Of a stretch of DNA of 53,153 nucleotides, positions 1 through 53,153 are shown piece after piece. Positions within the stretch are counted from its first letter, which is position 1, and every line of letters starts with the position of its first letter. Source of the DNA: Bacteroidaceae bacterium. Lineage in GTDB: Bacteria > Bacteroidota > Bacteroidia > Bacteroidales > Bacteroidaceae. A program made the position numbers and the translations under genes. A model generated the notes under the pieces. It did no database searches, was not told where the DNA came from, and worked only from the letters and a program-made list of their open reading frames with translations. The stretch covers positions 1 to 53,153 of the forward strand of contig JAFUVZ010000017.1 of the NCBI GenBank assembly GCA_017471185.1, written 5' to 3'.

Positions 1-297
1 ACCGGTGATATCCTTCTTAGCCTGAGTACCGTAACCTACGACTACGACCTCATCCAGCGTCTCAGCGTCTTCCTTCAGCTCAACGGTCAGAGCGCTCTGT
101 CCGTTAGGCAGGTTGATCTCCTGAGTGATGTAACCGATGTATGAAACAACAATCACTGCACCGTTAGGCACGCCCTGGATAACGGCGTTACCGTCCATGT
201 CAGTGATAGAACCGATTGTAGTGCCTTTCACGAGAACGTTGGCACCGATGACTGGACCCATTGCGTCGTTAACTGTAACGTAAAGGGTAAAAAGTGT
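1..297 (-). pseudogene. SusC-like TonB-dependent receptor, 5' truncated and cut by window edge
   Basis: Read on the minus strand this stretch encodes the carboxypeptidase-regulatory-like (CarboxypepD_reg) domain of a SusC outer-membrane receptor: GPVIGANVLVKGTTIGSITD, then SYIGYITQEINL, a TonB-box region (ETLDEVVVVGYG) and the start of the plug (TQAKKDITG). SusC proteins import oligosaccharides with a SusD partner. Normally a signal peptide and about 30 residues precede this domain. Here the reading frame runs straight up into the stop codon of the neighbouring recombinase (TAA at 298-300). The only in-frame ATG is inside the domain (GAC GCA ATG GGT), so this copy cannot make an exported receptor as it stands. 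The remainder lies beyond the left edge. It could be a silent shufflon cassette, which I favour given the neighbouring recombinase, or a decayed gene. Confidence 0.8.
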
Positions 298-1227
298 TTA
301 CATGACGTGTTGGATTACTTTTCTGTTAGCGGCATTAATGGATTTCTGTTGGAAAGGTTTCAGATAGGTCTCGGTGACCTTGATGGACGAATGTCCTACA
401 GATTGAGAGATAACGGCACTGCTGATATCGCATAAAAAAGCAATGGTAACCCATGTGTGGCGTGCGGTGTATGTAGAGATCTTATGTTCGATGCCAAGTA
501 ACTTGCCGATTTTACAAAGTCTGTTATTGAAAGTCCTGAGTATGGCTTTGTATTCTTTGTGCGCTTCTTCAGAACCATCGGGGTAATGAATTAGTGGGAA
601 TAGATAAGGAGAGGACTCGTCAGTGTTGACAAGATTATGAAGCAAATCTATGGCAGGTTCTTCCAGTTCTACAGTCAGCGGTCTTCCCGTCTTCATGCGC
701 CTGTATGAAATGGTTCCACTCTTCAGTTCGTTTTTCTTCAGGAAAACCATATCTACGAAAGGCATCCCCCTAAGCATGAACATCAGGACAAAATATTGCA
801 GGGTTTGATGTAAACTGGGTTTCAGCAGGCTTTCCTTAAGCAGGCTAAGTTTGATGAGTTTTCCCATTTCCTGTTCGTCCAAGGCATTCTCTCTGTCTGC
901 CATCACCCCTGTATATACCTTATTAAATAGAAGAGGCTTAAAGATGGCACGGTTCATCATAACTGCCTCGTTGTAGGCGGCATTAAGTACCCTCATATAA
1001 GTGGATATGGTGTTCCAACTGTTACCTGAAGTACGCAGAAAACATTCAAAAGATTTTAGCCAGCTGGGAGAAATGTTTTTCAACATAAAAGCCTTGTTTT
1101 GCATAAACGCATTGACTTTGTTCATGACGGAACGGTATAGGGAAGCTGTACTCCACTTCCTGTTTGATTCATGCTGCTCCTGCATCATCTGCAACATGGC
1201 CTGGATAGATAAATCTTGTTTTCTCAT
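298..1227 (-). CDS. Tyrosine recombinase, invertase/shufflon type
   Basis: A 309-residue site-specific integrase. The N-terminal half (about 10-105) is a SAM-like core-binding domain. The catalytic domain carries the expected set: R153 in LRGMPFVD, K179 in RRMKTGRP, R256 in TYTARHTW (the first His of HxxR is replaced, as is common in Bacteroidota members), H279 in VGHSS and nucleophile Y288 in TETYLKPF. It is about 100 residues shorter than the usual integrases of Bacteroidota conjugative elements and close to the size of the small tyrosine recombinases that invert surface-protein promoters and SusC cassettes in Bacteroides (family knowledge). It reads in the same direction as the truncated SusC, which follows its stop codon with no gap. 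That placement suggests it acts on that locus, but the recombination sites were not identified. Confidence 0.9.
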   Translation of the reverse strand: MRKQDLSIQAMLQMMQEQHESNRKWSTASLYRSVMNKVNAFMQNKAFMLKNISPSWLKSFECFLRTSGNSWNTISTYMRVLNAAYNEAVMMNRAIFKPLLFNKVYTGVMADRENALDEQEMGKLIKLSLLKESLLKPSLHQTLQYFVLMFMLRGMPFVDMVFLKKNELKSGTISYRRMKTGRPLTVELEEPAIDLLHNLVNTDESSPYLFPLIHYPDGSEEAHKEYKAILRTFNNRLCKIGKLLGIEHKISTYTARHTWVTIAFLCDISSAVISQSVGHSSIKVTETYLKPFQQKSINAANRKVIQHVM

Positions 1228-1644
1228 AATTTGGTTTGGTTTAATCTTTACTCAGAAAAAGATTGCCAGTATGAAAAAAAACCTTATAAAATTTGTTAGT
1301 TTATTAAAAAACCTTTAAGTTTGTAGGGTCAATCTGATTCTTTTTACTGCGAAGTAAGAGAAAGATATCACCTATCTGAATTTCGGATTTAAGAACTAAC
1401 AAATCAGTCATTACCTGCGTTGTTTACAACCCCTCACACATAATTATGCTAAGCGTTCACGGGGATAACAAACATAGCTTTCAATGACATTACAAAAATA
1501 TGAAAATATATTTAGGATAAAGCATATATTAGCTATTTTTCTATCTTATTTGCTAATAAATATCAAATTTGATTGTTTTTTAACAGAAAAACTTAGTACC
1601 TTTACCGAAAAATGACAGATTAATAATCATCAAAATCTAACAAT
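1228..1644. other. Intergenic region between recombinase and GH106 operon
   Basis: This 417-bp AT-rich divergent region has no convincing ORF. An imperfect direct repeat built on AAAAACCTT(A)TAAxxTTTGT occurs at about 1277-1299 and 1307-1327, just upstream of the recombinase. It could be a regulator or recombinase site (inference). The right end holds a candidate promoter for the GH106 gene. Confidence 0.5.
1573..1604 (+). promoter_or_regulatory. Candidate Bacteroidota promoter of the GH106-GH2 operon
   Basis: TTG (1573-1575), 21 bp, then TACCTTTA (1597-1604), one mismatch from TAnnTTTG. It leaves a leader of about 35 nt before the ATG at 1645. Confidence 0.5.
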
Positions 1645-4600
1645 ATGAAAAAAATAACTTGGATGACAGCCTGCCTGCTTATAGCAATGGGCAGTTGTGG
1701 TACGCCAGCCGCTGATGAGACGCTCTACAGCGAGTTCCAGAATCCACCTGTAGAGGCAAAGCCTCGCGTATGGTGGCATTGGATGGACGGAAACGTGACG
1801 AAAGACGGCATTTTCAAGGACCTGACTTGGATGAAGCGTTCTGGAATCGCCGGCTTCATGAATTTTGACGCTGGTTTCAGAACTCCTTTGCTCATAGACA
1901 AGAAAGTGGCTTATATGACAGATGATTGGAAGGATGCTTTCGCCTATACTGTACACCTTGCCGACTCTTTAGACTTGGAGATGTCAGTAGCGGCATCACC
2001 AGGATGGAGCTTCACCGGTGGCCCTTGGGTGGAGCCTAAGGATGGCATGAAGAAGCTGGTTTGGCGTGAGATGAGAGTGACAGGTGGCACCACCTATGAT
2101 GGTCTGTTGCCTATGCCATACAGGACTATCGGAGCCTTCCAGAATGTACCTCGTTCCAACTCCAATAATATCAATGGCGGAGGAGCCAATCCTGGCGAAG
2201 GTTATTATGAAGACATCAGCGTTCTGGCATTCAAATTACCAGAAGCCGACAGGAACTTAGCCAACCTGAATCCACGCATTTCTTCAAGCGGTGGCAGTTT
2301 CTCCCTGCTGAAACTTACTGACGGTGACTTGACAGATTCCGACTTACTGCCTCCTGGTGCAGGTGGCGCTGCCGGCAAAGCATGGATACAATATGAGTTC
2401 AGCCAGCCACAGACCGTGAAGGCACTCACCATTGTTGACGGCAGGGTTCGTGGACAGTGGGGCGCTCCCGTACAGGAAATCAACAAAGCATTGCAGGTAA
2501 GTGATGATGGCGTGAACTTCCGCGAGGTCTGCAAAATACCTAACAGTTCAGCTCCTCAAGGTACTGTAGATATCCCAGAAACAACAGCCAGGTATTTCCG
2601 TCTGGTTTTAGACAATATGGTAGTGGTTAATCCTTACGCTGCCCTGATGGGAGTGAGTGCAGAGCCACAGGCACAGCCTACCCCTATTGCAGAGTTTGTA
2701 CTACACAGCATCAGCCGCATCAACCATGCAGAGGAAAAGGCTGGTTTCGCAGCTCCCGCTGACCTGGCACTTTATGATACACCTGACGAGGCGGCAGTTA
2801 TTTCTTTAGAGGACGTGATAGACATAACAGATAAGGTGCACGAAGGCCGATTGGTTTGGGATGTACCAGAGGGAACCTGGAAAATCGTTCGCTATGGTTA
2901 TTCCCAGACAGGACACCAGAACAACCCAGCTCCTCCTGAGGCGACTGGTTTCGAGGTCGACAAGATGGATCCTGTCGCATTCAGGGCATACATGGACTAT
3001 TACTTAGGTATGTATGTGGATGCCTCAAAAAACAACCTGGGAAAGGTCGTGAAATACATCATGACAGATAGTTATGAGTCTGAGCAAGAGAACTGGACAC
3101 CAGCTATGGAGCAAGAGTTTGAGGCTCGCAACGGTTATAGCCTTCGTCCTTGGATGCCCGTTTTACTGGGACATATCGTAAACAGTTCAGAAGAAAGTGA
3201 GAAGTTCCTCCGCGACTGGCGACGCACCCTCGGAAGCTTAGTTACAGACAACTGCTACAACCTGCTGACCGACATATTGAAAGAACGTGGCATGGGCCGC
3301 TATACAGAGTCACATGAGAACGGACGCGTTTATCTGGTAGATGGCATGGAGGTGAAAGCAAAGGCTGATGTACCTATGTCTGCTGCCTGGATGCCTAACA
3401 ATACGGGAGCTTCCACTCCACCTATGAGCCGTGCTGATATACGTGAGTCTGCATCGGTAGCACATATCTATGGACAGAACCTCGTGGCAGGTGAGTCTCT
3501 GACTGCCCCTGGTGGTGAGGGAGCTTCTTACGCATACCATCCAGCAAACCTGAAATCCATTGCAGATATGGAGATGGCCAGCGGTTTGAACCGTTTCGTA
3601 ATACACACATCAGTGCATCAGCCACTTGATGAGCTAAAGCCTGGATTAGGACTGGGTCCTATCGGTCAGTGGTTCAATCGTCTGGACAACTGGTCTGAGT
3701 CCGCTTGGGCATGGACCGACTATTTAGCCCGTAGTTGCTACCTGTTGCAGAAAGGTAAGTTCGTGGCTGACATCGTGTATTATTATGGTGAGGACAATAA
3801 CATCACCGGTATGTTTGGAGCAGAGCAACCCCCCTTCCCAGCAGGCTATAACTACGACTATATTAACAGTGACGCATTGCTCAACCTGCTGACCTTTGAA
3901 TATAACCGTTTACAGACACCAAGTGGCATGAGCTACCGCATGCTGGTACTCGACCCGAATGTGAAGCGTATCCCATTGGATGTACTGAAGAAGATTGCCG
4001 AACTGGCAAAGGCTGGTGCCGTGATTTGCGGTGCCAAGCCAGAATTACCAGGACGATTGACGGATGATGTGGAGGAATTCAACAACATCGTGAATGAGAT
4101 ATGGGGTGGTAGTCTGAAAAACGTATATCTTACCAACGACATGAAAGAGGTACTCGACCAGATTGGCGTGAAACCTGATGTGAATATTTCTGACGACCTG
4201 CGGTTCGTGCATCGTCATACCAGCCGTGCTGACATTTATTGGATCAACAATCCAGAAGGCCCAGCCAAGACTGTGGAACTATCTTTCCGTGTGAAGGGTA
4301 AGAAGCCAGAGATCTGGCATCCAGAGACAGGCAAGCGTGAAGAAGTCACCTATCACATTGAAGGTAACCGCACGGTAGTGAAAGTGAAGATGGTAGAGAA
4401 TGATGCCCTTTTCGTAGTGTTCAACGGACCTGCCGAGCAGGATGCCGTTACCTTGCCCGAACTGAAAGAGAGTGCTTTACTGACTCTTGATACCCCTTGG
4501 AACGTTAGCTTCCAGGAGAAACGTGGTGCCCCGGCATCTGCTCAGTTCGACAAGCTTATCAATCTGGCTGACAGCGAGGTGGATGGAATCAAGTATTTCA

Positions 4601-4956
4601 GCGGCGTAGCAACATATACCAATAGCTTCAGCCTCACAGCCGACCAATTGCAGGCAGAGCAATTACTGCTCGACTTAGGCAATGTGGGTGTGATGGCTGA
4701 GGTTACCATCAACGGACAGAACATGGGTCTATATTGGAAGTCACCTTTCCGTCTGGACATCAAGGATGCCCTGCAAGCTGGTGACAACAGCATTGAGGTA
4801 AAGGTTACCAACCTGTGGATTAACCGTTTGATTGGCGATTCTCGCCCAGAGGTTACAGAGAAGATTACCTGGTCACAGTATCCTTTCTATAATCCTCATT
4901 CCCAGATGTCTCCGTCAGGTCTTATGGGACCAGTACAAATAATTGCTTGTAAATAA
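1645..4956 (+). CDS. GH106 alpha-L-rhamnosidase, lipoprotein
   Basis: 1103 residues. The signal peptide ends in a lipobox (IAMGSC, C18), so it is probably membrane-anchored in the periplasm or on the surface. The GH106 opening WWHWMDGNVTKDGI (43-56) is followed by the FMNFDAGF strand and the SPGWSFTGGPW motif. An inserted F5/8-type beta-sandwich (about 220-330) precedes the rest of the barrel. Acidic residues in DSYESE (E478) and YTESHE (E555, E558) are the candidate catalytic or metal-binding positions; this is inferred from the family, not aligned. A galactose-binding-like sandwich closes the protein (about 1000-1085, VTINGQNMGLYWKSPF). GH106 enzymes remove terminal alpha-L-rhamnose from pectins such as rhamnogalacturonan. 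The stop overlaps the start of the downstream GH2 gene by one base (TAATG), so the two are translationally coupled. Confidence 0.92.
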   Translation: MKKITWMTACLLIAMGSCGTPAADETLYSEFQNPPVEAKPRVWWHWMDGNVTKDGIFKDLTWMKRSGIAGFMNFDAGFRTPLLIDKKVAYMTDDWKDAFAYTVHLADSLDLEMSVAASPGWSFTGGPWVEPKDGMKKLVWREMRVTGGTTYDGLLPMPYRTIGAFQNVPRSNSNNINGGGANPGEGYYEDISVLAFKLPEADRNLANLNPRISSSGGSFSLLKLTDGDLTDSDLLPPGAGGAAGKAWIQYEFSQPQTVKALTIVDGRVRGQWGAPVQEINKALQVSDDGVNFREVCKIPNSSAPQGTVDIPETTARYFRLVLDNMVVVNPYAALMGVSAEPQAQPTPIAEFVLHSISRINHAEEKAGFAAPADLALYDTPDEAAVISLEDVIDITDKVHEGRLVWDVPEGTWKIVRYGYSQTGHQNNPAPPEATGFEVDKMDPVAFRAYMDYYLGMYVDASKNNLGKVVKYIMTDSYESEQENWTPAMEQEFEARNGYSLRPWMPVLLGHIVNSSEESEKFLRDWRRTLGSLVTDNCYNLLTDILKERGMGRYTESHENGRVYLVDGMEVKAKADVPMSAAWMPNNTGASTPPMSRADIRESASVAHIYGQNLVAGESLTAPGGEGASYAYHPANLKSIADMEMASGLNRFVIHTSVHQPLDELKPGLGLGPIGQWFNRLDNWSESAWAWTDYLARSCYLLQKGKFVADIVYYYGEDNNITGMFGAEQPPFPAGYNYDYINSDALLNLLTFEYNRLQTPSGMSYRMLVLDPNVKRIPLDVLKKIAELAKAGAVICGAKPELPGRLTDDVEEFNNIVNEIWGGSLKNVYLTNDMKEVLDQIGVKPDVNISDDLRFVHRHTSRADIYWINNPEGPAKTVELSFRVKGKKPEIWHPETGKREEVTYHIEGNRTVVKVKMVENDALFVVFNGPAEQDAVTLPELKESALLTLDTPWNVSFQEKRGAPASAQFDKLINLADSEVDGIKYFSGVATYTNSFSLTADQLQAEQLLLDLGNVGVMAEVTINGQNMGLYWKSPFRLDIKDALQAGDNSIEVKVTNLWINRLIGDSRPEVTEKITWSQYPFYNPHSQMSPSGLMGPVQIIACK

Positions 4957-7445
4957 TGAAAACGAAATCAATCATCTTGTTGGCAGCAGCATGTCTGCTG
5001 CCAACATTGCTTCAAGCCCAGCGACAGGAAACGCTGTTAGAAAAGGGCTGGAAGTTTATCAACAAAGAAGTGACAGACGCCTGGCGAACTGACTACAATT
5101 CCAATGACTGGCAAACAGTGACGGTACCCCATGACTGGGCTATCTACGGGCCCTTTGATGGCAATAACGACCGTCAGATGGTAGCCGTAGAGCAAGATGG
5201 CGAGAAGGAAGCGTCTCAAAAGTCAGGACGCACGGGAGGCTTGCCTTTCGTGGGCGTAGGATGGTACCGTAACACCTTTGATGTTCCCACTGGCAAGCAA
5301 ACGGCATTAATATTCGATGGAGCTATGAGTGAAGCTCGCGTTTATGTCAATGGGCAGGAAGCTATCTTCTGGCCTTATGGCTACAACTCATTCTATTGCG
5401 ATGTGACACCTTATATTCATGCCAATGGCAAGAATAACGTGGTAGCTGTCAGGTTAGAGAATCGCCCTTCATCCTCCCGCTGGTATCCTGGTGCTGGTCT
5501 CTATCGCAACGTGCACATAGTAACTACCGAAAAGATTCATGTCCCAGTTTGGGGCACTCATATCACAACTCCTCACGTGGAGAAAGACTACGCATCCGTG
5601 AATCTGAGAATATCCCTCGCCAATACGGAGCATCAGCAGATGATACGCTTGGTGACAGACATCATCGCTCCTGATGGACAGACCGTTGCCACCAAAGATG
5701 ATACCAAGATGGCCGTGCATGACATCGCCTTCGGTCAGAACTTTACGGTAAAGCATCCGCTGTTATGGTCGCCAGAGACACCTTATATATATAATGCACG
5801 CACCAGAATCTATGCCAATGGTGAGCAAGTGGATGAATATGTCACCCGCTTCGGAATCCGCAGCATCGAGTATGTGCCAGAGAAAGGATTCTTCCTCAAT
5901 GGTGAACTACGCAAGTTCCAAGGTGTTTGTAACCACCACGACCTTGGTCCGTTAGGTGCTGCCATCAATACAGCAGCCTTACGCCGTCAGCTCACCTTAC
6001 TGAAAGATATGGGTTGTGATGCTATCCGCACTTCACACAACATGCCGGCTCCTGAACTGGTGGAGCTTTGTGACGAGATGGGTTTCATGATGATGGTGGA
6101 GCCATTCGACGAATGGGATATGGCTAAGTGTGAAAACGGCTACCACAGATTCTTCCACGAATGGGCTGAGCGCGACATGGTGAATATGGTACAGCATTAT
6201 CGCAACAACCCAAGCGTCGTGATGTGGAGCATCGGCAATGAGGTGCCCAACCAGCGTGACCCAGAGAGCTACAAAACTTTGGCATTCCTGCAGGATATCT
6301 GCCATCGTCTTGACCCCACCCGTCCTGTGACGGTGGGCATCGACCAAGCTGAGAACTCGCTGCACAACGGTTTTGCCGCCACCATTGATATTCCTGGTTT
6401 CAACTATCGTCTGCCTTTTTATCAGGAGGCTTACGATATCCTGCCCCAGGGACTGGTTTTGGGTTCTGAAACAGCATCAACCGTCAGTTCGCGAGGTGTC
6501 TATAAATTTCCTGTTGAGCTAAAGAAAGGAGCCGTTTATCCTGACATGCAGTCATCTGGCTATGATACAGAGGCTTGCCCATGGTCGAATATTCCAGACC
6601 TCGACTTTGCGATGGCTGATAATCATGTATGGGAAATCGGACAGTTCGTTTGGACAGGCTTCGATTACCTGGGTGAGCCAACACCCTATTACGACAACTG
6701 GCCTGCCCATAGTTCTTACTTCGGCATTATTGACCTGGCATCTTTGCCTAAAGACCGCTTCTATCTCTATCGCAGCGTGTGGAACAAACGTGAAAGCACT
6801 CTCCACATCCTGCCCCACTGGACTTGGAAGAATCGTCGTGGACAGGTGACTCCCGTGTATGTCTATACCAGTTATCCTGAAGCTGAGCTATTCATCAACG
6901 GCAAAAGTCAGGGCAAGCAGCGTAAGTGGACGGCTGACGAAGCCAAGGCCCGTGAAGCGGAACTGGGCGAGAAAGCCGTGATGCACCGCTATCGTCTGAT
7001 GTGGGAAGATGTAAAGTATGAGCCAGGCGAAGTGAAAGTAGTAACTTATGACGCAAAGGGCAACCGGGCTGAAGAAAAGACTATCCGTACGGCTGGCAAA
7101 CCTCATCACTTGCAACTCTCTGTTGACAGGAGTGAGATTGCTGCTGATGGCAAGGACCTTGCATATATCACAGTGAGCGTGGTTGACAAAGACGGGAACC
7201 TCTGCCCCGACGACGGACGTGAGGTAAACTTCCAAGTAAAGGGCGCCGGTACTTTCCGAGCAGCTGCTAATGGCGACGGGTCTTGTCTCGACCTATTCCA
7301 TCTGCCTCACATGCATGCCTTTGCAGGCCAACTCACAGCCATTGTGCAGAGCAGCGAACAGCCTGGAACCATCATCCTCCAGACTACAGCCAAAGGGCTG
7401 AAAGGAGCCAGCATAGAACTTACAAGCAAAAAGGCAGGGAGATAA
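4956..7445 (+). CDS. GH2 beta-galactosidase/beta-glucuronidase-like enzyme, secreted
   Basis: 829 residues with a Sec signal peptide ending LLQAQ (about 1-22). Domain order is the GH2 sugar-binding sandwich (about 25-190), an immunoglobulin-like sandwich (about 195-305), a TIM barrel (about 308-600) and C-terminal beta domains with an invasin/bacterial-Ig-like segment (about 700-829). The acid/base is E429 in SIGNEVP and the nucleophile is E505 in VLGSETAS. FQGVCNHHDLGPLG and IRTSHNMP are typical of the family. The GH2 fold acts on beta-galactosides, glucuronides or mannosides; the sequence does not settle which. Coupling to a GH106 rhamnosidase points to a pectic or rhamnosylated side chain. 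No SusC/SusD pair accompanies the operon. Confidence 0.9.
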   Translation: MKTKSIILLAAACLLPTLLQAQRQETLLEKGWKFINKEVTDAWRTDYNSNDWQTVTVPHDWAIYGPFDGNNDRQMVAVEQDGEKEASQKSGRTGGLPFVGVGWYRNTFDVPTGKQTALIFDGAMSEARVYVNGQEAIFWPYGYNSFYCDVTPYIHANGKNNVVAVRLENRPSSSRWYPGAGLYRNVHIVTTEKIHVPVWGTHITTPHVEKDYASVNLRISLANTEHQQMIRLVTDIIAPDGQTVATKDDTKMAVHDIAFGQNFTVKHPLLWSPETPYIYNARTRIYANGEQVDEYVTRFGIRSIEYVPEKGFFLNGELRKFQGVCNHHDLGPLGAAINTAALRRQLTLLKDMGCDAIRTSHNMPAPELVELCDEMGFMMMVEPFDEWDMAKCENGYHRFFHEWAERDMVNMVQHYRNNPSVVMWSIGNEVPNQRDPESYKTLAFLQDICHRLDPTRPVTVGIDQAENSLHNGFAATIDIPGFNYRLPFYQEAYDILPQGLVLGSETASTVSSRGVYKFPVELKKGAVYPDMQSSGYDTEACPWSNIPDLDFAMADNHVWEIGQFVWTGFDYLGEPTPYYDNWPAHSSYFGIIDLASLPKDRFYLYRSVWNKRESTLHILPHWTWKNRRGQVTPVYVYTSYPEAELFINGKSQGKQRKWTADEAKAREAELGEKAVMHRYRLMWEDVKYEPGEVKVVTYDAKGNRAEEKTIRTAGKPHHLQLSVDRSEIAADGKDLAYITVSVVDKDGNLCPDDGREVNFQVKGAGTFRAAANGDGSCLDLFHLPHMHAFAGQLTAIVQSSEQPGTIILQTTAKGLKGASIELTSKKAGR

Positions 7446-7457
7446 CACCCTGCCTTT
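7430..7457 (+). terminator. Hairpin terminator after the GH106-GH2 operon
   Basis: Perfect 10-bp stem AAAGGCAGGG / CCCTGCCTTT around an 8-nt loop. The GH2 stop codon lies in the loop. A short T-containing tail follows. It may also serve the convergent nitroreductase gene. Confidence 0.75.
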
Positions 7458-7484
7458 ATTACCTATATGTACTATATTATCTGA

Positions 7485-8147
7485 CTACTCAATGATGCGT
7501 CCCTTAGACTGGTCACGATCCTTTACAGCTGGACTTTCAGCCGGATGACCAATGATAATAATGTTGATAAGCTCAGCATTCTCAGGTAAGCCAAACTGAC
7601 TCTTCAAGAACTCCTTAGCCTCTGCGCTGTCATTAATCATACGTGCAGGAGCAGCCTGATAAGTAGCGCCCAAACCTAAAGCATGAATAGCCAGCAGCAT
7701 ATTTTCACTCATCAAAGCAGTATCCTCACGGTTGTATGCGGTAGCTTTCTCTCCAGTCTCAGCGCACACAAAAGCCACAGCTGGCGCATTAGCGAAAGCG
7801 TTCTTGCCGTTCAGGCGTTCAGCCATACCCTTGCCCATTTCAGTCTGAAGCATAAAGCCTGAAAGTGTGTTCAGCATATCCTGGTTAGTAACGATGCGCA
7901 ACTGCCAGTCTTGGGCATTCATGGCACTTGGTGCCTGGAGTCCTGCCTTCAGGATGGTTTCCAAGTCAGCCTTTGCCACAGGCTCATTCGTGAACTGGCG
8001 TACACTGACGCGTGTCATGATGTTTTCGATTACAACAGCAGCCTTGTCAACGCTGACAGCCTCTGTAGCAGCAGGCTGTTGTCCACAGCTGACCAGTGCC
8101 AATGCACCGACAGCGACCCATAAATTTCTTAAAATTTTCATTTGCAT
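7485..8147 (-). CDS. Nitroreductase-family lipoprotein
   Basis: 220 residues. The N-terminus is a lipoprotein signal (ALALVSCG, C21), so an FMN-binding nitroreductase fold is predicted to be tethered outside the cytoplasm, which is unusual for a flavin enzyme but common in Bacteroidota. Nitroreductase landmarks are RVSVRQFTNEPV (about 48-59), QAPSAMNAQDWQLRIV (about 72-87), a central ALGLGATYQ segment and the C-terminal IIIIGHP. The substrate is unknown. ATGs at residues 1 and 3 are both possible starts. It is transcribed away from the SDR gene with its own promoter. Confidence 0.85.
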   Translation of the reverse strand: MQMKILRNLWVAVGALALVSCGQQPAATEAVSVDKAAVVIENIMTRVSVRQFTNEPVAKADLETILKAGLQAPSAMNAQDWQLRIVTNQDMLNTLSGFMLQTEMGKGMAERLNGKNAFANAPAVAFVCAETGEKATAYNREDTALMSENMLLAIHALGLGATYQAAPARMINDSAEAKEFLKSQFGLPENAELINIIIIGHPAESPAVKDRDQSKGRIIE

Positions 8148-8180
8148 TATTACATTTAGTTAAACATATCAAATTGTCAG

Positions 8181-8212
8181 CAAAGATAAGGATAATAATT
8201 ATATATTTGCAA
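8181..8212 (-). promoter_or_regulatory. Promoter of the nitroreductase gene
   Basis: On the minus strand TTG (8212-8210), 21 bp, then TATCTTTG (8188-8181), a perfect TAnnTTTG box. It is interleaved with the opposing promoter of the SDR gene. Confidence 0.65.
8202..8209 (+). promoter_or_regulatory. -7 box of the SDR gene
   Basis: TATATTTG matches TAnnTTTG exactly, 26 bp before the ATG at 8236. No good -33 TTTG is visible. It overlaps the region between the elements of the opposing nitroreductase promoter. Confidence 0.5.
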
Positions 8213-8235
8213 GACAAAAGAGTTAAAAGAATAAA

Positions 8236-8967
8236 ATGAAACGAGCGATTATCATAGGAGCTTCATCAGGCATGGGTAAGGAAGTGAGTAAGTTACTGCT
8301 GAATGACGGCTGGCAGATTGGTGTTGGCGCACGCAGGACTGAGCAATTGGAGGAGCTGAAGAGTCTCAAGCCCGGAGCTGTGGTGACAGCTGCCATAGAT
8401 GTGATGGCAGAAGATGCGCCTCAACGGTTAGAACAGCTGATAGCTGACAACGGAGGTATGAATCTTTTTTTCCTGGCTTCTGGCATTGGCAAACAAAACC
8501 CTAACCTTGATAGCGAGATTGAACTGCGCACCGTTGCCACCAACGGCATGGGTTTTACCCGCATGACGGATACCGCATTCAACTGGTTCGCCTCTCACGG
8601 GGGCAAAGGACAGATAGCCGTCATCAGTTCCATAGCAGGAGTGAAAGGATTGGGTATGGCTCCCTCCTACTCTGCTACTAAAGCGTTTCAAAACACTTAT
8701 ATAGAGGCACTCTCACAACTGGCCCACATGCGGCATTTAGACATCAATTTCACCGACATACGTCCAGGTTTCGTAAAAACAGACTTGCTGAATGACGGCA
8801 AGAATTATCCACTTTTGATGGACAAGCAAGCTGTCGCGAAGAAGATTGTCAAGGCTATCTATGCTAAACGGAGCATACAGATTATTGACTGGCGTTACCG
8901 CATCCTGGTATTCTTCTGGAGGCTTATTCCTCACTGGCTCTGGATCAGGCTGAGGATAAAGAATTAG
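8236..8967 (+). CDS. Short-chain dehydrogenase/reductase
   Basis: 243-residue SDR. The Rossmann cofactor motif is GASSGMG (8-14), followed by a VGARR strand that favours NADP(H). The catalytic Ser is in VISSIAG and the YxxxK pair in SYSATKAF. The C-terminal tail (about 215-243) is basic and aromatic (WRYRILVFFWRLIPHWLW) and looks like a membrane-associating or hairpin segment, as in several Bacteroidota SDRs. The substrate cannot be read from the sequence. It is divergent from the nitroreductase, and both could be redox enzymes under a shared signal (inference). Confidence 0.88.
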   Translation: MKRAIIIGASSGMGKEVSKLLLNDGWQIGVGARRTEQLEELKSLKPGAVVTAAIDVMAEDAPQRLEQLIADNGGMNLFFLASGIGKQNPNLDSEIELRTVATNGMGFTRMTDTAFNWFASHGGKGQIAVISSIAGVKGLGMAPSYSATKAFQNTYIEALSQLAHMRHLDINFTDIRPGFVKTDLLNDGKNYPLLMDKQAVAKKIVKAIYAKRSIQIIDWRYRILVFFWRLIPHWLWIRLRIKN

Positions 8968-9046
8968 CTTCCTATCCTCCAATGCCCATTCACTGAACAA
9001 AACAGGGGATTCGCTGAACGGATTTTCATAGTTCACCCCAACATCA

Positions 9047-9054
9047 TACCTTTG
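9047..9054 (+). promoter_or_regulatory. -7 box upstream of the beta-helix lipoprotein gene
   Basis: TACCTTTG matches TAnnTTTG exactly. A weak -33 element (TTTT, 9023-9026) lies 20 bp upstream. The leader would be about 50 nt. Confidence 0.5.
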
Positions 9055-9109
9055 TACCTGCCTAATGGAGGCAAAAGTATAGAAGTATGAACTAAAAAAA
9101 ATAAAGACT

Positions 9110-10963
9110 ATGAGTAAGAGATTTATCATGTTAGGTTTATCAGCGGTAGTGGCATTGGTAGCCACTTGCTGCTCAGTAGATAGCGACAACAGTGGATTCC
9201 CAAGTATGCCTGAAATGCAGCAAGGCGGAGGACAAACGCCAGGCGGTGGCGGCATGATGCCAGGCGGTATGGGACAGAACGATACTAACGGCAATGACCT
9301 GGAGGACTTCGACATCAGTATCAACAAAGCATCCTTGAGTTCTGAGACTGAGAGCATACCTACCAATGAGAGCGATGAAAGTTACGAAGATTATCTGGAG
9401 CACTCTTCGTTCTCACAGACAGTGAGCATCAGCTACAGTGATGGAAAAGCGACGGTTAGCAGCCTGCCAGACGGAGTTGAAGCTTCTGTAAACGGAGCCG
9501 GTGTCACTATCGAATCAACCATAGGAGGGGTGGCATACGAGCTTAGCGGCAGTGCTTCAGACGGTTATTTCAAAATCTATAGCGAAAAGAAGTTCAAGCT
9601 CACCTTGAACGGCATTTCATTGACCAACAACACAGGCGCACCTATTAATATACAAAGTGGCAAGCGGGCATTCGTAGTACTCGCTGACGGCACCAGCAAC
9701 ACATTGGCAGACGGCAGCACTTACAACACTCCTGACGGAGAGGATGAGAAAGCGACCTTCTTCAGCGAGGGACAACTCATCTTCAGCGGCAAAGGTTCCT
9801 TAGAGGTGAAAGGTAATTACAAGCATGGCATCGCCAGTGATGACTACATCCGTTTCCGCACTGGAACAAACATCTATGTGACAGCATCCAATGGTCACGG
9901 AGTGAAAACAAACGATTATGTAATCATAGGTGGAGGTGTGCTGAATATTGAAGTAAGTGGCACTGCCAAGAAAGGCATCAGCACAGACGGCTATGTAGAA
10001 GTATTTGGAGGACGTACCACCATCCTGACATCAGGCGGAGGTGAATATGATGCTGATGAAGACGATGTCTCTGCTTCCGCAGGTATCAAGGCTGACCTGT
10101 ATTTCCAAATGGACGGCGGACAGCTGAATGTCAAGAGTACCGGTACTGGCGGCAAGGGCATAAGCACCGACGGCGAGTTCATTCTGAATGACGGAGACAT
10201 CCAAGTGATCACTACTGGCAAGACTTATACCTATAACAGCAGCCTCGACTCCAAGGCCAAAGGCATCAAGAGCGACACGAATGTAACTGTGAACGGTGGC
10301 ACCATACGCATCAAGACCACAGGTGGCGAGGGCAGCGAAGGTCTGGAAGCCAAGGGTGTGATGAACCTCAACGGTGGCGAGATAGAAATTGCCAGCTATG
10401 ATGACTGCATCAATTCAGCCAGCGATATGACCATCAACGGAGGATACATCTACGCTTTCGCGACAAACAACGATGCTATCGACAGCAATGGAAATCTCTA
10501 CATCAAGGGTGGCGTAATCGTGGCATTAGGCTCCAGTGGAGCCGAATGCGCCATCGATGCAGCGGAAGGCAAGAGCCTTGTCATCAGCGGAGGTACCGTC
10601 ATGGGCGTGGGTGGTTCCAACGCATCCTTCCCGGCATCCTCCAGCACACAGATGTCAACAGCTTTCCAAGCAAGCGTTTCAGCTGGCACCACCCTCACCG
10701 TAAGCGACGGGAGCAAAGGTATCATGAGTTTCACCATCAAGAGAGGCTACCAGAGCGGATTGTGTCTGGTTTCTTCTCCAGAACTGAAAAGCGGTACCAC
10801 TTATACAATCTATTCAGGCTCATCTGTCAGCGGTGACGACTGGCACGGGCTTTACACCTCCCCAACCGTCAGCAGCTTTGGCACAGAGCTGGGCAGCGTT
10901 ACAGCACAGGCTACCGCAGGAGGCAGCAATATGGGAGGCATGGGATTTGGCGGAAGGCCATAA
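9110..10963 (+). CDS. Cthe_2159-like carbohydrate-binding beta-helix lipoprotein
   Basis: 617 residues. The signal peptide ends in a lipobox-like VATCC (C20/C21). A Gly/Met/Gln-rich linker (about 33-56) is followed by a repetitive domain of the Cthe_2159/DUF4353 type. Its rungs alternate short strands with G-rich turns such as VKTNDYVIIGGGVLNI, KGISTDGYVEVFGG, KGIKSDTNVTVNGGTIRI and DAIDSNGNLYIKGG. Related proteins are right-handed beta-helices that bind acidic polysaccharide and calcium (family knowledge). The protein ends in another Gly/Met tail (GGSNMGGMGFGGRP). A LytS/LytTR pair follows, so it may be the output of, or the signal reporter for, that system. No catalytic residues are evident. 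Confidence 0.82.
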   Translation: MSKRFIMLGLSAVVALVATCCSVDSDNSGFPSMPEMQQGGGQTPGGGGMMPGGMGQNDTNGNDLEDFDISINKASLSSETESIPTNESDESYEDYLEHSSFSQTVSISYSDGKATVSSLPDGVEASVNGAGVTIESTIGGVAYELSGSASDGYFKIYSEKKFKLTLNGISLTNNTGAPINIQSGKRAFVVLADGTSNTLADGSTYNTPDGEDEKATFFSEGQLIFSGKGSLEVKGNYKHGIASDDYIRFRTGTNIYVTASNGHGVKTNDYVIIGGGVLNIEVSGTAKKGISTDGYVEVFGGRTTILTSGGGEYDADEDDVSASAGIKADLYFQMDGGQLNVKSTGTGGKGISTDGEFILNDGDIQVITTGKTYTYNSSLDSKAKGIKSDTNVTVNGGTIRIKTTGGEGSEGLEAKGVMNLNGGEIEIASYDDCINSASDMTINGGYIYAFATNNDAIDSNGNLYIKGGVIVALGSSGAECAIDAAEGKSLVISGGTVMGVGGSNASFPASSSTQMSTAFQASVSAGTTLTVSDGSKGIMSFTIKRGYQSGLCLVSSPELKSGTTYTIYSGSSVSGDDWHGLYTSPTVSSFGTELGSVTAQATAGGSNMGGMGFGGRP

Positions 10964-10979
10964 AGACAAAGTATAATGC

Positions 10980-11025
10980 AGTTTGGTGGCTTTTCATTTG
11001 GAAATAAGCCGCCAACTGCTTATTT
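10980..11025 (+). terminator. Attenuator-like hairpin between the beta-helix gene and the sensor kinase
   Basis: AGTTTGGTGGCTT (10980-10992) pairs with AAGCCGCCAACT (11006-11017) with one G-U and one bulge, followed by GCTTATTTTTA. It would reduce but need not stop read-through into the kinase. It lies inside the longest possible kinase ORF, which argues for the later kinase start. Confidence 0.55.
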
Positions 11026-11047
11026 TTACAGCGTCAAAAAACAAAAG

Positions 11048-12337
11048 ATGAAAAGACTCATTACTAAAATAAACAAGCTACTCTTAGAGGAAAAACTGAG
11101 CTATGTGGTAATCTGGATGTTCGTTTTCGCCTTGCCGCTGATTGGCTCTTACTATCGCACTTTAGGGCAAGCTGACGCATCCTTCGAGTGGGATGTCGTT
11201 TTGAGAAGCTGGAAAGAATATCTGCCTTTCCTGTTTCTCTTCATTGTACACGACTGGCTCATTGCTCCGCTGATTGTACATGATGGTAAGAAACTGGCGT
11301 ACTTAGGTATCAGTGGCTGCGCTCTGCTGCTTTTCAGCCTATACATCTGGAACCAGAATCCCGTAATGGGAGGTCCTCCTCCGCATGACCAGTTTGAAAT
11401 GCATGACGGCAACCGTGCGCCTGAGCCTCCTCATGCACAGGGTGATGTGCCTGATTTCGGCAGACACGAACCGCCACAAGGACCAGAAGAAGAAAGAAGC
11501 GATTTCTTTCAGAATGGTTCCAGTGAGGAAATGAAAGACAGACCTTCACGCAAACCAGACGGAGACAGAGGTGATAATCCACCCCCTAAACCTAACGGCA
11601 TGGACGAGCCTCCCATGGAATTGCAATCGAAAATATATAAGGTTTTCGTCGCTCTGTTGATGATGGGCGTAAATCTCGGCATCATGCTCTATTTCAAACA
11701 ACGGCGAAGAGAGAAAGACTTGCAGGAACTGGAGAAGGAGAAACTGCATCAAGAACTGGAGTATCTGAAATATCAGATCAATCCGCATTTCTTCATGAAC
11801 ACGCTCAACAATATTCATGCCTTGGTAGATATAGACCCGGAGAAAGCCAAATCTACCATCATCGAACTGTCGAGGCTGATGCGTTATGTGTTGTATGAGA
11901 GTTCTCGTCCCACCATCCTTTTAAGCAAGGAGATAGATTTCCTCAAGCAGTATATCGCACTGATGCGGCTCAGATATACAGACAAGGTGGATATCTCAGT
12001 CAATATGCCTGCTGAGATTCCAGGCATCGAGGTGCCTCCTCTGCTGTTTATTTCATTCATTGAAAACGCTTTCAAGCATGGAGTGAGCTATGAGCAAGAG
12101 TCGTTTATCAAGGTGAATATGCAACTGGAAGGGAGCTACTTGCATTTCAGTTGTGAGAACAGCAAGCATGAGCGCAAGGATGACCCGCACAAGGGCATCG
12201 GACTGGAAAACGTGAAGAAGCGCCTCAAGCTGATTTATGGCAACGACTTCTTCTTCCTGTCCACAGACAAGGAAAACACATACGAAGTAACACTTAAAAT
12301 ACCCGTGAATTATGATACGCTGCTTGGCAATAGATGA
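11048..12337 (+). CDS. LytS-type sensor histidine kinase
   Basis: 429 residues from the ATG at 11048. An upstream in-frame ATG at 10976 would translate through the hairpin and is less likely. Three hydrophobic segments (about 20-37, 58-76, 84-101) precede an unusual extracytoplasmic loop of about 90 residues (102-192) rich in Pro, Asp, Glu, His and Arg (GGPPPHDQFEMHD, PDFGRHEPPQGP). A fourth membrane segment (about 198-215) and a short coiled coil lead into the His_kinase domain with H247 in YQINPHFFMNTLNN. The ATPase N-box is SFIENAFKHG and the G-box KGIGLENVKKRL. The gene overlaps the response regulator by 26 bp, so the two form a pair. The loop is the probable sensing part. Confidence 0.9.
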   Translation: MKRLITKINKLLLEEKLSYVVIWMFVFALPLIGSYYRTLGQADASFEWDVVLRSWKEYLPFLFLFIVHDWLIAPLIVHDGKKLAYLGISGCALLLFSLYIWNQNPVMGGPPPHDQFEMHDGNRAPEPPHAQGDVPDFGRHEPPQGPEEERSDFFQNGSSEEMKDRPSRKPDGDRGDNPPPKPNGMDEPPMELQSKIYKVFVALLMMGVNLGIMLYFKQRRREKDLQELEKEKLHQELEYLKYQINPHFFMNTLNNIHALVDIDPEKAKSTIIELSRLMRYVLYESSRPTILLSKEIDFLKQYIALMRLRYTDKVDISVNMPAEIPGIEVPPLLFISFIENAFKHGVSYEQESFIKVNMQLEGSYLHFSCENSKHERKDDPHKGIGLENVKKRLKLIYGNDFFFLSTDKENTYEVTLKIPVNYDTLLGNR

Positions 12338-13058
12338 CGAGCCTCTGGCTCTTGAACAGTTGAAGACTTATATCGGTAAGATACCTTTTTTAGAACTGAC
12401 GGGAGCTTGTATGAGTGCGCTTTCCGCTTCTAAAGTACTGGCAGAACAGCCCGTTGACGCCATCTTTGTGGATATCAACATGCCTGATCTGAATGGCATG
12501 GATTTCGTCAAGTCGCTCTTCAATCCGCCTCTTGTGGTGTTCACCACTGCCTATTCTGAGTATGCCATTGAAAGTTATAAGGTGAATGCGGTGGATTATC
12601 TGCTGAAGCCATTCGGACTTGACGATTTCCAGCGTGCCGCCAACAAGGTGCTTCGCCAGTACCAGCTCACCCATCAGGCACCACCAGAGAACACTGCCAC
12701 ACAGCAATCCATCACACAGGATGAAGAGAGCGACATCATCTTCGTCAAGTCAGAATACCGCATGGTACGTATTGATATGCGCCAGATACGCTATGTGGAG
12801 GCGATGAGCGAATACCTGCGTCTATATATGGAAGGAGAAGCCAGGCCTATTATCGCCCTGCTGAGCATGAAGAAGCTGGAAGAAAGATTACCCCAGCAGT
12901 TTATGCGTGTGCATCGTTCCTATATCGTAAACCTGCAGAAGATTCAGCAGATAGAGCGCGGACGTATTGTGATGGATAAAGATACCTACATACCTGTCAG
13001 TGATGGGTACAAAGAGGAATTCACCCACTTTTTGAATGAAAAATCTTTGGAAAAGTAG
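12312..13058 (+). CDS. LytTR-family response regulator
   Basis: 248 residues. The receiver domain (about 1-120) has the acidic pocket IDDE (8-10), phospho-acceptor D54 in IFVDINMPDLNG, T78/T79 in FTTAYSEYA and K99 in DYLLKPF. The LytTR DNA-binding domain (about 140-245) shows IIFVKSEYRMVRIDMRQIRYVEA, QFMRVHRSYIVNL and the C-terminal VSDGYKEEF. It is the partner of the overlapping LytS kinase. Likely targets include the upstream beta-helix lipoprotein gene (inference from position). Confidence 0.92.
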   Translation: MIRCLAIDDEPLALEQLKTYIGKIPFLELTGACMSALSASKVLAEQPVDAIFVDINMPDLNGMDFVKSLFNPPLVVFTTAYSEYAIESYKVNAVDYLLKPFGLDDFQRAANKVLRQYQLTHQAPPENTATQQSITQDEESDIIFVKSEYRMVRIDMRQIRYVEAMSEYLRLYMEGEARPIIALLSMKKLEERLPQQFMRVHRSYIVNLQKIQQIERGRIVMDKDTYIPVSDGYKEEFTHFLNEKSLEK

Positions 13059-13133
13059 TAATTGTGGCATTTGTATGAAAATAAATGCGTAACTTTACAC
13101 CCAGATTAATTCACTAAATTTAATATCATACAA

Positions 13134-15467
13134 ATGAAGAAACTTTATTCTATGCTGGTTGCTGTTGCGGCAATGGGTTCATGTGCTATCGCCATGAGCA
13201 GCTGCGACGGTCAGAAGTGGACTGAAGAGCAGAAAGGCTCTTACAATCTGGTTACTCAACAGGGTGGACAGACCCTGGGTTATTCTCCTGCCTCTGGTGT
13301 GAAACTGATCACCGACAAAGGCTATGCATTCAAAGACCTGAACCGCAACGGCGTGCTTGACCCTTACGAAGATTGGCGCTTAGATCCTAAGACACGTGCA
13401 CAGAATCTGGCAGAGCAGCTGTCAATCGAAGAGATTGCCGGTCTGATGCTGTATAGTGCGCACCAGTCTATCCCAGCTGCCGCTATGGGTGGCAGAGGAC
13501 CTGCTCCTACTTATAATGGCAAGCCGTTCGCTGAGAGCGGTGCAAAGGCATCAGACCTAAGTGACGCACAGAAGAAGTTCCTGCAGGAAGACAACCTGCG
13601 TGCCGTATTGGTTACACGTGTGGAAAGTCCTGCTGTTGCTGCTGAATGGAACAACAACGTGCAGGCTTTTGTAGAAGGTCTCAATCATGGTATCCCAGCA
13701 AACAACAGCTCTGATCCTCGTCACGAGACTTCTTCTGACGCTGAATACAATTATGGTGCCGGTGGTCAGATTTCCCTGTGGCCATCATCTTTGGGTATGG
13801 CTGCTACCTTTGACCCAGCCCTGATGAAGAAGTTCGGACAGATTGCTTCTGAAGAGTATCGTGCATTGGGTATCGCAACTGCCCTGTCTCCACAGGTTGA
13901 CCTGGCATCAGACCCACGTTGGAGCCGCTTCAGCGGTACCTTCGGCGAGGGCACCAAGCTGGCTACAGACCTGGCCCGTGCTTATTGCGATGGTTTCCAG
14001 ACCTCTCCTGCAGACCAGCGCATCGATGGTGCCTGGGGTTACCAGAGTGTGAACGCTATGGTGAAGCACTGGTATGGTTACGGAGCTCAGGAAGGCGGTC
14101 GTGACTCTCACTATAACTACGGTAAGTTTGCCGTTTATCCAGGCAACAACCGTGAGGAACACCTCAAGACTTTCGTTGACGGTGCCTTTAATCTGGAAGA
14201 CGGTACTGGTATGGCTTCTGCCGTAATGCCTATCTACAGCATCCTGTGGGATCAGGATCCTTCTGGTGAGAACGTAGGCGGTAGCTTCAGCAAGTGGATG
14301 ATTCAGGACCAGCTGCGTGACAAGTATAAGTTTGAGGGCGTGGCTTGCACCGACTGGGGTATCACCAATGACAATAAAGCTGTAGAGGCTTTCGACGGCA
14401 AGTGCTGGGGTGTTGAGAATATGAGCATCGCAGAACGCCACTATAAGATTCTGAAAGCTGGTGTTGACCAGTTTGGTGGTAACAACGATAAGGGTCCGGT
14501 TCTGGAAGCTTATCAGATGTGGGTGAACGAGTTTGGCAAGGAAAGTGCAGACGCTCGTTTCCAGCAGTCAGCTTATCGTCTGTTGCTGAACGTATTCCGC
14601 ACAGGTCTGTTTGAGAATCCTTATCTGAATCCGGAGGAATCAAGCGCAACCGTTGGTAAGAGCGACTTCATGCAGGCTGGCTACGAGGCTCAGCTGAAGT
14701 CTGTGGTAATGATCAAGAACCACAACAATACCCTGCCTGTTAAAGATAAGAAGAAGGTATATGTACCAAAGCGTCACTATGTGCAGTCACAGGGCTTCTT
14801 CGGCATGAGTGGTCAGGACAAGTGGGATTACCCTATCAACCTCGACCTCGTGAAGAAATACTACGATGTAGTAGAGAATCCTGCAGAGGCAGACTTCGCA
14901 TTGGTAATGATCCAGGCTCCTAACAGCGGCGTTGGCTACAGCACTGACGACGTGAAGCGTGGTGGCAACGGTTACGTGCCAATCAGCTTGCAGTACAATG
15001 ACTATACTGCTACATACGCCCGTGCTACCTCTATCGCTGGTGGCGACCCACTGGAGAAGTTCACCAACCGTACCTACAAGGGTAAATCTGTTAAGACTTC
15101 TAACAAGGATGACCTGAAGATTGTGCTCGATACCAAGAAGCAGATGGGCAACAAGCCTGTTGTAGTGGTATTGGCAACCGGACGTCCTGTAGTAGTTAGC
15201 GAGTTTGAAGGTGCAGCAGACGCTATCTTCGTAACCTTCGGCGCACAGAACCAGGCAGTACTCGACCTCATTAGTGGCAAGAACGAGCCTTCTGGCTTGC
15301 TGCCTATGCAGATGCCTGCTAACATGATGACCGTTGAGCAGCAGAACGAGGACGTTCCTCGCGATATGGTTTGCTACAAGGATGCTGACGGCAACACATA
15401 CGATTTCGCCTTCGGTATGAACTGGAGCGGCGTTATCAATGATGCCCGTGTAGCTGCGTATAAGTAA
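13134..15467 (+). CDS. GH3 beta-glucosidase-like lipoprotein lacking a fibronectin-like C-terminus
   Basis: 777 residues. The signal peptide has two Cys (GSC17 and SSC24); SSC24 looks like the lipobox. The (beta/alpha)8 domain runs to about 460: LSPQVDLASDPRWSRFSGTFGE, KHWYGYGAQEGGRDSH (K311, H312) and the nucleophile D407 in GVACTDWG. The second domain (about 480-760) carries the parallel beta sheet with MIKNHNNTLPV and VVVLATGRPVV. It stops at FAFGMNWSG without the FnIII-like domain of many GH3 enzymes. A proline/asparagine-rich insertion near 111-135 is unusual. Substrate is uncertain (beta-glucoside or beta-xyloside). A TAACTTTA -7-like box lies at 13090-13097. A heptanucleotide repeat tract follows the stop codon. 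Confidence 0.9.
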   Translation: MKKLYSMLVAVAAMGSCAIAMSSCDGQKWTEEQKGSYNLVTQQGGQTLGYSPASGVKLITDKGYAFKDLNRNGVLDPYEDWRLDPKTRAQNLAEQLSIEEIAGLMLYSAHQSIPAAAMGGRGPAPTYNGKPFAESGAKASDLSDAQKKFLQEDNLRAVLVTRVESPAVAAEWNNNVQAFVEGLNHGIPANNSSDPRHETSSDAEYNYGAGGQISLWPSSLGMAATFDPALMKKFGQIASEEYRALGIATALSPQVDLASDPRWSRFSGTFGEGTKLATDLARAYCDGFQTSPADQRIDGAWGYQSVNAMVKHWYGYGAQEGGRDSHYNYGKFAVYPGNNREEHLKTFVDGAFNLEDGTGMASAVMPIYSILWDQDPSGENVGGSFSKWMIQDQLRDKYKFEGVACTDWGITNDNKAVEAFDGKCWGVENMSIAERHYKILKAGVDQFGGNNDKGPVLEAYQMWVNEFGKESADARFQQSAYRLLLNVFRTGLFENPYLNPEESSATVGKSDFMQAGYEAQLKSVVMIKNHNNTLPVKDKKKVYVPKRHYVQSQGFFGMSGQDKWDYPINLDLVKKYYDVVENPAEADFALVMIQAPNSGVGYSTDDVKRGGNGYVPISLQYNDYTATYARATSIAGGDPLEKFTNRTYKGKSVKTSNKDDLKIVLDTKKQMGNKPVVVVLATGRPVVVSEFEGAADAIFVTFGAQNQAVLDLISGKNEPSGLLPMQMPANMMTVEQQNEDVPRDMVCYKDADGNTYDFAFGMNWSGVINDARVAAYK

Positions 15468-15594
15468 ATTGACAATTGACAATTGACAATTGATAATTGA
15501 TAATTGACAATTGACAATTAACTATTGACTATTGATAATTAACTATTGACTATTGACAATTTGACAATTTGACTATTGATAATTGATAATTGAA
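15468..15594 (+). repeat. Heptanucleotide repeat tract (ATTGACA family)
   Basis: About 125 bp built from ATTGACA, ATTGATA and ATTAACT heptamers with two slips to eight bases (AATTTGAC). It starts directly after the stop codon of the first GH3 gene. It has no coding potential and is internally near-palindromic because CAATTG recurs. Confidence 0.9.
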
Positions 15595-15596
15595 AT

Positions 15597-15675
15597 GCCC
15601 TGAAAGGGCAAAAGCACCAAGCCCAGGGCAACGCCCTGGGTTAGGTGTTTAATTCCACATTCGCCCTGAAAGGGC
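15597..15675. repeat. Composite three-palindrome repeat, copy 1
   Basis: GCCCTGAAAGGGC (15597-15609), then CCCAGGGCAACGCCCTGGG (15622-15640), then GCCCTGAAAGGGC again (15663-15675). The same three palindromes, in the opposite orientation and with nearly the same spacings, occur at 19123-19201. Such dispersed elements are seen between genes in Bacteroidota; function is not established. Confidence 0.85.
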
Positions 15676-15682
15676 AAAAGCA

Positions 15683-15713
15683 TTTGAATTCTTAACATTA
15701 ACCTATATCTTTG
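15683..15713 (+). promoter_or_regulatory. Consensus promoter touching the start codon of the second GH3 gene
   Basis: TTTG (15683-15686), exactly 19 bp, then TATCTTTG (15706-15713), a perfect Bacteroidota promoter. The ATG begins at 15716, so transcription would start at or next to the start codon, suggesting a leaderless mRNA. Confidence 0.7.
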
Positions 15714-15715
15714 TA

Positions 15716-18028
15716 ATGAAGAAGATTCTTTTTACATTAGCTATGGGTGCAGCTCTTTTAGGAAGCTGCACTTCATCTTCCAACAGCGGTGACGCTGAGA
15801 TGGACCGCTTCATCAACGACCTGATGTCAAAGATGAGCGTAGAGGATAAGATCGGGCAGTTGAACCTGCACAGCTATGCCGGCTTCCGTTCTGCCGAGAA
15901 AGTGAATACCGACGATGAGAATGTAAAGCAGCTCATGGCAGGCCAGATGGGCGGTATGTATGGCATCAGCAATGTCAACACCCTGCGCCAGTTGCAAGAC
16001 CTGGCTCTGCAGACCAAGCACGGAATACCTTTGTTCTTCGGTTTGGACATTATTCATGGCCATGAAACCGTGTTCCCAATTCCTTTGGCTTTATCTACTT
16101 CATGGAACATGCCGATGCTGGAGCAAGTAGCCCGCACGGCAGCCGTTGAGGCTACTGCCACTGGTATCAACTGGGTGTATAGCCCGATGGTGGATATCGC
16201 TCGTGACGCCCGTTGGGGACGTATTGCCGAGGGTAATGGAGAAGACCCATACCTGGGTGGTGAAATTGCCAAGGCATACGTTTTGGGTTATCAGGGACAT
16301 GATGCCGTATATGACTCTACTGAGGTGATGGCGTGCGTGAAGCACTATGCGCTTTATGGTGCTGCTGAGTCTGGCCGCGACTACAATACCGTGAACTTAG
16401 GCCGCCAGGAAATCCTGAACAGCTATATGCGTCCTTATGCTGAAGCTGCAAAAGTGGGTGCTGCATCATACATGAGCTCCTTCAATGAATTCGAAGGTAT
16501 TCCAGCTTCTGCCAACAAGTATCTGTTGACCGACTTACTGCGTGACACTTATGGATTCAATGGCTTCGTGGTAAGTGATGCTACTGCAGTGATTGAAGAA
16601 GTGGCTCATGGCATCGGCGACTTGCAGGAAGTTTCTGCCCGCTCATTGCAGGCTGGTCTGGATATGGATATGAACAGCGACGGTTTCGTAGGTACGCTGA
16701 AGAAATCTTTGGACGAAGGCCGTGTCAAGGAAGCCGACATCGACAAGGCTTGCCGTCGTATCCTGGAAGCCAAGTATAAGTTGGGCTTGTTCCAGGATCC
16801 TTACAAGTATCTGAATCCAGACCGTGAGGCTAAAGAGGTGTTTACTGCTGAAAGCCGTGCTTTCGCACGTCAGGTGGCTCAGGAATGTCAGGTTTTGTTG
16901 AAGAACAACGGCATATTGCCACTGAAGAAGGACGCACGCATCGCAGTGATTGGTCCGTTGGCAAACAACGCATCTGAAATGTCTGGCACTTGGAGCATGT
17001 CTTCACATGCTGCTGAAAATGTAACGATTCTACAAGGCATCAAGGATGCAGTCAGCAATCCAAACAACGTAAGCTATGCTGAAGGCAGCTGGTTCTTGAA
17101 TGACGCTCAGTTGGAAAGTGACCTGAAGTATGGTTTGATCGGCCTGTTTATGCCTGACTTCAAGCCAGAACCAGTGCATACCACTCCTAAGGCAACCCTG
17201 CTGGCTGAGGCTTTGTCAAAGGCTCGTCAGGCTGATGTGATTGTGGCGTGCGTAGGTGAGAACGCCATGATGAACGGTGAAGGTGCATCGCGTGCAGATA
17301 TTTCTATTCCTGACGCACAGGTAGAGTTGCTGAAAGCCTTGAAGGCTACCGGCAAGCCAGTGGTTTTGGTTCTGAACACCGGTCGTCCTTTGACACTGAA
17401 TTGGGAGGATGAGAACATGGATGCCATCCTTAACACCTGGTCACAGGGATCAGAGGCTGGTCACGCCATTGCTGATGTACTGTTTGGCGATGTCAATCCA
17501 AGTGCCAAGCTGACCACCTCTTTCCCACGTGCCGTAGGCCAGTTGCCTCTCTACTACAATCATAAGAACACAGGCCGTCCTCATGGTGATTATGAGAAGT
17601 ATATGAAGTTCCGCAGCAACTATATTGATGTGGTAAACGCCCCACTCTATCCATTCGGTTATGGCTTGAGCTACACCACTTACGAATACAGTGATGTGAA
17701 GCTTTCTGCTTCTGAGGTAGCCAACGGAGGAAACTTTACCGCTACCGTGACCGTAAAGAATACTGGCAATATGGATGGTAAGGAAATTGTTCAGCTCTAC
17801 ATCCACGATGTAGTGAGCACCTCCACCCGTCCTGTTAAGGAACTGCGTGGTTTCCAGAAGGTGGATATCAAGGCTGGTGAGACCAAGACCGTCACCTTCG
17901 AGCTTTCTACAGAAGACCTGAAGTACTACAACCACGAGTTGCAGTATGTTTGCGAGCCTGGTGACTTTGAGATCATGATTGGTCCAAACAGCCAGGATGT
18001 CAAGACTGCTATGCTGACAGTTAAATAA
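15716..18028 (+). CDS. GH3 beta-glucosidase (BglX type), lipoprotein
   Basis: 770 residues with a lipobox LLGSC (C18). The N-terminal barrel holds MSVEDKIGQLN, FGLDIIHGHETVFPIPLALS, the transition region DIARDARWGRIAEGNGEDPYLG, KHYALYGAAESGRDYN (K209, H210) and nucleophile D288 in GFVVSDATAV. The second domain includes VIGPLANNASEMSGTWS and the acid/base-bearing ACVGENAMMNGEGASR loop. A C-terminal FnIII-like domain (about 660-770) shows TVTVKNTGNMDGKEIVQLYI and FEIMIGPNSQD. This is the periplasmic BglX class that hydrolyses beta-glucosides such as cello- or laminari-oligosaccharides. It has its own promoter and a strong terminator. Confidence 0.93.
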   Translation: MKKILFTLAMGAALLGSCTSSSNSGDAEMDRFINDLMSKMSVEDKIGQLNLHSYAGFRSAEKVNTDDENVKQLMAGQMGGMYGISNVNTLRQLQDLALQTKHGIPLFFGLDIIHGHETVFPIPLALSTSWNMPMLEQVARTAAVEATATGINWVYSPMVDIARDARWGRIAEGNGEDPYLGGEIAKAYVLGYQGHDAVYDSTEVMACVKHYALYGAAESGRDYNTVNLGRQEILNSYMRPYAEAAKVGAASYMSSFNEFEGIPASANKYLLTDLLRDTYGFNGFVVSDATAVIEEVAHGIGDLQEVSARSLQAGLDMDMNSDGFVGTLKKSLDEGRVKEADIDKACRRILEAKYKLGLFQDPYKYLNPDREAKEVFTAESRAFARQVAQECQVLLKNNGILPLKKDARIAVIGPLANNASEMSGTWSMSSHAAENVTILQGIKDAVSNPNNVSYAEGSWFLNDAQLESDLKYGLIGLFMPDFKPEPVHTTPKATLLAEALSKARQADVIVACVGENAMMNGEGASRADISIPDAQVELLKALKATGKPVVLVLNTGRPLTLNWEDENMDAILNTWSQGSEAGHAIADVLFGDVNPSAKLTTSFPRAVGQLPLYYNHKNTGRPHGDYEKYMKFRSNYIDVVNAPLYPFGYGLSYTTYEYSDVKLSASEVANGGNFTATVTVKNTGNMDGKEIVQLYIHDVVSTSTRPVKELRGFQKVDIKAGETKTVTFELSTEDLKYYNHELQYVCEPGDFEIMIGPNSQDVKTAMLTVK

Positions 18029-18059
18029 CAGTCAGTACAAGAATTAGCACAAAGCAAAT

Positions 18060-18105
18060 GTCCTCCGTAGCCCCCTGATAAGGTGAGTGCTGCGGAGGAC
18101 TTTTT
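18060..18105 (+). terminator. Strong intrinsic terminator after the GH3 gene
   Basis: 12-bp stem GTCCTCCGTAGC / GCTGCGGAGGAC with one G-U pair, followed by TTTTT. Confidence 0.88.
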
Positions 18106-18138
18106 AATTAGTAGTATCGCTTTCCGCAACTAATCGAC

Positions 18139-18204
18139 TTGATACTATCAAAGCATAGGTTTGATACTTGCAAACTATATGTTTGGCACTTGCTAACCTA
18201 TGAG
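18139..18204. repeat. 22-bp periodic array, left block (3 units)
   Basis: Three consecutive 22-bp units starting at 18139, 18161 and 18183. They begin TTGATACTATCAA, TTGATACTTGCAAA and TTGGCACTTGCTAA. The first is a perfect palindrome (TTGATA-C-TATCAA). The units resemble each other at their starts. The array lies between the GH3 terminator and the Rpn remnant. Confidence 0.7.
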
Positions 18205-18269
18205 TAATTGAAGTTTCGGATGTTAATAAAAACACTTATGGTATGTTTTCTGTGAGAGAGCTACGAGAA

Positions 18270-18580
18270 TTACAATATTTCTATTTCCTCTTTGGTCAAA
18301 CCTGTATAAAATATAATGCTTTCCACTGACATCCCATCCTGCTTCATCTTAGCAGCAATCTGCAACTTCTCATCTTGCTTGCCTTGCTGCATGCCTTCCG
18401 TATGCCCTTCCTCTCTGGCGTAATATCGATCGCCATCCAACACGGCATCATAGTCCCACATGCGCTTCAACGAACGGCCGTAGGCAATCTGCTCGTCCTC
18501 CGTCATCTTGTCGTAAGTGGCGAGGTCTATCAAATCCACAAAAGCGGGAAAATGTCAGATTCTACTCTTCTATTAAGCAT
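18270..18580 (-). pseudogene. Remnant of an Rpn/PD-(D/E)XK nuclease-transposase family gene
   Basis: The minus strand encodes the C-terminal region typical of the Bacteroidota Rpn/PDDEXK transposase-nuclease family: DLIDLATYDKMTEDEQIAYG, a Glu/Gly/Gln-rich stretch (AREEGHTEGMQQGKQDEK) and an ending on GLTKEEIEIL. Upstream, an ATG at 18580 opens MLNRRVESDIFP. The frame then shifts by one base near 18546, so the natural join IFP-AFVDLIDL is broken and a stop follows in either frame. The PD-(D/E)XK nuclease domain is absent. Intact relatives are about 280-300 residues. It is flanked on both sides by 22-bp periodic repeats. Confidence 0.72.
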
Positions 18581-18583
18581 AGC

Positions 18584-18758
18584 GATGCCTTCAGCAAGTT
18601 GCTGCGATGCTTTCAGCAAGTTGCTGCAATGCTTTTAGCAAGTTGTTGCAATGCTTGACGCTGATGGTGCAAAGCTTTAGTAATACCGTTACAAAAGCTT
18701 TGTAATGCCATTACATTAGTTGTGTAATGTCATTACATAGGCGTGGTAATGATGGGTA
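18584..18758. repeat. 22-bp periodic array, middle block (8 units)
   Basis: Eight units at a 22-bp period (the fourth is 21 bp) start at 18584, 18606, 18628, 18650, 18671, 18693, 18715 and 18737. Units 1-3 carry the palindrome AGCAAGTTGCT (unit 3 with one change). Units 5-7 carry GTAA...TTAC palindromes, including the perfect GTAATGCCATTAC and GTAATGTCATTAC. The palindromes keep the same position within the unit although their sequence changes along the array. A 22-bp period cannot keep a reading frame. Confidence 0.82.
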
Positions 18759-18814
18759 ATATAGGTTCCCCAGCTGATTGCACGAAAATAGTCAATTAGG
18801 GGAGATATTGATGC

Positions 18815-19012
18815 TTTTGGGGCCAAAACATAGGTGTTTTGGGGTCAAGAATCACCAAATACCTGTACCGAGGTACAATATTTGCGAGCTAAAAACAGGC
18901 ATTTTGCAGCCAAAAATCACATCTTTTGCAGGAAAGTGTCATATCTATCATAGAAGTATCATAGAGATAATTCATGAATCCCATCGTTTTATGATACTAT
19001 AACACTTATGAT
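18815..19012. repeat. 22-bp periodic array, right block (about 9 units)
   Basis: Units start every 22 bp from 18815. Most of the first six begin TTTTGG or TTTGC and continue to an A-rich arm (TTTTGGGGCCAAAA, TTTGCAGCCAAAAA). Unit 3 has ACCT...AGGT arms and unit 8 contains the perfect palindrome ATTCATGAAT. The block is 56 bp from the middle block and out of phase with it by 12 bp. A 74-codon ORF across it is not considered a gene. Confidence 0.68.
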
Positions 19013-19122
19013 AGATGTTTTCAACATTATTTGTTTTTGTTGAATGACACGCTAAGACCACCTCCCACCTTCATGGCTATCTATCATTACACAGGCTAAG
19101 CATTATACACAATAGAGCTTTT

Positions 19123-19201
19123 GCCTTTACAGGGTGGATCTCTGATATCCTTCATACCCAGGGCGTTGTCCTGGGCTATCGGCTTTCTGCCCCTTCAGGG
19201 C
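19123..19201. repeat. Composite three-palindrome repeat, copy 2 (inverted relative to copy 1)
   Basis: GCCTTTACAGGGT (19123-19135, degenerate), CCCAGGGCGTTGTCCTGGG (19157-19175, one change from perfect) and GCCCCTTCAGGGC (19189-19201, one change). The gaps of 21 and 13 bp match the 22 and 12 bp of copy 1 read in reverse, so the whole unit was copied rather than each hairpin separately. Confidence 0.78.
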
Positions 19202-19285
19202 ATTATATAATAGCATATCCTTTAACTCCCGAAACTTAAATGAGTAATTTACAGCGACCTGCGTAGTAGTGACATAGTATATTGA

Positions 19286-19311
19286 AATGCCCCCGCAGAT
19301 GCGAGGGCATT
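19286..19311 (-). terminator. Hairpin terminator of putA
   Basis: AATGCCC-C-CGC / GCG-A-GGGCATT stem with an AGAT loop, 11 bp beyond the putA stop codon. The tail on the minus strand is only weakly T-rich. Confidence 0.65.
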
Positions 19312-19321
19312 CTCTTTCTCT

Positions 19322-22300
19322 TTATTCCACCTCAGGCACCTCTATCTGAGAACCGTATCGGTGATATTCGTTGGCAATGGACTGTTCTTGAATGTACAGA
19401 GCCAATTCGATGCGTCCATCCTTTACTGGAACTGACTGAGCAACGTACTTATTGTAGTTGGCTGCAGCCTCAAACAGCACATCAGGCACGTTAGCGGAAA
19501 TGGTACGTATGCGTCCATAGTTCTTGATGGTTTCTAAGAACGCAGCCATGTTCTCCTTTTTCACATCACCTTGCAACTGATTCTCCAAAGGATGACCGGC
19601 AGTCACTGATACCGTAAGCTTCGTGCCAACCGTCTGTGCAGCCAACTGAACCATCTGCACTTGCTCCAGCGTTTCACCACCAAACAGACGCAATACCATA
19701 CCGCCATCAACAGGCAGGTAACGGAACACATTCTGCTCACCTCTTATCTTAGGCTGAATGTTGCGGGCATGCTTGAACTCCTTCTCATACCATTCAGCGT
19801 ATGATTGCTTGTAGTCGGTGGTTGAGCCTTCCTTATCGGTGATATACATGAACTGAGCGCAATAATTAGGACCGCCAGCCTTTAAGCCTGGGCCAAAGGC
19901 AGAGAGTTTCATGCCGCCAAACGGCTGACGATTGACGACAGCACCCGTGATACCTCTATTGATATACAGGTTGCCAGCCTTGACATGATTCTTCCAATAC
20001 TTCTGCTCCTGCTCGTCGAGCGACTGCAATCCTGAAGTCAGGCCATAATCCAGACTATTCACAAAATCAACAGCTTCTTCCAAGGTATCAAACGGAGTAA
20101 CCGCCAGCAAAGGAGCAAACAATTCAGTGCGGAATGTAAAGGAATCAGGTTTCACGCCAATCTTCACCGTAGGCTTGAGGATGTATTTCTTCTCATCCAC
20201 AAATTCAGGCGCGATGAGCCATTTCTCACCATCATCCAACTTGCAAGCCCGCTCCAGTTTCTCATTATGGTTGGTAATCATCGGTCCCACTATGTTGCCG
20301 GCGTTCCAAACGCCACCCACCTTGAGGGAAGATGCGCAGTCCTTGAGCTTCTCCATAAACTCAGGATCCTTATATACAGAACGTTCTACCAGCAAGATAG
20401 AGCAAGCCGAGCATTTCTGGCCCGCATTGCCGAATGCCGAACGACAAGCGTTCATGATGGCATGATCGCGGTCGCCCTTAGCCGAGAGAATCATCACATT
20501 CTTTCCACCTGTCTCTGCAGAAAGAGGCTTACGAGGCTGGTCGTGAGCAATAGCCTGTGCAGTTTCCGTACCACCCGTCAGGATGATATGTTTGATGACT
20601 GGAGATGAGGTAAGCAACGGTGTTGCCTCACGGTCAGCGATAATCACCTGCAAAGCCTCTTTAGGCACGCCAGCCTCCCAGAACGCCTTCGCAAAGAGCC
20701 AAGCCACAGGAGCCGCTACGGTAGCAGGTTTCAGAATACAGGTATTGCCCGATGCTAGAGCAGCCACAACGCCGCCGCAAGGGATAGCGCAAGGAAAGTT
20801 CCAAGGTGACAGAACCAGTATCGTACCCTTGGCCTTCATCTCAATATCATCCAATGCAGCATATTTCTTCATGGTCGTGGTGTAGAAACGGCAGTAGTCG
20901 ATACCTTCAGACACTTCTACATCGGCCTCCTCAACCGTCTTACCCGTGATGGCACACATAGAGCCAATCAAGTCGCCACGCATCTGCCCCATGATGTTGG
21001 CAGCCTTATACATGATGCGGTGACGCTCCTCAATGGTAGTGTTTCTCCAACCGCTTTCATCCTTCTCAGCGATATCCAAGATGCTCTCTACCTGTGCCTT
21101 GCAGGCACGTGACATCTCGCAAACAAGTACATCGCCTTCCTGACTACGGTCATAATAGCTTACCTTATCCTCGTTATACACCAACGAGCCACCTATCTGA
21201 GTAGGCAGCAAGTCGCCAGGTTTCCAGTCACCCCATCCTGCTTGCTCAAACGACATCTTTCCGGTTGATTTCCACTTAGCGAATATTTTCTCTACCCACT
21301 CTTGGTTGCAGAAGCGGTCAAAATCGGTATCAGGTTCATTGATCATCTCATCCTGCGGTTCCTGACCTACATAAGGCTGGTTACGATCCTGCGTACGGGT
21401 AGGGATATGGGTAATGGTATCCTTCATGTTATAAGCGTCAATAAACTGCTGTTGCAGTTCCTTCCACTCCTTGGTATCAGGTTTCAACGAGAACGAATGG
21501 GTCAGGAAGTTGTCTGGAGCCGTGTTCTCATCCATACGACGCACCAGGTATGAGATGGCATTGAGGAAATGCTCTTTCTTAACCACCGGTGTGTAGAGAA
21601 TCACGTGATTGCCCAGCTTACGCTGTGCCCTCCACACATGATTAGCCATACCTTCCAGCATCTCGAAGCAGAAGCAGTCTTTCGGCGTGTGATACATCTC
21701 TGTCAGCAGGTATGCGTAAGAGATGGTAAACAGGTTGTGAGAAGCCATACCGATGTGCAGTACCTGGGCATTTTCTGGTTTCAGGCCACGTTCAATCAAA
21801 TGCAGATAGTTGGCATCCACTTCAGTCTTGCTGGGTCGAACAGGATTAGGCCATCCACGCAAATCACTCACGATGTTCTCCATATCCAGGTTGCATCCCT
21901 TCACGATACGCATCTTGATAGGAGATCCGCCTGCTGCCACACGAGCCTTGGCAAACTCCAGCAGTTCGCTCTGAAAGTCCCAGGCATCAGGCAAGTATGA
22001 CTGTACCACGATACCCGCCTCATAGTTCTTAAACTGAGGAAGAGAGAGTACGTCTTTGAAAAGTTTCATGGTAAGGTGCGCATCCTTATACTCCTCCATA
22101 TCCAGGTTGATGAACTTAGGTTTCGTCACCCCATCGGCATCCGTGTAAGGATTATCTATAGCCGTCTGGTACAGCTCAGACATTCTCTTTACCAGTTCCG
22201 GAAAACATTCCTTATAATTCAAGGCATGTGTCTGGGCATAGATACCGGAGATCTTCACTGAGATATAGTTGATGTCAGGCTCCTTTAAGGCCTCTAAATA

Positions 22301-22807
22301 TGAGTAGTAACGTTTATCTGCCTCTTCGTCACCCAGCACGACTTCACCCAGCAGATTCACGTTTTGCCCGATGTTCTGTTCAAAGCGCGTCGCCAGATGC
22401 TGCGTCAGATGTGGACGGGCAGCGTCAATAATCACACGGCTTGTGTCACGACGCAATCGCCACTTGATGATAGGCACAGCCACCCAGTTGAACAATGGGA
22501 GGTAGGCAAACTTCTGGTACATCCAGAATAAAAGACGGTCGCCAGAGCCCAGGAATTTAGGGATTCCATACTGATCTATCAGCTCTTTCACTCGCAAAGC
22601 AAGTTTCTGCGTGTCTCGCACCTGACTCGTTTCGTCAAGCATACGCACGATGAATTTCTTGTCACTGGGTGTAGTCACCATAGTGCCATACATGTGCTGC
22701 TCATTCTTTTCGGTTTTCGTGAGCCCCGAATAACTCTCGTCATACAGTTTCCTCATCCATGAGAAAACCTCATCGACAGTAGGCATTTTCTGTTCAGACA
22801 TATTCAA
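19322..22807 (-). CDS. putA: Bifunctional proline dehydrogenase / glutamate-semialdehyde dehydrogenase (PutA)
   Basis: 1161 residues. The FAD-dependent proline dehydrogenase barrel spans about 130-460, with KISGIYAQTHALNYKE, INLDMEEYKD, VVQSYLPDAW, the catalytic RIVKGCNLDMEN and the substrate Arg pair in YLVRRMDENTA (R423, R424). The aldehyde dehydrogenase half (about 540-1050) has VLSPWNFPCAIP, E765 in SAETGGKN and nucleophile C799 in NAGQKCSACS. A C-terminal region (about 1060-1161) lacks a clear motif. There is no N-terminal ribbon-helix-helix, so it is not an autoregulator like E. coli PutA. It oxidises proline to glutamate in two steps with substrate channelling. Upstream is a perfect consensus promoter. 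ATGs at codons 1 and 3 are both possible. Confidence 0.94.
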   Translation of the reverse strand: MNMSEQKMPTVDEVFSWMRKLYDESYSGLTKTEKNEQHMYGTMVTTPSDKKFIVRMLDETSQVRDTQKLALRVKELIDQYGIPKFLGSGDRLLFWMYQKFAYLPLFNWVAVPIIKWRLRRDTSRVIIDAARPHLTQHLATRFEQNIGQNVNLLGEVVLGDEEADKRYYSYLEALKEPDINYISVKISGIYAQTHALNYKECFPELVKRMSELYQTAIDNPYTDADGVTKPKFINLDMEEYKDAHLTMKLFKDVLSLPQFKNYEAGIVVQSYLPDAWDFQSELLEFAKARVAAGGSPIKMRIVKGCNLDMENIVSDLRGWPNPVRPSKTEVDANYLHLIERGLKPENAQVLHIGMASHNLFTISYAYLLTEMYHTPKDCFCFEMLEGMANHVWRAQRKLGNHVILYTPVVKKEHFLNAISYLVRRMDENTAPDNFLTHSFSLKPDTKEWKELQQQFIDAYNMKDTITHIPTRTQDRNQPYVGQEPQDEMINEPDTDFDRFCNQEWVEKIFAKWKSTGKMSFEQAGWGDWKPGDLLPTQIGGSLVYNEDKVSYYDRSQEGDVLVCEMSRACKAQVESILDIAEKDESGWRNTTIEERHRIMYKAANIMGQMRGDLIGSMCAITGKTVEEADVEVSEGIDYCRFYTTTMKKYAALDDIEMKAKGTILVLSPWNFPCAIPCGGVVAALASGNTCILKPATVAAPVAWLFAKAFWEAGVPKEALQVIIADREATPLLTSSPVIKHIILTGGTETAQAIAHDQPRKPLSAETGGKNVMILSAKGDRDHAIMNACRSAFGNAGQKCSACSILLVERSVYKDPEFMEKLKDCASSLKVGGVWNAGNIVGPMITNHNEKLERACKLDDGEKWLIAPEFVDEKKYILKPTVKIGVKPDSFTFRTELFAPLLAVTPFDTLEEAVDFVNSLDYGLTSGLQSLDEQEQKYWKNHVKAGNLYINRGITGAVVNRQPFGGMKLSAFGPGLKAGGPNYCAQFMYITDKEGSTTDYKQSYAEWYEKEFKHARNIQPKIRGEQNVFRYLPVDGGMVLRLFGGETLEQVQMVQLAAQTVGTKLTVSVTAGHPLENQLQGDVKKENMAAFLETIKNYGRIRTISANVPDVLFEAAANYNKYVAQSVPVKDGRIELALYIQEQSIANEYHRYGSQIEVPEVE

Positions 22808-22831
22808 ATAGATTTAAGGTTATTGCTTGCT

Positions 22832-22862
22832 CAAAGATAAAGATAATTATCCTATTCGCAAA
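22832..22862 (-). promoter_or_regulatory. Consensus promoter of putA
   Basis: On the minus strand TTTG (22862-22859), exactly 19 bp, then TATCTTTG (22839-22832). The leader is about 20-25 nt. Confidence 0.8.
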
Positions 22863-22922
22863 CAGATTCCTTAATAATTTTGCAAGGAGTGAGGTTGCAT
22901 AGTGTCAGCAAGGTTCAGGCAA

Positions 22923-22998
22923 GCATTTGGCACGGTGTAGCCTCGCTCAAGCACGCATTTGGCACGCTCAAACAGCTTGCATGAGCGAGGCTACACCG
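22923..22998. repeat. Perfect 17-bp inverted repeat with internal 12-bp direct repeat
   Basis: CGGTGTAGCCTCGCTCA (22933-22949) is exactly reversed and complemented at 22982-22998, with a 32-bp loop. GCATTTGGCACG occurs twice (22923-22934 and 22955-22966). It lies between GH92 and putA, and could act as the GH92-operon terminator or be a small mobile palindromic element. Confidence 0.85.
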
Positions 22999-23049
22999 AA
23001 CCAGATGCGTGCGAAGAGTATGGGTAGAGCGAATGAAGAGAGAGAGAAA

Positions 23050-25383
23050 TCACTCCGTCATAGAATAAGGTTTGTCTGAAGGAGAAAGCCCACGCCGCTT
23101 GTTAGGCTTAGGCCCCATGACAAACTCAAGTGTACATCCGTCAGTCAGCTGCTTATGCGTCAGGTAAAGCTTGCTGTATGGCTTTCCATTCACTTTCAGG
23201 CTCTGTACATAACGATTTCTGTCACTTACCTGCGGAGCTTTGATTTCTATCACCTTGCCATTCTCCAGCGTTACTTTCATATAAGGAAGATAAGGCGCAC
23301 CTATCACATACTGGTCTGAGCCTGGGGCAAAAGGATAGAAGCCCATCGCTGTGAAGATGTACCATGCTGACATTTGCCCGCAGTCATCATTCCCCCCTAA
23401 CCCTCTGATGTGATTGCGATACATCTTATTCATAATGGTACGCAGCCATTCTTGGGTTTTCCAAGGTGCGGATGTCCAGGCATAAAGATAGGGCACATGA
23501 TGACTCGGTTCGTTACCATGCACATAACCACCCACCAGACACTCTGCCGTGATATCCTCGTTGTCAACATAATACTGTTCAGGAAGATCCATCACGAACA
23601 GTTGGTCGAGCTTCTTGACAAAAGCCTGTTCTCCTCCCAAACATTGCATCAGTCCATTCACATCCTGGGGTGCATGGAAAGAGAAATTCCAAGAATTACC
23701 CTCAATAAAGCCTTCGTTATAAGTCTGATAAGGATCCAAATCTTTCTTGAAACTTCCATCCAGATAACGTGGAGAAGCAAAACCGACAGATGAATCATAG
23801 GTGTTGCGATAATACAAAGCCCGTTTTGCAAACTGACTGGCTATATCATCATGTCCTATAGCTTTGGCAGCTGCATATATAGCCCAATCGTCAAATGAAT
23901 ACTCAAGCGTATTGGATGCAGCCGTAGCGTCATGATCGTATGGGGCATAACCTAAGCGGATATAATCTGAGACACTGGGGAAATAACGGTTATTAGCTGT
24001 AGCTACCATAGCCTGCAACGCTTCTTCCCTGTTGACATCAGCTCCCTTCACCAAGGCATCAGCCACTACAGTCACTGCGTGATAGCCCGTCATACACCAG
24101 CCTTCGTTACCCATCAGGCTCCACACTGGCAGCATACCAAGGGTTTGCTGGTGCTGGTGCTTGATCATCGACTTTACCATATCCGTGTTTCGAGAAGGTT
24201 TGAGCAGGCCAAGCAAGGGATGCTCCGCACGATAAGTGTCCCAAACAGAAAATACGGTATAATTGTCAAAGCCATCAGCCACATGGATGTTCCCATCCAC
24301 GCCACGATACTGTCGATCCACATCCATATAAACGCTGGGATTAATCATCGTGTGATATAGCGAGGTATAAAGCATCGCTTTCTGGTCTTCAGTCCCCTGG
24401 CAATCAATGACAGCAAGTTCTTTTTCCCATGCGTCTCGTGTCTGTTGGCAAATAGCCTCAAAGCTCCTGCCTCCAGCCTCAGCCGCCAGGTTCTTCTTAG
24501 CTCCTTCTGTAGAAACAGCGGACAAAGCCACCTTTATCACCAAATCAGAAGATGTCTCCTTGTCGAAGTTGAAATAAGCCACCACACTGCGTCCCGCTAT
24601 ATCTGGGAAATTATGGTAGCGGTCAAACTTGCGCCAGAAGCCATTATAATTCTCTGGTTTTCTGTCAACGTATCCATAATCTTGAATCGGTTTGGAGAAA
24701 GAAATGGCGAAGTATGTATAATTGGAACGTGCCCAGCCATCTGTGATGCGATATCCTGTAAGCAGCGTGTCATTCTCCACCCGCAAGGTGGACCAAAGCA
24801 CTTTGCCATCATAATTATACAAGCCATGCAAAAGGTCAAGTATGATCCGTTGTGCGTCAGCTCTCTGGGGGAAAGTATATTTATGAACGCCCACTCGTTT
24901 GGTTGCAGTCAACTGGGCATGCACGCCATCTTCTAAAGTCACTTCATAGTAACCAACCTCAGCTTTTTCAGTATCATGAGAAAAACGTTGCCTATATCCA
25001 TTATCCGGAGCATCGCTTGTACCAGGGTTAAGCAACAGCCTACCTGTCTGAGGCATAATCATCACGTCACCCAAGTCAGAATGTCCTGTACCGCTCAGGT
25101 GAGTATGGCTGAAACCGACAATGGTATTGTCAGTATGTTGATAGCCTGCGCAATATTCATATACCTTGCCTTGATATACGCCATTAATATTATGAGGAAT
25201 AGTGTCAGTATCGGGAGAAAGCTGAACTATGCCGAAAGGTGCGCATGCTCCAGGAAAAGTGTGTCCCATGCCTTCCGTACCAATCATGGGATTCACATAA
25301 TGCACTTTCTGGTCTGTCTGAGCATGAAGACCCAGGCAAACCAGAAAGGCTAAAAATGGAATAAATGTCAAGCGCTTAACCAT
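23050..25383 (-). CDS. GH92 exo-alpha-mannosidase
   Basis: 777 residues with a signal peptide (about 1-21, ending LHAQ). The GH92 opening HYVNPMIGTEGMGHTFPGAC and PFGIVQLSPDTD precedes the N-terminal beta domain. The (alpha/alpha)6 barrel carries NEGWCMTGYHAVTVVADA, the acid in HGNEPSHH (E625) and GGNDDCGQMSAWYIF (D666/D667, candidate base/metal region), followed by GFYPFAPGSDQYVIG. GH92 enzymes are calcium-dependent inverting mannosidases that trim alpha-1,2/1,3 mannose from N-glycans and mannans. The last 24 residues are basic and probably disordered. The start codon overlaps the upstream NhaD gene by 8 bp. Confidence 0.93.
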   Translation of the reverse strand: MVKRLTFIPFLAFLVCLGLHAQTDQKVHYVNPMIGTEGMGHTFPGACAPFGIVQLSPDTDTIPHNINGVYQGKVYEYCAGYQHTDNTIVGFSHTHLSGTGHSDLGDVMIMPQTGRLLLNPGTSDAPDNGYRQRFSHDTEKAEVGYYEVTLEDGVHAQLTATKRVGVHKYTFPQRADAQRIILDLLHGLYNYDGKVLWSTLRVENDTLLTGYRITDGWARSNYTYFAISFSKPIQDYGYVDRKPENYNGFWRKFDRYHNFPDIAGRSVVAYFNFDKETSSDLVIKVALSAVSTEGAKKNLAAEAGGRSFEAICQQTRDAWEKELAVIDCQGTEDQKAMLYTSLYHTMINPSVYMDVDRQYRGVDGNIHVADGFDNYTVFSVWDTYRAEHPLLGLLKPSRNTDMVKSMIKHQHQQTLGMLPVWSLMGNEGWCMTGYHAVTVVADALVKGADVNREEALQAMVATANNRYFPSVSDYIRLGYAPYDHDATAASNTLEYSFDDWAIYAAAKAIGHDDIASQFAKRALYYRNTYDSSVGFASPRYLDGSFKKDLDPYQTYNEGFIEGNSWNFSFHAPQDVNGLMQCLGGEQAFVKKLDQLFVMDLPEQYYVDNEDITAECLVGGYVHGNEPSHHVPYLYAWTSAPWKTQEWLRTIMNKMYRNHIRGLGGNDDCGQMSAWYIFTAMGFYPFAPGSDQYVIGAPYLPYMKVTLENGKVIEIKAPQVSDRNRYVQSLKVNGKPYSKLYLTHKQLTDGCTLEFVMGPKPNKRRGLSPSDKPYSMTE

Positions 25384-26731
25384 GGATGATCAAATACTGT
25401 CCAACGTAGGTCAGAGCACCAGCCAAATAACCGATAAGTGCAATCCAAGTGATGTGCTTGAAATACCAGATAAAGTCAATTTTCTCGATACCCATCGCAG
25501 CAACACCAGCGGCAGAACCGATGATGAGAATGCTACCACCAGTACCGGCACAGTAAGCAAGCATCTCCCAGAAGTAATGGTCCATTGCAAAGTCATACAT
25601 ACCCATAGTAGCCGCTACCAGAGGCACATTGTCAACGATACTTGACAACACACCGATGATGGTGTCTATAGTAAAGTACTTGTAAGGTTCGGCAATGGCA
25701 ATCTGATCCAAGCTATTTGCCAGCATAGTAAGATGACCGCAAACCTGCAGTACACCTACAGCCATCAAGATGCCCAGGAAGAAGATGATGCTTGAAAGAT
25801 CCACTCGACGCAGGATGTGAGACAATTTCAAAGAATGGTAGTTACGTTCAGCAGGATCTTTCGGACGCATAAGCTCTGTAACCATCCACACGATACCCAA
25901 AGCACCCAAAATACCTATGTAAGGAGGCAAGTGGGTAATACTCTTGAAAACAGGAACGCAAATAAGTACGCCTACGCCCAGGCAGAGCACAATCTTACGC
26001 TGATGATCAGGCACGCGAGATGCTGGACTGTCATCTACAATTCCCTCGCCACTATGAGGAGTGATATGTCCGCCACGAAGGGTATAAGACAGGATAGCGA
26101 AAGGTACCAAGATGCTGACGATGCTTGGCAAAACGGTCATCTGCATAATGTTGAGCGCACTAACCTTGCCTGCCACCCACAACATGATAGTAGTCACATC
26201 ACCGATAGGAGTCCATGCACCACCTGCATTAGCAGCTATGACAATCATACTGGCGAAAAACCAACGGTCATTCTTTTCAGGAATCAGTTTATTCAGCAAG
26301 GTTATCATCATGATAGTGGTAGTCAAATTGTCCAAGATGGCTGACAAGAAGAAAGCCAAACCGCCCAGAATCCAAAGCAATTCCACCTTTGAAGTAGCAT
26401 TAATGCGGTCTGTAATGATACGGAAACCACCCCAACGGTCAATCACTTCTACAATGGTCATCGCGCCCAACAGGAAGAAAACAGTCTCGCCTGTCTCGCC
26501 TAAATGATGGGTTATGTTATCACTTAAGAAATCATGGAAGTCACCTGTTCCCAAAGCATCAGCGACAGCAGGAGACATTGCCCCTACTCCTGAAAGAGCA
26601 AAAATAGACCACAGGAGGAAACACATCATCAAAGCGGAAGCAGCCTTGTTGATTTTAAGCGGATACTCCAAGGCAATACATGCGTATCCGAAGATGAAAA
26701 TGCAAATAATCAAATAAAACGCAAACGACAT
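25376..26731 (-). CDS. nhaD: NhaD-type sodium/proton antiporter
   Basis: 451 residues with about 11-12 hydrophobic segments. It matches the NhaD/IT-superfamily pattern: FALSGVGAMSPAVADALG near the N-terminus, ETGETVFFLLGAMTIVEVIDRWGGF, ILDNLTTTIMMITLLNKLIPE, AANAGGAWTPIGDVTTIMLW and a second SSIVDNVPLVAATMGMY motif. The two internally related unwound TM segments with charged residues (ILDNLTT, IVDNVPL) are the presumed ion sites. It exports sodium in exchange for protons at the inner membrane. It is first in an operon with the GH92 gene. Confidence 0.9.
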   Translation of the reverse strand: MSFAFYLIICIFIFGYACIALEYPLKINKAASALMMCFLLWSIFALSGVGAMSPAVADALGTGDFHDFLSDNITHHLGETGETVFFLLGAMTIVEVIDRWGGFRIITDRINATSKVELLWILGGLAFFLSAILDNLTTTIMMITLLNKLIPEKNDRWFFASMIVIAANAGGAWTPIGDVTTIMLWVAGKVSALNIMQMTVLPSIVSILVPFAILSYTLRGGHITPHSGEGIVDDSPASRVPDHQRKIVLCLGVGVLICVPVFKSITHLPPYIGILGALGIVWMVTELMRPKDPAERNYHSLKLSHILRRVDLSSIIFFLGILMAVGVLQVCGHLTMLANSLDQIAIAEPYKYFTIDTIIGVLSSIVDNVPLVAATMGMYDFAMDHYFWEMLAYCAGTGGSILIIGSAAGVAAMGIEKIDFIWYFKHITWIALIGYLAGALTYVGQYLIIHG

Positions 26732-26759
26732 CTTTTAAAAAAATTTAGAGTTATGGCTG

Positions 26760-26790
26760 CAAAGATAATGCAAATGGCAGTTATTTGCAA
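26760..26790 (-). promoter_or_regulatory. Promoter of the nhaD-GH92 operon
   Basis: On the minus strand TTG (26790-26788), 20 bp, then TATCTTTG (26767-26760). It lies about 30 bp before the nhaD ATG. Confidence 0.65.
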
Positions 26791-26809
26791 GCTAAATCGT
26801 CAAAATCGG

Positions 26810-28282
26810 TCATTTGTCCTTTCTCCACAGTTTGCTCATATCTTCCAGCGTTTTTCCTTTCGTTTCAGGCACCAACTTCCAGACGAACACTGCGGCTATG
26901 ACACAAATGGTTCCATAAAGTCCATAGGTAAACCAGTGGCCAAAGTTGGCATCCTCTCCCAAGTGCATATTGAACATCGGCACGAATGTAGAACTTACAA
27001 TCCAATTGAATATCCACTGGAAAGCTACGGCTATAGCCACAGCCTTGCCACGAATGGTATTTGGGAAAATCTCAGCGATGAGAACCCAGCAAATGGGACC
27101 CCATGACATCATAAACGATGCGCTATATACCATAATGCTGACCATAGTGACAAATTCCAAGCCAGCCTTACCGAAAGTAATCGCTACGCCAAAGGCCCCA
27201 ATCGCCATTCCTATGGATCCACTGACCAACAAAGGCTTACGTCCCCATTTCTCCACCGTAAACACAGCTACCAATGTAAAGAGAATGTTCACCACACCCA
27301 TAATGACAGTCTGAACCATCGGGTTATCCATTCCCATATCGCCGAAAATACGAGGAGCATAATACAATACAGCATTGATACCTACTGTCTGTTGGAACAC
27401 ACTCAGCATGATACCAATAAAGATACAGAGGAATCCATAAGAGAAAAGTTTCTCTGTCTTTTCAGTAATGGTTTCTTTGATGTTATGGAGGATTTCCTGG
27501 GCTACGACAGTGCCGTTGATGCGTTCCAGAATATGCAGCGCCTTGGCATCATTACCCACCATTACCAGATAGCGTGGCGTTTCAGGAACCAGACAGATAA
27601 GCAGGGCGAACAAGCCTGCTGGAACAGCCTCACTACCAAACATGTACCTCCAACCAGTCGTGATGGTCCAAGGGTCACTATTTGGAGCAACAGCATTAAC
27701 GCCCTCACCTATTGATTCAATAATAGGATTGGTATGTTCGCCTAATATCATGAAATTCACGAAATATACCACCAGCTGACCAAAGATGATAGCGAACTGG
27801 TTCCAAGAGACCAGCATACCTCTGATGCCAGACGGTGCGACCTCACCGATATACATAGGACAGATGGCGGAAGCCAAACCTACGCCGATGCCCCCAATAA
27901 CACGATAGATATTAAACACCACCAGCAGGTTCATGCTTGCTTCGCCATGATTAAAGAACAGGAATTCAGGATTCATGGATCCCAATGCAGAAACGAAAAA
28001 CAGCAAACCAGCCACAATGAGCGAGCGCTTGCGCCCCCAGTTTGACGCCATCCAACCAGACAGGGCACTTCCGATGACGCATCCGATTAAGGCACTGGCA
28101 CAGGTAAAACCATGCCAACTGTCTGTATATGTGAAATCACATGCACTTAAAAAGAATGCCTGTAATCCTTTCTCAGCACCAGATATAACCGCGGTATCAT
28201 AACCAAACAACAGGCCACCCAAAACAGCAACCAAAACAATAGAAAACAAATAGGCTTTGCTGCCTTTCAAATTCTCATTCAT
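26810..28282 (-). CDS. MFS sugar porter (XylE-like)
   Basis: 490 residues from the ATG at 28282 (MNENLKGSK). An in-frame ATG at 28318 would add 12 residues but lies upstream of the -7 box, so it is rejected. Twelve membrane segments. Family signatures are GGLLFGYDTAVISGA, WMASNWGRKRSLI, GIGVGLASAICPMYIGEVAP, VPETPRYL in the central loop, VFQQTVGINAVLYYAPRIF, EKWGRKPLL, WGPICWVLIAEIFPNTIRGKA and VPETKGKTLEDM near the end. It is most like the D-xylose/glucose proton symporters, but the sugar is not certain. Confidence 0.9.
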   Translation of the reverse strand: MNENLKGSKAYLFSIVLVAVLGGLLFGYDTAVISGAEKGLQAFFLSACDFTYTDSWHGFTCASALIGCVIGSALSGWMASNWGRKRSLIVAGLLFFVSALGSMNPEFLFFNHGEASMNLLVVFNIYRVIGGIGVGLASAICPMYIGEVAPSGIRGMLVSWNQFAIIFGQLVVYFVNFMILGEHTNPIIESIGEGVNAVAPNSDPWTITTGWRYMFGSEAVPAGLFALLICLVPETPRYLVMVGNDAKALHILERINGTVVAQEILHNIKETITEKTEKLFSYGFLCIFIGIMLSVFQQTVGINAVLYYAPRIFGDMGMDNPMVQTVIMGVVNILFTLVAVFTVEKWGRKPLLVSGSIGMAIGAFGVAITFGKAGLEFVTMVSIMVYSASFMMSWGPICWVLIAEIFPNTIRGKAVAIAVAFQWIFNWIVSSTFVPMFNMHLGEDANFGHWFTYGLYGTICVIAAVFVWKLVPETKGKTLEDMSKLWRKDK

Positions 28283-28307
28283 GGTATCATTATTAAAAAT
28301 TATCATG

Positions 28308-28315
28308 CAAATATA
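28308..28315 (-). promoter_or_regulatory. -7 box of the sugar porter gene
   Basis: TATATTTG on the minus strand (28315-28308), an exact TAnnTTTG match. It sits inside the longer ORF and so supports the ATG at 28282 as the start. Confidence 0.55.
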
Positions 28316-28359
28316 CATGAAAACGATGAAAAAGCATTATCTTAGCGGATAATTTTATA

Positions 28360-29871
28360 ATGGCAATGAAAACGATATTAAAAATAATAGGTATTATCAT
28401 TGGAATCTGTCTCCTGTTGGTAGCGACGATTGTTATCGCCATCAACACTGATTTTGTTCAGAATAAGATATTAAAGTACGCAACTGCCAAGCTTAGTGAA
28501 AAGCTACAGACCAAAGTAGAAGCAGAAAGCATCAGTATTAATTTCTTCAGTCTGTCAGCAGACCTTCATGGAGTCAGCCTGGAGTTGCCAGGCAAGAAAG
28601 CAGACAACTTGATTGATATGGAGACCATGCGTTTGAAAGGAAAGCGAGTGGATATACAAGGGCTGCATTTCAGAACAGACAACCATTTGCCTCGCAAGAA
28701 TGAAGGGAAACCCAAACGTGGATGGTTTGACGCTGGCCATATCGACATCATGGCAGACTTACAACTACAAATCAATCATCTGCAGAAAGACTCGATTTCC
28801 GCATCCATTATAAAAGGTACTGCCACAGACAGTATTTCTGGCTTCAACATCAAGGACTTGAGGATGGACGTGACAACTGATCTCAAGCAAATGGATGTGC
28901 GGAACGCTGTCATTCAACAGGGCAGCACTATCATTCAAATACCTGAGGCCAGGTTATGGTTACCTAACAAAAAAGACAGTACAGCTATGAGCTATTATAC
29001 ACCCGAGCCATTGAAAGCACATGTCATCTTGCAAGACATATCGCGCTTGTTTACCCCTGCCTTGGCTCAGTTTACCCTGCCTCTGGAACTGAGTGTGATG
29101 GTAGAAGGTGACGCTGACACAATGCAGTTCCGAGACATCAAGGTCAACACGGAAGATGAAAAGTTCGCCCTCAAGGCTACCGGCGGCATCGAAAATTTGA
29201 GAAACAAATATTTACTGGCCATCAGTTTTCATGTAGATGAGATGTTAGCTAAGAATGAAAAGGCTGAAGACATCATCAACCAGTTTGTAGTTAAGAAGTT
29301 TATGATGAAACAGCTGAAGAGTTTAGGCGATATACGATATACAGGAGATTTCAGTGTTCTTCGCAAGCGGGAAGTCTTTGCCGGTAAAATCTCTACGGAA
29401 GCGGGTAGTTTGAACTTAACGAACCTGATTCTGAACGACAGCACCAAATTCGTTTCAGGAACCGTCAGCACAACAGATCTTGAATTAGGTAAAGCCATCG
29501 GCATGGAGGATATCGGCAAGGTAGAGGCAAAAGCCACTTTTGATTTCGACATCTCCAAAGAGCGTACCGCTCTAATCAGGAAACAAAAAGGCGGAAAGTT
29601 GCTTATTGGAGCGGTAGATGCTTTCGTAACCGAGGCAAACTACAAAAAGGTGAAAGTAAAGAATATTTCTGTCGAGATAGACAGCGATGGCGCTGAAGCG
29701 ACTGGCAATCTAAGCATATCGGGAAGAATAGCTGACAGCAGGTTCGCCTTTACCTTCACCGACACCAATGAGATGCAAAAGATGAAGGTAAAGCCTGGCC
29801 TGAAAATTCATTTCCCTCGATTGAACATCTTCTCCAAGAAGAAGGCAAACAGCCAAGACAAAACGAAATAG
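28360..29871 (+). CDS. AsmA/TamB-like inner-membrane-anchored protein
   Basis: 503 residues. One N-terminal membrane anchor (about 4-27, [20 protein letters not shown]) is followed by [33 protein letters not shown], the usual start of AsmA/TamB/YhdP-like proteins. The rest is repetitive beta structure ([36 protein letters not shown]). It ends at a basic tail and has no C-terminal TamB (DUF490) domain, so it is much shorter than TamB (about 1,400 residues in Bacteroidota). Such proteins are thought to carry lipids across the periplasm (family knowledge). Its last 64 bp overlap the 3' end of the convergent ABC transporter gene. The specific role is unknown. Confidence 0.72.
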
Positions 29872-32366
29872 GCTACTGACACCAGCAACAACGGGAAGAA
29901 AGCGTCAAACGTTCGGGAACGAATGACATCAGACGCTTTCGTCAAATCAACAGCCGTTATGTAACCCACAATTGAGGTTGACTTGACAAGTGATATTACC
30001 TCACCTTTATAGATCGGTAATGCTTTTGTTAATGCCTGGGGTAACACGATATGGCGGAATGCCTGCACCGGGGTGAAGCCCAAAGCCACACCCGCCTCAG
30101 TCTGACCTCTGTCAACACCCTCTATTGACGTGCGGAATATCTCACCAGCATACGCTGAGAAATTAACTGCGAAAGTAATGACTGACACAGCCACAGCACT
30201 GACACCAACCTTGGCAAAAACCACATAATACATCAGCATCAGCAAGACCAGAACGGGGATACCTCTAACCAATGTGATATATAAGCTTGCTGTCTGACTT
30301 ATCGACTTCCTGCGACTCATGCGCATGCCACAAACCAATCCAGCCAGCACGGTACCAAACAGAGTAGCCAGTAAAGATATCAAAATAGTGGTCCAAAGAC
30401 CATTCAACAGCATCTGGTAGCGGTTTTCCATAATCAAGTTACGGTAAACCATATCCTTCAGCATTCCCCAGAGAGAAAGTTGCGATGCCGCTGTCTGATG
30501 AGTGTTTATAATCATCAATGCACCACTGCTATAGAATACATCAGAAAAATCTATCATTTGCTTCCTCTCTTCCGTAATGGTAAGGTCAGCCACAAAAACA
30601 TCCAACTTGTGAGTCTGCAAGGCAGCAATCATACCTCCGAAATTCACCAGTTCATATTGTACAGGGCGACCAATGCTAGCCCCAAAACGATTGAATATCT
30701 CCACTGCCATACCAACACTTTTATTGTCTCTTATGAAAGTAAAAGGAATGCTTTGGGCAGTACCAGCGATGATGGGCTTGGCATCCTTAGGGAAATCCAG
30801 TTCCGGCATAGGGGTTTGAGTCTGTCCCTGCAACCACCTGTCAATGATGTCCTGTAGCAAGCCACTTTGTTTAGCCTCTTCGAGAAACTTGTTAAACTGA
30901 TTGCGTAATTCTTTTTCCTCTCTGCTGAATCCTATGCCGAAATCCTCATAAAAGACAGTACACAGACTATCAAACTGCGAGAACTCCTCCTTTATATTAC
31001 TGAAATTCTCTGCAGAGACCATAGCTCCGTCCACTCGGTCATTAGCGAGGGCGAGCAACAGGTCTGGAGCGCTTTCAGCTTGCAGCAGTGTCACATCCGG
31101 ATGATTCTTTTCCATCCAGGAATCTTGTGAGGTTCCAATTATTACTCCAATCCGTTTGCCGTTCAAATCATCCATGCTGGTCAATCCCGAAGCTGTAGGT
31201 TCATTTCCACCGCAACTTGTAAAGATCATTGAGCCTAAGAGAACCAAAAGCATAATCGCCTTGCTCAAGACATCTTTCAACCGCAAGCTAATCTTACCTT
31301 TCAATTTCTGGTCTTCTTCATCCATGACATCCGCTTCTTCAATCTCATCACAAATTCCAGTTATGATGCTCTGGCGAACAGGGTCAATATTCGGATTGCC
31401 TTTAATAAAAGGGGTTCCACCTCCATTTACTTTCATCATCAGGTCCACGGTAGATTTCGTTTCCGAATAATTCATATTCAATTCCACTCCTCTGTCAACT
31501 GGCAATTCCCGCAAAACCTCCTCTGTAATCAACTGAGCGTTAAACCGGAGCTCTCGAGGCAGGAAATATTTGTTACAGAACTGTTCTATACCAGAATGAA
31601 TAGCGAAAAGATCGTATCGGGAGTCTTCTATGCGATAGTCAAAGCTTCTCACACGTTCTATAAACCTACGCGTGCGTTCTTTTTCAGGATGGTCAAAAAT
31701 CTGCTCTGGAGTCCCTGCTTCATAAAGCACTCCTTGATCCATATAAAATACCCGGCTGCTGACATCCCTGGCAAATCTCATCTCATGGGTGACAATCGCC
31801 ATTGTCATGCCTTGCAAGGCAAGCTGTTTGATCACGCTCAGCACTTCGCTCACCATTGTAGGGTCTAAAGCTGATGTCGGCTCGTCAAACAGAATGATTT
31901 CGGGTTCCATAGCCAGACAACGGGCTATGGCCACTCGCTGTTTCTGTCCACCTGACAGTTGTGCTGGCATAGCATCAGCTTTACTTGCCAATCCCACCAT
32001 CTGCAGCAGTTCTAAGGCATGGGCTTCTGCTTCCGTCTTCTCTTTACCCAACAGTCTGACAGGAGCCAGCGTAATGTTATCGAGTATTGACAAATGATTA
32101 AACAAATTGAATGACTGGAAAACCATGCCCATCTTCTGCCTCAGTTTGTTTATATTACAATCTTTTGCTGTAATATCAACGCCATCTACGATAATACGGC
32201 CAGACGAAGGTTTTTCCAACAAGTTCAGGCAACGCAAAAATGTGCTTTTTCCTGTTCCCGACGGACCTATAATTGATATCACTTCACCTTTCTCTATCGT
32301 GGCATTTACATCCTTCAACACCTGAAAGTCGCCATAAGTTTTCTGCAAATGTTCTACCTGTATCAT
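29808..32366 (-). CDS. One-chain polar amino acid ABC importer (ATPase + binding protein + permease fusion)
   Basis: 852 residues. Domain 1 (1-245) is a GlnQ/HisP-type ATPase: GPSGTGKS (34-41), LSGGQ (137-141), ILFDEP (158-163), H-switch VTHEM. Residues about 250-345 form an extra domain resembling an anti-sigma/HATPase fold ([13 protein letters not shown]) without clear ATP-binding boxes. A membrane segment with a lipobox-like FTSCGG (about 368-387) then carries the chain outside. The binding protein follows with lobe order changed: lobe 2 ([13 protein letters not shown] ... [11 protein letters not shown]), C-terminal helix ([12 protein letters not shown]), then lobe 1 (PFTFIRD ... [16 protein letters not shown], about 530-620). 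The permease (about 650-852) has the EAA loop [20 protein letters not shown]. It is last in the amidase/DUF4230 operon. Confidence 0.88.
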
Positions 32367-32383
32367 AATTTATTATTTTCTAA

Positions 32384-33409
32384 TCAATACTGAAAAAGTT
32401 TATTTCCTCTTCTGTCAACCTCTGTAATTGTCAGCTTTAGGTCATTTCCAAACAGCTGACGTAAAGCAGCTGAAAGACGTTCTACATCAGCCGCCCTTCT
32501 TCCTCTCACAAAAGTTTCCGCAGCAGTAGTTCCTAATGTCAGACTGGGGTTGACCATATTAATAGAAAGATGATTCCCCTGCTTATTGACATTCCATTGC
32601 TTGGAAGCTCTACTTTGAGTGAAATAGCTATACATATCAATCACAGAATAAAGGTCTTCGTCATCTATATCGCCTTGATAAGAAAGCACCCCTCCATTGA
32701 CAAACTTCACATAACGGTTCCCTTTGGCATTAACATAAAAATCATAATGCTCGCCCTTACGCCCAGTACCATCATAATCAAGAGTGAAAGGCTTATAGCT
32801 TTCGCGAGGCTGTATTTCTACCACTATGTTCTTCACGCCCATTGCCTGCAACAGGTTTCTCACTACTCGCTTGCCATTATCTTCAGCCATTCGGTAGCAG
32901 TCATCAAGCTCGCTGTTTCGTTTCACCAAAGCATTGGCCCTATGTGCAAGCCTGGCATAATCCTCATTGTTCCATTGTCCTTCTTCAATAGGAGTCTGCC
33001 TGGCAGTTTCATCAATATACCATCCTCCTTGATTCAGGATCTCCACGGCAGGCAACTTCACATAAGCTGTATCTTCACGCATCAGCATCCAGTCTTCTGA
33101 ACATTTTGTCAGGTCAAATCCAACATCTATACGACCTGGGAAAACGCTGTGGATATGATAAAGATTGGTGCCATACAGTAATCCCTGTTCTTCTCTATAT
33201 TGACTAGCTATTACCTCTTTATATAAAGAAAGTACCGTCATTTTCTCAGTCTTGGCAAGTTCTGAGAGCATCACATGGCCAATTTCGGTACGGTCATCAA
33301 ACACATGATTATAAACCTGCTGAACAGTTTCCTTTGCCAAGTAAAGCAGCAGACAAATCAACAGCACTACAGCCGTGATTATTATATTTCTTTTCTTTTT
33401 CTTAGTCAT
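32384..33409 (-). CDS. DUF4230 protein, membrane-anchored (paralogue 2)
   Basis: 341 residues from the ATG at 33409 (MTKKKKRN). A longer ORF begins at 33463 but would overlap the upstream gene by 62 bp. The chosen start overlaps it by only 8 bp. An N-terminal membrane segment (IIITAVVLLICLLLYL, about 8-23) precedes a DUF4230-type domain (EKMTVLSLYKEVIASQ ... GRIDVGFDLTKCSEDWMLM ... VKLPAVEIL). The C-terminal half includes MGVKNIVVEIQPRE and a segment about hydrophobic SINMVNPSLTLG. Function is unknown; it is conserved next to envelope genes. The neighbouring gene encodes a smaller DUF4230 lipoprotein, so the two may form a pair. Confidence 0.75.
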   Translation of the reverse strand: MTKKKKRNIIITAVVLLICLLLYLAKETVQQVYNHVFDDRTEIGHVMLSELAKTEKMTVLSLYKEVIASQYREEQGLLYGTNLYHIHSVFPGRIDVGFDLTKCSEDWMLMREDTAYVKLPAVEILNQGGWYIDETARQTPIEEGQWNNEDYARLAHRANALVKRNSELDDCYRMAEDNGKRVVRNLLQAMGVKNIVVEIQPRESYKPFTLDYDGTGRKGEHYDFYVNAKGNRYVKFVNGGVLSYQGDIDDEDLYSVIDMYSYFTQSRASKQWNVNKQGNHLSINMVNPSLTLGTTAAETFVRGRRAADVERLSAALRQLFGNDLKLTITEVDRRGNKLFQY

Positions 33410-33977
33410 AACGTGATGAGAGGTTAAACAGTTCCTGATTCTCATATTGAGGACGGTTTTCAAAAACAGCCTCCATACCCATACGACTCACTATGCTGGC
33501 AATCACCATCTCCGCCTGTTCCTGAGCAGGGACCACCAGGTTGTACTTTTCCAGGTCACTACGTATGGCATCTGTTCCCTTTCGGGCAATCTGAGCAAGT
33601 TCATCATGCGTAAAATTAAAGCGCAACGGAGCCACAGAAGTTACAATCTCATCATTAAGAATGCGTGTGCTTTCTATCTCTATTACAGGATCAGGCAACG
33701 TAATATAGACCTTTTTGCCACTGATACGTATCTTACTGAGTTTGGATAAGTCTATACCGGCTTTGATATTCGCCTCAACAGGGATAATAGCGGTACGCTG
33801 CCCGAACAAGCCCTTTATAGGTGCTGATCGCTCTATTACGGTAGTTTGCGCCACACACTGTACAGTATAGAGCATAGGGGTCGTGTTGATAGAGTGAAGA
33901 AGTTCTTCCTCACTCACCTGTCTGCCACTACAAGACAGTAACAGTAGAAATCCAATCAAATATATCAGTCTTTTCAT
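33402..33977 (-). CDS. DUF4230 lipoprotein (paralogue 1)
   Basis: 191 residues. Lipobox LLLLSCSG (C16) predicts a lipoprotein. The DUF4230 domain shows YTVQCVAQTTVIE, PVEANIKAGIDLSKLSKIRI, KKVYITLPDPVIEIESTRIL and a helical C-terminal part (EQAEMVIASIVSRMGMEAVF). Function is unknown. It lies 36 bp downstream of the amidase gene and overlaps the second DUF4230 gene by 8 bp, with no internal promoter seen. Confidence 0.78.
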   Translation of the reverse strand: MKRLIYLIGFLLLLSCSGRQVSEEELLHSINTTPMLYTVQCVAQTTVIERSAPIKGLFGQRTAIIPVEANIKAGIDLSKLSKIRISGKKVYITLPDPVIEIESTRILNDEIVTSVAPLRFNFTHDELAQIARKGTDAIRSDLEKYNLVVPAQEQAEMVIASIVSRMGMEAVFENRPQYENQELFNLSSRYD

Positions 33978-34013
33978 AACTCAACTATTATCGGGCTACT
34001 CGTAGCTCATGAG

Positions 34014-35114
34014 CTACTTATTCGCCTCAAAGTCTTTAATAAATCCTTCCGTCAGCCAATTTGCCAACGCCTGGCGGTTAGAACTTAACACAAATCGCTT
34101 CTGGTCATGGCTATTCTGAATATTACCTAATTCCACAAACACAGAAACGGGCTGAGTATGCGTCAACACATATAGCCCCCTGGTTGATACAGTCCCTTCA
34201 AAGCCACGGTTCGGCTGGTGCTTATCATATTTCGTCTGGAAAGTCCTACGTAAACATGACGCCAGTTGTTGTCCTTTGGACCACCCTTCCCTATGATAGA
34301 AAAACACATCTGTCTGTTGTCTCACGCTGCGGCTATCCACATGTAGGAAAATGGCACGGCAATACTTATACTCGTCCTTCTCCTTCTTATATAGGTTATT
34401 GATAGCATCACACCGTTGCTGCAATCTCGCCGCCTGATTCAACGGAATGGTTTTACCCATACAAGTTTCCCTTTTACTATTGTTCAGGTACTGGTCATCG
34501 CGGATACCGTCCTTGGCATCTTGAATGATAATGTGTACCTCTGCTCCTTCCTGCATCAAATCCCGAGCTAATCGCAATGCTACATCATAGGCATACTCAT
34601 CTTCATGAAGCTCATTCTTTCCCACCTTACCTATGGCTCCAGGATCAGGCCCGCCATGACCGCTTACCACATAAATACAAGCGCCTTTCAATTTGCCACT
34701 CTCCACCTTGCCTTTAGCGAGCGTCTTTCCGAATAGAGGTTCGTTAAACTCAGTACCAATCTCATGTCTCTTATCCTGACTTTTATTGTCTTTAGGCTGT
34801 TGTGAAGATTTGGCAGCTTCAGACCGTTTAGCCTCTTTACTAACATCTGAGGGAGTGTTTTGAGCTCTGGAACGTCGGTGCGATGTAGGTTTGATAGGTG
34901 GCAAGGCATAACTCACATCCAGCAAAAGGGTAGTTTTTCCTTTCAGCTTCTGCTTATTCAATTCCAAAAACTCCCGATAGTACTCTTGTCCACTCCTTCC
35001 GTGACGTTGCAAAAAAGTGGTAATACCCTCTCCCTTCCTTGGCTTGGCATACTGGGTCTGTGCTCCCACGGCCAAACAAAGCAAGCAGAACAAAAGGGCT
35101 ACGAGGAGCCTCAT
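34014..35114 (-). CDS. N-acetylmuramoyl-L-alanine amidase (Amidase_3)
   Basis: 366 residues from the ATG at 35114, which places the signal peptide (MRLLVALLFCLLCLAVGAQ) at the N-terminus. An ATG at 35144 adds ten residues but would lie almost at the predicted transcription start. A LysM-like peptidoglycan-binding domain (about 25-75) is followed by a Ser/Lys/Gln-rich linker (about 76-120). In the catalytic Amidase_3 domain, numbered from 35144, zinc ligands are H163 (SGHGG), E183 (EDEYAYD) and H268 (FLHVDS), with catalytic E338 (FVELGN). It cleaves the amide between MurNAc and the stem peptide, in cell separation or wall recycling. It heads the operon with two DUF4230 genes and the ABC importer. 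Confidence 0.9.
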   Translation of the reverse strand: MRLLVALLFCLLCLAVGAQTQYAKPRKGEGITTFLQRHGRSGQEYYREFLELNKQKLKGKTTLLLDVSYALPPIKPTSHRRSRAQNTPSDVSKEAKRSEAAKSSQQPKDNKSQDKRHEIGTEFNEPLFGKTLAKGKVESGKLKGACIYVVSGHGGPDPGAIGKVGKNELHEDEYAYDVALRLARDLMQEGAEVHIIIQDAKDGIRDDQYLNNSKRETCMGKTIPLNQAARLQQRCDAINNLYKKEKDEYKYCRAIFLHVDSRSVRQQTDVFFYHREGWSKGQQLASCLRRTFQTKYDKHQPNRGFEGTVSTRGLYVLTHTQPVSVFVELGNIQNSHDQKRFVLSSNRQALANWLTEGFIKDFEANK

Positions 35115-35151
35115 CGGTATGTTTCTTACACGAAACGCACTCATTTCACGG

Positions 35152-35159
35152 CAAAATTA
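35152..35159 (-). promoter_or_regulatory. -7 box of the amidase operon
   Basis: TAATTTTG on the minus strand (35159-35152), an exact TAnnTTTG match, about 38 bp before the preferred ATG at 35114. Confidence 0.5.
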
Positions 35160-35233
35160 TACATTTATCGTTTAATAACCGCTTTTAATTAGCATTTTTT
35201 TGTACCTTTACACACCGTTTTATATATATAAGT

Positions 35234-35410
35234 ATGAAAAAACCGTTATCTAAGTTTCAAATGACAAGCATTGTGCTCTTGTGGGCACTCATTTGTTTTG
35301 TTATCTTCACCCAAGCTGAACGTATTGACGGGATGACCCTCACTTCGTTATTCATAGGAACCGCTTTAGTATTCATTCCTGTCATTAAGAGCTTAAAGAG
35401 CCGCCAATAA
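35234..35410 (+). CDS. Small two-helix membrane protein (58 residues)
   Basis: ATG at 35234, stop TAA at 35408-35410. It has a basic N-terminus (MKKPLSKFQ), a first membrane helix (SIVLLWALICFVIFT, about 12-26), a short loop containing AERIDGMT and a second helix (SLFIGTALVFIPVI, about 38-51), ending KSLKSRQ. A TACCTTTA box (35203-35210) lies 23 bp upstream. No recognised family; function unknown. It is divergent from the amidase gene and precedes gdhA, which has its own promoter. Confidence 0.6.
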   Translation: MKKPLSKFQMTSIVLLWALICFVIFTQAERIDGMTLTSLFIGTALVFIPVIKSLKSRQ

Positions 35411-35484
35411 ATATCATTTTTATTCATTTTTTACCCAAAAACAAACATTTTTTCATTTATAAACATAAAAATATTGAAAAATTG

Positions 35485-35515
35485 TTTGCAGTTTCCTTTA
35501 TTATCTTTACATTTG
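35485..35515 (+). promoter_or_regulatory. Consensus promoter of gdhA
   Basis: TTTG (35485-35488), exactly 19 bp, TACATTTG (35508-35515). The predicted leader is about 60 nt with no evident riboswitch. Confidence 0.8.
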
Positions 35516-35581
35516 CACCCGTATTAAGAATACAACGAAACAAACTATCAAGAAAACAAACTAATTTAAATATAATTGAAT

Positions 35582-36919
35582 ATGAAAGTAGCTAAGGTAT
35601 TAGAGGATCTGAATCGCCGTTTTCCAAACGAGCCAGAGTACATTCAGGCAGTTTCTGAGGTATTAAACAGTATTGAGGAAGAGTACAACAAACATCCAGA
35701 GTTTGAGGCAGCTAATCTCATCGAGCGTCTGTGTATTCCAGACCGTATTAATTCTTTTCGTGTCACATGGGTGGATGACCAGGGTAAGGTTCAAACCAAC
35801 ATGGGTTACCGTATCCAGCATAATAATGCCATTGGCCCGTACAAAGGCGGTATCCGCTTCCACGCCAGTGTAAACCAGTCTATCCTCAAGTTCCTGGCAT
35901 TCGAGCAGACTTTCAAGAATTCACTGACTACCTTACCTATGGGTGGTGCAAAGGGTGGTTCCGATTTCTCTCCTCGTGGCAAGAGCGCTGCGGAGGTAAT
36001 GCGTTTCTGCCAGGCTTTCATGTTGGAGCTGCATCGCCATATTGGTCCTGAATTGGATGTTCCAGCAGGTGACATAGGTGTTGGCGGTCGTGAGGTTGGC
36101 TATATGTTCGGTATGTATAAGAAGCTGACTCGTGACTTCAGCGGTACATTCACAGGCAAAGGTCTGGAATTCGGAGGTTCACTGGTCCGCCCAGAAGCTA
36201 CTGGTTATGGTAATATCTATTTCCTGGTTGAAATGCTGAAGACCCGTGGCGAGACTCTGGAAGGTAAGAAGGTACTGATTTCAGGTTCGGGTAATGTAGC
36301 ACAATATACAGCTGAGAAAGTACTGCAGCTCGGTGGCAAGGTTATGACCATGAGCGACTCAGACGGTTATGTATATGATCCAGACGGCATTGACCGTGAG
36401 AAACTGGATTACATCATGGAGCTGAAGAATCTTTACCGTGGCCGTATTCGCGAATATGCAGAGCAATATCCAGGCGTTAAATATGTGGCAGGTGCACGTC
36501 CTTGGGGTGAGAAAGCCGACATTGCTACCCCTTGCGCTACGCAGAACGAGATCAATGGTGATGATGCTCGCAAACTTATTGCTAATGGCGTAATCGCCGT
36601 TTCAGAAGGAGCTAACATGCCATCAACTCCAGAGGCAGTTAAGGTATTCCAGGACGCAAAGATACTCTACACTCCAGGCAAGGCATCTAACGCTGGTGGT
36701 GTATCAGTATCAGGTCTTGAGATGACACAGAATGCCCAGCATCTGGCTTGGAGCGCAGAAGAGGTTGACGCTAAACTTCACTGGATTATGGAGTCTATCC
36801 ATGCTGCTTGTGTTAAGTATGGCACTGAGCCAGACGGCTATATCAACTATGTGAAGGGAGCTAACATAGCAGGCTTCATGAAGGTTGCCAAAGCGATGAT
36901 GGCACAAGGCATCGTTTAA
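35582..36919 (+). CDS. gdhA: NADP-type glutamate dehydrogenase
   Basis: 445 residues from the ATG at 35582, the usual length of hexameric bacterial GdhA. A TTG two codons upstream opens the same frame but is unlikely. Substrate-binding residues are in YKGGIRFH (K88) and PMGGAKGGSDF, with catalytic K124 and D164 (PAGDIGVGGRE). The Rossmann domain has SGSGNVAQYTAEK, with the following acidic SDSDG. It aminates 2-oxoglutarate to glutamate in ammonium assimilation. It has its own consensus promoter and terminator and is monocistronic. Confidence 0.96.
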   Translation: MKVAKVLEDLNRRFPNEPEYIQAVSEVLNSIEEEYNKHPEFEAANLIERLCIPDRINSFRVTWVDDQGKVQTNMGYRIQHNNAIGPYKGGIRFHASVNQSILKFLAFEQTFKNSLTTLPMGGAKGGSDFSPRGKSAAEVMRFCQAFMLELHRHIGPELDVPAGDIGVGGREVGYMFGMYKKLTRDFSGTFTGKGLEFGGSLVRPEATGYGNIYFLVEMLKTRGETLEGKKVLISGSGNVAQYTAEKVLQLGGKVMTMSDSDGYVYDPDGIDREKLDYIMELKNLYRGRIREYAEQYPGVKYVAGARPWGEKADIATPCATQNEINGDDARKLIANGVIAVSEGANMPSTPEAVKVFQDAKILYTPGKASNAGGVSVSGLEMTQNAQHLAWSAEEVDAKLHWIMESIHAACVKYGTEPDGYINYVKGANIAGFMKVAKAMMAQGIV

Positions 36920-36950
36920 TTTAGATAGATTAATAATCTGCTACATAAGA

Positions 36951-36990
36951 AAAGGCAGGGTATCCGATAGATACTCTGCCTTTCTTCTTA
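36951..36990 (+). terminator. Terminator of gdhA
   Basis: 14-bp stem AAAGGCAGGGTATC (36951-36964) / GATACTCTGCCTTT (36970-36983) with one G-U, followed by CTTCTT. It can also serve the convergent nadD gene. Confidence 0.85.
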
Positions 36991-37003
36991 ATATCTGAGA
37001 AGC

Positions 37004-37597
37004 TCAGTCTTTACTTAATGCAGCCCACACTGCCGGATGCAAAAAGAAACGGACATCCTTATTCTCTTTCAGTGACTTACGTATAAAAGTTGAGGATATT
37101 TCAAACTGCGGAGCATTTACCAGATGTACGTTGACAGGCAGAGAACATTCGTCTAATGGATATCCTGGTCGAGGATACACGATAATCTGGTACTCCCTAA
37201 GCATACGCTCACCCTCATACCAATCCTTAAAATTAGGATAGTTATCTGCCCCCATAACCAAATAAAACTCATGTTGAGGATAGAACTCATGCAAGCGTAG
37301 TAAAGTATGATAAGTATAGCTTGGCTTGGGCATCGAGAATTCCACATCGCAGGCCTGAAAATGCGGATAACCTTCTATGGCAAGACTTACCAAACGCAAG
37401 CGTAGGTCATCATCCATAAGGTCCACCTGCTGTTTGAATGGATTGCGAGGACTGACCACAAACCACAGTTCATCAACTCCACCAAATTCGCACAGGTAAT
37501 TGGCAAGTGCAAGATGACCTATATGAATGGGGTTGAAGGAACCGAAATACAAAGCGACCTTCTTAACGTTGACCGTTGACCGTTGACCATTGACCAT
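37004..37597 (-). CDS. nadD: Nicotinate-nucleotide adenylyltransferase
   Basis: 197 residues from the ATG at 37597. The longest ORF starts 27 codons earlier, but that part overlaps the upstream gene. The nucleotidyltransferase motif is [28 protein letters not shown], the [16 protein letters not shown] strand and [11 protein letters not shown] (the ISSTxIR motif) follow. It adenylates nicotinate mononucleotide in NAD synthesis. The first 12-13 codons are encoded by heptanucleotide repeats (ATGGTCA twice, ACGGTCA twice), so the N-terminus before KKVALYFG is repeat-derived. It is last gene of the yicC-gmk-nadD operon. Confidence 0.92.
37563..37597 (-). repeat. Heptanucleotide repeat forming the nadD start
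   Basis: On the minus strand five heptamers read ATGGTCA, ATGGTCA, ACGGTCA, ACGGTCA, ACGTTAA. The first two each supply an ATG, in different frames; only the first is in frame with NadD. Gain or loss of one unit would alter which ATG is usable. Confidence 0.8.
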
Positions 37598-37617
37598 AGA
37601 AAGTTGAAAAACTTTTA

Positions 37618-37827
37618 TTATTCTAATTCTTGCTTGATGCGCCCCCAGAGTTTCCAATTGTTGAGGGCACTGAGACAAGCCACTACCACGAGCATGACTC
37701 CAAGATCATTTACTCCATAGTAAAAGAAGAACACTGCCATTACAGCAAAGCACACCATAGCAAATACATTGATGGCAAACAGTATCTTCACCACCTTCGT
37801 TGACAAATTTTTACCGCTGAAATCCAT
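37618..37827 (-). CDS. Small two-helix membrane protein (69 residues)
   Basis: After a short basic N-terminus ([14 protein letters not shown]) come two hydrophobic helices ([20 protein letters not shown], about 15-34, and [17 protein letters not shown], about 42-58) and a charged tail. It lies between gmk and nadD in the same direction. No recognised family and no known role. Confidence 0.68.
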
Positions 37828-37879
37828 CGTTAATTAACATTGAAGATTGAATATTAACAAGAAGCATATAAATAAGGGA

Positions 37880-38449
37880 CTAATCACTCAAGAAATCAGT
37901 AATGACTTTCAAAGCCTCAGCCTTAGCTGTCTCTAAATCATCATTAACCACCACTTTATCAAAATGACCAGCGAAACCCAGTTCAAATTCGGCACGAGCA
38001 ATGCGATCGTCAATTACCTCAGGCGCATCTGTGCCACGCTTCTCCAGACGGCGCCGCAGCTCTTCAATCGAGGGAGGCTGGATAAAAACACTCAAAGCTC
38101 TGTCACCATAATAGTTCTTGATATTGACTCCACCTTTTACATCTACATCAAAAACGACATTCTGTCCAGCCTCAGACTGTTTTTCCACTTGTGCTTTGAG
38201 TGTTCCGTAAAAGCGGTCAGGATACACTTCCTCATATTCAAGAAACTCATCATTGTCTATACGAAGCCTGAATTCCTCGGGAGTCAGGAAGAAATACTCC
38301 ACGCCATTTTGCTCTGTGCCACGAGGAGCACGGCTGGTGGCACTGATGGAGAACGACAGCTTCAGTTCCGGATGTTCTTCCAGCAGATAATTGATAATAG
38401 TGGATTTACCACTGCCACTTGGAGCGCTAAAGATAATCAGTTTTCCCAT
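37880..38449 (-). CDS. gmk: Guanylate kinase
   Basis: 189 residues from the ATG at 38449, which overlaps the yicC stop by one base (TGATG). A GTG one codon upstream is also in frame. P-loop SAPSGSGKST, GMP-binding SISATSRAPRGTEQNGVEYFFL and EYEEVYPDRFYGT, then FDVDVKGGVNIK and the lid segment RRRLEKRGTDAPEVIDDRIARA. It phosphorylates GMP to GDP. It is translationally coupled to yicC, a common arrangement. Confidence 0.95.
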   Translation of the reverse strand: MGKLIIFSAPSGSGKSTIINYLLEEHPELKLSFSISATSRAPRGTEQNGVEYFFLTPEEFRLRIDNDEFLEYEEVYPDRFYGTLKAQVEKQSEAGQNVVFDVDVKGGVNIKNYYGDRALSVFIQPPSIEELRRRLEKRGTDAPEVIDDRIARAEFELGFAGHFDKVVVNDDLETAKAEALKVITDFLSD

Positions 38450-39327
38450 CACATCACGTTTAATACCTGTTCCTTGATCTGTTCCAGTTCATCTTTCATC
38501 TGCACGACAATCTTCTGCATCTCAGCCTGGTTCGACTTACTACCCAGCGTATTGATCTCACGTCCCATTTCCTGAGCGATGAATCCAAGTTTCTTTCCTT
38601 GCCCAGGATTTCCCTCCATAGTAGAAATAAAATAGGCCAGGTGGTTAGAAAGGCGCTGCTTTTCCTCATTGATATCAAGTTTCTCAATATAATAAATGAG
38701 TTCCTGTTCCAAGCGGTTCTTATCATAATCAACCGGCAATTTTTCCAACGCATCAAGAATGCGCTCCTTAATTTTAGGCACACGCTCTTTTTCAAATTGT
38801 TCTACCGAAGCCAACAGATCTCCTATACGGCTTATATTCTGACGGAACTTCTTATCCAACGCTTCTCCTTCCTGCTTACGGAAATCCATTAAGTGCTCTA
38901 CAGCTTGCTGGATTCCTGTAAAAACCGCGTTCCACTCCTCGTCACTTAACTCTGCAGCATCATCTTTTGATGCCATCACTTCTGGCATACGCAACAAGGT
39001 AGTGAACCAATCCTGAGGAGCTGGAATACCTGTCGCCTGTACTACTTCGCTCAGACGCTGGTAGTATGCGGCCATCACCGCCTGATTAACTGGGACTGCC
39101 ACTTCTATAGAATCTTTTTTCTCAATCCAGAGAGAGAAATCCACTTTGCCACGTTCCAAACGTTGGGCTATGTAGGTACGGACCTGCATTTCCTTCTCAC
39201 GATAGACAGAAGCTATACGCGAAGAAAGGTCCATCGCCTTACTATTGAGAGACTTTACCTCAACATGCACTTTCTTATCGGGCAATTCGACAATCACCTT
39301 GCCATAACCCGTCATAGATAGAATCAT
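38449..39327 (-). CDS. yicC: YicC-family endoribonuclease
   Basis: 292 residues, full length for the family. The conserved N-terminus is MILSMTGYGK, then VEVKSLNSKAMDLSSRI. The DUF1732 C-terminal signature is RLSNHLAYFISTMEGNPGQGKKLGFIAQEMGREINTLGSKSNQAEM (about 225-270). YicC proteins are oligomeric RNases linked to RNA turnover (family knowledge). First gene of the yicC-gmk-nadD operon, divergent from tsaB. Confidence 0.93.
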   Translation of the reverse strand: MILSMTGYGKVIVELPDKKVHVEVKSLNSKAMDLSSRIASVYREKEMQVRTYIAQRLERGKVDFSLWIEKKDSIEVAVPVNQAVMAAYYQRLSEVVQATGIPAPQDWFTTLLRMPEVMASKDDAAELSDEEWNAVFTGIQQAVEHLMDFRKQEGEALDKKFRQNISRIGDLLASVEQFEKERVPKIKERILDALEKLPVDYDKNRLEQELIYYIEKLDINEEKQRLSNHLAYFISTMEGNPGQGKKLGFIAQEMGREINTLGSKSNQAEMQKIVVQMKDELEQIKEQVLNVM

Positions 39328-39362
39328 AATCTAAATCACACTTTTTTTAACCTAATCAGATG

Positions 39363-39370
39363 CAAAATTA
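39363..39370 (-). promoter_or_regulatory. -7 box of the yicC operon
   Basis: TAATTTTG on the minus strand, exact TAnnTTTG match, 36 bp before the yicC ATG. Confidence 0.5.
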
Positions 39371-39379
39371 GAAGAATAT

Positions 39380-39410
39380 TTTAAGATGTGGAAATAAAAG
39401 ACTAAATTTG
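39380..39410 (+). promoter_or_regulatory. Promoter of tsaB
   Basis: TTTA (39380-39383), 19 bp, TAAATTTG (39403-39410), the latter exact. It places the transcription start near 39415 and so supports the ATG at 39441 over a TTG at 39408. Confidence 0.6.
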
Positions 39411-39440
39411 TTGGCTGAAATAGAAAAGTATTCTGAAAAC

Positions 39441-40136
39441 ATGTCATGTATCTTACATATTGAGACATCCACTGAAGTGTGTTCCGTTGCAGTGAGTGAC
39501 GATGGTCGTAACATCTGGCACGAGGAGAACTACAGTGGTCCTAACCATAATACCCAATTGGGGATCTATGTAAACGAAGCCCTGTCGTTTATTGAAAGCC
39601 ACGCCATCCCACTTGATGCAGTGGCTGTCAGTTGTGGCCCTGGCTCTTACACAGGCTTGCGCATCGGGGTGTCAATGGCCAAAGGCGTATGTTACGGCAG
39701 AGGTGTAAAGCTAATAGCTATCCCTACACTGAAGGTAATGTGCGTTCCGGTTCTGCTTAGACAGGAGTTAGAAGAAGACGCATTGCTCTGTCCCATGATT
39801 GACGCAAGAAGAATGGAGGTATATGCAGCCGTCTATGATCGTGCGCTTAGACCTGTCCGTGACACACAGGCAGACATTGTTGACACCAACACCTACAAAG
39901 AATTCTTAGACGCTCACCCCGTCTATTTCTTTGGCAATGGAGCTGACAAATGTAAGGATTTTCTACAGGCCCATCCGAACGCTCATTTTATTGACAACAT
40001 TCATCCTGTAGCAAAATGGATGTTTCCATTATCAGAGAAAGCCATCGCAGAAGAAGATTTTAAAGATGTGGCTTATTTCGAGCCTTTCTATTTGAAAGAG
40101 TTTGTTGCTACTGTAGCGAAAAACCCTTTAAGATAA
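39441..40136 (+). CDS. tsaB: tRNA threonylcarbamoyladenosine biosynthesis protein TsaB
   Basis: 231 residues from the ATG at 39441. The ASKHA-fold landmarks are ILHIETSTEVCSVAVSDDG, AVSCGPGSYTGLRIGVSMAKG and MIDARRMEVYAAVYD. TsaB is the dimerisation partner of TsaD in making the t6A modification of ANN-decoding tRNAs. It lacks the metal-binding site of TsaD, as expected. A heptanucleotide tract begins at its stop codon. Confidence 0.93.
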   Translation: MSCILHIETSTEVCSVAVSDDGRNIWHEENYSGPNHNTQLGIYVNEALSFIESHAIPLDAVAVSCGPGSYTGLRIGVSMAKGVCYGRGVKLIAIPTLKVMCVPVLLRQELEEDALLCPMIDARRMEVYAAVYDRALRPVRDTQADIVDTNTYKEFLDAHPVYFFGNGADKCKDFLQAHPNAHFIDNIHPVAKWMFPLSEKAIAEEDFKDVAYFEPFYLKEFVATVAKNPLR

Positions 40137-40180
40137 TGGATAATGGATAATGGAGAATGAATAATGAATAATGAAATAAA
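40133..40180 (+). repeat. Heptanucleotide repeat tract (ATGGATA/ATGAATA)
   Basis: About six heptamers (ATGGATA twice, ATGGAGA, ATGAATA twice, ATGAAAT) fill the gap between the tsaB stop and the DUF4290 ATG at 40189. Each unit contains an ATG in a rotating frame. Confidence 0.85.
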
Positions 40181-40188
40181 TAATTTAT

Positions 40189-40818
40189 ATGCAGTATAAT
40201 ACACAACAAAAGAAAATGGCCCTGCCTGAGTATGGCCGAAGTGTCCAAAATATGGTGGACTATGCAGTTACTATCGAAGACCGTGCGGAAAGGCAATGGT
40301 GCGCTGAGACAATAGTGCACATTATGGAAGGAATGTTTCCAAATTTGAAGAACATTCCTGATTTCGAACACAAGCTGTGGGATCATCTGGCAATCATGTC
40401 TGACTTCAAACTGGACATTGACTATCCATTTGAAGTTGTGAAGCCAGAGAGTCTGGAATTGAAGCCAGATCCAATACCAGAGAACACTAAGCGGATGAAA
40501 TACCGTCATTACGGGCGCCTATTAGAGAATCTGATTGCCAAGGCTTGTGAGTTTGAAGACGGAATGGAGAAGGACAATCTGGTGGCTTTGATTTGCAATC
40601 ACATGCGTAAGGACTACATCACTTGGAATAAAGATTCTATTGATGAAAATAAAATAGCTGATGACCTTTACGAACTGTCTGAAGGCAAGTTACACCTGAC
40701 AGATGAAATACTGGATCTTATGGCAGAACGCATAGAGAAGAACTATCGCAGTAAGCTGCCAGTTCAACGCAACAACACCAGCCAAAAGCAAAACATGAAG
40801 AATAATAAGAAAAGATAA
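40189..40818 (+). CDS. DUF4290 protein
   Basis: 209 residues, soluble, mostly helical. The family start is MALPEYGRSVQNMVDYA (from residue 10) with WCAETIVHIMEGMFPNLKN, DFEHKLWDHLAIMSDFKLDIDYPFEVV, YRHYGRLLENLI and ALICNHMRKDYITWNKDSI. The tail (about 190-209) is Gln/Asn/Lys-rich. It is conserved in Bacteroidota immediately upstream of murA and here is separated from it by 2 bp. The function is not established. Confidence 0.88.
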   Translation: MQYNTQQKKMALPEYGRSVQNMVDYAVTIEDRAERQWCAETIVHIMEGMFPNLKNIPDFEHKLWDHLAIMSDFKLDIDYPFEVVKPESLELKPDPIPENTKRMKYRHYGRLLENLIAKACEFEDGMEKDNLVALICNHMRKDYITWNKDSIDENKIADDLYELSEGKLHLTDEILDLMAERIEKNYRSKLPVQRNNTSQKQNMKNNKKR

Positions 40819-40820
40819 GT

Positions 40821-42125
40821 ATGGCTTCATTTGTAATAGAAGGCGGGCATAGACTTGAAGGAGATATTTATCCTCAAGGAGCTAAGAACGAGGTGCTACA
40901 AATCATCTGCGCCACATTATTGACTGCAGAAGAAGTGACAGTTCATCGTGTCCCTGATATTCTGGATGTAAACAACTTGATTCAGCTGATGCGTGACATG
41001 GGGTCTATCGTCAAGAAAGTAGGAATCGATTCTTATAGCTTTCAAGCCGCTAATATTGACCTGAACTATCTGCAAAGCGATGAATTCGTAAAACGAAGCG
41101 CATCCCTCCGCGGAAGCATCATGCTGGTGGGACCGATGGTGGCACGATTTGGCAAGGCATTCACGCCTAAACCTGGTGGAGACAAGATTGGCAGACGCAG
41201 ACTGGACACCCACTTTATTGGAATCCAGAATCTTGGAGCAGAGTTCTCATATAATGGCAACCAACGGACTTATGAGATTACCGCCAACAAACTGAGAGGT
41301 ACTTATATGCTGCTGGATGAGGCATCGGTAACAGGTACAGCCAACATCGTAATGGCTGCAGTTTTGGCTGAAGGCACCACCACTATTTATAATGCAGCGT
41401 GCGAGCCATATATCCAGCAGCTATGTCACATGCTGAACAGTATGGGAGCGCATATTAGCGGCATTGCCTCAAACTTACTGACCATTCAGGGCGTTAAAGA
41501 GCTTCACGGAACAGAACATACTGTTCTGCCAGACATGATAGAGGTTGGTAGTTTCATCGGCATGGCTGCTATGACACAAAGTAACCTTACCATAAAAAAT
41601 GTGTCATACGAGAACTTGGGTATCATTCCAAATAGTTTCAGCCGTTTAGGTATCCATCTTGAGCAACGAGGTGATGACATATTCGTGCCTGCACAGGAGA
41701 GCTATCAGATTGAATCTTTCATGGATGGCTCAATTATGACCATCGCTGACGCTCCTTGGCCAGGACTTACACCCGACTTACTAAGCGTGATGTTAGTGGT
41801 AGCCACTCAAGCTAAAGGCAGTGTGCTGATACACCAGAAGATGTTTGAGAGCCGACTGTTCTTCGTAGATAAGTTGATCGACATGGGTGCCCAGATTATC
41901 TTGTGTGACCCACATAGGGCTGTCGTCATAGGGCATAATCGACAGATGCATCTGAGAGGTGGCAATATGACTTCACCTGATATCCGCGCTGGCATCGCCT
42001 TGCTGATAGCTGCGATGAGTGCGGACGGCATCAGCCGCATACATAATATCGAACAGATTGACCGTGGTTATCAGGACATTGAAGGCCGCTTGAATGCGTT
42101 AGGAGCGAGAATCACGAGAATATGA
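40821..42125 (+). CDS. murA: UDP-N-acetylglucosamine 1-carboxyvinyltransferase with Asp active site
   Basis: 434 residues. Substrate residues K22/N23 are in [10 protein letters not shown]. The catalytic loop reads [14 protein letters not shown], so the Cys alkylated by fosfomycin in E. coli (C115) is Asp (D121), a natural resistance form known from Mycobacterium and Bacteroidota. The six-fold repeated inside-out barrel is complete ([44 protein letters not shown]). It transfers enolpyruvate to UDP-GlcNAc, the first committed step of peptidoglycan synthesis. The stop overlaps rimM by 4 bp. Confidence 0.95.
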
Positions 42126-42640
42126 TTAAGGAAGAAGAAGTATATAAAATCGGTATCATCAATAAGCCACACGGTATTCATGGAGAGTTGTCATTTACTT
42201 TTGATGACGACATATTCGACCGCGTGGACGCTGATTACATTGTATGTCTGATGGATGGCATCCTGGTACCATTCTTCATTGAGAGCTATCGTTTCCGCAG
42301 TGATTCTTCCGCACTCATCAAGTTGGAAGGAGTGGATAACGAGCAACAGGCCAGGAGATTTACCAATACAGAGGTCTTTTTTCCCAAGAAACACGCAGAG
42401 GGAACGGAAGATGAAGATTTGACATGGGCCTACTTCACTGGTTTTATCATAAAAGATGTAAAAGAAGGTAAGATCGGCAAGGTAACTGATGTAGATGATT
42501 CGACAATCAACACGTTGTTTGTGGTAGATCGAGACGGAAAAGAATTGCTGATACCTGCCCAAGAGGATTTCATCGTGAATCTGGACAGGGAAGCCCGAAT
42601 CATTACAATGGATTTACCATCAGGCCTTATAGAAGATTGA
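42122..42640 (+). CDS. rimM: Ribosome maturation factor RimM
   Basis: 172 residues. N-terminal RimM beta-barrel ([46 protein letters not shown]) and C-terminal PRC-barrel ([52 protein letters not shown]). It binds S19 in 30S subunit assembly. Coupled to murA by a 4-bp overlap. Confidence 0.94.
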
Positions 42641-42645
42641 AGATT

Positions 42646-43797
42646 ATGCAAAAGAAGAGAATCGCCATATTAGGATCAACGGGATCTATCGGTACCCAGG
42701 CCCTTGAAGTTATAGAGGAGCATAGCGACCTCTATGAAGCATACATCCTTACAGCCAACAACCAAGTTGACAAGCTGATAGAACAGGCAAGGAAATTCCA
42801 GCCTGAGGCTGTGGTTATTGCCAATGAGACCCATTATGATAAGCTGAAAAATGCCTTGTCAGACCTGCCTATCAAAATATATGCCGGAGCTAAAGCCCTG
42901 GAGGAAATAGTACAAGATTCACAAGTTGATATTGTGCTTACTGCACTGGTGGGTTTCTCAGGCTTACGTCCTACTATCAGTGCCATCCGTGCTAAAAAGC
43001 CTATCGCACTGGCAAATAAGGAAACGATGGTGGTGGCTGGCGAACTTATAAACCAGCTTTGCGATGAATACCGTGTACCTTTATTACCAGTGGATTCAGA
43101 GCATTCCGCTATTTTTCAAAGTTTGCAAGGCAATGAATATAACCGCATTGAGAAGATATTGCTCACTGCTTCAGGTGGCCCATTCCGCACATTCAGCCAT
43201 GAAATGCTGAAGACGGTCACGAAAGAACAGGCGTTGAAACATCCTAACTGGAGCATGGGAGCCAAGATTACTATCGACTCTGCGTCAATGATGAACAAAG
43301 GGTTTGAGGTGATGGAGGCGCGCTGGCTTTTCCGTGTGAACCCAGCGCAAATTGAGGTACTGGTCCATCCGCAGAGTATCATTCACTCTGCTGTTCAATA
43401 TGAAGATGGTGCCATTATCGCACAAATGGGTATGCCTGACATGCGTGTTCCTATCCAATACGCATTCTCATACCCCTTGCGGCTCCACTCTTCATTTCCT
43501 CGAATTGATTTCAACATGTGCAGTCAGCTCACGTTTGAGAAGCCTGATACTGACAAGTTCCGCAATTTAGCTCTGGCATATGAGGCGATTCGGCGAGGTG
43601 GCAACATGCCTTGCATCGTGAATGCAGCTAATGAGATTGTGAACGCCGGATTCCTCCGTGATCAGATTTCGTTCTTAGGCATGAGTGATGTGATAGAACA
43701 AACCATGCAGCGTGCCACTTTTATTGCAAAGCCTACTTTGGATGATTATATGGAGACTGATGCAGAGGCAAGACGAATTGCAAAAGAACTATTCTAA
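42646..43797 (+). CDS. dxr: 1-deoxy-D-xylulose 5-phosphate reductoisomerase
   Basis: 383 residues from the ATG at 42646; an in-frame TTG at 42637 is less likely. NADPH-binding AILGSTGSIGTQALEV, then VLTALVGFSGLRPTISAI, KPIALANKETMVVAGEL, metal-binding LPVDSEHSAIFQ, GGPFRTF, KHPNWSMGAKITIDSASMMNKGFEVMEA and the C-terminal helical domain. It is the first committed step of the MEP isoprenoid pathway, and the target of fosmidomycin. Confidence 0.95.
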   Translation: MQKKRIAILGSTGSIGTQALEVIEEHSDLYEAYILTANNQVDKLIEQARKFQPEAVVIANETHYDKLKNALSDLPIKIYAGAKALEEIVQDSQVDIVLTALVGFSGLRPTISAIRAKKPIALANKETMVVAGELINQLCDEYRVPLLPVDSEHSAIFQSLQGNEYNRIEKILLTASGGPFRTFSHEMLKTVTKEQALKHPNWSMGAKITIDSASMMNKGFEVMEARWLFRVNPAQIEVLVHPQSIIHSAVQYEDGAIIAQMGMPDMRVPIQYAFSYPLRLHSSFPRIDFNMCSQLTFEKPDTDKFRNLALAYEAIRRGGNMPCIVNAANEIVNAGFLRDQISFLGMSDVIEQTMQRATFIAKPTLDDYMETDAEARRIAKELF

Positions 43798-43839
43798 TGG
43801 AGCATGAATTGAGCATAATCTAACTTAATAATAATTATC

Positions 43840-46197
43840 ATGAACAAGAAACTGATTGTTTTAGCAGCAGCCGCATTGGCTATCGGCACAGCTCAGGCAC
43901 AGACGCCGAAGCTGAATGCCAACAATGTGGACGAAGTGCTGAAGGCTTTGACTCTGGAAGAGAAAGCCGACTTGATTGTAGGTGCTGGCTGGGGAAGCAT
44001 GACTGCGGGAGCTATGACAGCTTCATCTGAAGTATTGGTGCCTGGAGCAGCCGGCACAACCAACCCTGTCGCTCGTCTGGGTATCCCTGCTACCGTCCTC
44101 TCCGATGGTCCTGCAGGTGTGCGTATCAGCCCTACCCGTAGGGGAACAGACAAGACATTCTACGCTACAGGTTTCCCTGTAGGGACTTCTTTGGCCAGCA
44201 CTTGGAACACCGAACTGGTAGAACAGGTTGGTAAGGCTATGGGTAACGAGGTATTGGAATATGGTATCGACGTATTGCTTGCTCCAGGTATGAACATTCA
44301 CCGTAATCCGCTGAACGGACGTAACTTCGAGTACTATTCAGAGGATCCATTCCTGACAGGTAAGATTGCTACAGCTTATACCAAAGGTATCCAAAGTAAC
44401 GGTGTAGGTGTGAGCATCAAGCACTTTGCCGCTAACTCACAGGAGACTAACCGTATGGGCGTTGATTCACGCGTAAACCAACGTGCTCTGCGTGAGATCT
44501 ATCTTAAGGCATTCGAGATGGTGGTAAAGGATGCTGACCCATGGACAATCATGTCTTCTTACAACCGTCTGAACGGTCCTTTCACTCAGGAGAACCGCGA
44601 ATTGCTGACTGACCTGATCAGAACCGAGTGGGGCTTCAAGGGAATCGTGATGACCGACTGGACAATGGTTCGCAACATCGCTGCTCAGGTTCATGCGGGT
44701 AATGACTTGATGGAGCCGGGTATGCCTCAGCAGAAGACTGACCTCATCAAGGCTGTCAACGAGGGTAAGTTAAGCATGGAAGATGTAGATGTTTGCGTAA
44801 AGAGAATCTTAGAGTTCATCGTACGTACTCCTCGTTTCAAAGGCTACAAATATAGCGACGCACCCGACCTCAAGGCTCATGCACAGGTTACCCGTAATTC
44901 CGCTGCAGAAGGCATGATATTGCTGAAGAACGAAGGCAACACCCTGCCTATCAAGGATGCCAAGAAGGTGGCTCTGTTTGGTATCACCTCTTATAACTTT
45001 ATTGCAGGTGGCACTGGTTCCGGTAATGTGAACAAGGCCTATACCATCGATATGCTGACTGGTCTGAAGGCTGCTGGCTACGAAGTAAATGATGAGCTGA
45101 AAAACTTTTATGAGACATACACCGCTTATGAAAAGGCACGCCAGACAGCTGCCCGCCCTGTTCGCGGAGGCATGATGGGTATGCTGAGTTTAGGCGATGC
45201 TGCTTTAACAGAAATTCCTGTAGAGCGTGCCATCATCGACAAGCAGGTAGCTGCTAATGATATCGCTATCGTTACCATTGGCCGTAATGCAGGTGAAGGT
45301 GGCGACCGTAATGTTCCAAACGACTTTAACCTTTCAGAAGTAGAGCGCCAGTTGCTCAATGATGTTACCGAAGCCTTCCACCTGGCAGGTAAGAAAGTGG
45401 TTGTCGTCCTGAATATCGGCGGTGAGATTGAGTCTGCATCTTGGAAAAACCTGCCAGACGCTATCCTGCTGGCTTGGCAGCCCGGTCAGGAAGGTGGCTA
45501 TTCTGTAGCCGATATCCTGAGTGGCAAGGTTACTCCTTCTGGCAAGCTCACCATGACTTGGATTAACAATTATATGGATGACCTGTCTTCAAGGAACTTC
45601 CCATACGACCAGAAGAATGACGGCATGATGGGCATGGGTGCAGCTTTGGGCGGTATGCAGCGTGAGCAGAAGAACGTGACATACTCTAACTTCGAGGAAG
45701 GCATTTGGGTAGGTTATCGCTACTACAATACCGTAGGTAAAGAAGTCTCTTATCCGTTCGGCTTTGGTTTGAGCTACACTACCTTTGCATATAGCGCACC
45801 AAAGGTAACTCCTACAAAAGACGGTTTCCGTGCTACCGTAACCGTGAAGAATACGGGCAAGGTGGCTGGTAAAGAAGTGGTTGAGCTATACGTATCCGCT
45901 CCAGCAGGCAACCTTGTGAAACCTGAGCAGGAACTGAAGGGCTTCGCTAAGACTAAGGAACTGCAGCCTGGTGAGAGCCAGACATTGACAATTGACGTTG
46001 ACCTCTACACCTTGGCTTCGTTCAACGACACCGCTGACCAGTGGGAAACCGCAGCAGGCAACTATACCGTGAAATTCGGTGCCAGTGTGGAAGACATCCG
46101 TTGCACCGCACCTTTCAAACTGTCTAAGGAGCAGACTTGGAAAGCACTGGATATCCTGAAACCTGAGAAGGAAATCAAAGAGATTGCTGTCAAGTAA
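43840..46197 (+). CDS. GH3 beta-glucosidase, secreted, with FnIII-like domain
   Basis: 785 residues with a cleavable signal peptide (about 1-21, GTAQAQ). Barrel: PATVLSDGPAGVRISP, GIDVLLAPGMNIHRNPLNGR, NFEYYSEDPFLTGKIA, IKHFAANSQETNRM (K194, H195) and the nucleophile D273 in GIVMTDWTMV. The alpha/beta sandwich carries VALFGITSYNFIAGGTGSGNV and the acid-bearing IGRNAGEGGDR. A C-terminal FnIII-like domain (about 655-765) includes SYPFGFGLSYTTF and VKNTGKVAGKEVVELYV. It is the third GH3 of the window, of a different subgroup from the lipoprotein ones. No promoter box is clear, so read-through from dxr is possible. The AGCS symporter starts at the very next base after its stop. Confidence 0.92.
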   Translation: MNKKLIVLAAAALAIGTAQAQTPKLNANNVDEVLKALTLEEKADLIVGAGWGSMTAGAMTASSEVLVPGAAGTTNPVARLGIPATVLSDGPAGVRISPTRRGTDKTFYATGFPVGTSLASTWNTELVEQVGKAMGNEVLEYGIDVLLAPGMNIHRNPLNGRNFEYYSEDPFLTGKIATAYTKGIQSNGVGVSIKHFAANSQETNRMGVDSRVNQRALREIYLKAFEMVVKDADPWTIMSSYNRLNGPFTQENRELLTDLIRTEWGFKGIVMTDWTMVRNIAAQVHAGNDLMEPGMPQQKTDLIKAVNEGKLSMEDVDVCVKRILEFIVRTPRFKGYKYSDAPDLKAHAQVTRNSAAEGMILLKNEGNTLPIKDAKKVALFGITSYNFIAGGTGSGNVNKAYTIDMLTGLKAAGYEVNDELKNFYETYTAYEKARQTAARPVRGGMMGMLSLGDAALTEIPVERAIIDKQVAANDIAIVTIGRNAGEGGDRNVPNDFNLSEVERQLLNDVTEAFHLAGKKVVVVLNIGGEIESASWKNLPDAILLAWQPGQEGGYSVADILSGKVTPSGKLTMTWINNYMDDLSSRNFPYDQKNDGMMGMGAALGGMQREQKNVTYSNFEEGIWVGYRYYNTVGKEVSYPFGFGLSYTTFAYSAPKVTPTKDGFRATVTVKNTGKVAGKEVVELYVSAPAGNLVKPEQELKGFAKTKELQPGESQTLTIDVDLYTLASFNDTADQWETAAGNYTVKFGASVEDIRCTAPFKLSKEQTWKALDILKPEKEIKEIAVK

Positions 46198-47559
46198 ATG
46201 AACGTGTTCAACGACATACTCGCTGAAGTAAGTGGCTGGCTTTGGGGCTGGCCCATGATTATCATGTTGCTGGGAACGCACCTGTACCTTACGTTCAGGT
46301 TGCGCTTCCCTCAGCGCATGATTTTCACTGCCATCCGTTTGTCTGTACAGAAAGATTCTGGCGCTGCAGGCGACGTATCGCAGTTTCATTCCTTAGCTAC
46401 CGCTCTTGCTGCCACCATCGGCACAGGTAACATTGTAGGTATGGCCACTGCCATCGCCTTAGGAGGTCCTGGAGCCGTATTATGGTGTTGGCTTACAGGA
46501 GTTTTTGGAATCTCAACCAAATACGCTGAAGGACTGCTTGCCATCAAATATCGAGTGAAAAGTGCTGATGGAAAAATGCAAGGAGGACCGATGTATGCGT
46601 TAGAGAGAGGCTTAGGCTGGAAATGGTTAGCTGTGCTTTTCGCACTTTTTACCGCCATCGCTTCATTTGGCATTGGCAACATGGTACAGGCTAACGCCAT
46701 CTCAACCGTTACCCAAGAATCATATCAGGTTTCTCCCTACCTCACAGGAGCCATTATCAGCATATTGGTTGCCTTAGTGGTTATCGGAGGCGTGAAGAGC
46801 ATCGCTAAGGTCTGCGGTATGCTCGTGCCTTTCATGGCTTTCTTCTATGTCATCGGATGTATCATCATCCTCATGATTAATTCATCTTTCCTCTGGCCTG
46901 CGCTGAAGCTTATCTGCGTTTCAGCCTTTACTCCCACTGCAGCCGGAGGAGGATTTATAGGCGCTACGGTTATGACTGCAGCCCGTTTTGGTATCGCAAG
47001 GGGTTTGTTCTCCAATGAATCTGGTATGGGCTCAGCTCCTATCGTGGCAGCTGCAGCTCAGACGCGCAACCCTGTAAGACAGGCGTTGGTGTCTTCTTCT
47101 GGTACTTTCTGGGACACTGTTGTCATCTGCGCTTTAACAGGTCTGGTTATCGTTAGCAGTGTACTCGCTTACCCCGACATCACTTTTGACAATGGCGCTA
47201 CACTCACCAAGATGGCTTTTGCCAAGATTCCTTATCTCGGCACTCCTCTTCTGACTTTCGGCTTGATGACTTTCGCATTCTCCACTATCCTCGGATGGTG
47301 CTATTATGGAGAACGGGCAGTTGAGTATCTCAAGGGTAAGCAATGGGTAACCGTCTATCGTGTTTTCTTCATTATAGCCGTTTTTTTAGGCAGTGTCGCC
47401 AACCTGGCCATCGTTTGGAACTTGGCCGACTGTATGAATGCCCTCATGGCAATTCCGAACCTCATCTCTCTGTTGTTCTTGAGCAACGTCATCGTACAGG
47501 AGACACGTAAATATCTGTGGAACGGTAGATTGGACGAAGAGATGGAGGAAGTTAATTAA
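46198..47559 (+). CDS. Sodium:amino acid symporter, AGCS (alanine/glycine) family
   Basis: 453 residues, about 10-11 membrane helices. AGCS signatures: ATALAATIGTGNIVGMATAIALGGPGAVLWCW, KYAEGLLAIKYR, MQGGPMYALERGL, FGIGNMVQANAIS and FGIARGLFSNESGMGSAPIVAAAAQT. It imports Ala, Gly or D-Ala with sodium. Its ATG directly follows the stop of the GH3 gene with zero spacing. The N-terminus is short for the family but contains the first helix, so it is accepted. Confidence 0.92.
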   Translation: MNVFNDILAEVSGWLWGWPMIIMLLGTHLYLTFRLRFPQRMIFTAIRLSVQKDSGAAGDVSQFHSLATALAATIGTGNIVGMATAIALGGPGAVLWCWLTGVFGISTKYAEGLLAIKYRVKSADGKMQGGPMYALERGLGWKWLAVLFALFTAIASFGIGNMVQANAISTVTQESYQVSPYLTGAIISILVALVVIGGVKSIAKVCGMLVPFMAFFYVIGCIIILMINSSFLWPALKLICVSAFTPTAAGGGFIGATVMTAARFGIARGLFSNESGMGSAPIVAAAAQTRNPVRQALVSSSGTFWDTVVICALTGLVIVSSVLAYPDITFDNGATLTKMAFAKIPYLGTPLLTFGLMTFAFSTILGWCYYGERAVEYLKGKQWVTVYRVFFIIAVFLGSVANLAIVWNLADCMNALMAIPNLISLLFLSNVIVQETRKYLWNGRLDEEMEEVN

Positions 47560-47571
47560 CCACATCAGCAA

Positions 47572-48819
47572 ATGACTTACAAAGTAACACCCCCAAAAAG
47601 TATTAGTGGTAGCATCAGTCTCCCCGCATCGAAAAGCATCAGCAACCGAGCGTTGGTTTTGAAAGCTTTGGCACATGGTACTCATGCCATTGAAAATCTG
47701 GCTGACTGTGATGACACGATGGTTATTATCAACGCTTTTGACAGGAGCGAAGAGGTGGTTGATATCAAAGCGGCAGGTACTGCCATGAGATTCCTAACGG
47801 CATACTATAGCACCCAGCCTGCCACCAGAATCATTACTGGTACAGAACGCATGAAGCAAAGGCCCATAGGTATTCTGGTAAATGCCCTACGTCAGTTGGG
47901 AGCAGACATTGAGTATATGGAAAGAGAGGGCTATCCCCCGCTTCGTATTACAGGACGGCAATTACAAAGCAAAGAACTGACCTTACCAGGAGATGTGAGT
48001 TCGCAATACATATCAGCTCTGCTGATGATTGCCCCCACCTTACCAACAGGTCTGCAACTCTCGTTAACAGGACAAGTGACCTCGCTGCCATATATAGACA
48101 TGACCTTACAGATGCTACATGATTTCGGAGCGGCAGCATCCAGAAATGGCAGCATGAATTCCATGCAGATTTCAGTACAGGCAGGTAATTATCAAGACAT
48201 CCCATATACCATAGAAAACGACTGGAGCGCAGCATCTTATTGGTATGAGATGGTAGCTATTTGTGAGAACCCGAATGCTTATGTCATATTGCCTCATTTG
48301 TATGCAGATAGCACACAAGGCGACTGGAAAGGTTCTCTTATCTTTTCAAAACTGGGAGTACAGACGGAATTCAAGCCAGAGGGCATACGAATCTATAAAG
48401 AAGGCAAACCTACAGAAAAACTGGAACACGACTTCACAAAGATTCCTGATTTGGCACAGACATTCGCCGTTACCTGCTGCCTCATGGGAATCCCTTTCAG
48501 ATTCTCAGGACTTCATACCCTCCGTATTAAGGAGACAGACCGAATTGACGCACTCATCAACGAACTTCACAAATTGGGATACGTGCTTCACGCTGAAGGA
48601 AACGAAGCGTTGCGTTGGGACGGAGAAAAATCTCAAGCTGATGAAACGCCTGTTATTGCCACTTATAATGATCACCGTATGGCTATGGCTTTCGCTCCTG
48701 CTTCCTTGCGTTTAGGCTCAATCATGATTGAACATCCCGAAGTGGTAAGCAAGTCATATCCCCGCTATTGGGACGATTTGCAAAAGGCTGGATTTATATT
48801 AATGAAGAATGAAAAATGA
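47572..48819 (+). CDS. aroA: 3-phosphoshikimate 1-carboxyvinyltransferase (EPSP synthase)
   Basis: 415 residues, divergent Bacteroidota type. ISLPASKSISNRALVLKAL (K21, S22, R26), IKAAGTAMRFLTAYY, TGTERMKQRPIGILVNALRQLGA, DVSSQYISALLMIAP, IKETDRIDALINELHKLG and TYNDHRMAMAFAPASLRLG are the substrate-binding signatures. It forms EPSP in aromatic amino acid synthesis. Its last five codons (MKNEK) and stop fall in a heptanucleotide ATGAAGA repeat, so the C-terminus is probably repeat-derived. Confidence 0.94.
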   Translation: MTYKVTPPKSISGSISLPASKSISNRALVLKALAHGTHAIENLADCDDTMVIINAFDRSEEVVDIKAAGTAMRFLTAYYSTQPATRIITGTERMKQRPIGILVNALRQLGADIEYMEREGYPPLRITGRQLQSKELTLPGDVSSQYISALLMIAPTLPTGLQLSLTGQVTSLPYIDMTLQMLHDFGAAASRNGSMNSMQISVQAGNYQDIPYTIENDWSAASYWYEMVAICENPNAYVILPHLYADSTQGDWKGSLIFSKLGVQTEFKPEGIRIYKEGKPTEKLEHDFTKIPDLAQTFAVTCCLMGIPFRFSGLHTLRIKETDRIDALINELHKLGYVLHAEGNEALRWDGEKSQADETPVIATYNDHRMAMAFAPASLRLGSIMIEHPEVVSKSYPRYWDDLQKAGFILMKNEK

Positions 48820-48829
48820 AGAATGAAAT
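48802..48829 (+). repeat. Heptanucleotide repeat at the aroA 3' end
   Basis: ATGAAGA, ATGAAAA, ATGAAGA, ATGAAAT in tandem. The aroA stop codon and a possible start of the next ORF (ATG at 48816) both lie inside. Confidence 0.8.
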
Positions 48830-48854
48830 CCTTCAAATATGCAGCGAGGAGAAC

Positions 48855-49127
48855 ATGTATAACCAACAACCCATCAACAGTAATCCAGGTACCCCACACG
48901 TAGGAGTCACCCAGCAGGCACAGCGTCCCAGCGGTATGCCTTGCCCTCAGTGCAAAGGTTTCATTCCCGTCAGTATGCAGCAGATTATAACTGAGTCTTC
49001 CATCTTCTGCCCTCACTGCGGACTACGCCTGAATATCAACCATCAGGAGTCACAGCCCGCTATTGAGGCCCTGAAGAAGTTCCAGCAGGCACAGAGCGAT
49101 TTTGACAGGAGGAGCAGGTCTATGTAA
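48855..49127 (+). CDS. Small zinc-ribbon protein
   Basis: 90 residues from the ATG at 48855 (MYNQQPINSN); an in-frame ATG inside the heptamer repeat at 48816 would add 13 residues. A disordered Gln/Pro/Asn N-terminus (about 1-30) precedes a C4 zinc ribbon: MPCPQCKGFIPV and SSIFCPHCGLRLNI (two CPxC knuckles about 23 residues apart). A short helix ends the protein (ALKKFQQAQSDFDRR). No family recognised; probably a DNA/RNA- or protein-binding module. Confidence 0.72.
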   Translation: MYNQQPINSNPGTPHVGVTQQAQRPSGMPCPQCKGFIPVSMQQIITESSIFCPHCGLRLNINHQESQPAIEALKKFQQAQSDFDRRSRSM

Positions 49128-49237
49128 TCGGCGAAAAGCGATGGCAAAGATTCTGCTAAAAACCGTTATTACGATGAACTCAGCAAAGAAAATTATTATT
49201 TCAGCGTCGTACAACAGCGTTAAACTATGTTAAAAAT

Positions 49238-49245
49238 GGGGGGGG
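49238..49245 (+). repeat. Poly-G tract (G8) upstream of the RiPP-like operon
   Basis: Eight consecutive G in an otherwise AT-rich intergenic region, about 52 bp before the radical SAM start codon and about 25 bp upstream of a TATCTTAG box (49270-49277). Homopolymer tracts of this length can slip during replication, so promoter phase variation is possible. Confidence 0.75.
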
Positions 49246-49297
49246 TAATAAAGGTACACAAATATTTTGTATCTTAGCAGCCGAATTAGGCAGATTT

Positions 49298-50383
49298 ATG
49301 GACAAATTACCCTATAGAGAATTCCTGGCGATGATGCAGGAGCGGACCCGCGAGGCGGACATCCCGTACAGTGGCAGTTTCGAGTTGACACCGCTGTGCA
49401 ACCTCGACTGCAAGATGTGCTATGTGCATCTGCAGGACCCGTCGGTCAGGCAGCGGATGCTCTCGGGCGAGCAATGGATATCGCTTATCCAGCAGGCCAT
49501 CGACGAGGGCATGATGATTGCGGGTCTCACAGGCGGCGAGGCCATGACACACCCTGCCTTCTGGGACATCTATATGTATCTGCTCAACCATGGCATTACT
49601 ACCTTTGTTAATACCAACGGTCTCCTACTGAACGAGGAGGCCGTCAAACGGTTCCAGGCGTACAGGCCCTTTCAAATTGCTATCTCCCTTTATGGCTGCG
49701 ACAGCGAGTCGTATGTGGCGGTGACGGGCGTGGATGTCTACGAGCAGGTGGTGAGGAATATCCGGCTGGCCATCGATGCTGGGTTGCATATCCGAATCAA
49801 TATAACCCCCAGCAAGTTTATGTCGCCCTGGACGGAGCGGGTAATGGCGCTGGCCAAGTCGTTTGGTGTGAGCGTGATAGTGAATTATAGCCTCATTGAG
49901 GCTCGTGAAGATACGGGCAGGAAGAAAGCGGACTTTGACATTCCACTTGAAGAAGACCTGAGAATCTTGGAAAAGAGAAGGGAAATGTTTTCTTCAGGGT
50001 ATTCAACTGGCGATCATGAGTTCTTTATGAAGCGATGTAACCGTCCACATGTGTCGGACAAGGGATTGTATTGCAATGCCGGCCGTTCGGGCTTTGCCGT
50101 CAACTGGGATGGTGCCATGAAGCCTTGCTTAAATTTCCCAAGAGATGTGGTGTGCGGATATCCGCTGCGCGACGGATTCCGTCAGGTCTGGAGCGAGGTG
50201 AACGAGGGGGTAAAGAACTACGAGGTGCCCCAGGCATGCCACAGTTGCGAGGTGAACGACAAGTGCCATTACTGCCCGAAAGTTCATCCGAAAGTGGCAG
50301 CCAAGCATCAATGCGATCCCGATTATTGCAACTATCTGAAGGCAAAATTCAGAGCATCAGAAAAGACAGAAAAACATAATTAA
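49298..50383 (+). CDS. Radical SAM/SPASM peptide-modifying enzyme
   Basis: 361 residues. The radical SAM core begins at about 25 with the [4Fe-4S] motif CNLDCKMCY (C34, C38, C41), then GLTGGEAMTHP, VNTNGLLL and AISLYGCD. A C-terminal SPASM domain has Cys at 259, 277, 314, 317, 323, 326, 339 and 344 (CNAGRSGFAVNWDGAMKPC; CHSCEVNDKCHYC), enough for two auxiliary clusters, as in PqqE-like and sactipeptide/ranthipeptide maturases. Such enzymes make thioether or C-C crosslinks in precursor peptides (family knowledge). A small precursor-like gene follows 44 bp after its stop, then a PqqD-like gene. The chemistry here is not predictable from the sequence alone. Confidence 0.92.
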   Translation: MDKLPYREFLAMMQERTREADIPYSGSFELTPLCNLDCKMCYVHLQDPSVRQRMLSGEQWISLIQQAIDEGMMIAGLTGGEAMTHPAFWDIYMYLLNHGITTFVNTNGLLLNEEAVKRFQAYRPFQIAISLYGCDSESYVAVTGVDVYEQVVRNIRLAIDAGLHIRINITPSKFMSPWTERVMALAKSFGVSVIVNYSLIEAREDTGRKKADFDIPLEEDLRILEKRREMFSSGYSTGDHEFFMKRCNRPHVSDKGLYCNAGRSGFAVNWDGAMKPCLNFPRDVVCGYPLRDGFRQVWSEVNEGVKNYEVPQACHSCEVNDKCHYCPKVHPKVAAKHQCDPDYCNYLKAKFRASEKTEKHN

Positions 50384-50427
50384 CGACCGAAAGGTCATAT
50401 TGTTCAACAAATAAAAACTTTTAAAAG

Positions 50428-50556
50428 ATGAAAACAGAAAAAAAGACTTACGAGGAGCCTACCGTTCAGAAGGTAGAGTTCGACTTCAAGACCAGAATGG
50501 CACACTCAGGCTGGGACACAATCCCAGGTGGTGGCGATGGATGTGTCCCTTTGTGA
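50428..50556 (+). CDS. Candidate RiPP precursor peptide (42 residues)
   Basis: ATG at 50428, TGA at 50554-50556. The leader-like part (about 1-25) is charged, MKTEKKTYEEPTVQKVEF then DFKTRMA. The TVQKVEFDF stretch is the kind of short beta strand bound by PqqD/RRE domains (inference). The core-like end (about 26-42) is HSGWDTIPGGGDGCVPL: Gly-rich, with single Trp (29), single Cys (39), Ser27 and Thr31. The single Cys rules out disulfides within the core but permits a radical thioether. Position between a SPASM radical SAM gene and a PqqD gene is the main evidence. It has no similarity that I recognise to a named precursor family, although short Bacteroidota precursors with a K-K-Y-x-x-P start are common. 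Confidence 0.78.
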   Translation: MKTEKKTYEEPTVQKVEFDFKTRMAHSGWDTIPGGGDGCVPL

Positions 50557-50596
50557 TAGCGAAGGTTTCTGTGAATTTTAATTAATAACGATTGTT

Positions 50597-50875
50597 ATGC
50601 AAATGAGCGAACCACAATTGAACAAAGACTTTGTGCTCCGCAAGGTGTGCGGTATTAACGTCGTATTGCCTACGGGGCTCCAAGTCAAGGACTTTGGCGG
50701 GGCACTGAATCTTAACGATACTGCTGCGCTCATTTTCGAGCAGCTGCAGGCTGGCAAGACCGTCGAGGAAACGGCTGCCGCCCTGGTGGCAGCGTATGAC
50801 GTGACGCCCGAAAAGGCCCTTGCCGACGTACAGAAGACCATCGACTCGCTACGGGAGACCGGCGTGGTGGACTGA
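50597..50875 (+). CDS. PqqD-like peptide-recognition protein (RRE)
   Basis: 92 residues. The winged-helix PqqD fold: FVLRKVCGINVVLP and FGGALNLNDTAALIFEQLQAGKTVEETAAALVAAYDVTPEKALADVQKTIDSLRETGVV. In PqqD and its relatives the domain binds the precursor leader and presents it to the radical SAM enzyme. It lies 40 bp after the precursor stop and 2 bp before the protease gene. Confidence 0.9.
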   Translation: MQMSEPQLNKDFVLRKVCGINVVLPTGLQVKDFGGALNLNDTAALIFEQLQAGKTVEETAAALVAAYDVTPEKALADVQKTIDSLRETGVVD

Positions 50876-50877
50876 CG

Positions 50878-51327
50878 ATGCTGAGCAACTACAACGAAAT
50901 CGTAGCGGAAGCCATACGGCGAGTTGAAAACGGTGAGAGGGTGACGTTGCCCGTGAATGGGCACAGCATGCTCCCTTTCGTTGTGGGTTGGCGCGACTGT
51001 GTCATCTTGCAGAAAGCTGCTCATCCTAAAGTCGGCGACGTCGTAGTGGCTTGGGTAGAAGGTCGGCGCTATGTGTTACACCGCATCATCCGTATCGACG
51101 GTGAGCGTGTCACGCTGATGGGCGACGGCAACCTAAGAGGTACGGAAACGTGTACGCTCAGCGACGTGAAGGCATTGGCCACGCATGTTGTCGATGTCAA
51201 GGGCAGGACGCATGATTTATACAACAGGTGGCGGAGAAGGGCGGTGAGAGTATGGTGGCATGTCCGTCCCGTGAGGCGTTATCTGCTTGCCATTTATCGG
51301 CGAACCCACCATATTGTTTATATTTAG
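50878..51327 (+). CDS. Signal-peptidase-like Ser/His protease without a membrane anchor
   Basis: 149 residues, S24/S26 fold. Catalytic S30 is in LPVNGHSMLPFV. In place of the Lys of bacterial signal peptidase I there is His (H68 in YVLHRIIRID), as in the S26B ER/SipW type. LMGDGN (about 81-86) is the conserved substrate-side loop. There is no N-terminal membrane helix, so the enzyme is cytoplasmic or peripheral. The last 35 residues are Arg/Trp/Tyr-rich (RWRRRAVRVWWHVRPVRRYLL), which could bind membrane or peptide. In this operon it is the likely leader peptidase (inference). Spacing to neighbours is 2 and 3 bp. Confidence 0.85.
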   Translation: MLSNYNEIVAEAIRRVENGERVTLPVNGHSMLPFVVGWRDCVILQKAAHPKVGDVVVAWVEGRRYVLHRIIRIDGERVTLMGDGNLRGTETCTLSDVKALATHVVDVKGRTHDLYNRWRRRAVRVWWHVRPVRRYLLAIYRRTHHIVYI

Positions 51328-51330
51328 CTT

Positions 51331-52233
51331 ATGCACGAATACTACTTTGCCAACTACCGCCTGTTGGTGGATGACGACATCAGCAACAGCGACCATATGA
51401 AATATCTGGCTGGCTTCAGCATGGCGATGCCCGCCACTCATACCTTTACACTTCGTCTGGGCGACGAGGCGCTGCTCGACCAGAAGTACGCAGAGGCTAT
51501 GTTGCATCCCATCGTCTGCACAACGGATCAGTTCTACATCCACGACACGCAGGATTCCTGGACCATCGTCCCGCTGATGAACGAGAAAAGGATAAAGCGT
51601 CATGGCAAGTATGTGCTGACCTGCGCCAGAGATTATAGCGAGATGACATTTTACATCTCCAGACAACCTTTCTATTCTGAAATGATAAAAGAATGGGTGA
51701 TGCCCGTGCCCCACATGTCCTCTGCCATCCGTACAGCCTGCGAGGCAGGCATGACGATGCGCGACGGGGTGCCCCTGCACGCTGCGCTGGTAGAGAAAGA
51801 CGGCTACGGCGTCGTGTTCCTCGGCCCTTCGGGTATGGGCAAGTCGACGCAGGCAAAACTCTGGGTGGAGCATCAAGGAGCCGACTTCATCATCGGCGAC
51901 CGCCCGGGCCTTCGCCGCATTGACGGTCAATGGATAGGCTACGGCATGCCCTGGGACGGCAAGGACAGCATCATGCAGCAGAAGCAGGCGCCCATCCGTG
52001 CGCTCATCTCCTTGGAACAAGCCCCAGAGAACAGCATCCGCCGCCTCACGAAACAGGAGGCGATGAACGTGCTGCTCAACCAGGTGATGATGCCTATGTG
52101 GGACGATGCTGCCATGGCACTACTCACCCCCCTGATGGGCCAGCTCGCCACCGAAATTCCCTTCTACCATCTGAAGAACCTGCCTAACAAGGAGGCAACC
52201 GAACTGACACGCGAGACTATCTGTGAAACATAA
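51331..52233 (+). CDS. HPr-kinase-like P-loop protein, first copy
   Basis: 300 residues. The C-terminal half (about 145-300) is of the HPr kinase/phosphorylase type: H150 in VPLHAALVEKDG, Walker A GPSGMGKS (165-172), IIGDRP with D190, and the GYGMPWDGKDS segment. The N-terminal part (about 1-140) has no recognised domain. HPr-kinase homologues phosphorylate the C-terminal residue of some lasso peptides (family knowledge), so modification of the precursor is a plausible role. It is not next to ptsH and is therefore not likely to act on HPr. Confidence 0.8.
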   Translation: MHEYYFANYRLLVDDDISNSDHMKYLAGFSMAMPATHTFTLRLGDEALLDQKYAEAMLHPIVCTTDQFYIHDTQDSWTIVPLMNEKRIKRHGKYVLTCARDYSEMTFYISRQPFYSEMIKEWVMPVPHMSSAIRTACEAGMTMRDGVPLHAALVEKDGYGVVFLGPSGMGKSTQAKLWVEHQGADFIIGDRPGLRRIDGQWIGYGMPWDGKDSIMQQKQAPIRALISLEQAPENSIRRLTKQEAMNVLLNQVMMPMWDDAAMALLTPLMGQLATEIPFYHLKNLPNKEATELTRETICET

Positions 52234-52235
52234 TC

Positions 52236-53108
52236 ATGCAGGAGGACCACAATATGATAACGAAACATTACAAGGTGGCGGGGCATACGTTTGCCATCAG
52301 CGGCAGCGATGAACTCTTTGAGCAGATGGAAAACTATGAGCCATTTGAATGTGAAGGCATTGAGCCGTTGTTTACGTTGACGGAAGACAGCGGCGCAGTG
52401 CCTGAATATATGGAAGTGTATCGGATAGAGGGCGACAGGACGACTGTCATCCACGGCCATACTGCTTCGGGAAACGACGTGTTTGAATTTGCAAGAAGAA
52501 GAACGAAGTCAGAAGGTTGTCTGATCTGTTCAAAAGACCACCGCGAAGGTCGGCTCATCTTGAAGAGACGCATTTATAAAACGGTTTTTAATGATGCGCT
52601 GATGATGCTGTTTGCCTTGGCGACGGCAGGAAAAGATACGCTGCTCCTCCATGCCGTCGCGGTGAGCCAGGAGCGTAAGGGCTACCTGTTCCTCGGCCCC
52701 AGCGGTGAAGGGAAAAGTACGCACGCCCGATTGTGGCTGGAGCATGTTGAGGGGACGGAGTTGGTCAACGACGACTTCCCTGTAGTAAGAGACGGGGTGG
52801 TCTATGGCTCGCCATGGGGCTGGGGAATACCGTGCTACAGGAATGTCTGTTACCCCATCGGCGGCATTGTCTGCCTTAATCAGGCTCCCTATAACAAGAT
52901 ACAGCGCTTGAACGGTGTCGAAGCATACATGAATCTGTATCCAAGTGTTTTAGGCAATGGTTTGGGTATCGTCGAGGAGATAGACGAGGGCTGGCATCAG
53001 ACGGAGAACGCACTTGCCTCCACCATCCCGATGTGGCATCTGGATTGCCTGCCCGACGAGGCGGCGGCGAGGCTGTGCCATGATACCATCACGAATCAGG
53101 GAATATAA
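52236..53108 (+). CDS. HPr-kinase-like P-loop protein, second copy
   Basis: 290 residues. The same architecture as the upstream gene, with H139 in LLLHAVAVSQ, Walker A GPSGEGKS (154-161) and an NDDFPVVRDG motif (D179, D180) that matches the canonical HprK Asp better than the GDRP of the first copy. GSPWGWGIPCYRN follows. The two proteins share the fold but differ in the N-terminal 130 residues. An ATG at 52254 is an alternative start. The 2-bp gap suggests co-translation. The operon may continue beyond the window. Confidence 0.82.
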   Translation: MQEDHNMITKHYKVAGHTFAISGSDELFEQMENYEPFECEGIEPLFTLTEDSGAVPEYMEVYRIEGDRTTVIHGHTASGNDVFEFARRRTKSEGCLICSKDHREGRLILKRRIYKTVFNDALMMLFALATAGKDTLLLHAVAVSQERKGYLFLGPSGEGKSTHARLWLEHVEGTELVNDDFPVVRDGVVYGSPWGWGIPCYRNVCYPIGGIVCLNQAPYNKIQRLNGVEAYMNLYPSVLGNGLGIVEEIDEGWHQTENALASTIPMWHLDCLPDEAAARLCHDTITNQGI

Positions 53109-53153
53109 TAATCAACCATTCTTTGCACTTTTGCGTTCGGCGATGAAGGGCGA

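Follow-up and report, generated by a model that had tools for sequence, protein, structure and literature searches.

A compact gene set of a rumen Prevotella-type bacterium that most likely makes a small cross-linked, possibly phosphorylated peptide

The DNA analysed here, called the window, is the entire contig JAFUVZ010000017.1 (C1; 53,153 nucleotides) of assembly GCA_017471185.1. Toward its right end we identified a compact set of six genes of a rumen Prevotella-type bacterium, which most likely produces a small cross-linked, possibly phosphorylated peptide (Table 1). Judged from its predicted proteins, the operon is a RiPP pathway in which lasso-type accessory parts are placed around a radical SAM/SPASM enzyme, and from which the lasso protease and cyclase are absent. 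The RiPP reading was proposed in an earlier note on this DNA, and is well supported by the co-occurrence of the genes in other genomes and by a conserved family of precursor peptides.

Table 1. Features of the operon, in window positions.
Feature	Position	Strand	Description
Promoter-like element	49265..49277	+	TTTTG then TATCTTAG; 5' of the operon; from the alignment of 15 Bacteroidota upstream regions
Radical SAM/SPASM peptide maturase	49298..50383	+	361 aa; CNLDCKMC; Pfam Radical_SAM, SPASM
Precursor peptide	50428..50556	+	42 aa; leader ~1-26, core ~27-42 (SGWDTIPGGGDGCVPL); putative cleavage point
PqqD-type leader-binding protein (predicted)	50597..50875	+	92 aa; alternative start 50603, as in relatives
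Soluble S26B-like Ser/His/Asp protease, candidate leader peptidase	50878..51327	+	149 aa
HprK-like protein 1 (HprK-1)	51331..52233	+	300 aa; 'GDR...PWD' subtype; constant cassette member
HprK-like protein 2 (HprK-2)	52236..53108	+	290 aa; alternative start 52254; 'NDD' subtype; optional

Organization of the operon and its predicted proteins

The genes follow each other in the order given in the earlier note, with gaps of 2 bp (PqqD/protease), 3 bp (protease/HprK-1) and 2 bp (HprK-1/HprK-2). Upstream, the promoter-like element is read as such by comparison with the TAnnTTTG consensus; in the alignment the same position reads TACCTTTG in the loci L006, L010 and L018. The contig stops 45 bases past HprK-2, and this location of the operon at a contig end counts against the proposed scheme, as does the absence of a transporter gene among the operon genes up to that end. 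That no transporter is visible thus stands for the window and fails elsewhere, as a transporter gene lies 3' of HprK-1 in P. ruminicola KHT3 and transporters are also found within several Bacillota cassettes (e.g., L027). The P. ruminicola-type transporter in the window's own genome is a remnant. That the operon runs on into contig C59, which has an ABC remnant at its end, is not supported, as the two contig ends share no stretch longer than 10 bases.

Within the radical SAM protein the Radical_SAM (2.6e-18) and SPASM (7.8e-5) models of Pfam both exceed their cut-offs. The cysteines C34/C38/C41 and C259, C277, C314, C317, C323, C326, C339 and C344 are invariant (25 rows); the last SPASM cysteine spacing is CX2C here, CX3C being the known last spacing. 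With just 28 residues ahead of it, the radical SAM domain leaves no room for a fused leader-binding domain. The closest solved structure is SkfB (6efn, E 8.6e-15). Assignment to a known NCBIfam radical SAM equivalog was rejected, as none of the best 25 of 57 matching models reached its cut-off and all were far under it (AlbA 65.5/850, SkfB 41.2/300 and PapB 37.4/340 bits). PADLOC matched the enzyme to viperin models only and returned nothing for the 4 other operon proteins tested; a defence system was rejected, given the presence of a precursor and a PqqD protein.

The PqqD protein exceeds the cut-off of Pfam PqqD (5e-15), and its best NCBIfam match is lasso_PqqD_Strm (4.5e-12, 46 of 70 bits). 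The protease exceeds that of Pfam Peptidase_S24 (8.3e-6). Its residues S30, H68 and D83 are invariant (30 rows) and fall on the SM, HR and GD motifs when aligned to SEC11C (E 3.2e-7), in agreement with the Ser/His protease proposed earlier. It was also proposed to be soluble, which fits its hydropathy (best 19-residue mean 0.95); as there is no hydrophobic segment and no membrane anchor, we consider it a soluble relative of the S26B (Sec11-type) peptidases. Its predicted model is confident (pLDDT 90).

HprK-1 matches Pfam Hpr_kinase_C under the cut-off (4.1e-4) and has ScmC as best NCBIfam match (6.2e-11, under cut-off); HprK-2 matches no HprK model of Pfam, and NCBIfam HprK_rel_A at 8.7e-5 (21.8 of 200 bits). 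Both genes are present as described, and yet they are no fixed pair, HprK-1 being constant and HprK-2 optional (6 of the 14 Bacteroidota cassettes reaching at least 0.9 kb beyond HprK-1).

A conserved precursor family and a recurrent cassette

The short open reading frame taken for a precursor belongs to a conserved family, with a common leader (YExPxV..VEFD) and a hypervariable core of 12-24 residues that opens with [S/T]-x-[C/W]. Residues Y8 and P11 are invariant (28 rows), and the last place of the motif, YEEPTV in the window, is V or I and not L. Mean pairwise identity among 17 Bacteroidota rows is 86% for the leader vs 9% for the core. In the closest pair, the window and L006, 0 of 75 leader bases differ, vs 8 of 17 core codons, all by non-synonymous changes. 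The window's own genome also contains another, divergent cassette, with a nearly identical leader and a different core. The opening motif is found in all 28 aligned precursors, directly preceded by Ala in 24. The window precursor is atypical, with a single Cys in place of two, with Trp at core position 3 where Cys is usual, and with His rather than Ala before Ser27; this counts against the proposed scheme. The 28-row alignment leaves out L007 and L015 (identical to L006 and L014), L032 (scripted search: no precursor), L063 (cut) and L023, whose candidate precursor sits before the radical SAM gene and is off the leader consensus (F in place of Y, and VEFE where VEFD is expected), which likewise counts against the scheme; the core of the L025 precursor was counted by eye.

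The gene neighbourhood was proposed as a test of the operon, and the genes do co-occur elsewhere, in further gut bacteria. In the near group (31 radical SAM relatives), all 11 loci with 3.5 kb on both sides contain a PqqD, an HprK-like protein, an S26-like protease and a precursor-like ORF within 4 kb. Linkage is looser in the middle group, which counts against the proposed scheme: among loci with both flanks, PqqD occurs in 17/20, the HprK-like protein in 16/20, the S26-like protease in 12/20 and the precursor-like ORF in 5/20. Each of the four is found in 0/2 loci of the lowest-scoring group. In distant Clostridia the HprK-like domain occurs as part of a fusion, with PqqD at 15 loci and with the radical SAM enzyme at 2. 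Hosts of the cassette (bins or isolates) belong to the Bacteroidota, Bacillota, Actinomycetota and Synergistota, with one Chloroflexota bin.

Whole-genome searches recovered the radical SAM gene from its own genome only (genus 1/158, E 1e-60; family 1/399, 1e-80; order 1/393, 1e-60), a result that counts against the scheme. These counts are unfit as taxon frequencies because there is reason to doubt the genus assigned to the assembly: a protein that we take to be dxr-like is only 70-75% identical in the 5 same-genus genomes with a match (6 searched). Viral or plasmid carriage was rejected, as none of 44 pattern-matching stretches of viral contigs encodes a relative and plasmids gave no match at E 1e-20.

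Proposed pathway and alternative readings

We consider it probable that the operon carries out a full RiPP scheme of leader binding, cross-linking, phosphorylation, cleavage and export. PqqD would bind the precursor leader via YExPxV and hand the precursor to the radical SAM/SPASM enzyme, which would put at least one cross-link into the short C-terminal core, most likely at the C-terminal Cys and/or at core position 3, which is Cys in most family members but Trp in the window. The HprK-like proteins would be brought to the precursor by this PqqD as well, with which they form fusions in some Clostridia, and would phosphorylate Ser27, with which the core opens and which is the only conserved hydroxyl residue. 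In the putative order of steps the S26B-like protease would then release the leader by cleavage immediately upstream of Ser27. Secretion would fall to an ABC exporter from another locus of the genome, and the secreted peptide would probably act against or towards other gut bacteria.

The HprK-like proteins were suggested earlier, from sequence, as possible peptide kinases. The lasso-kinase motif H-G-G-G-K-S-D-D is complete in HprK-2, whereas in HprK-1 Gly replaces the first of the two Asp residues and the rest is present, so that HprK-1 is possibly not a kinase. At all near-group loci checked HprK-1 has Gly in this position, as do 57 of all 68 HprK-like domains (Asp in 11). Together with the optional nature of HprK-2 and the lack of a C-terminal Ser in the window precursor, the usual site of the HprK-like kinases known to act on lasso precursors, this favours a RiPP without phosphorylation, only cross-linked and trimmed, in which the HprK-like proteins would be ATP-dependent leader-handling or activating factors and HprK-1 a divergent non-phosphorylating ATPase. 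We regard this reading as unlikely, as the active-site residues of HprK-1 apart from that first Asp, among them His150, P-loop Lys171/Ser172 and Asp190, are invariant (28 rows), which fits a working enzyme, and solved HPr kinases align there, weakly (best E 3.5e-4); moreover, the Ser27 position is S or T in 28/28 aligned precursors, and both HprK-radical SAM fusions have the complete DD form, as does HprK-2.

Of the cross-linking step one could also hold that the core cysteines form a plain disulfide and that the radical SAM enzyme performs epimerisation, dehydrogenation or a similar change. At least two core cysteines, the first two 7-16 residues apart, are indeed found in 27/28 aligned precursors, but the window precursor has a single Cys, so that an intrapeptide disulfide is not essential if this copy works; this and the similarity to SkfB, a thioether-forming maturase, make the disulfide improbable. 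The peptide could instead be feedstock for a small redox cofactor of the PQQ or mycofactocin kind. A radical SAM enzyme, a PqqD, a short peptide and a protease all recur among the PQQ parts, and the enzyme matches the PqqE (4.5e-11) and mycofactocin (3.1e-19) models, far under their cut-offs, but this reading is very improbable because the precursor of a cofactor would be conserved, and here the core varies in sequence and length beside a fixed leader.

Relation to known peptide systems and significance

With lasso clusters, defined by a YxxPxL leader, the proposed pathway shares the YxxP part of the motif and the PqqD-like B1 protein. The phosphorylated lasso peptides (paeninodin, pseudomycoidin, BsfA) have in common with it a YxxPx[L/V] leader, a separate PqqD-like protein and an HprK-like kinase, and with relatives of this cassette also the nucleotidyltransferase PF14907 and an ABC exporter. 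BsfK, one of the lasso kinases, adds its phosphate to Ser3 of the core and works faster with a PqqD-like partner (PMC10368454); its target lies near the core N-terminus, like the proposed Ser27 site. Lasso clusters, however, encode a transglutaminase-type B2 protease and an asparagine-synthetase-type cyclase, where this operon has an S26B-like protease and a radical SAM/SPASM enzyme with a Cys-containing core. Lasso membership was rejected, as Pfam found neither B2 nor cyclase C among the six operon genes; the B2 model PF13471 had 0 matches in the window's own genome (80% complete).

Sactipeptides and ranthipeptides (AlbA, SkfB and PapB maturases) share the radical SAM/SPASM enzyme and the short Cys-containing core, but here there are separate PqqD, HprK-like and S26B-like partners and the maturase models stay under their NCBIfam cut-offs. 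Judged by model names, the SynChlorMet cassette (ScmC-F, NCBIfam) also combines HprK-like, PqqD-like and radical SAM/SPASM proteins; all SynChlorMet and HPr-rel-A matches fall under cut-off here (ScmC 42.2/125, ScmD 21/100, HprK_rel_A as above, PqqD_rel_X 17.3/35 bits), no S26 protease model with the SynChlorMet name is among the matches listed, and our literature search found no paper under that name. The RRE-Finder paper reports co-occurrence of discrete lasso-type leader-binding proteins with radical SAM enzymes, and its main text has 0 occurrences each of kinase, HPr, S24 and signal peptidase (PMC7470986).

Our searches of the open-access literature yielded no description of this gene combination, as the earlier note had supposed; since HprK-like RiPP kinases are known from lasso peptides, what is new about the HprK-like proteins is limited to their pairing with the radical SAM enzyme and the S26-like protease. 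More tentatively, and as a possibility that we rather doubt, the cassette may represent a new RiPP class, with lasso-type accessory machinery in which a radical SAM enzyme and a soluble Sec11-like leader peptidase take the place of the knot-making enzymes. Its cross-linked peptides would carry a phosphate on the first core Ser, added by HprK-like kinases of a new 'GDR' subtype, their core would be under strong diversifying selection, and the cassette would have passed between phyla in the rumen.

The proposed pathway would link two usually separate RiPP worlds in rumen bacteria, lasso-type leader binding and kinases on the one hand and radical SAM cross-linking on the other. It raises the question whether HprK-like proteins of the 'GDR' subtype have kept kinase activity, and since HprK-like domains occur fused to PqqD and to the radical SAM enzyme, the functional link can be tested directly. 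That close relatives keep the leader and yet differ at nearly one core residue in two implies a tolerant set of enzymes, which would be useful in peptide engineering, and suggests that the product may have a role in microbial competition.

Gene order and recurrence of the cassette

The putative RiPP operon comprises genes for a radical SAM/SPASM enzyme, a short precursor, a PqqD protein, a protease and two HprK-like proteins, in the order that the earlier note had claimed, and the last four genes are spaced by 2, 3 and 2 bp. The contig (C1), which makes up the entire window, stops 45 bases beyond the stop codon of HprK-like 2 (HprK-2), in an assembly with a completeness of 80%. Upstream of the operon lie a gene that, from its sequence, we take to be aroA-like, and a small zinc-ribbon-like ORF with weak matches only.

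Coordinates of the operon genes and of related or adjoining genes (L-numbers are loci with relatives of the radical SAM gene; L103 and L104 are stretches of contigs C51 and C59 of the same genome)
Feature	Sequence	Position	Strand	Remark
aroA-like gene (presumed)	window	47572-48819		upstream of operon
Radical SAM	window	49298-50383	+	operon gene 1
Precursor	window	50428-50556	+	operon gene 2
PqqD	window	50597-50875	+	operon gene 3
S24/S26-like protease	window	50878-51327	+	operon gene 4
HprK-like 1	window	51331-52233	+	operon gene 5
HprK-like 2	window	52236-53108	+	operon gene 6
PqqD of second cassette	L004	9266-9493		
Second radical SAM	L006	3863-5161		
Second radical SAM	L007	3462-4760		
Second radical SAM	L013	3362-4583		in two frames
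HprK-like/radical SAM fusion	L058	8203-10065		
HprK-like/radical SAM fusion	L060	8203-10065		
Set with ABC homologue	L103	4374-8816		
Small ORF	L103	599	-	
ABC transporter remnant	L104	7813-8441		contig end
Set with small peptide	L016	2072-5428	-	
Protein-kinase-domain gene	L022	10570-11691		adjoins cassette
Protein-kinase-domain gene	L033	2622-3743		adjoins cassette
Glycosyltransferase gene	L029	2890-4116		adjoins cassette
Glycosyltransferase gene	L034	10503-11702		adjoins cassette
Arylsulfotransferase gene	L023	9903-11789		adjoins cassette

A contig scan queried with both radical SAM copies of this genome, and hinging on two short peptide patterns, yielded at least 80 loci, a lower bound. 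The best 80 of 85 were grouped by profile score into near (n = 31, with a few near-duplicates, e.g., L006/L007, L014/L015, and L025/L026), middle (n = 41) and lowest (n = 8) groups. Within 4 kb, PqqD, HprK-like, S26-like and precursor-like ORFs were found at 29, 26, 26, and 30 of the 31 near loci, and at 30, 27, 22, and 11 of the 41 middle loci; the lowest group had 1/8, 1/8, 2/8, and 0/8. The earlier note had set beforehand that failure to co-occur elsewhere would refute its proposal; all four partners are present at 11/11 near loci with at least 3.5 kb on both sides. Middle loci with both flanks gave 17/20, 16/20, 12/20, and 5/20, and the lowest 0/2 for each partner. The recurrence of the gene set is not due to chance. 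HprK-like and PqqD domains are fused in one ORF at 15 loci among the matches listed, and in two Lachnospiraceae bins (L058, L060) single 621-aa ORFs carry an HprK-like domain, with the two-Asp motif DDK, followed by a radical SAM/SPASM domain. These fusions link the HprK-like proteins to the pathway.

A midpoint-rooted tree of 68 radical SAM rows places all 19 from Bacteroidota in a single clade (support 100/100). This clade is nested in one of 32 rows, and most of the remaining 13 come from Bacillota. Among the matches listed, the nearest kin of the operon in scan and tree are Prevotellaceae bins. The Chloroflexota row L033 is nearly identical to Lachnospiraceae L022, and its assignment may be a binning error. 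A protein of this genome that we named dxr-like is only 70–75% identical to those of five same-genus genomes, and the genus label therefore looks doubtful.

A second cassette and the precursor family

The same genome carries a second cassette on the minus strand of contig C61 (L004), and the two radical SAM copies sit in separate branches of the tree. Compared with the window, its radical SAM and HprK-like 1 (HprK-1) proteins are each 80% identical and its S26 protease, of a different subtype, 33%; its precursor has a nearly identical leader and a different core (SGCFHPSDMADMFDGDCNIL). Its PqqD gene contains an in-frame TAG about 15 codons ahead of the expected end. HprK-2 was not found in the ORF list of this cassette, where tRNA genes follow HprK-1. 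Base identity between the cassettes is 0.92–0.95 at 49151–49450, 0.59–0.61 at 50451–50650 (precursor), 0.45–0.56 at 50851–51250 (protease), and 0.86–0.91 at 51751–52150 (P-loop part of HprK-1), a mosaic pattern.

Y8, P11, and VEFD are invariant in 28 aligned precursors (L007 and L015, the same as L006 and L014, and L023, L032, and L063 were left out); the L023 candidate has F for Y and VEFE for VEFD. All 28 cores start with [S/T]-x-[C/W], with Ser in 27 and Thr in one at position 1, and Cys in 26 at position 3, Trp occurring only in the window and L006. Ala directly precedes the core in 24/28, the exceptions being the window (His), L006 (Tyr), L018 (Gly), and L028 (Pro). At least two Cys are present in 27/28 cores and one in that of the window; C-terminal residues are not conserved among the 28. 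Across 17 Bacteroidota rows (ungapped, anchored), mean identity is 86% in the leader versus 9% in the core. Between the window and L006, 0/75 leader bases differ, compared with 13/51 core bases in 8/17 codons, every one non-synonymous, and the radical SAM gene (361 codons) has 16 non-synonymous and 24 synonymous changes. This amounts to diversifying change in the core.

L006, L007, and L013 carry, downstream of HprK-1, a further radical SAM gene (433 aa) that is optional in the cassette; the L013 copy is 72% identical and split over two frames. Three residues past its Trp, the core of L006/L007 has a Cys that is absent from the core of the window; the L013 core has three Cys. Other relatives have additional genes of a tailoring type next to the cassette, for a protein-kinase-domain protein (L022, L033), a glycosyltransferase (L029, L034) and an arylsulfotransferase (L023).

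HprK-like proteins and candidate processing enzymes

An alignment of 28 rows, five from fusion proteins, shows no variation at HprK-1 residues H150, G165, G168, G170, K171, S172, T173, G189, D190, R191, and P207-W208-D209-G210. The motif of the lasso kinase BsfK is given as H-G-G-G-K-S-D-D (PMC10368454). The comparison covered 68 HprK-like domains, without the partial copies of L001, L002, and L086: 43 belong to the GDR/PWD type of HprK-1, and the first Asp position is Gly in 57 and Asp in 11: HprK-2, its kin in L006, L007, L008, L010, L021, L016, and C51, and L058, L060, and L071. HprK-2, with its two-Asp motif, therefore fits a peptide kinase in full, and HprK-1, with Gly, makes up a subtype of its own. 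HprK-2 occurs in 6/14 Bacteroidota cassettes that extend at least 0.9 kb beyond HprK-1 (window, L006, L007, L008, L010, and L021).

The radical SAM enzyme has both the radical SAM and SPASM cysteines, and its closest solved relative is SkfB (E = 8.6e-15). Protease residues S30, H68, and D83 are invariant in 30 rows and align to SM, HR, and GD of SEC11C (E = 3.2e-7); the protein lacks a membrane segment and its predicted structure model is confident.

Exporters and the proposed pathway

That no transporter is visible, as first noted, holds for the operon in the window; some cassettes elsewhere have one. An ABC transporter gene, broken by an N run, begins 46 bases past HprK-1 in P. ruminicola KHT3 (L009), and Bacillota L027 has the order HprK-1, radical SAM, precursor, PqqD, protease, nucleotidyltransferase (PF14907), and ABC exporter; gene order varies in other Bacillota cassettes. 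On contig C51, HprK-like (NDD) and S26-like genes face genes for an ABC homologue (open frame of 542 aa), PF14907 (whose N-terminal part may lie in a different frame), and PqqD, with no radical SAM gene in this set. The end of C59 holds an ABC transporter remnant of the P. ruminicola type, its middle missing. About 4 kb from the C51 set lies a small ORF, YERPLV...FIAASG. L016 encodes a small YERPSM... peptide with HprK-2-type, S26-like, PqqD, and ABC transporter genes, without radical SAM; a radical SAM cassette shares its contig.

Most likely, PqqD would bind the YExPxV leader, the radical SAM enzyme would cross-link the core, one or both HprK-like proteins would phosphorylate Ser27, the protease would cut off the leader just ahead of Ser27, and an ABC exporter encoded elsewhere would export the peptide. 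The closest precedent is BsfK, which adds phosphate to core residue Ser3 and is sped up by its PqqD-like partner (PMC10368454). Weak points are that HprK-1 lacks the first Asp and that the precursor of the window is atypical.

In the open-access literature, to which most subscription papers do not belong, all papers pairing HPr kinase with PqqD concern lasso peptides, and HprK with radical SAM and RiPP gave no match. The gene set is not described in the passages covered from PMC10352776, PMC8498205, PMC7533575, PMC7470986, PMC8326336, PMC4289311, PMC13289728, and PMC10368454. RRE-Finder (PMC7470986) mentions that leader-binding proteins of the lasso type occur next to radical SAM enzymes, and a rumen survey tallies "RRE-containing" clusters; such loci may therefore be tagged already, yet none is described in these passages. 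With phosphorylation and cross-linking of the product as putative steps, the RiPP-type finding is real and wider than the earlier note suggested.
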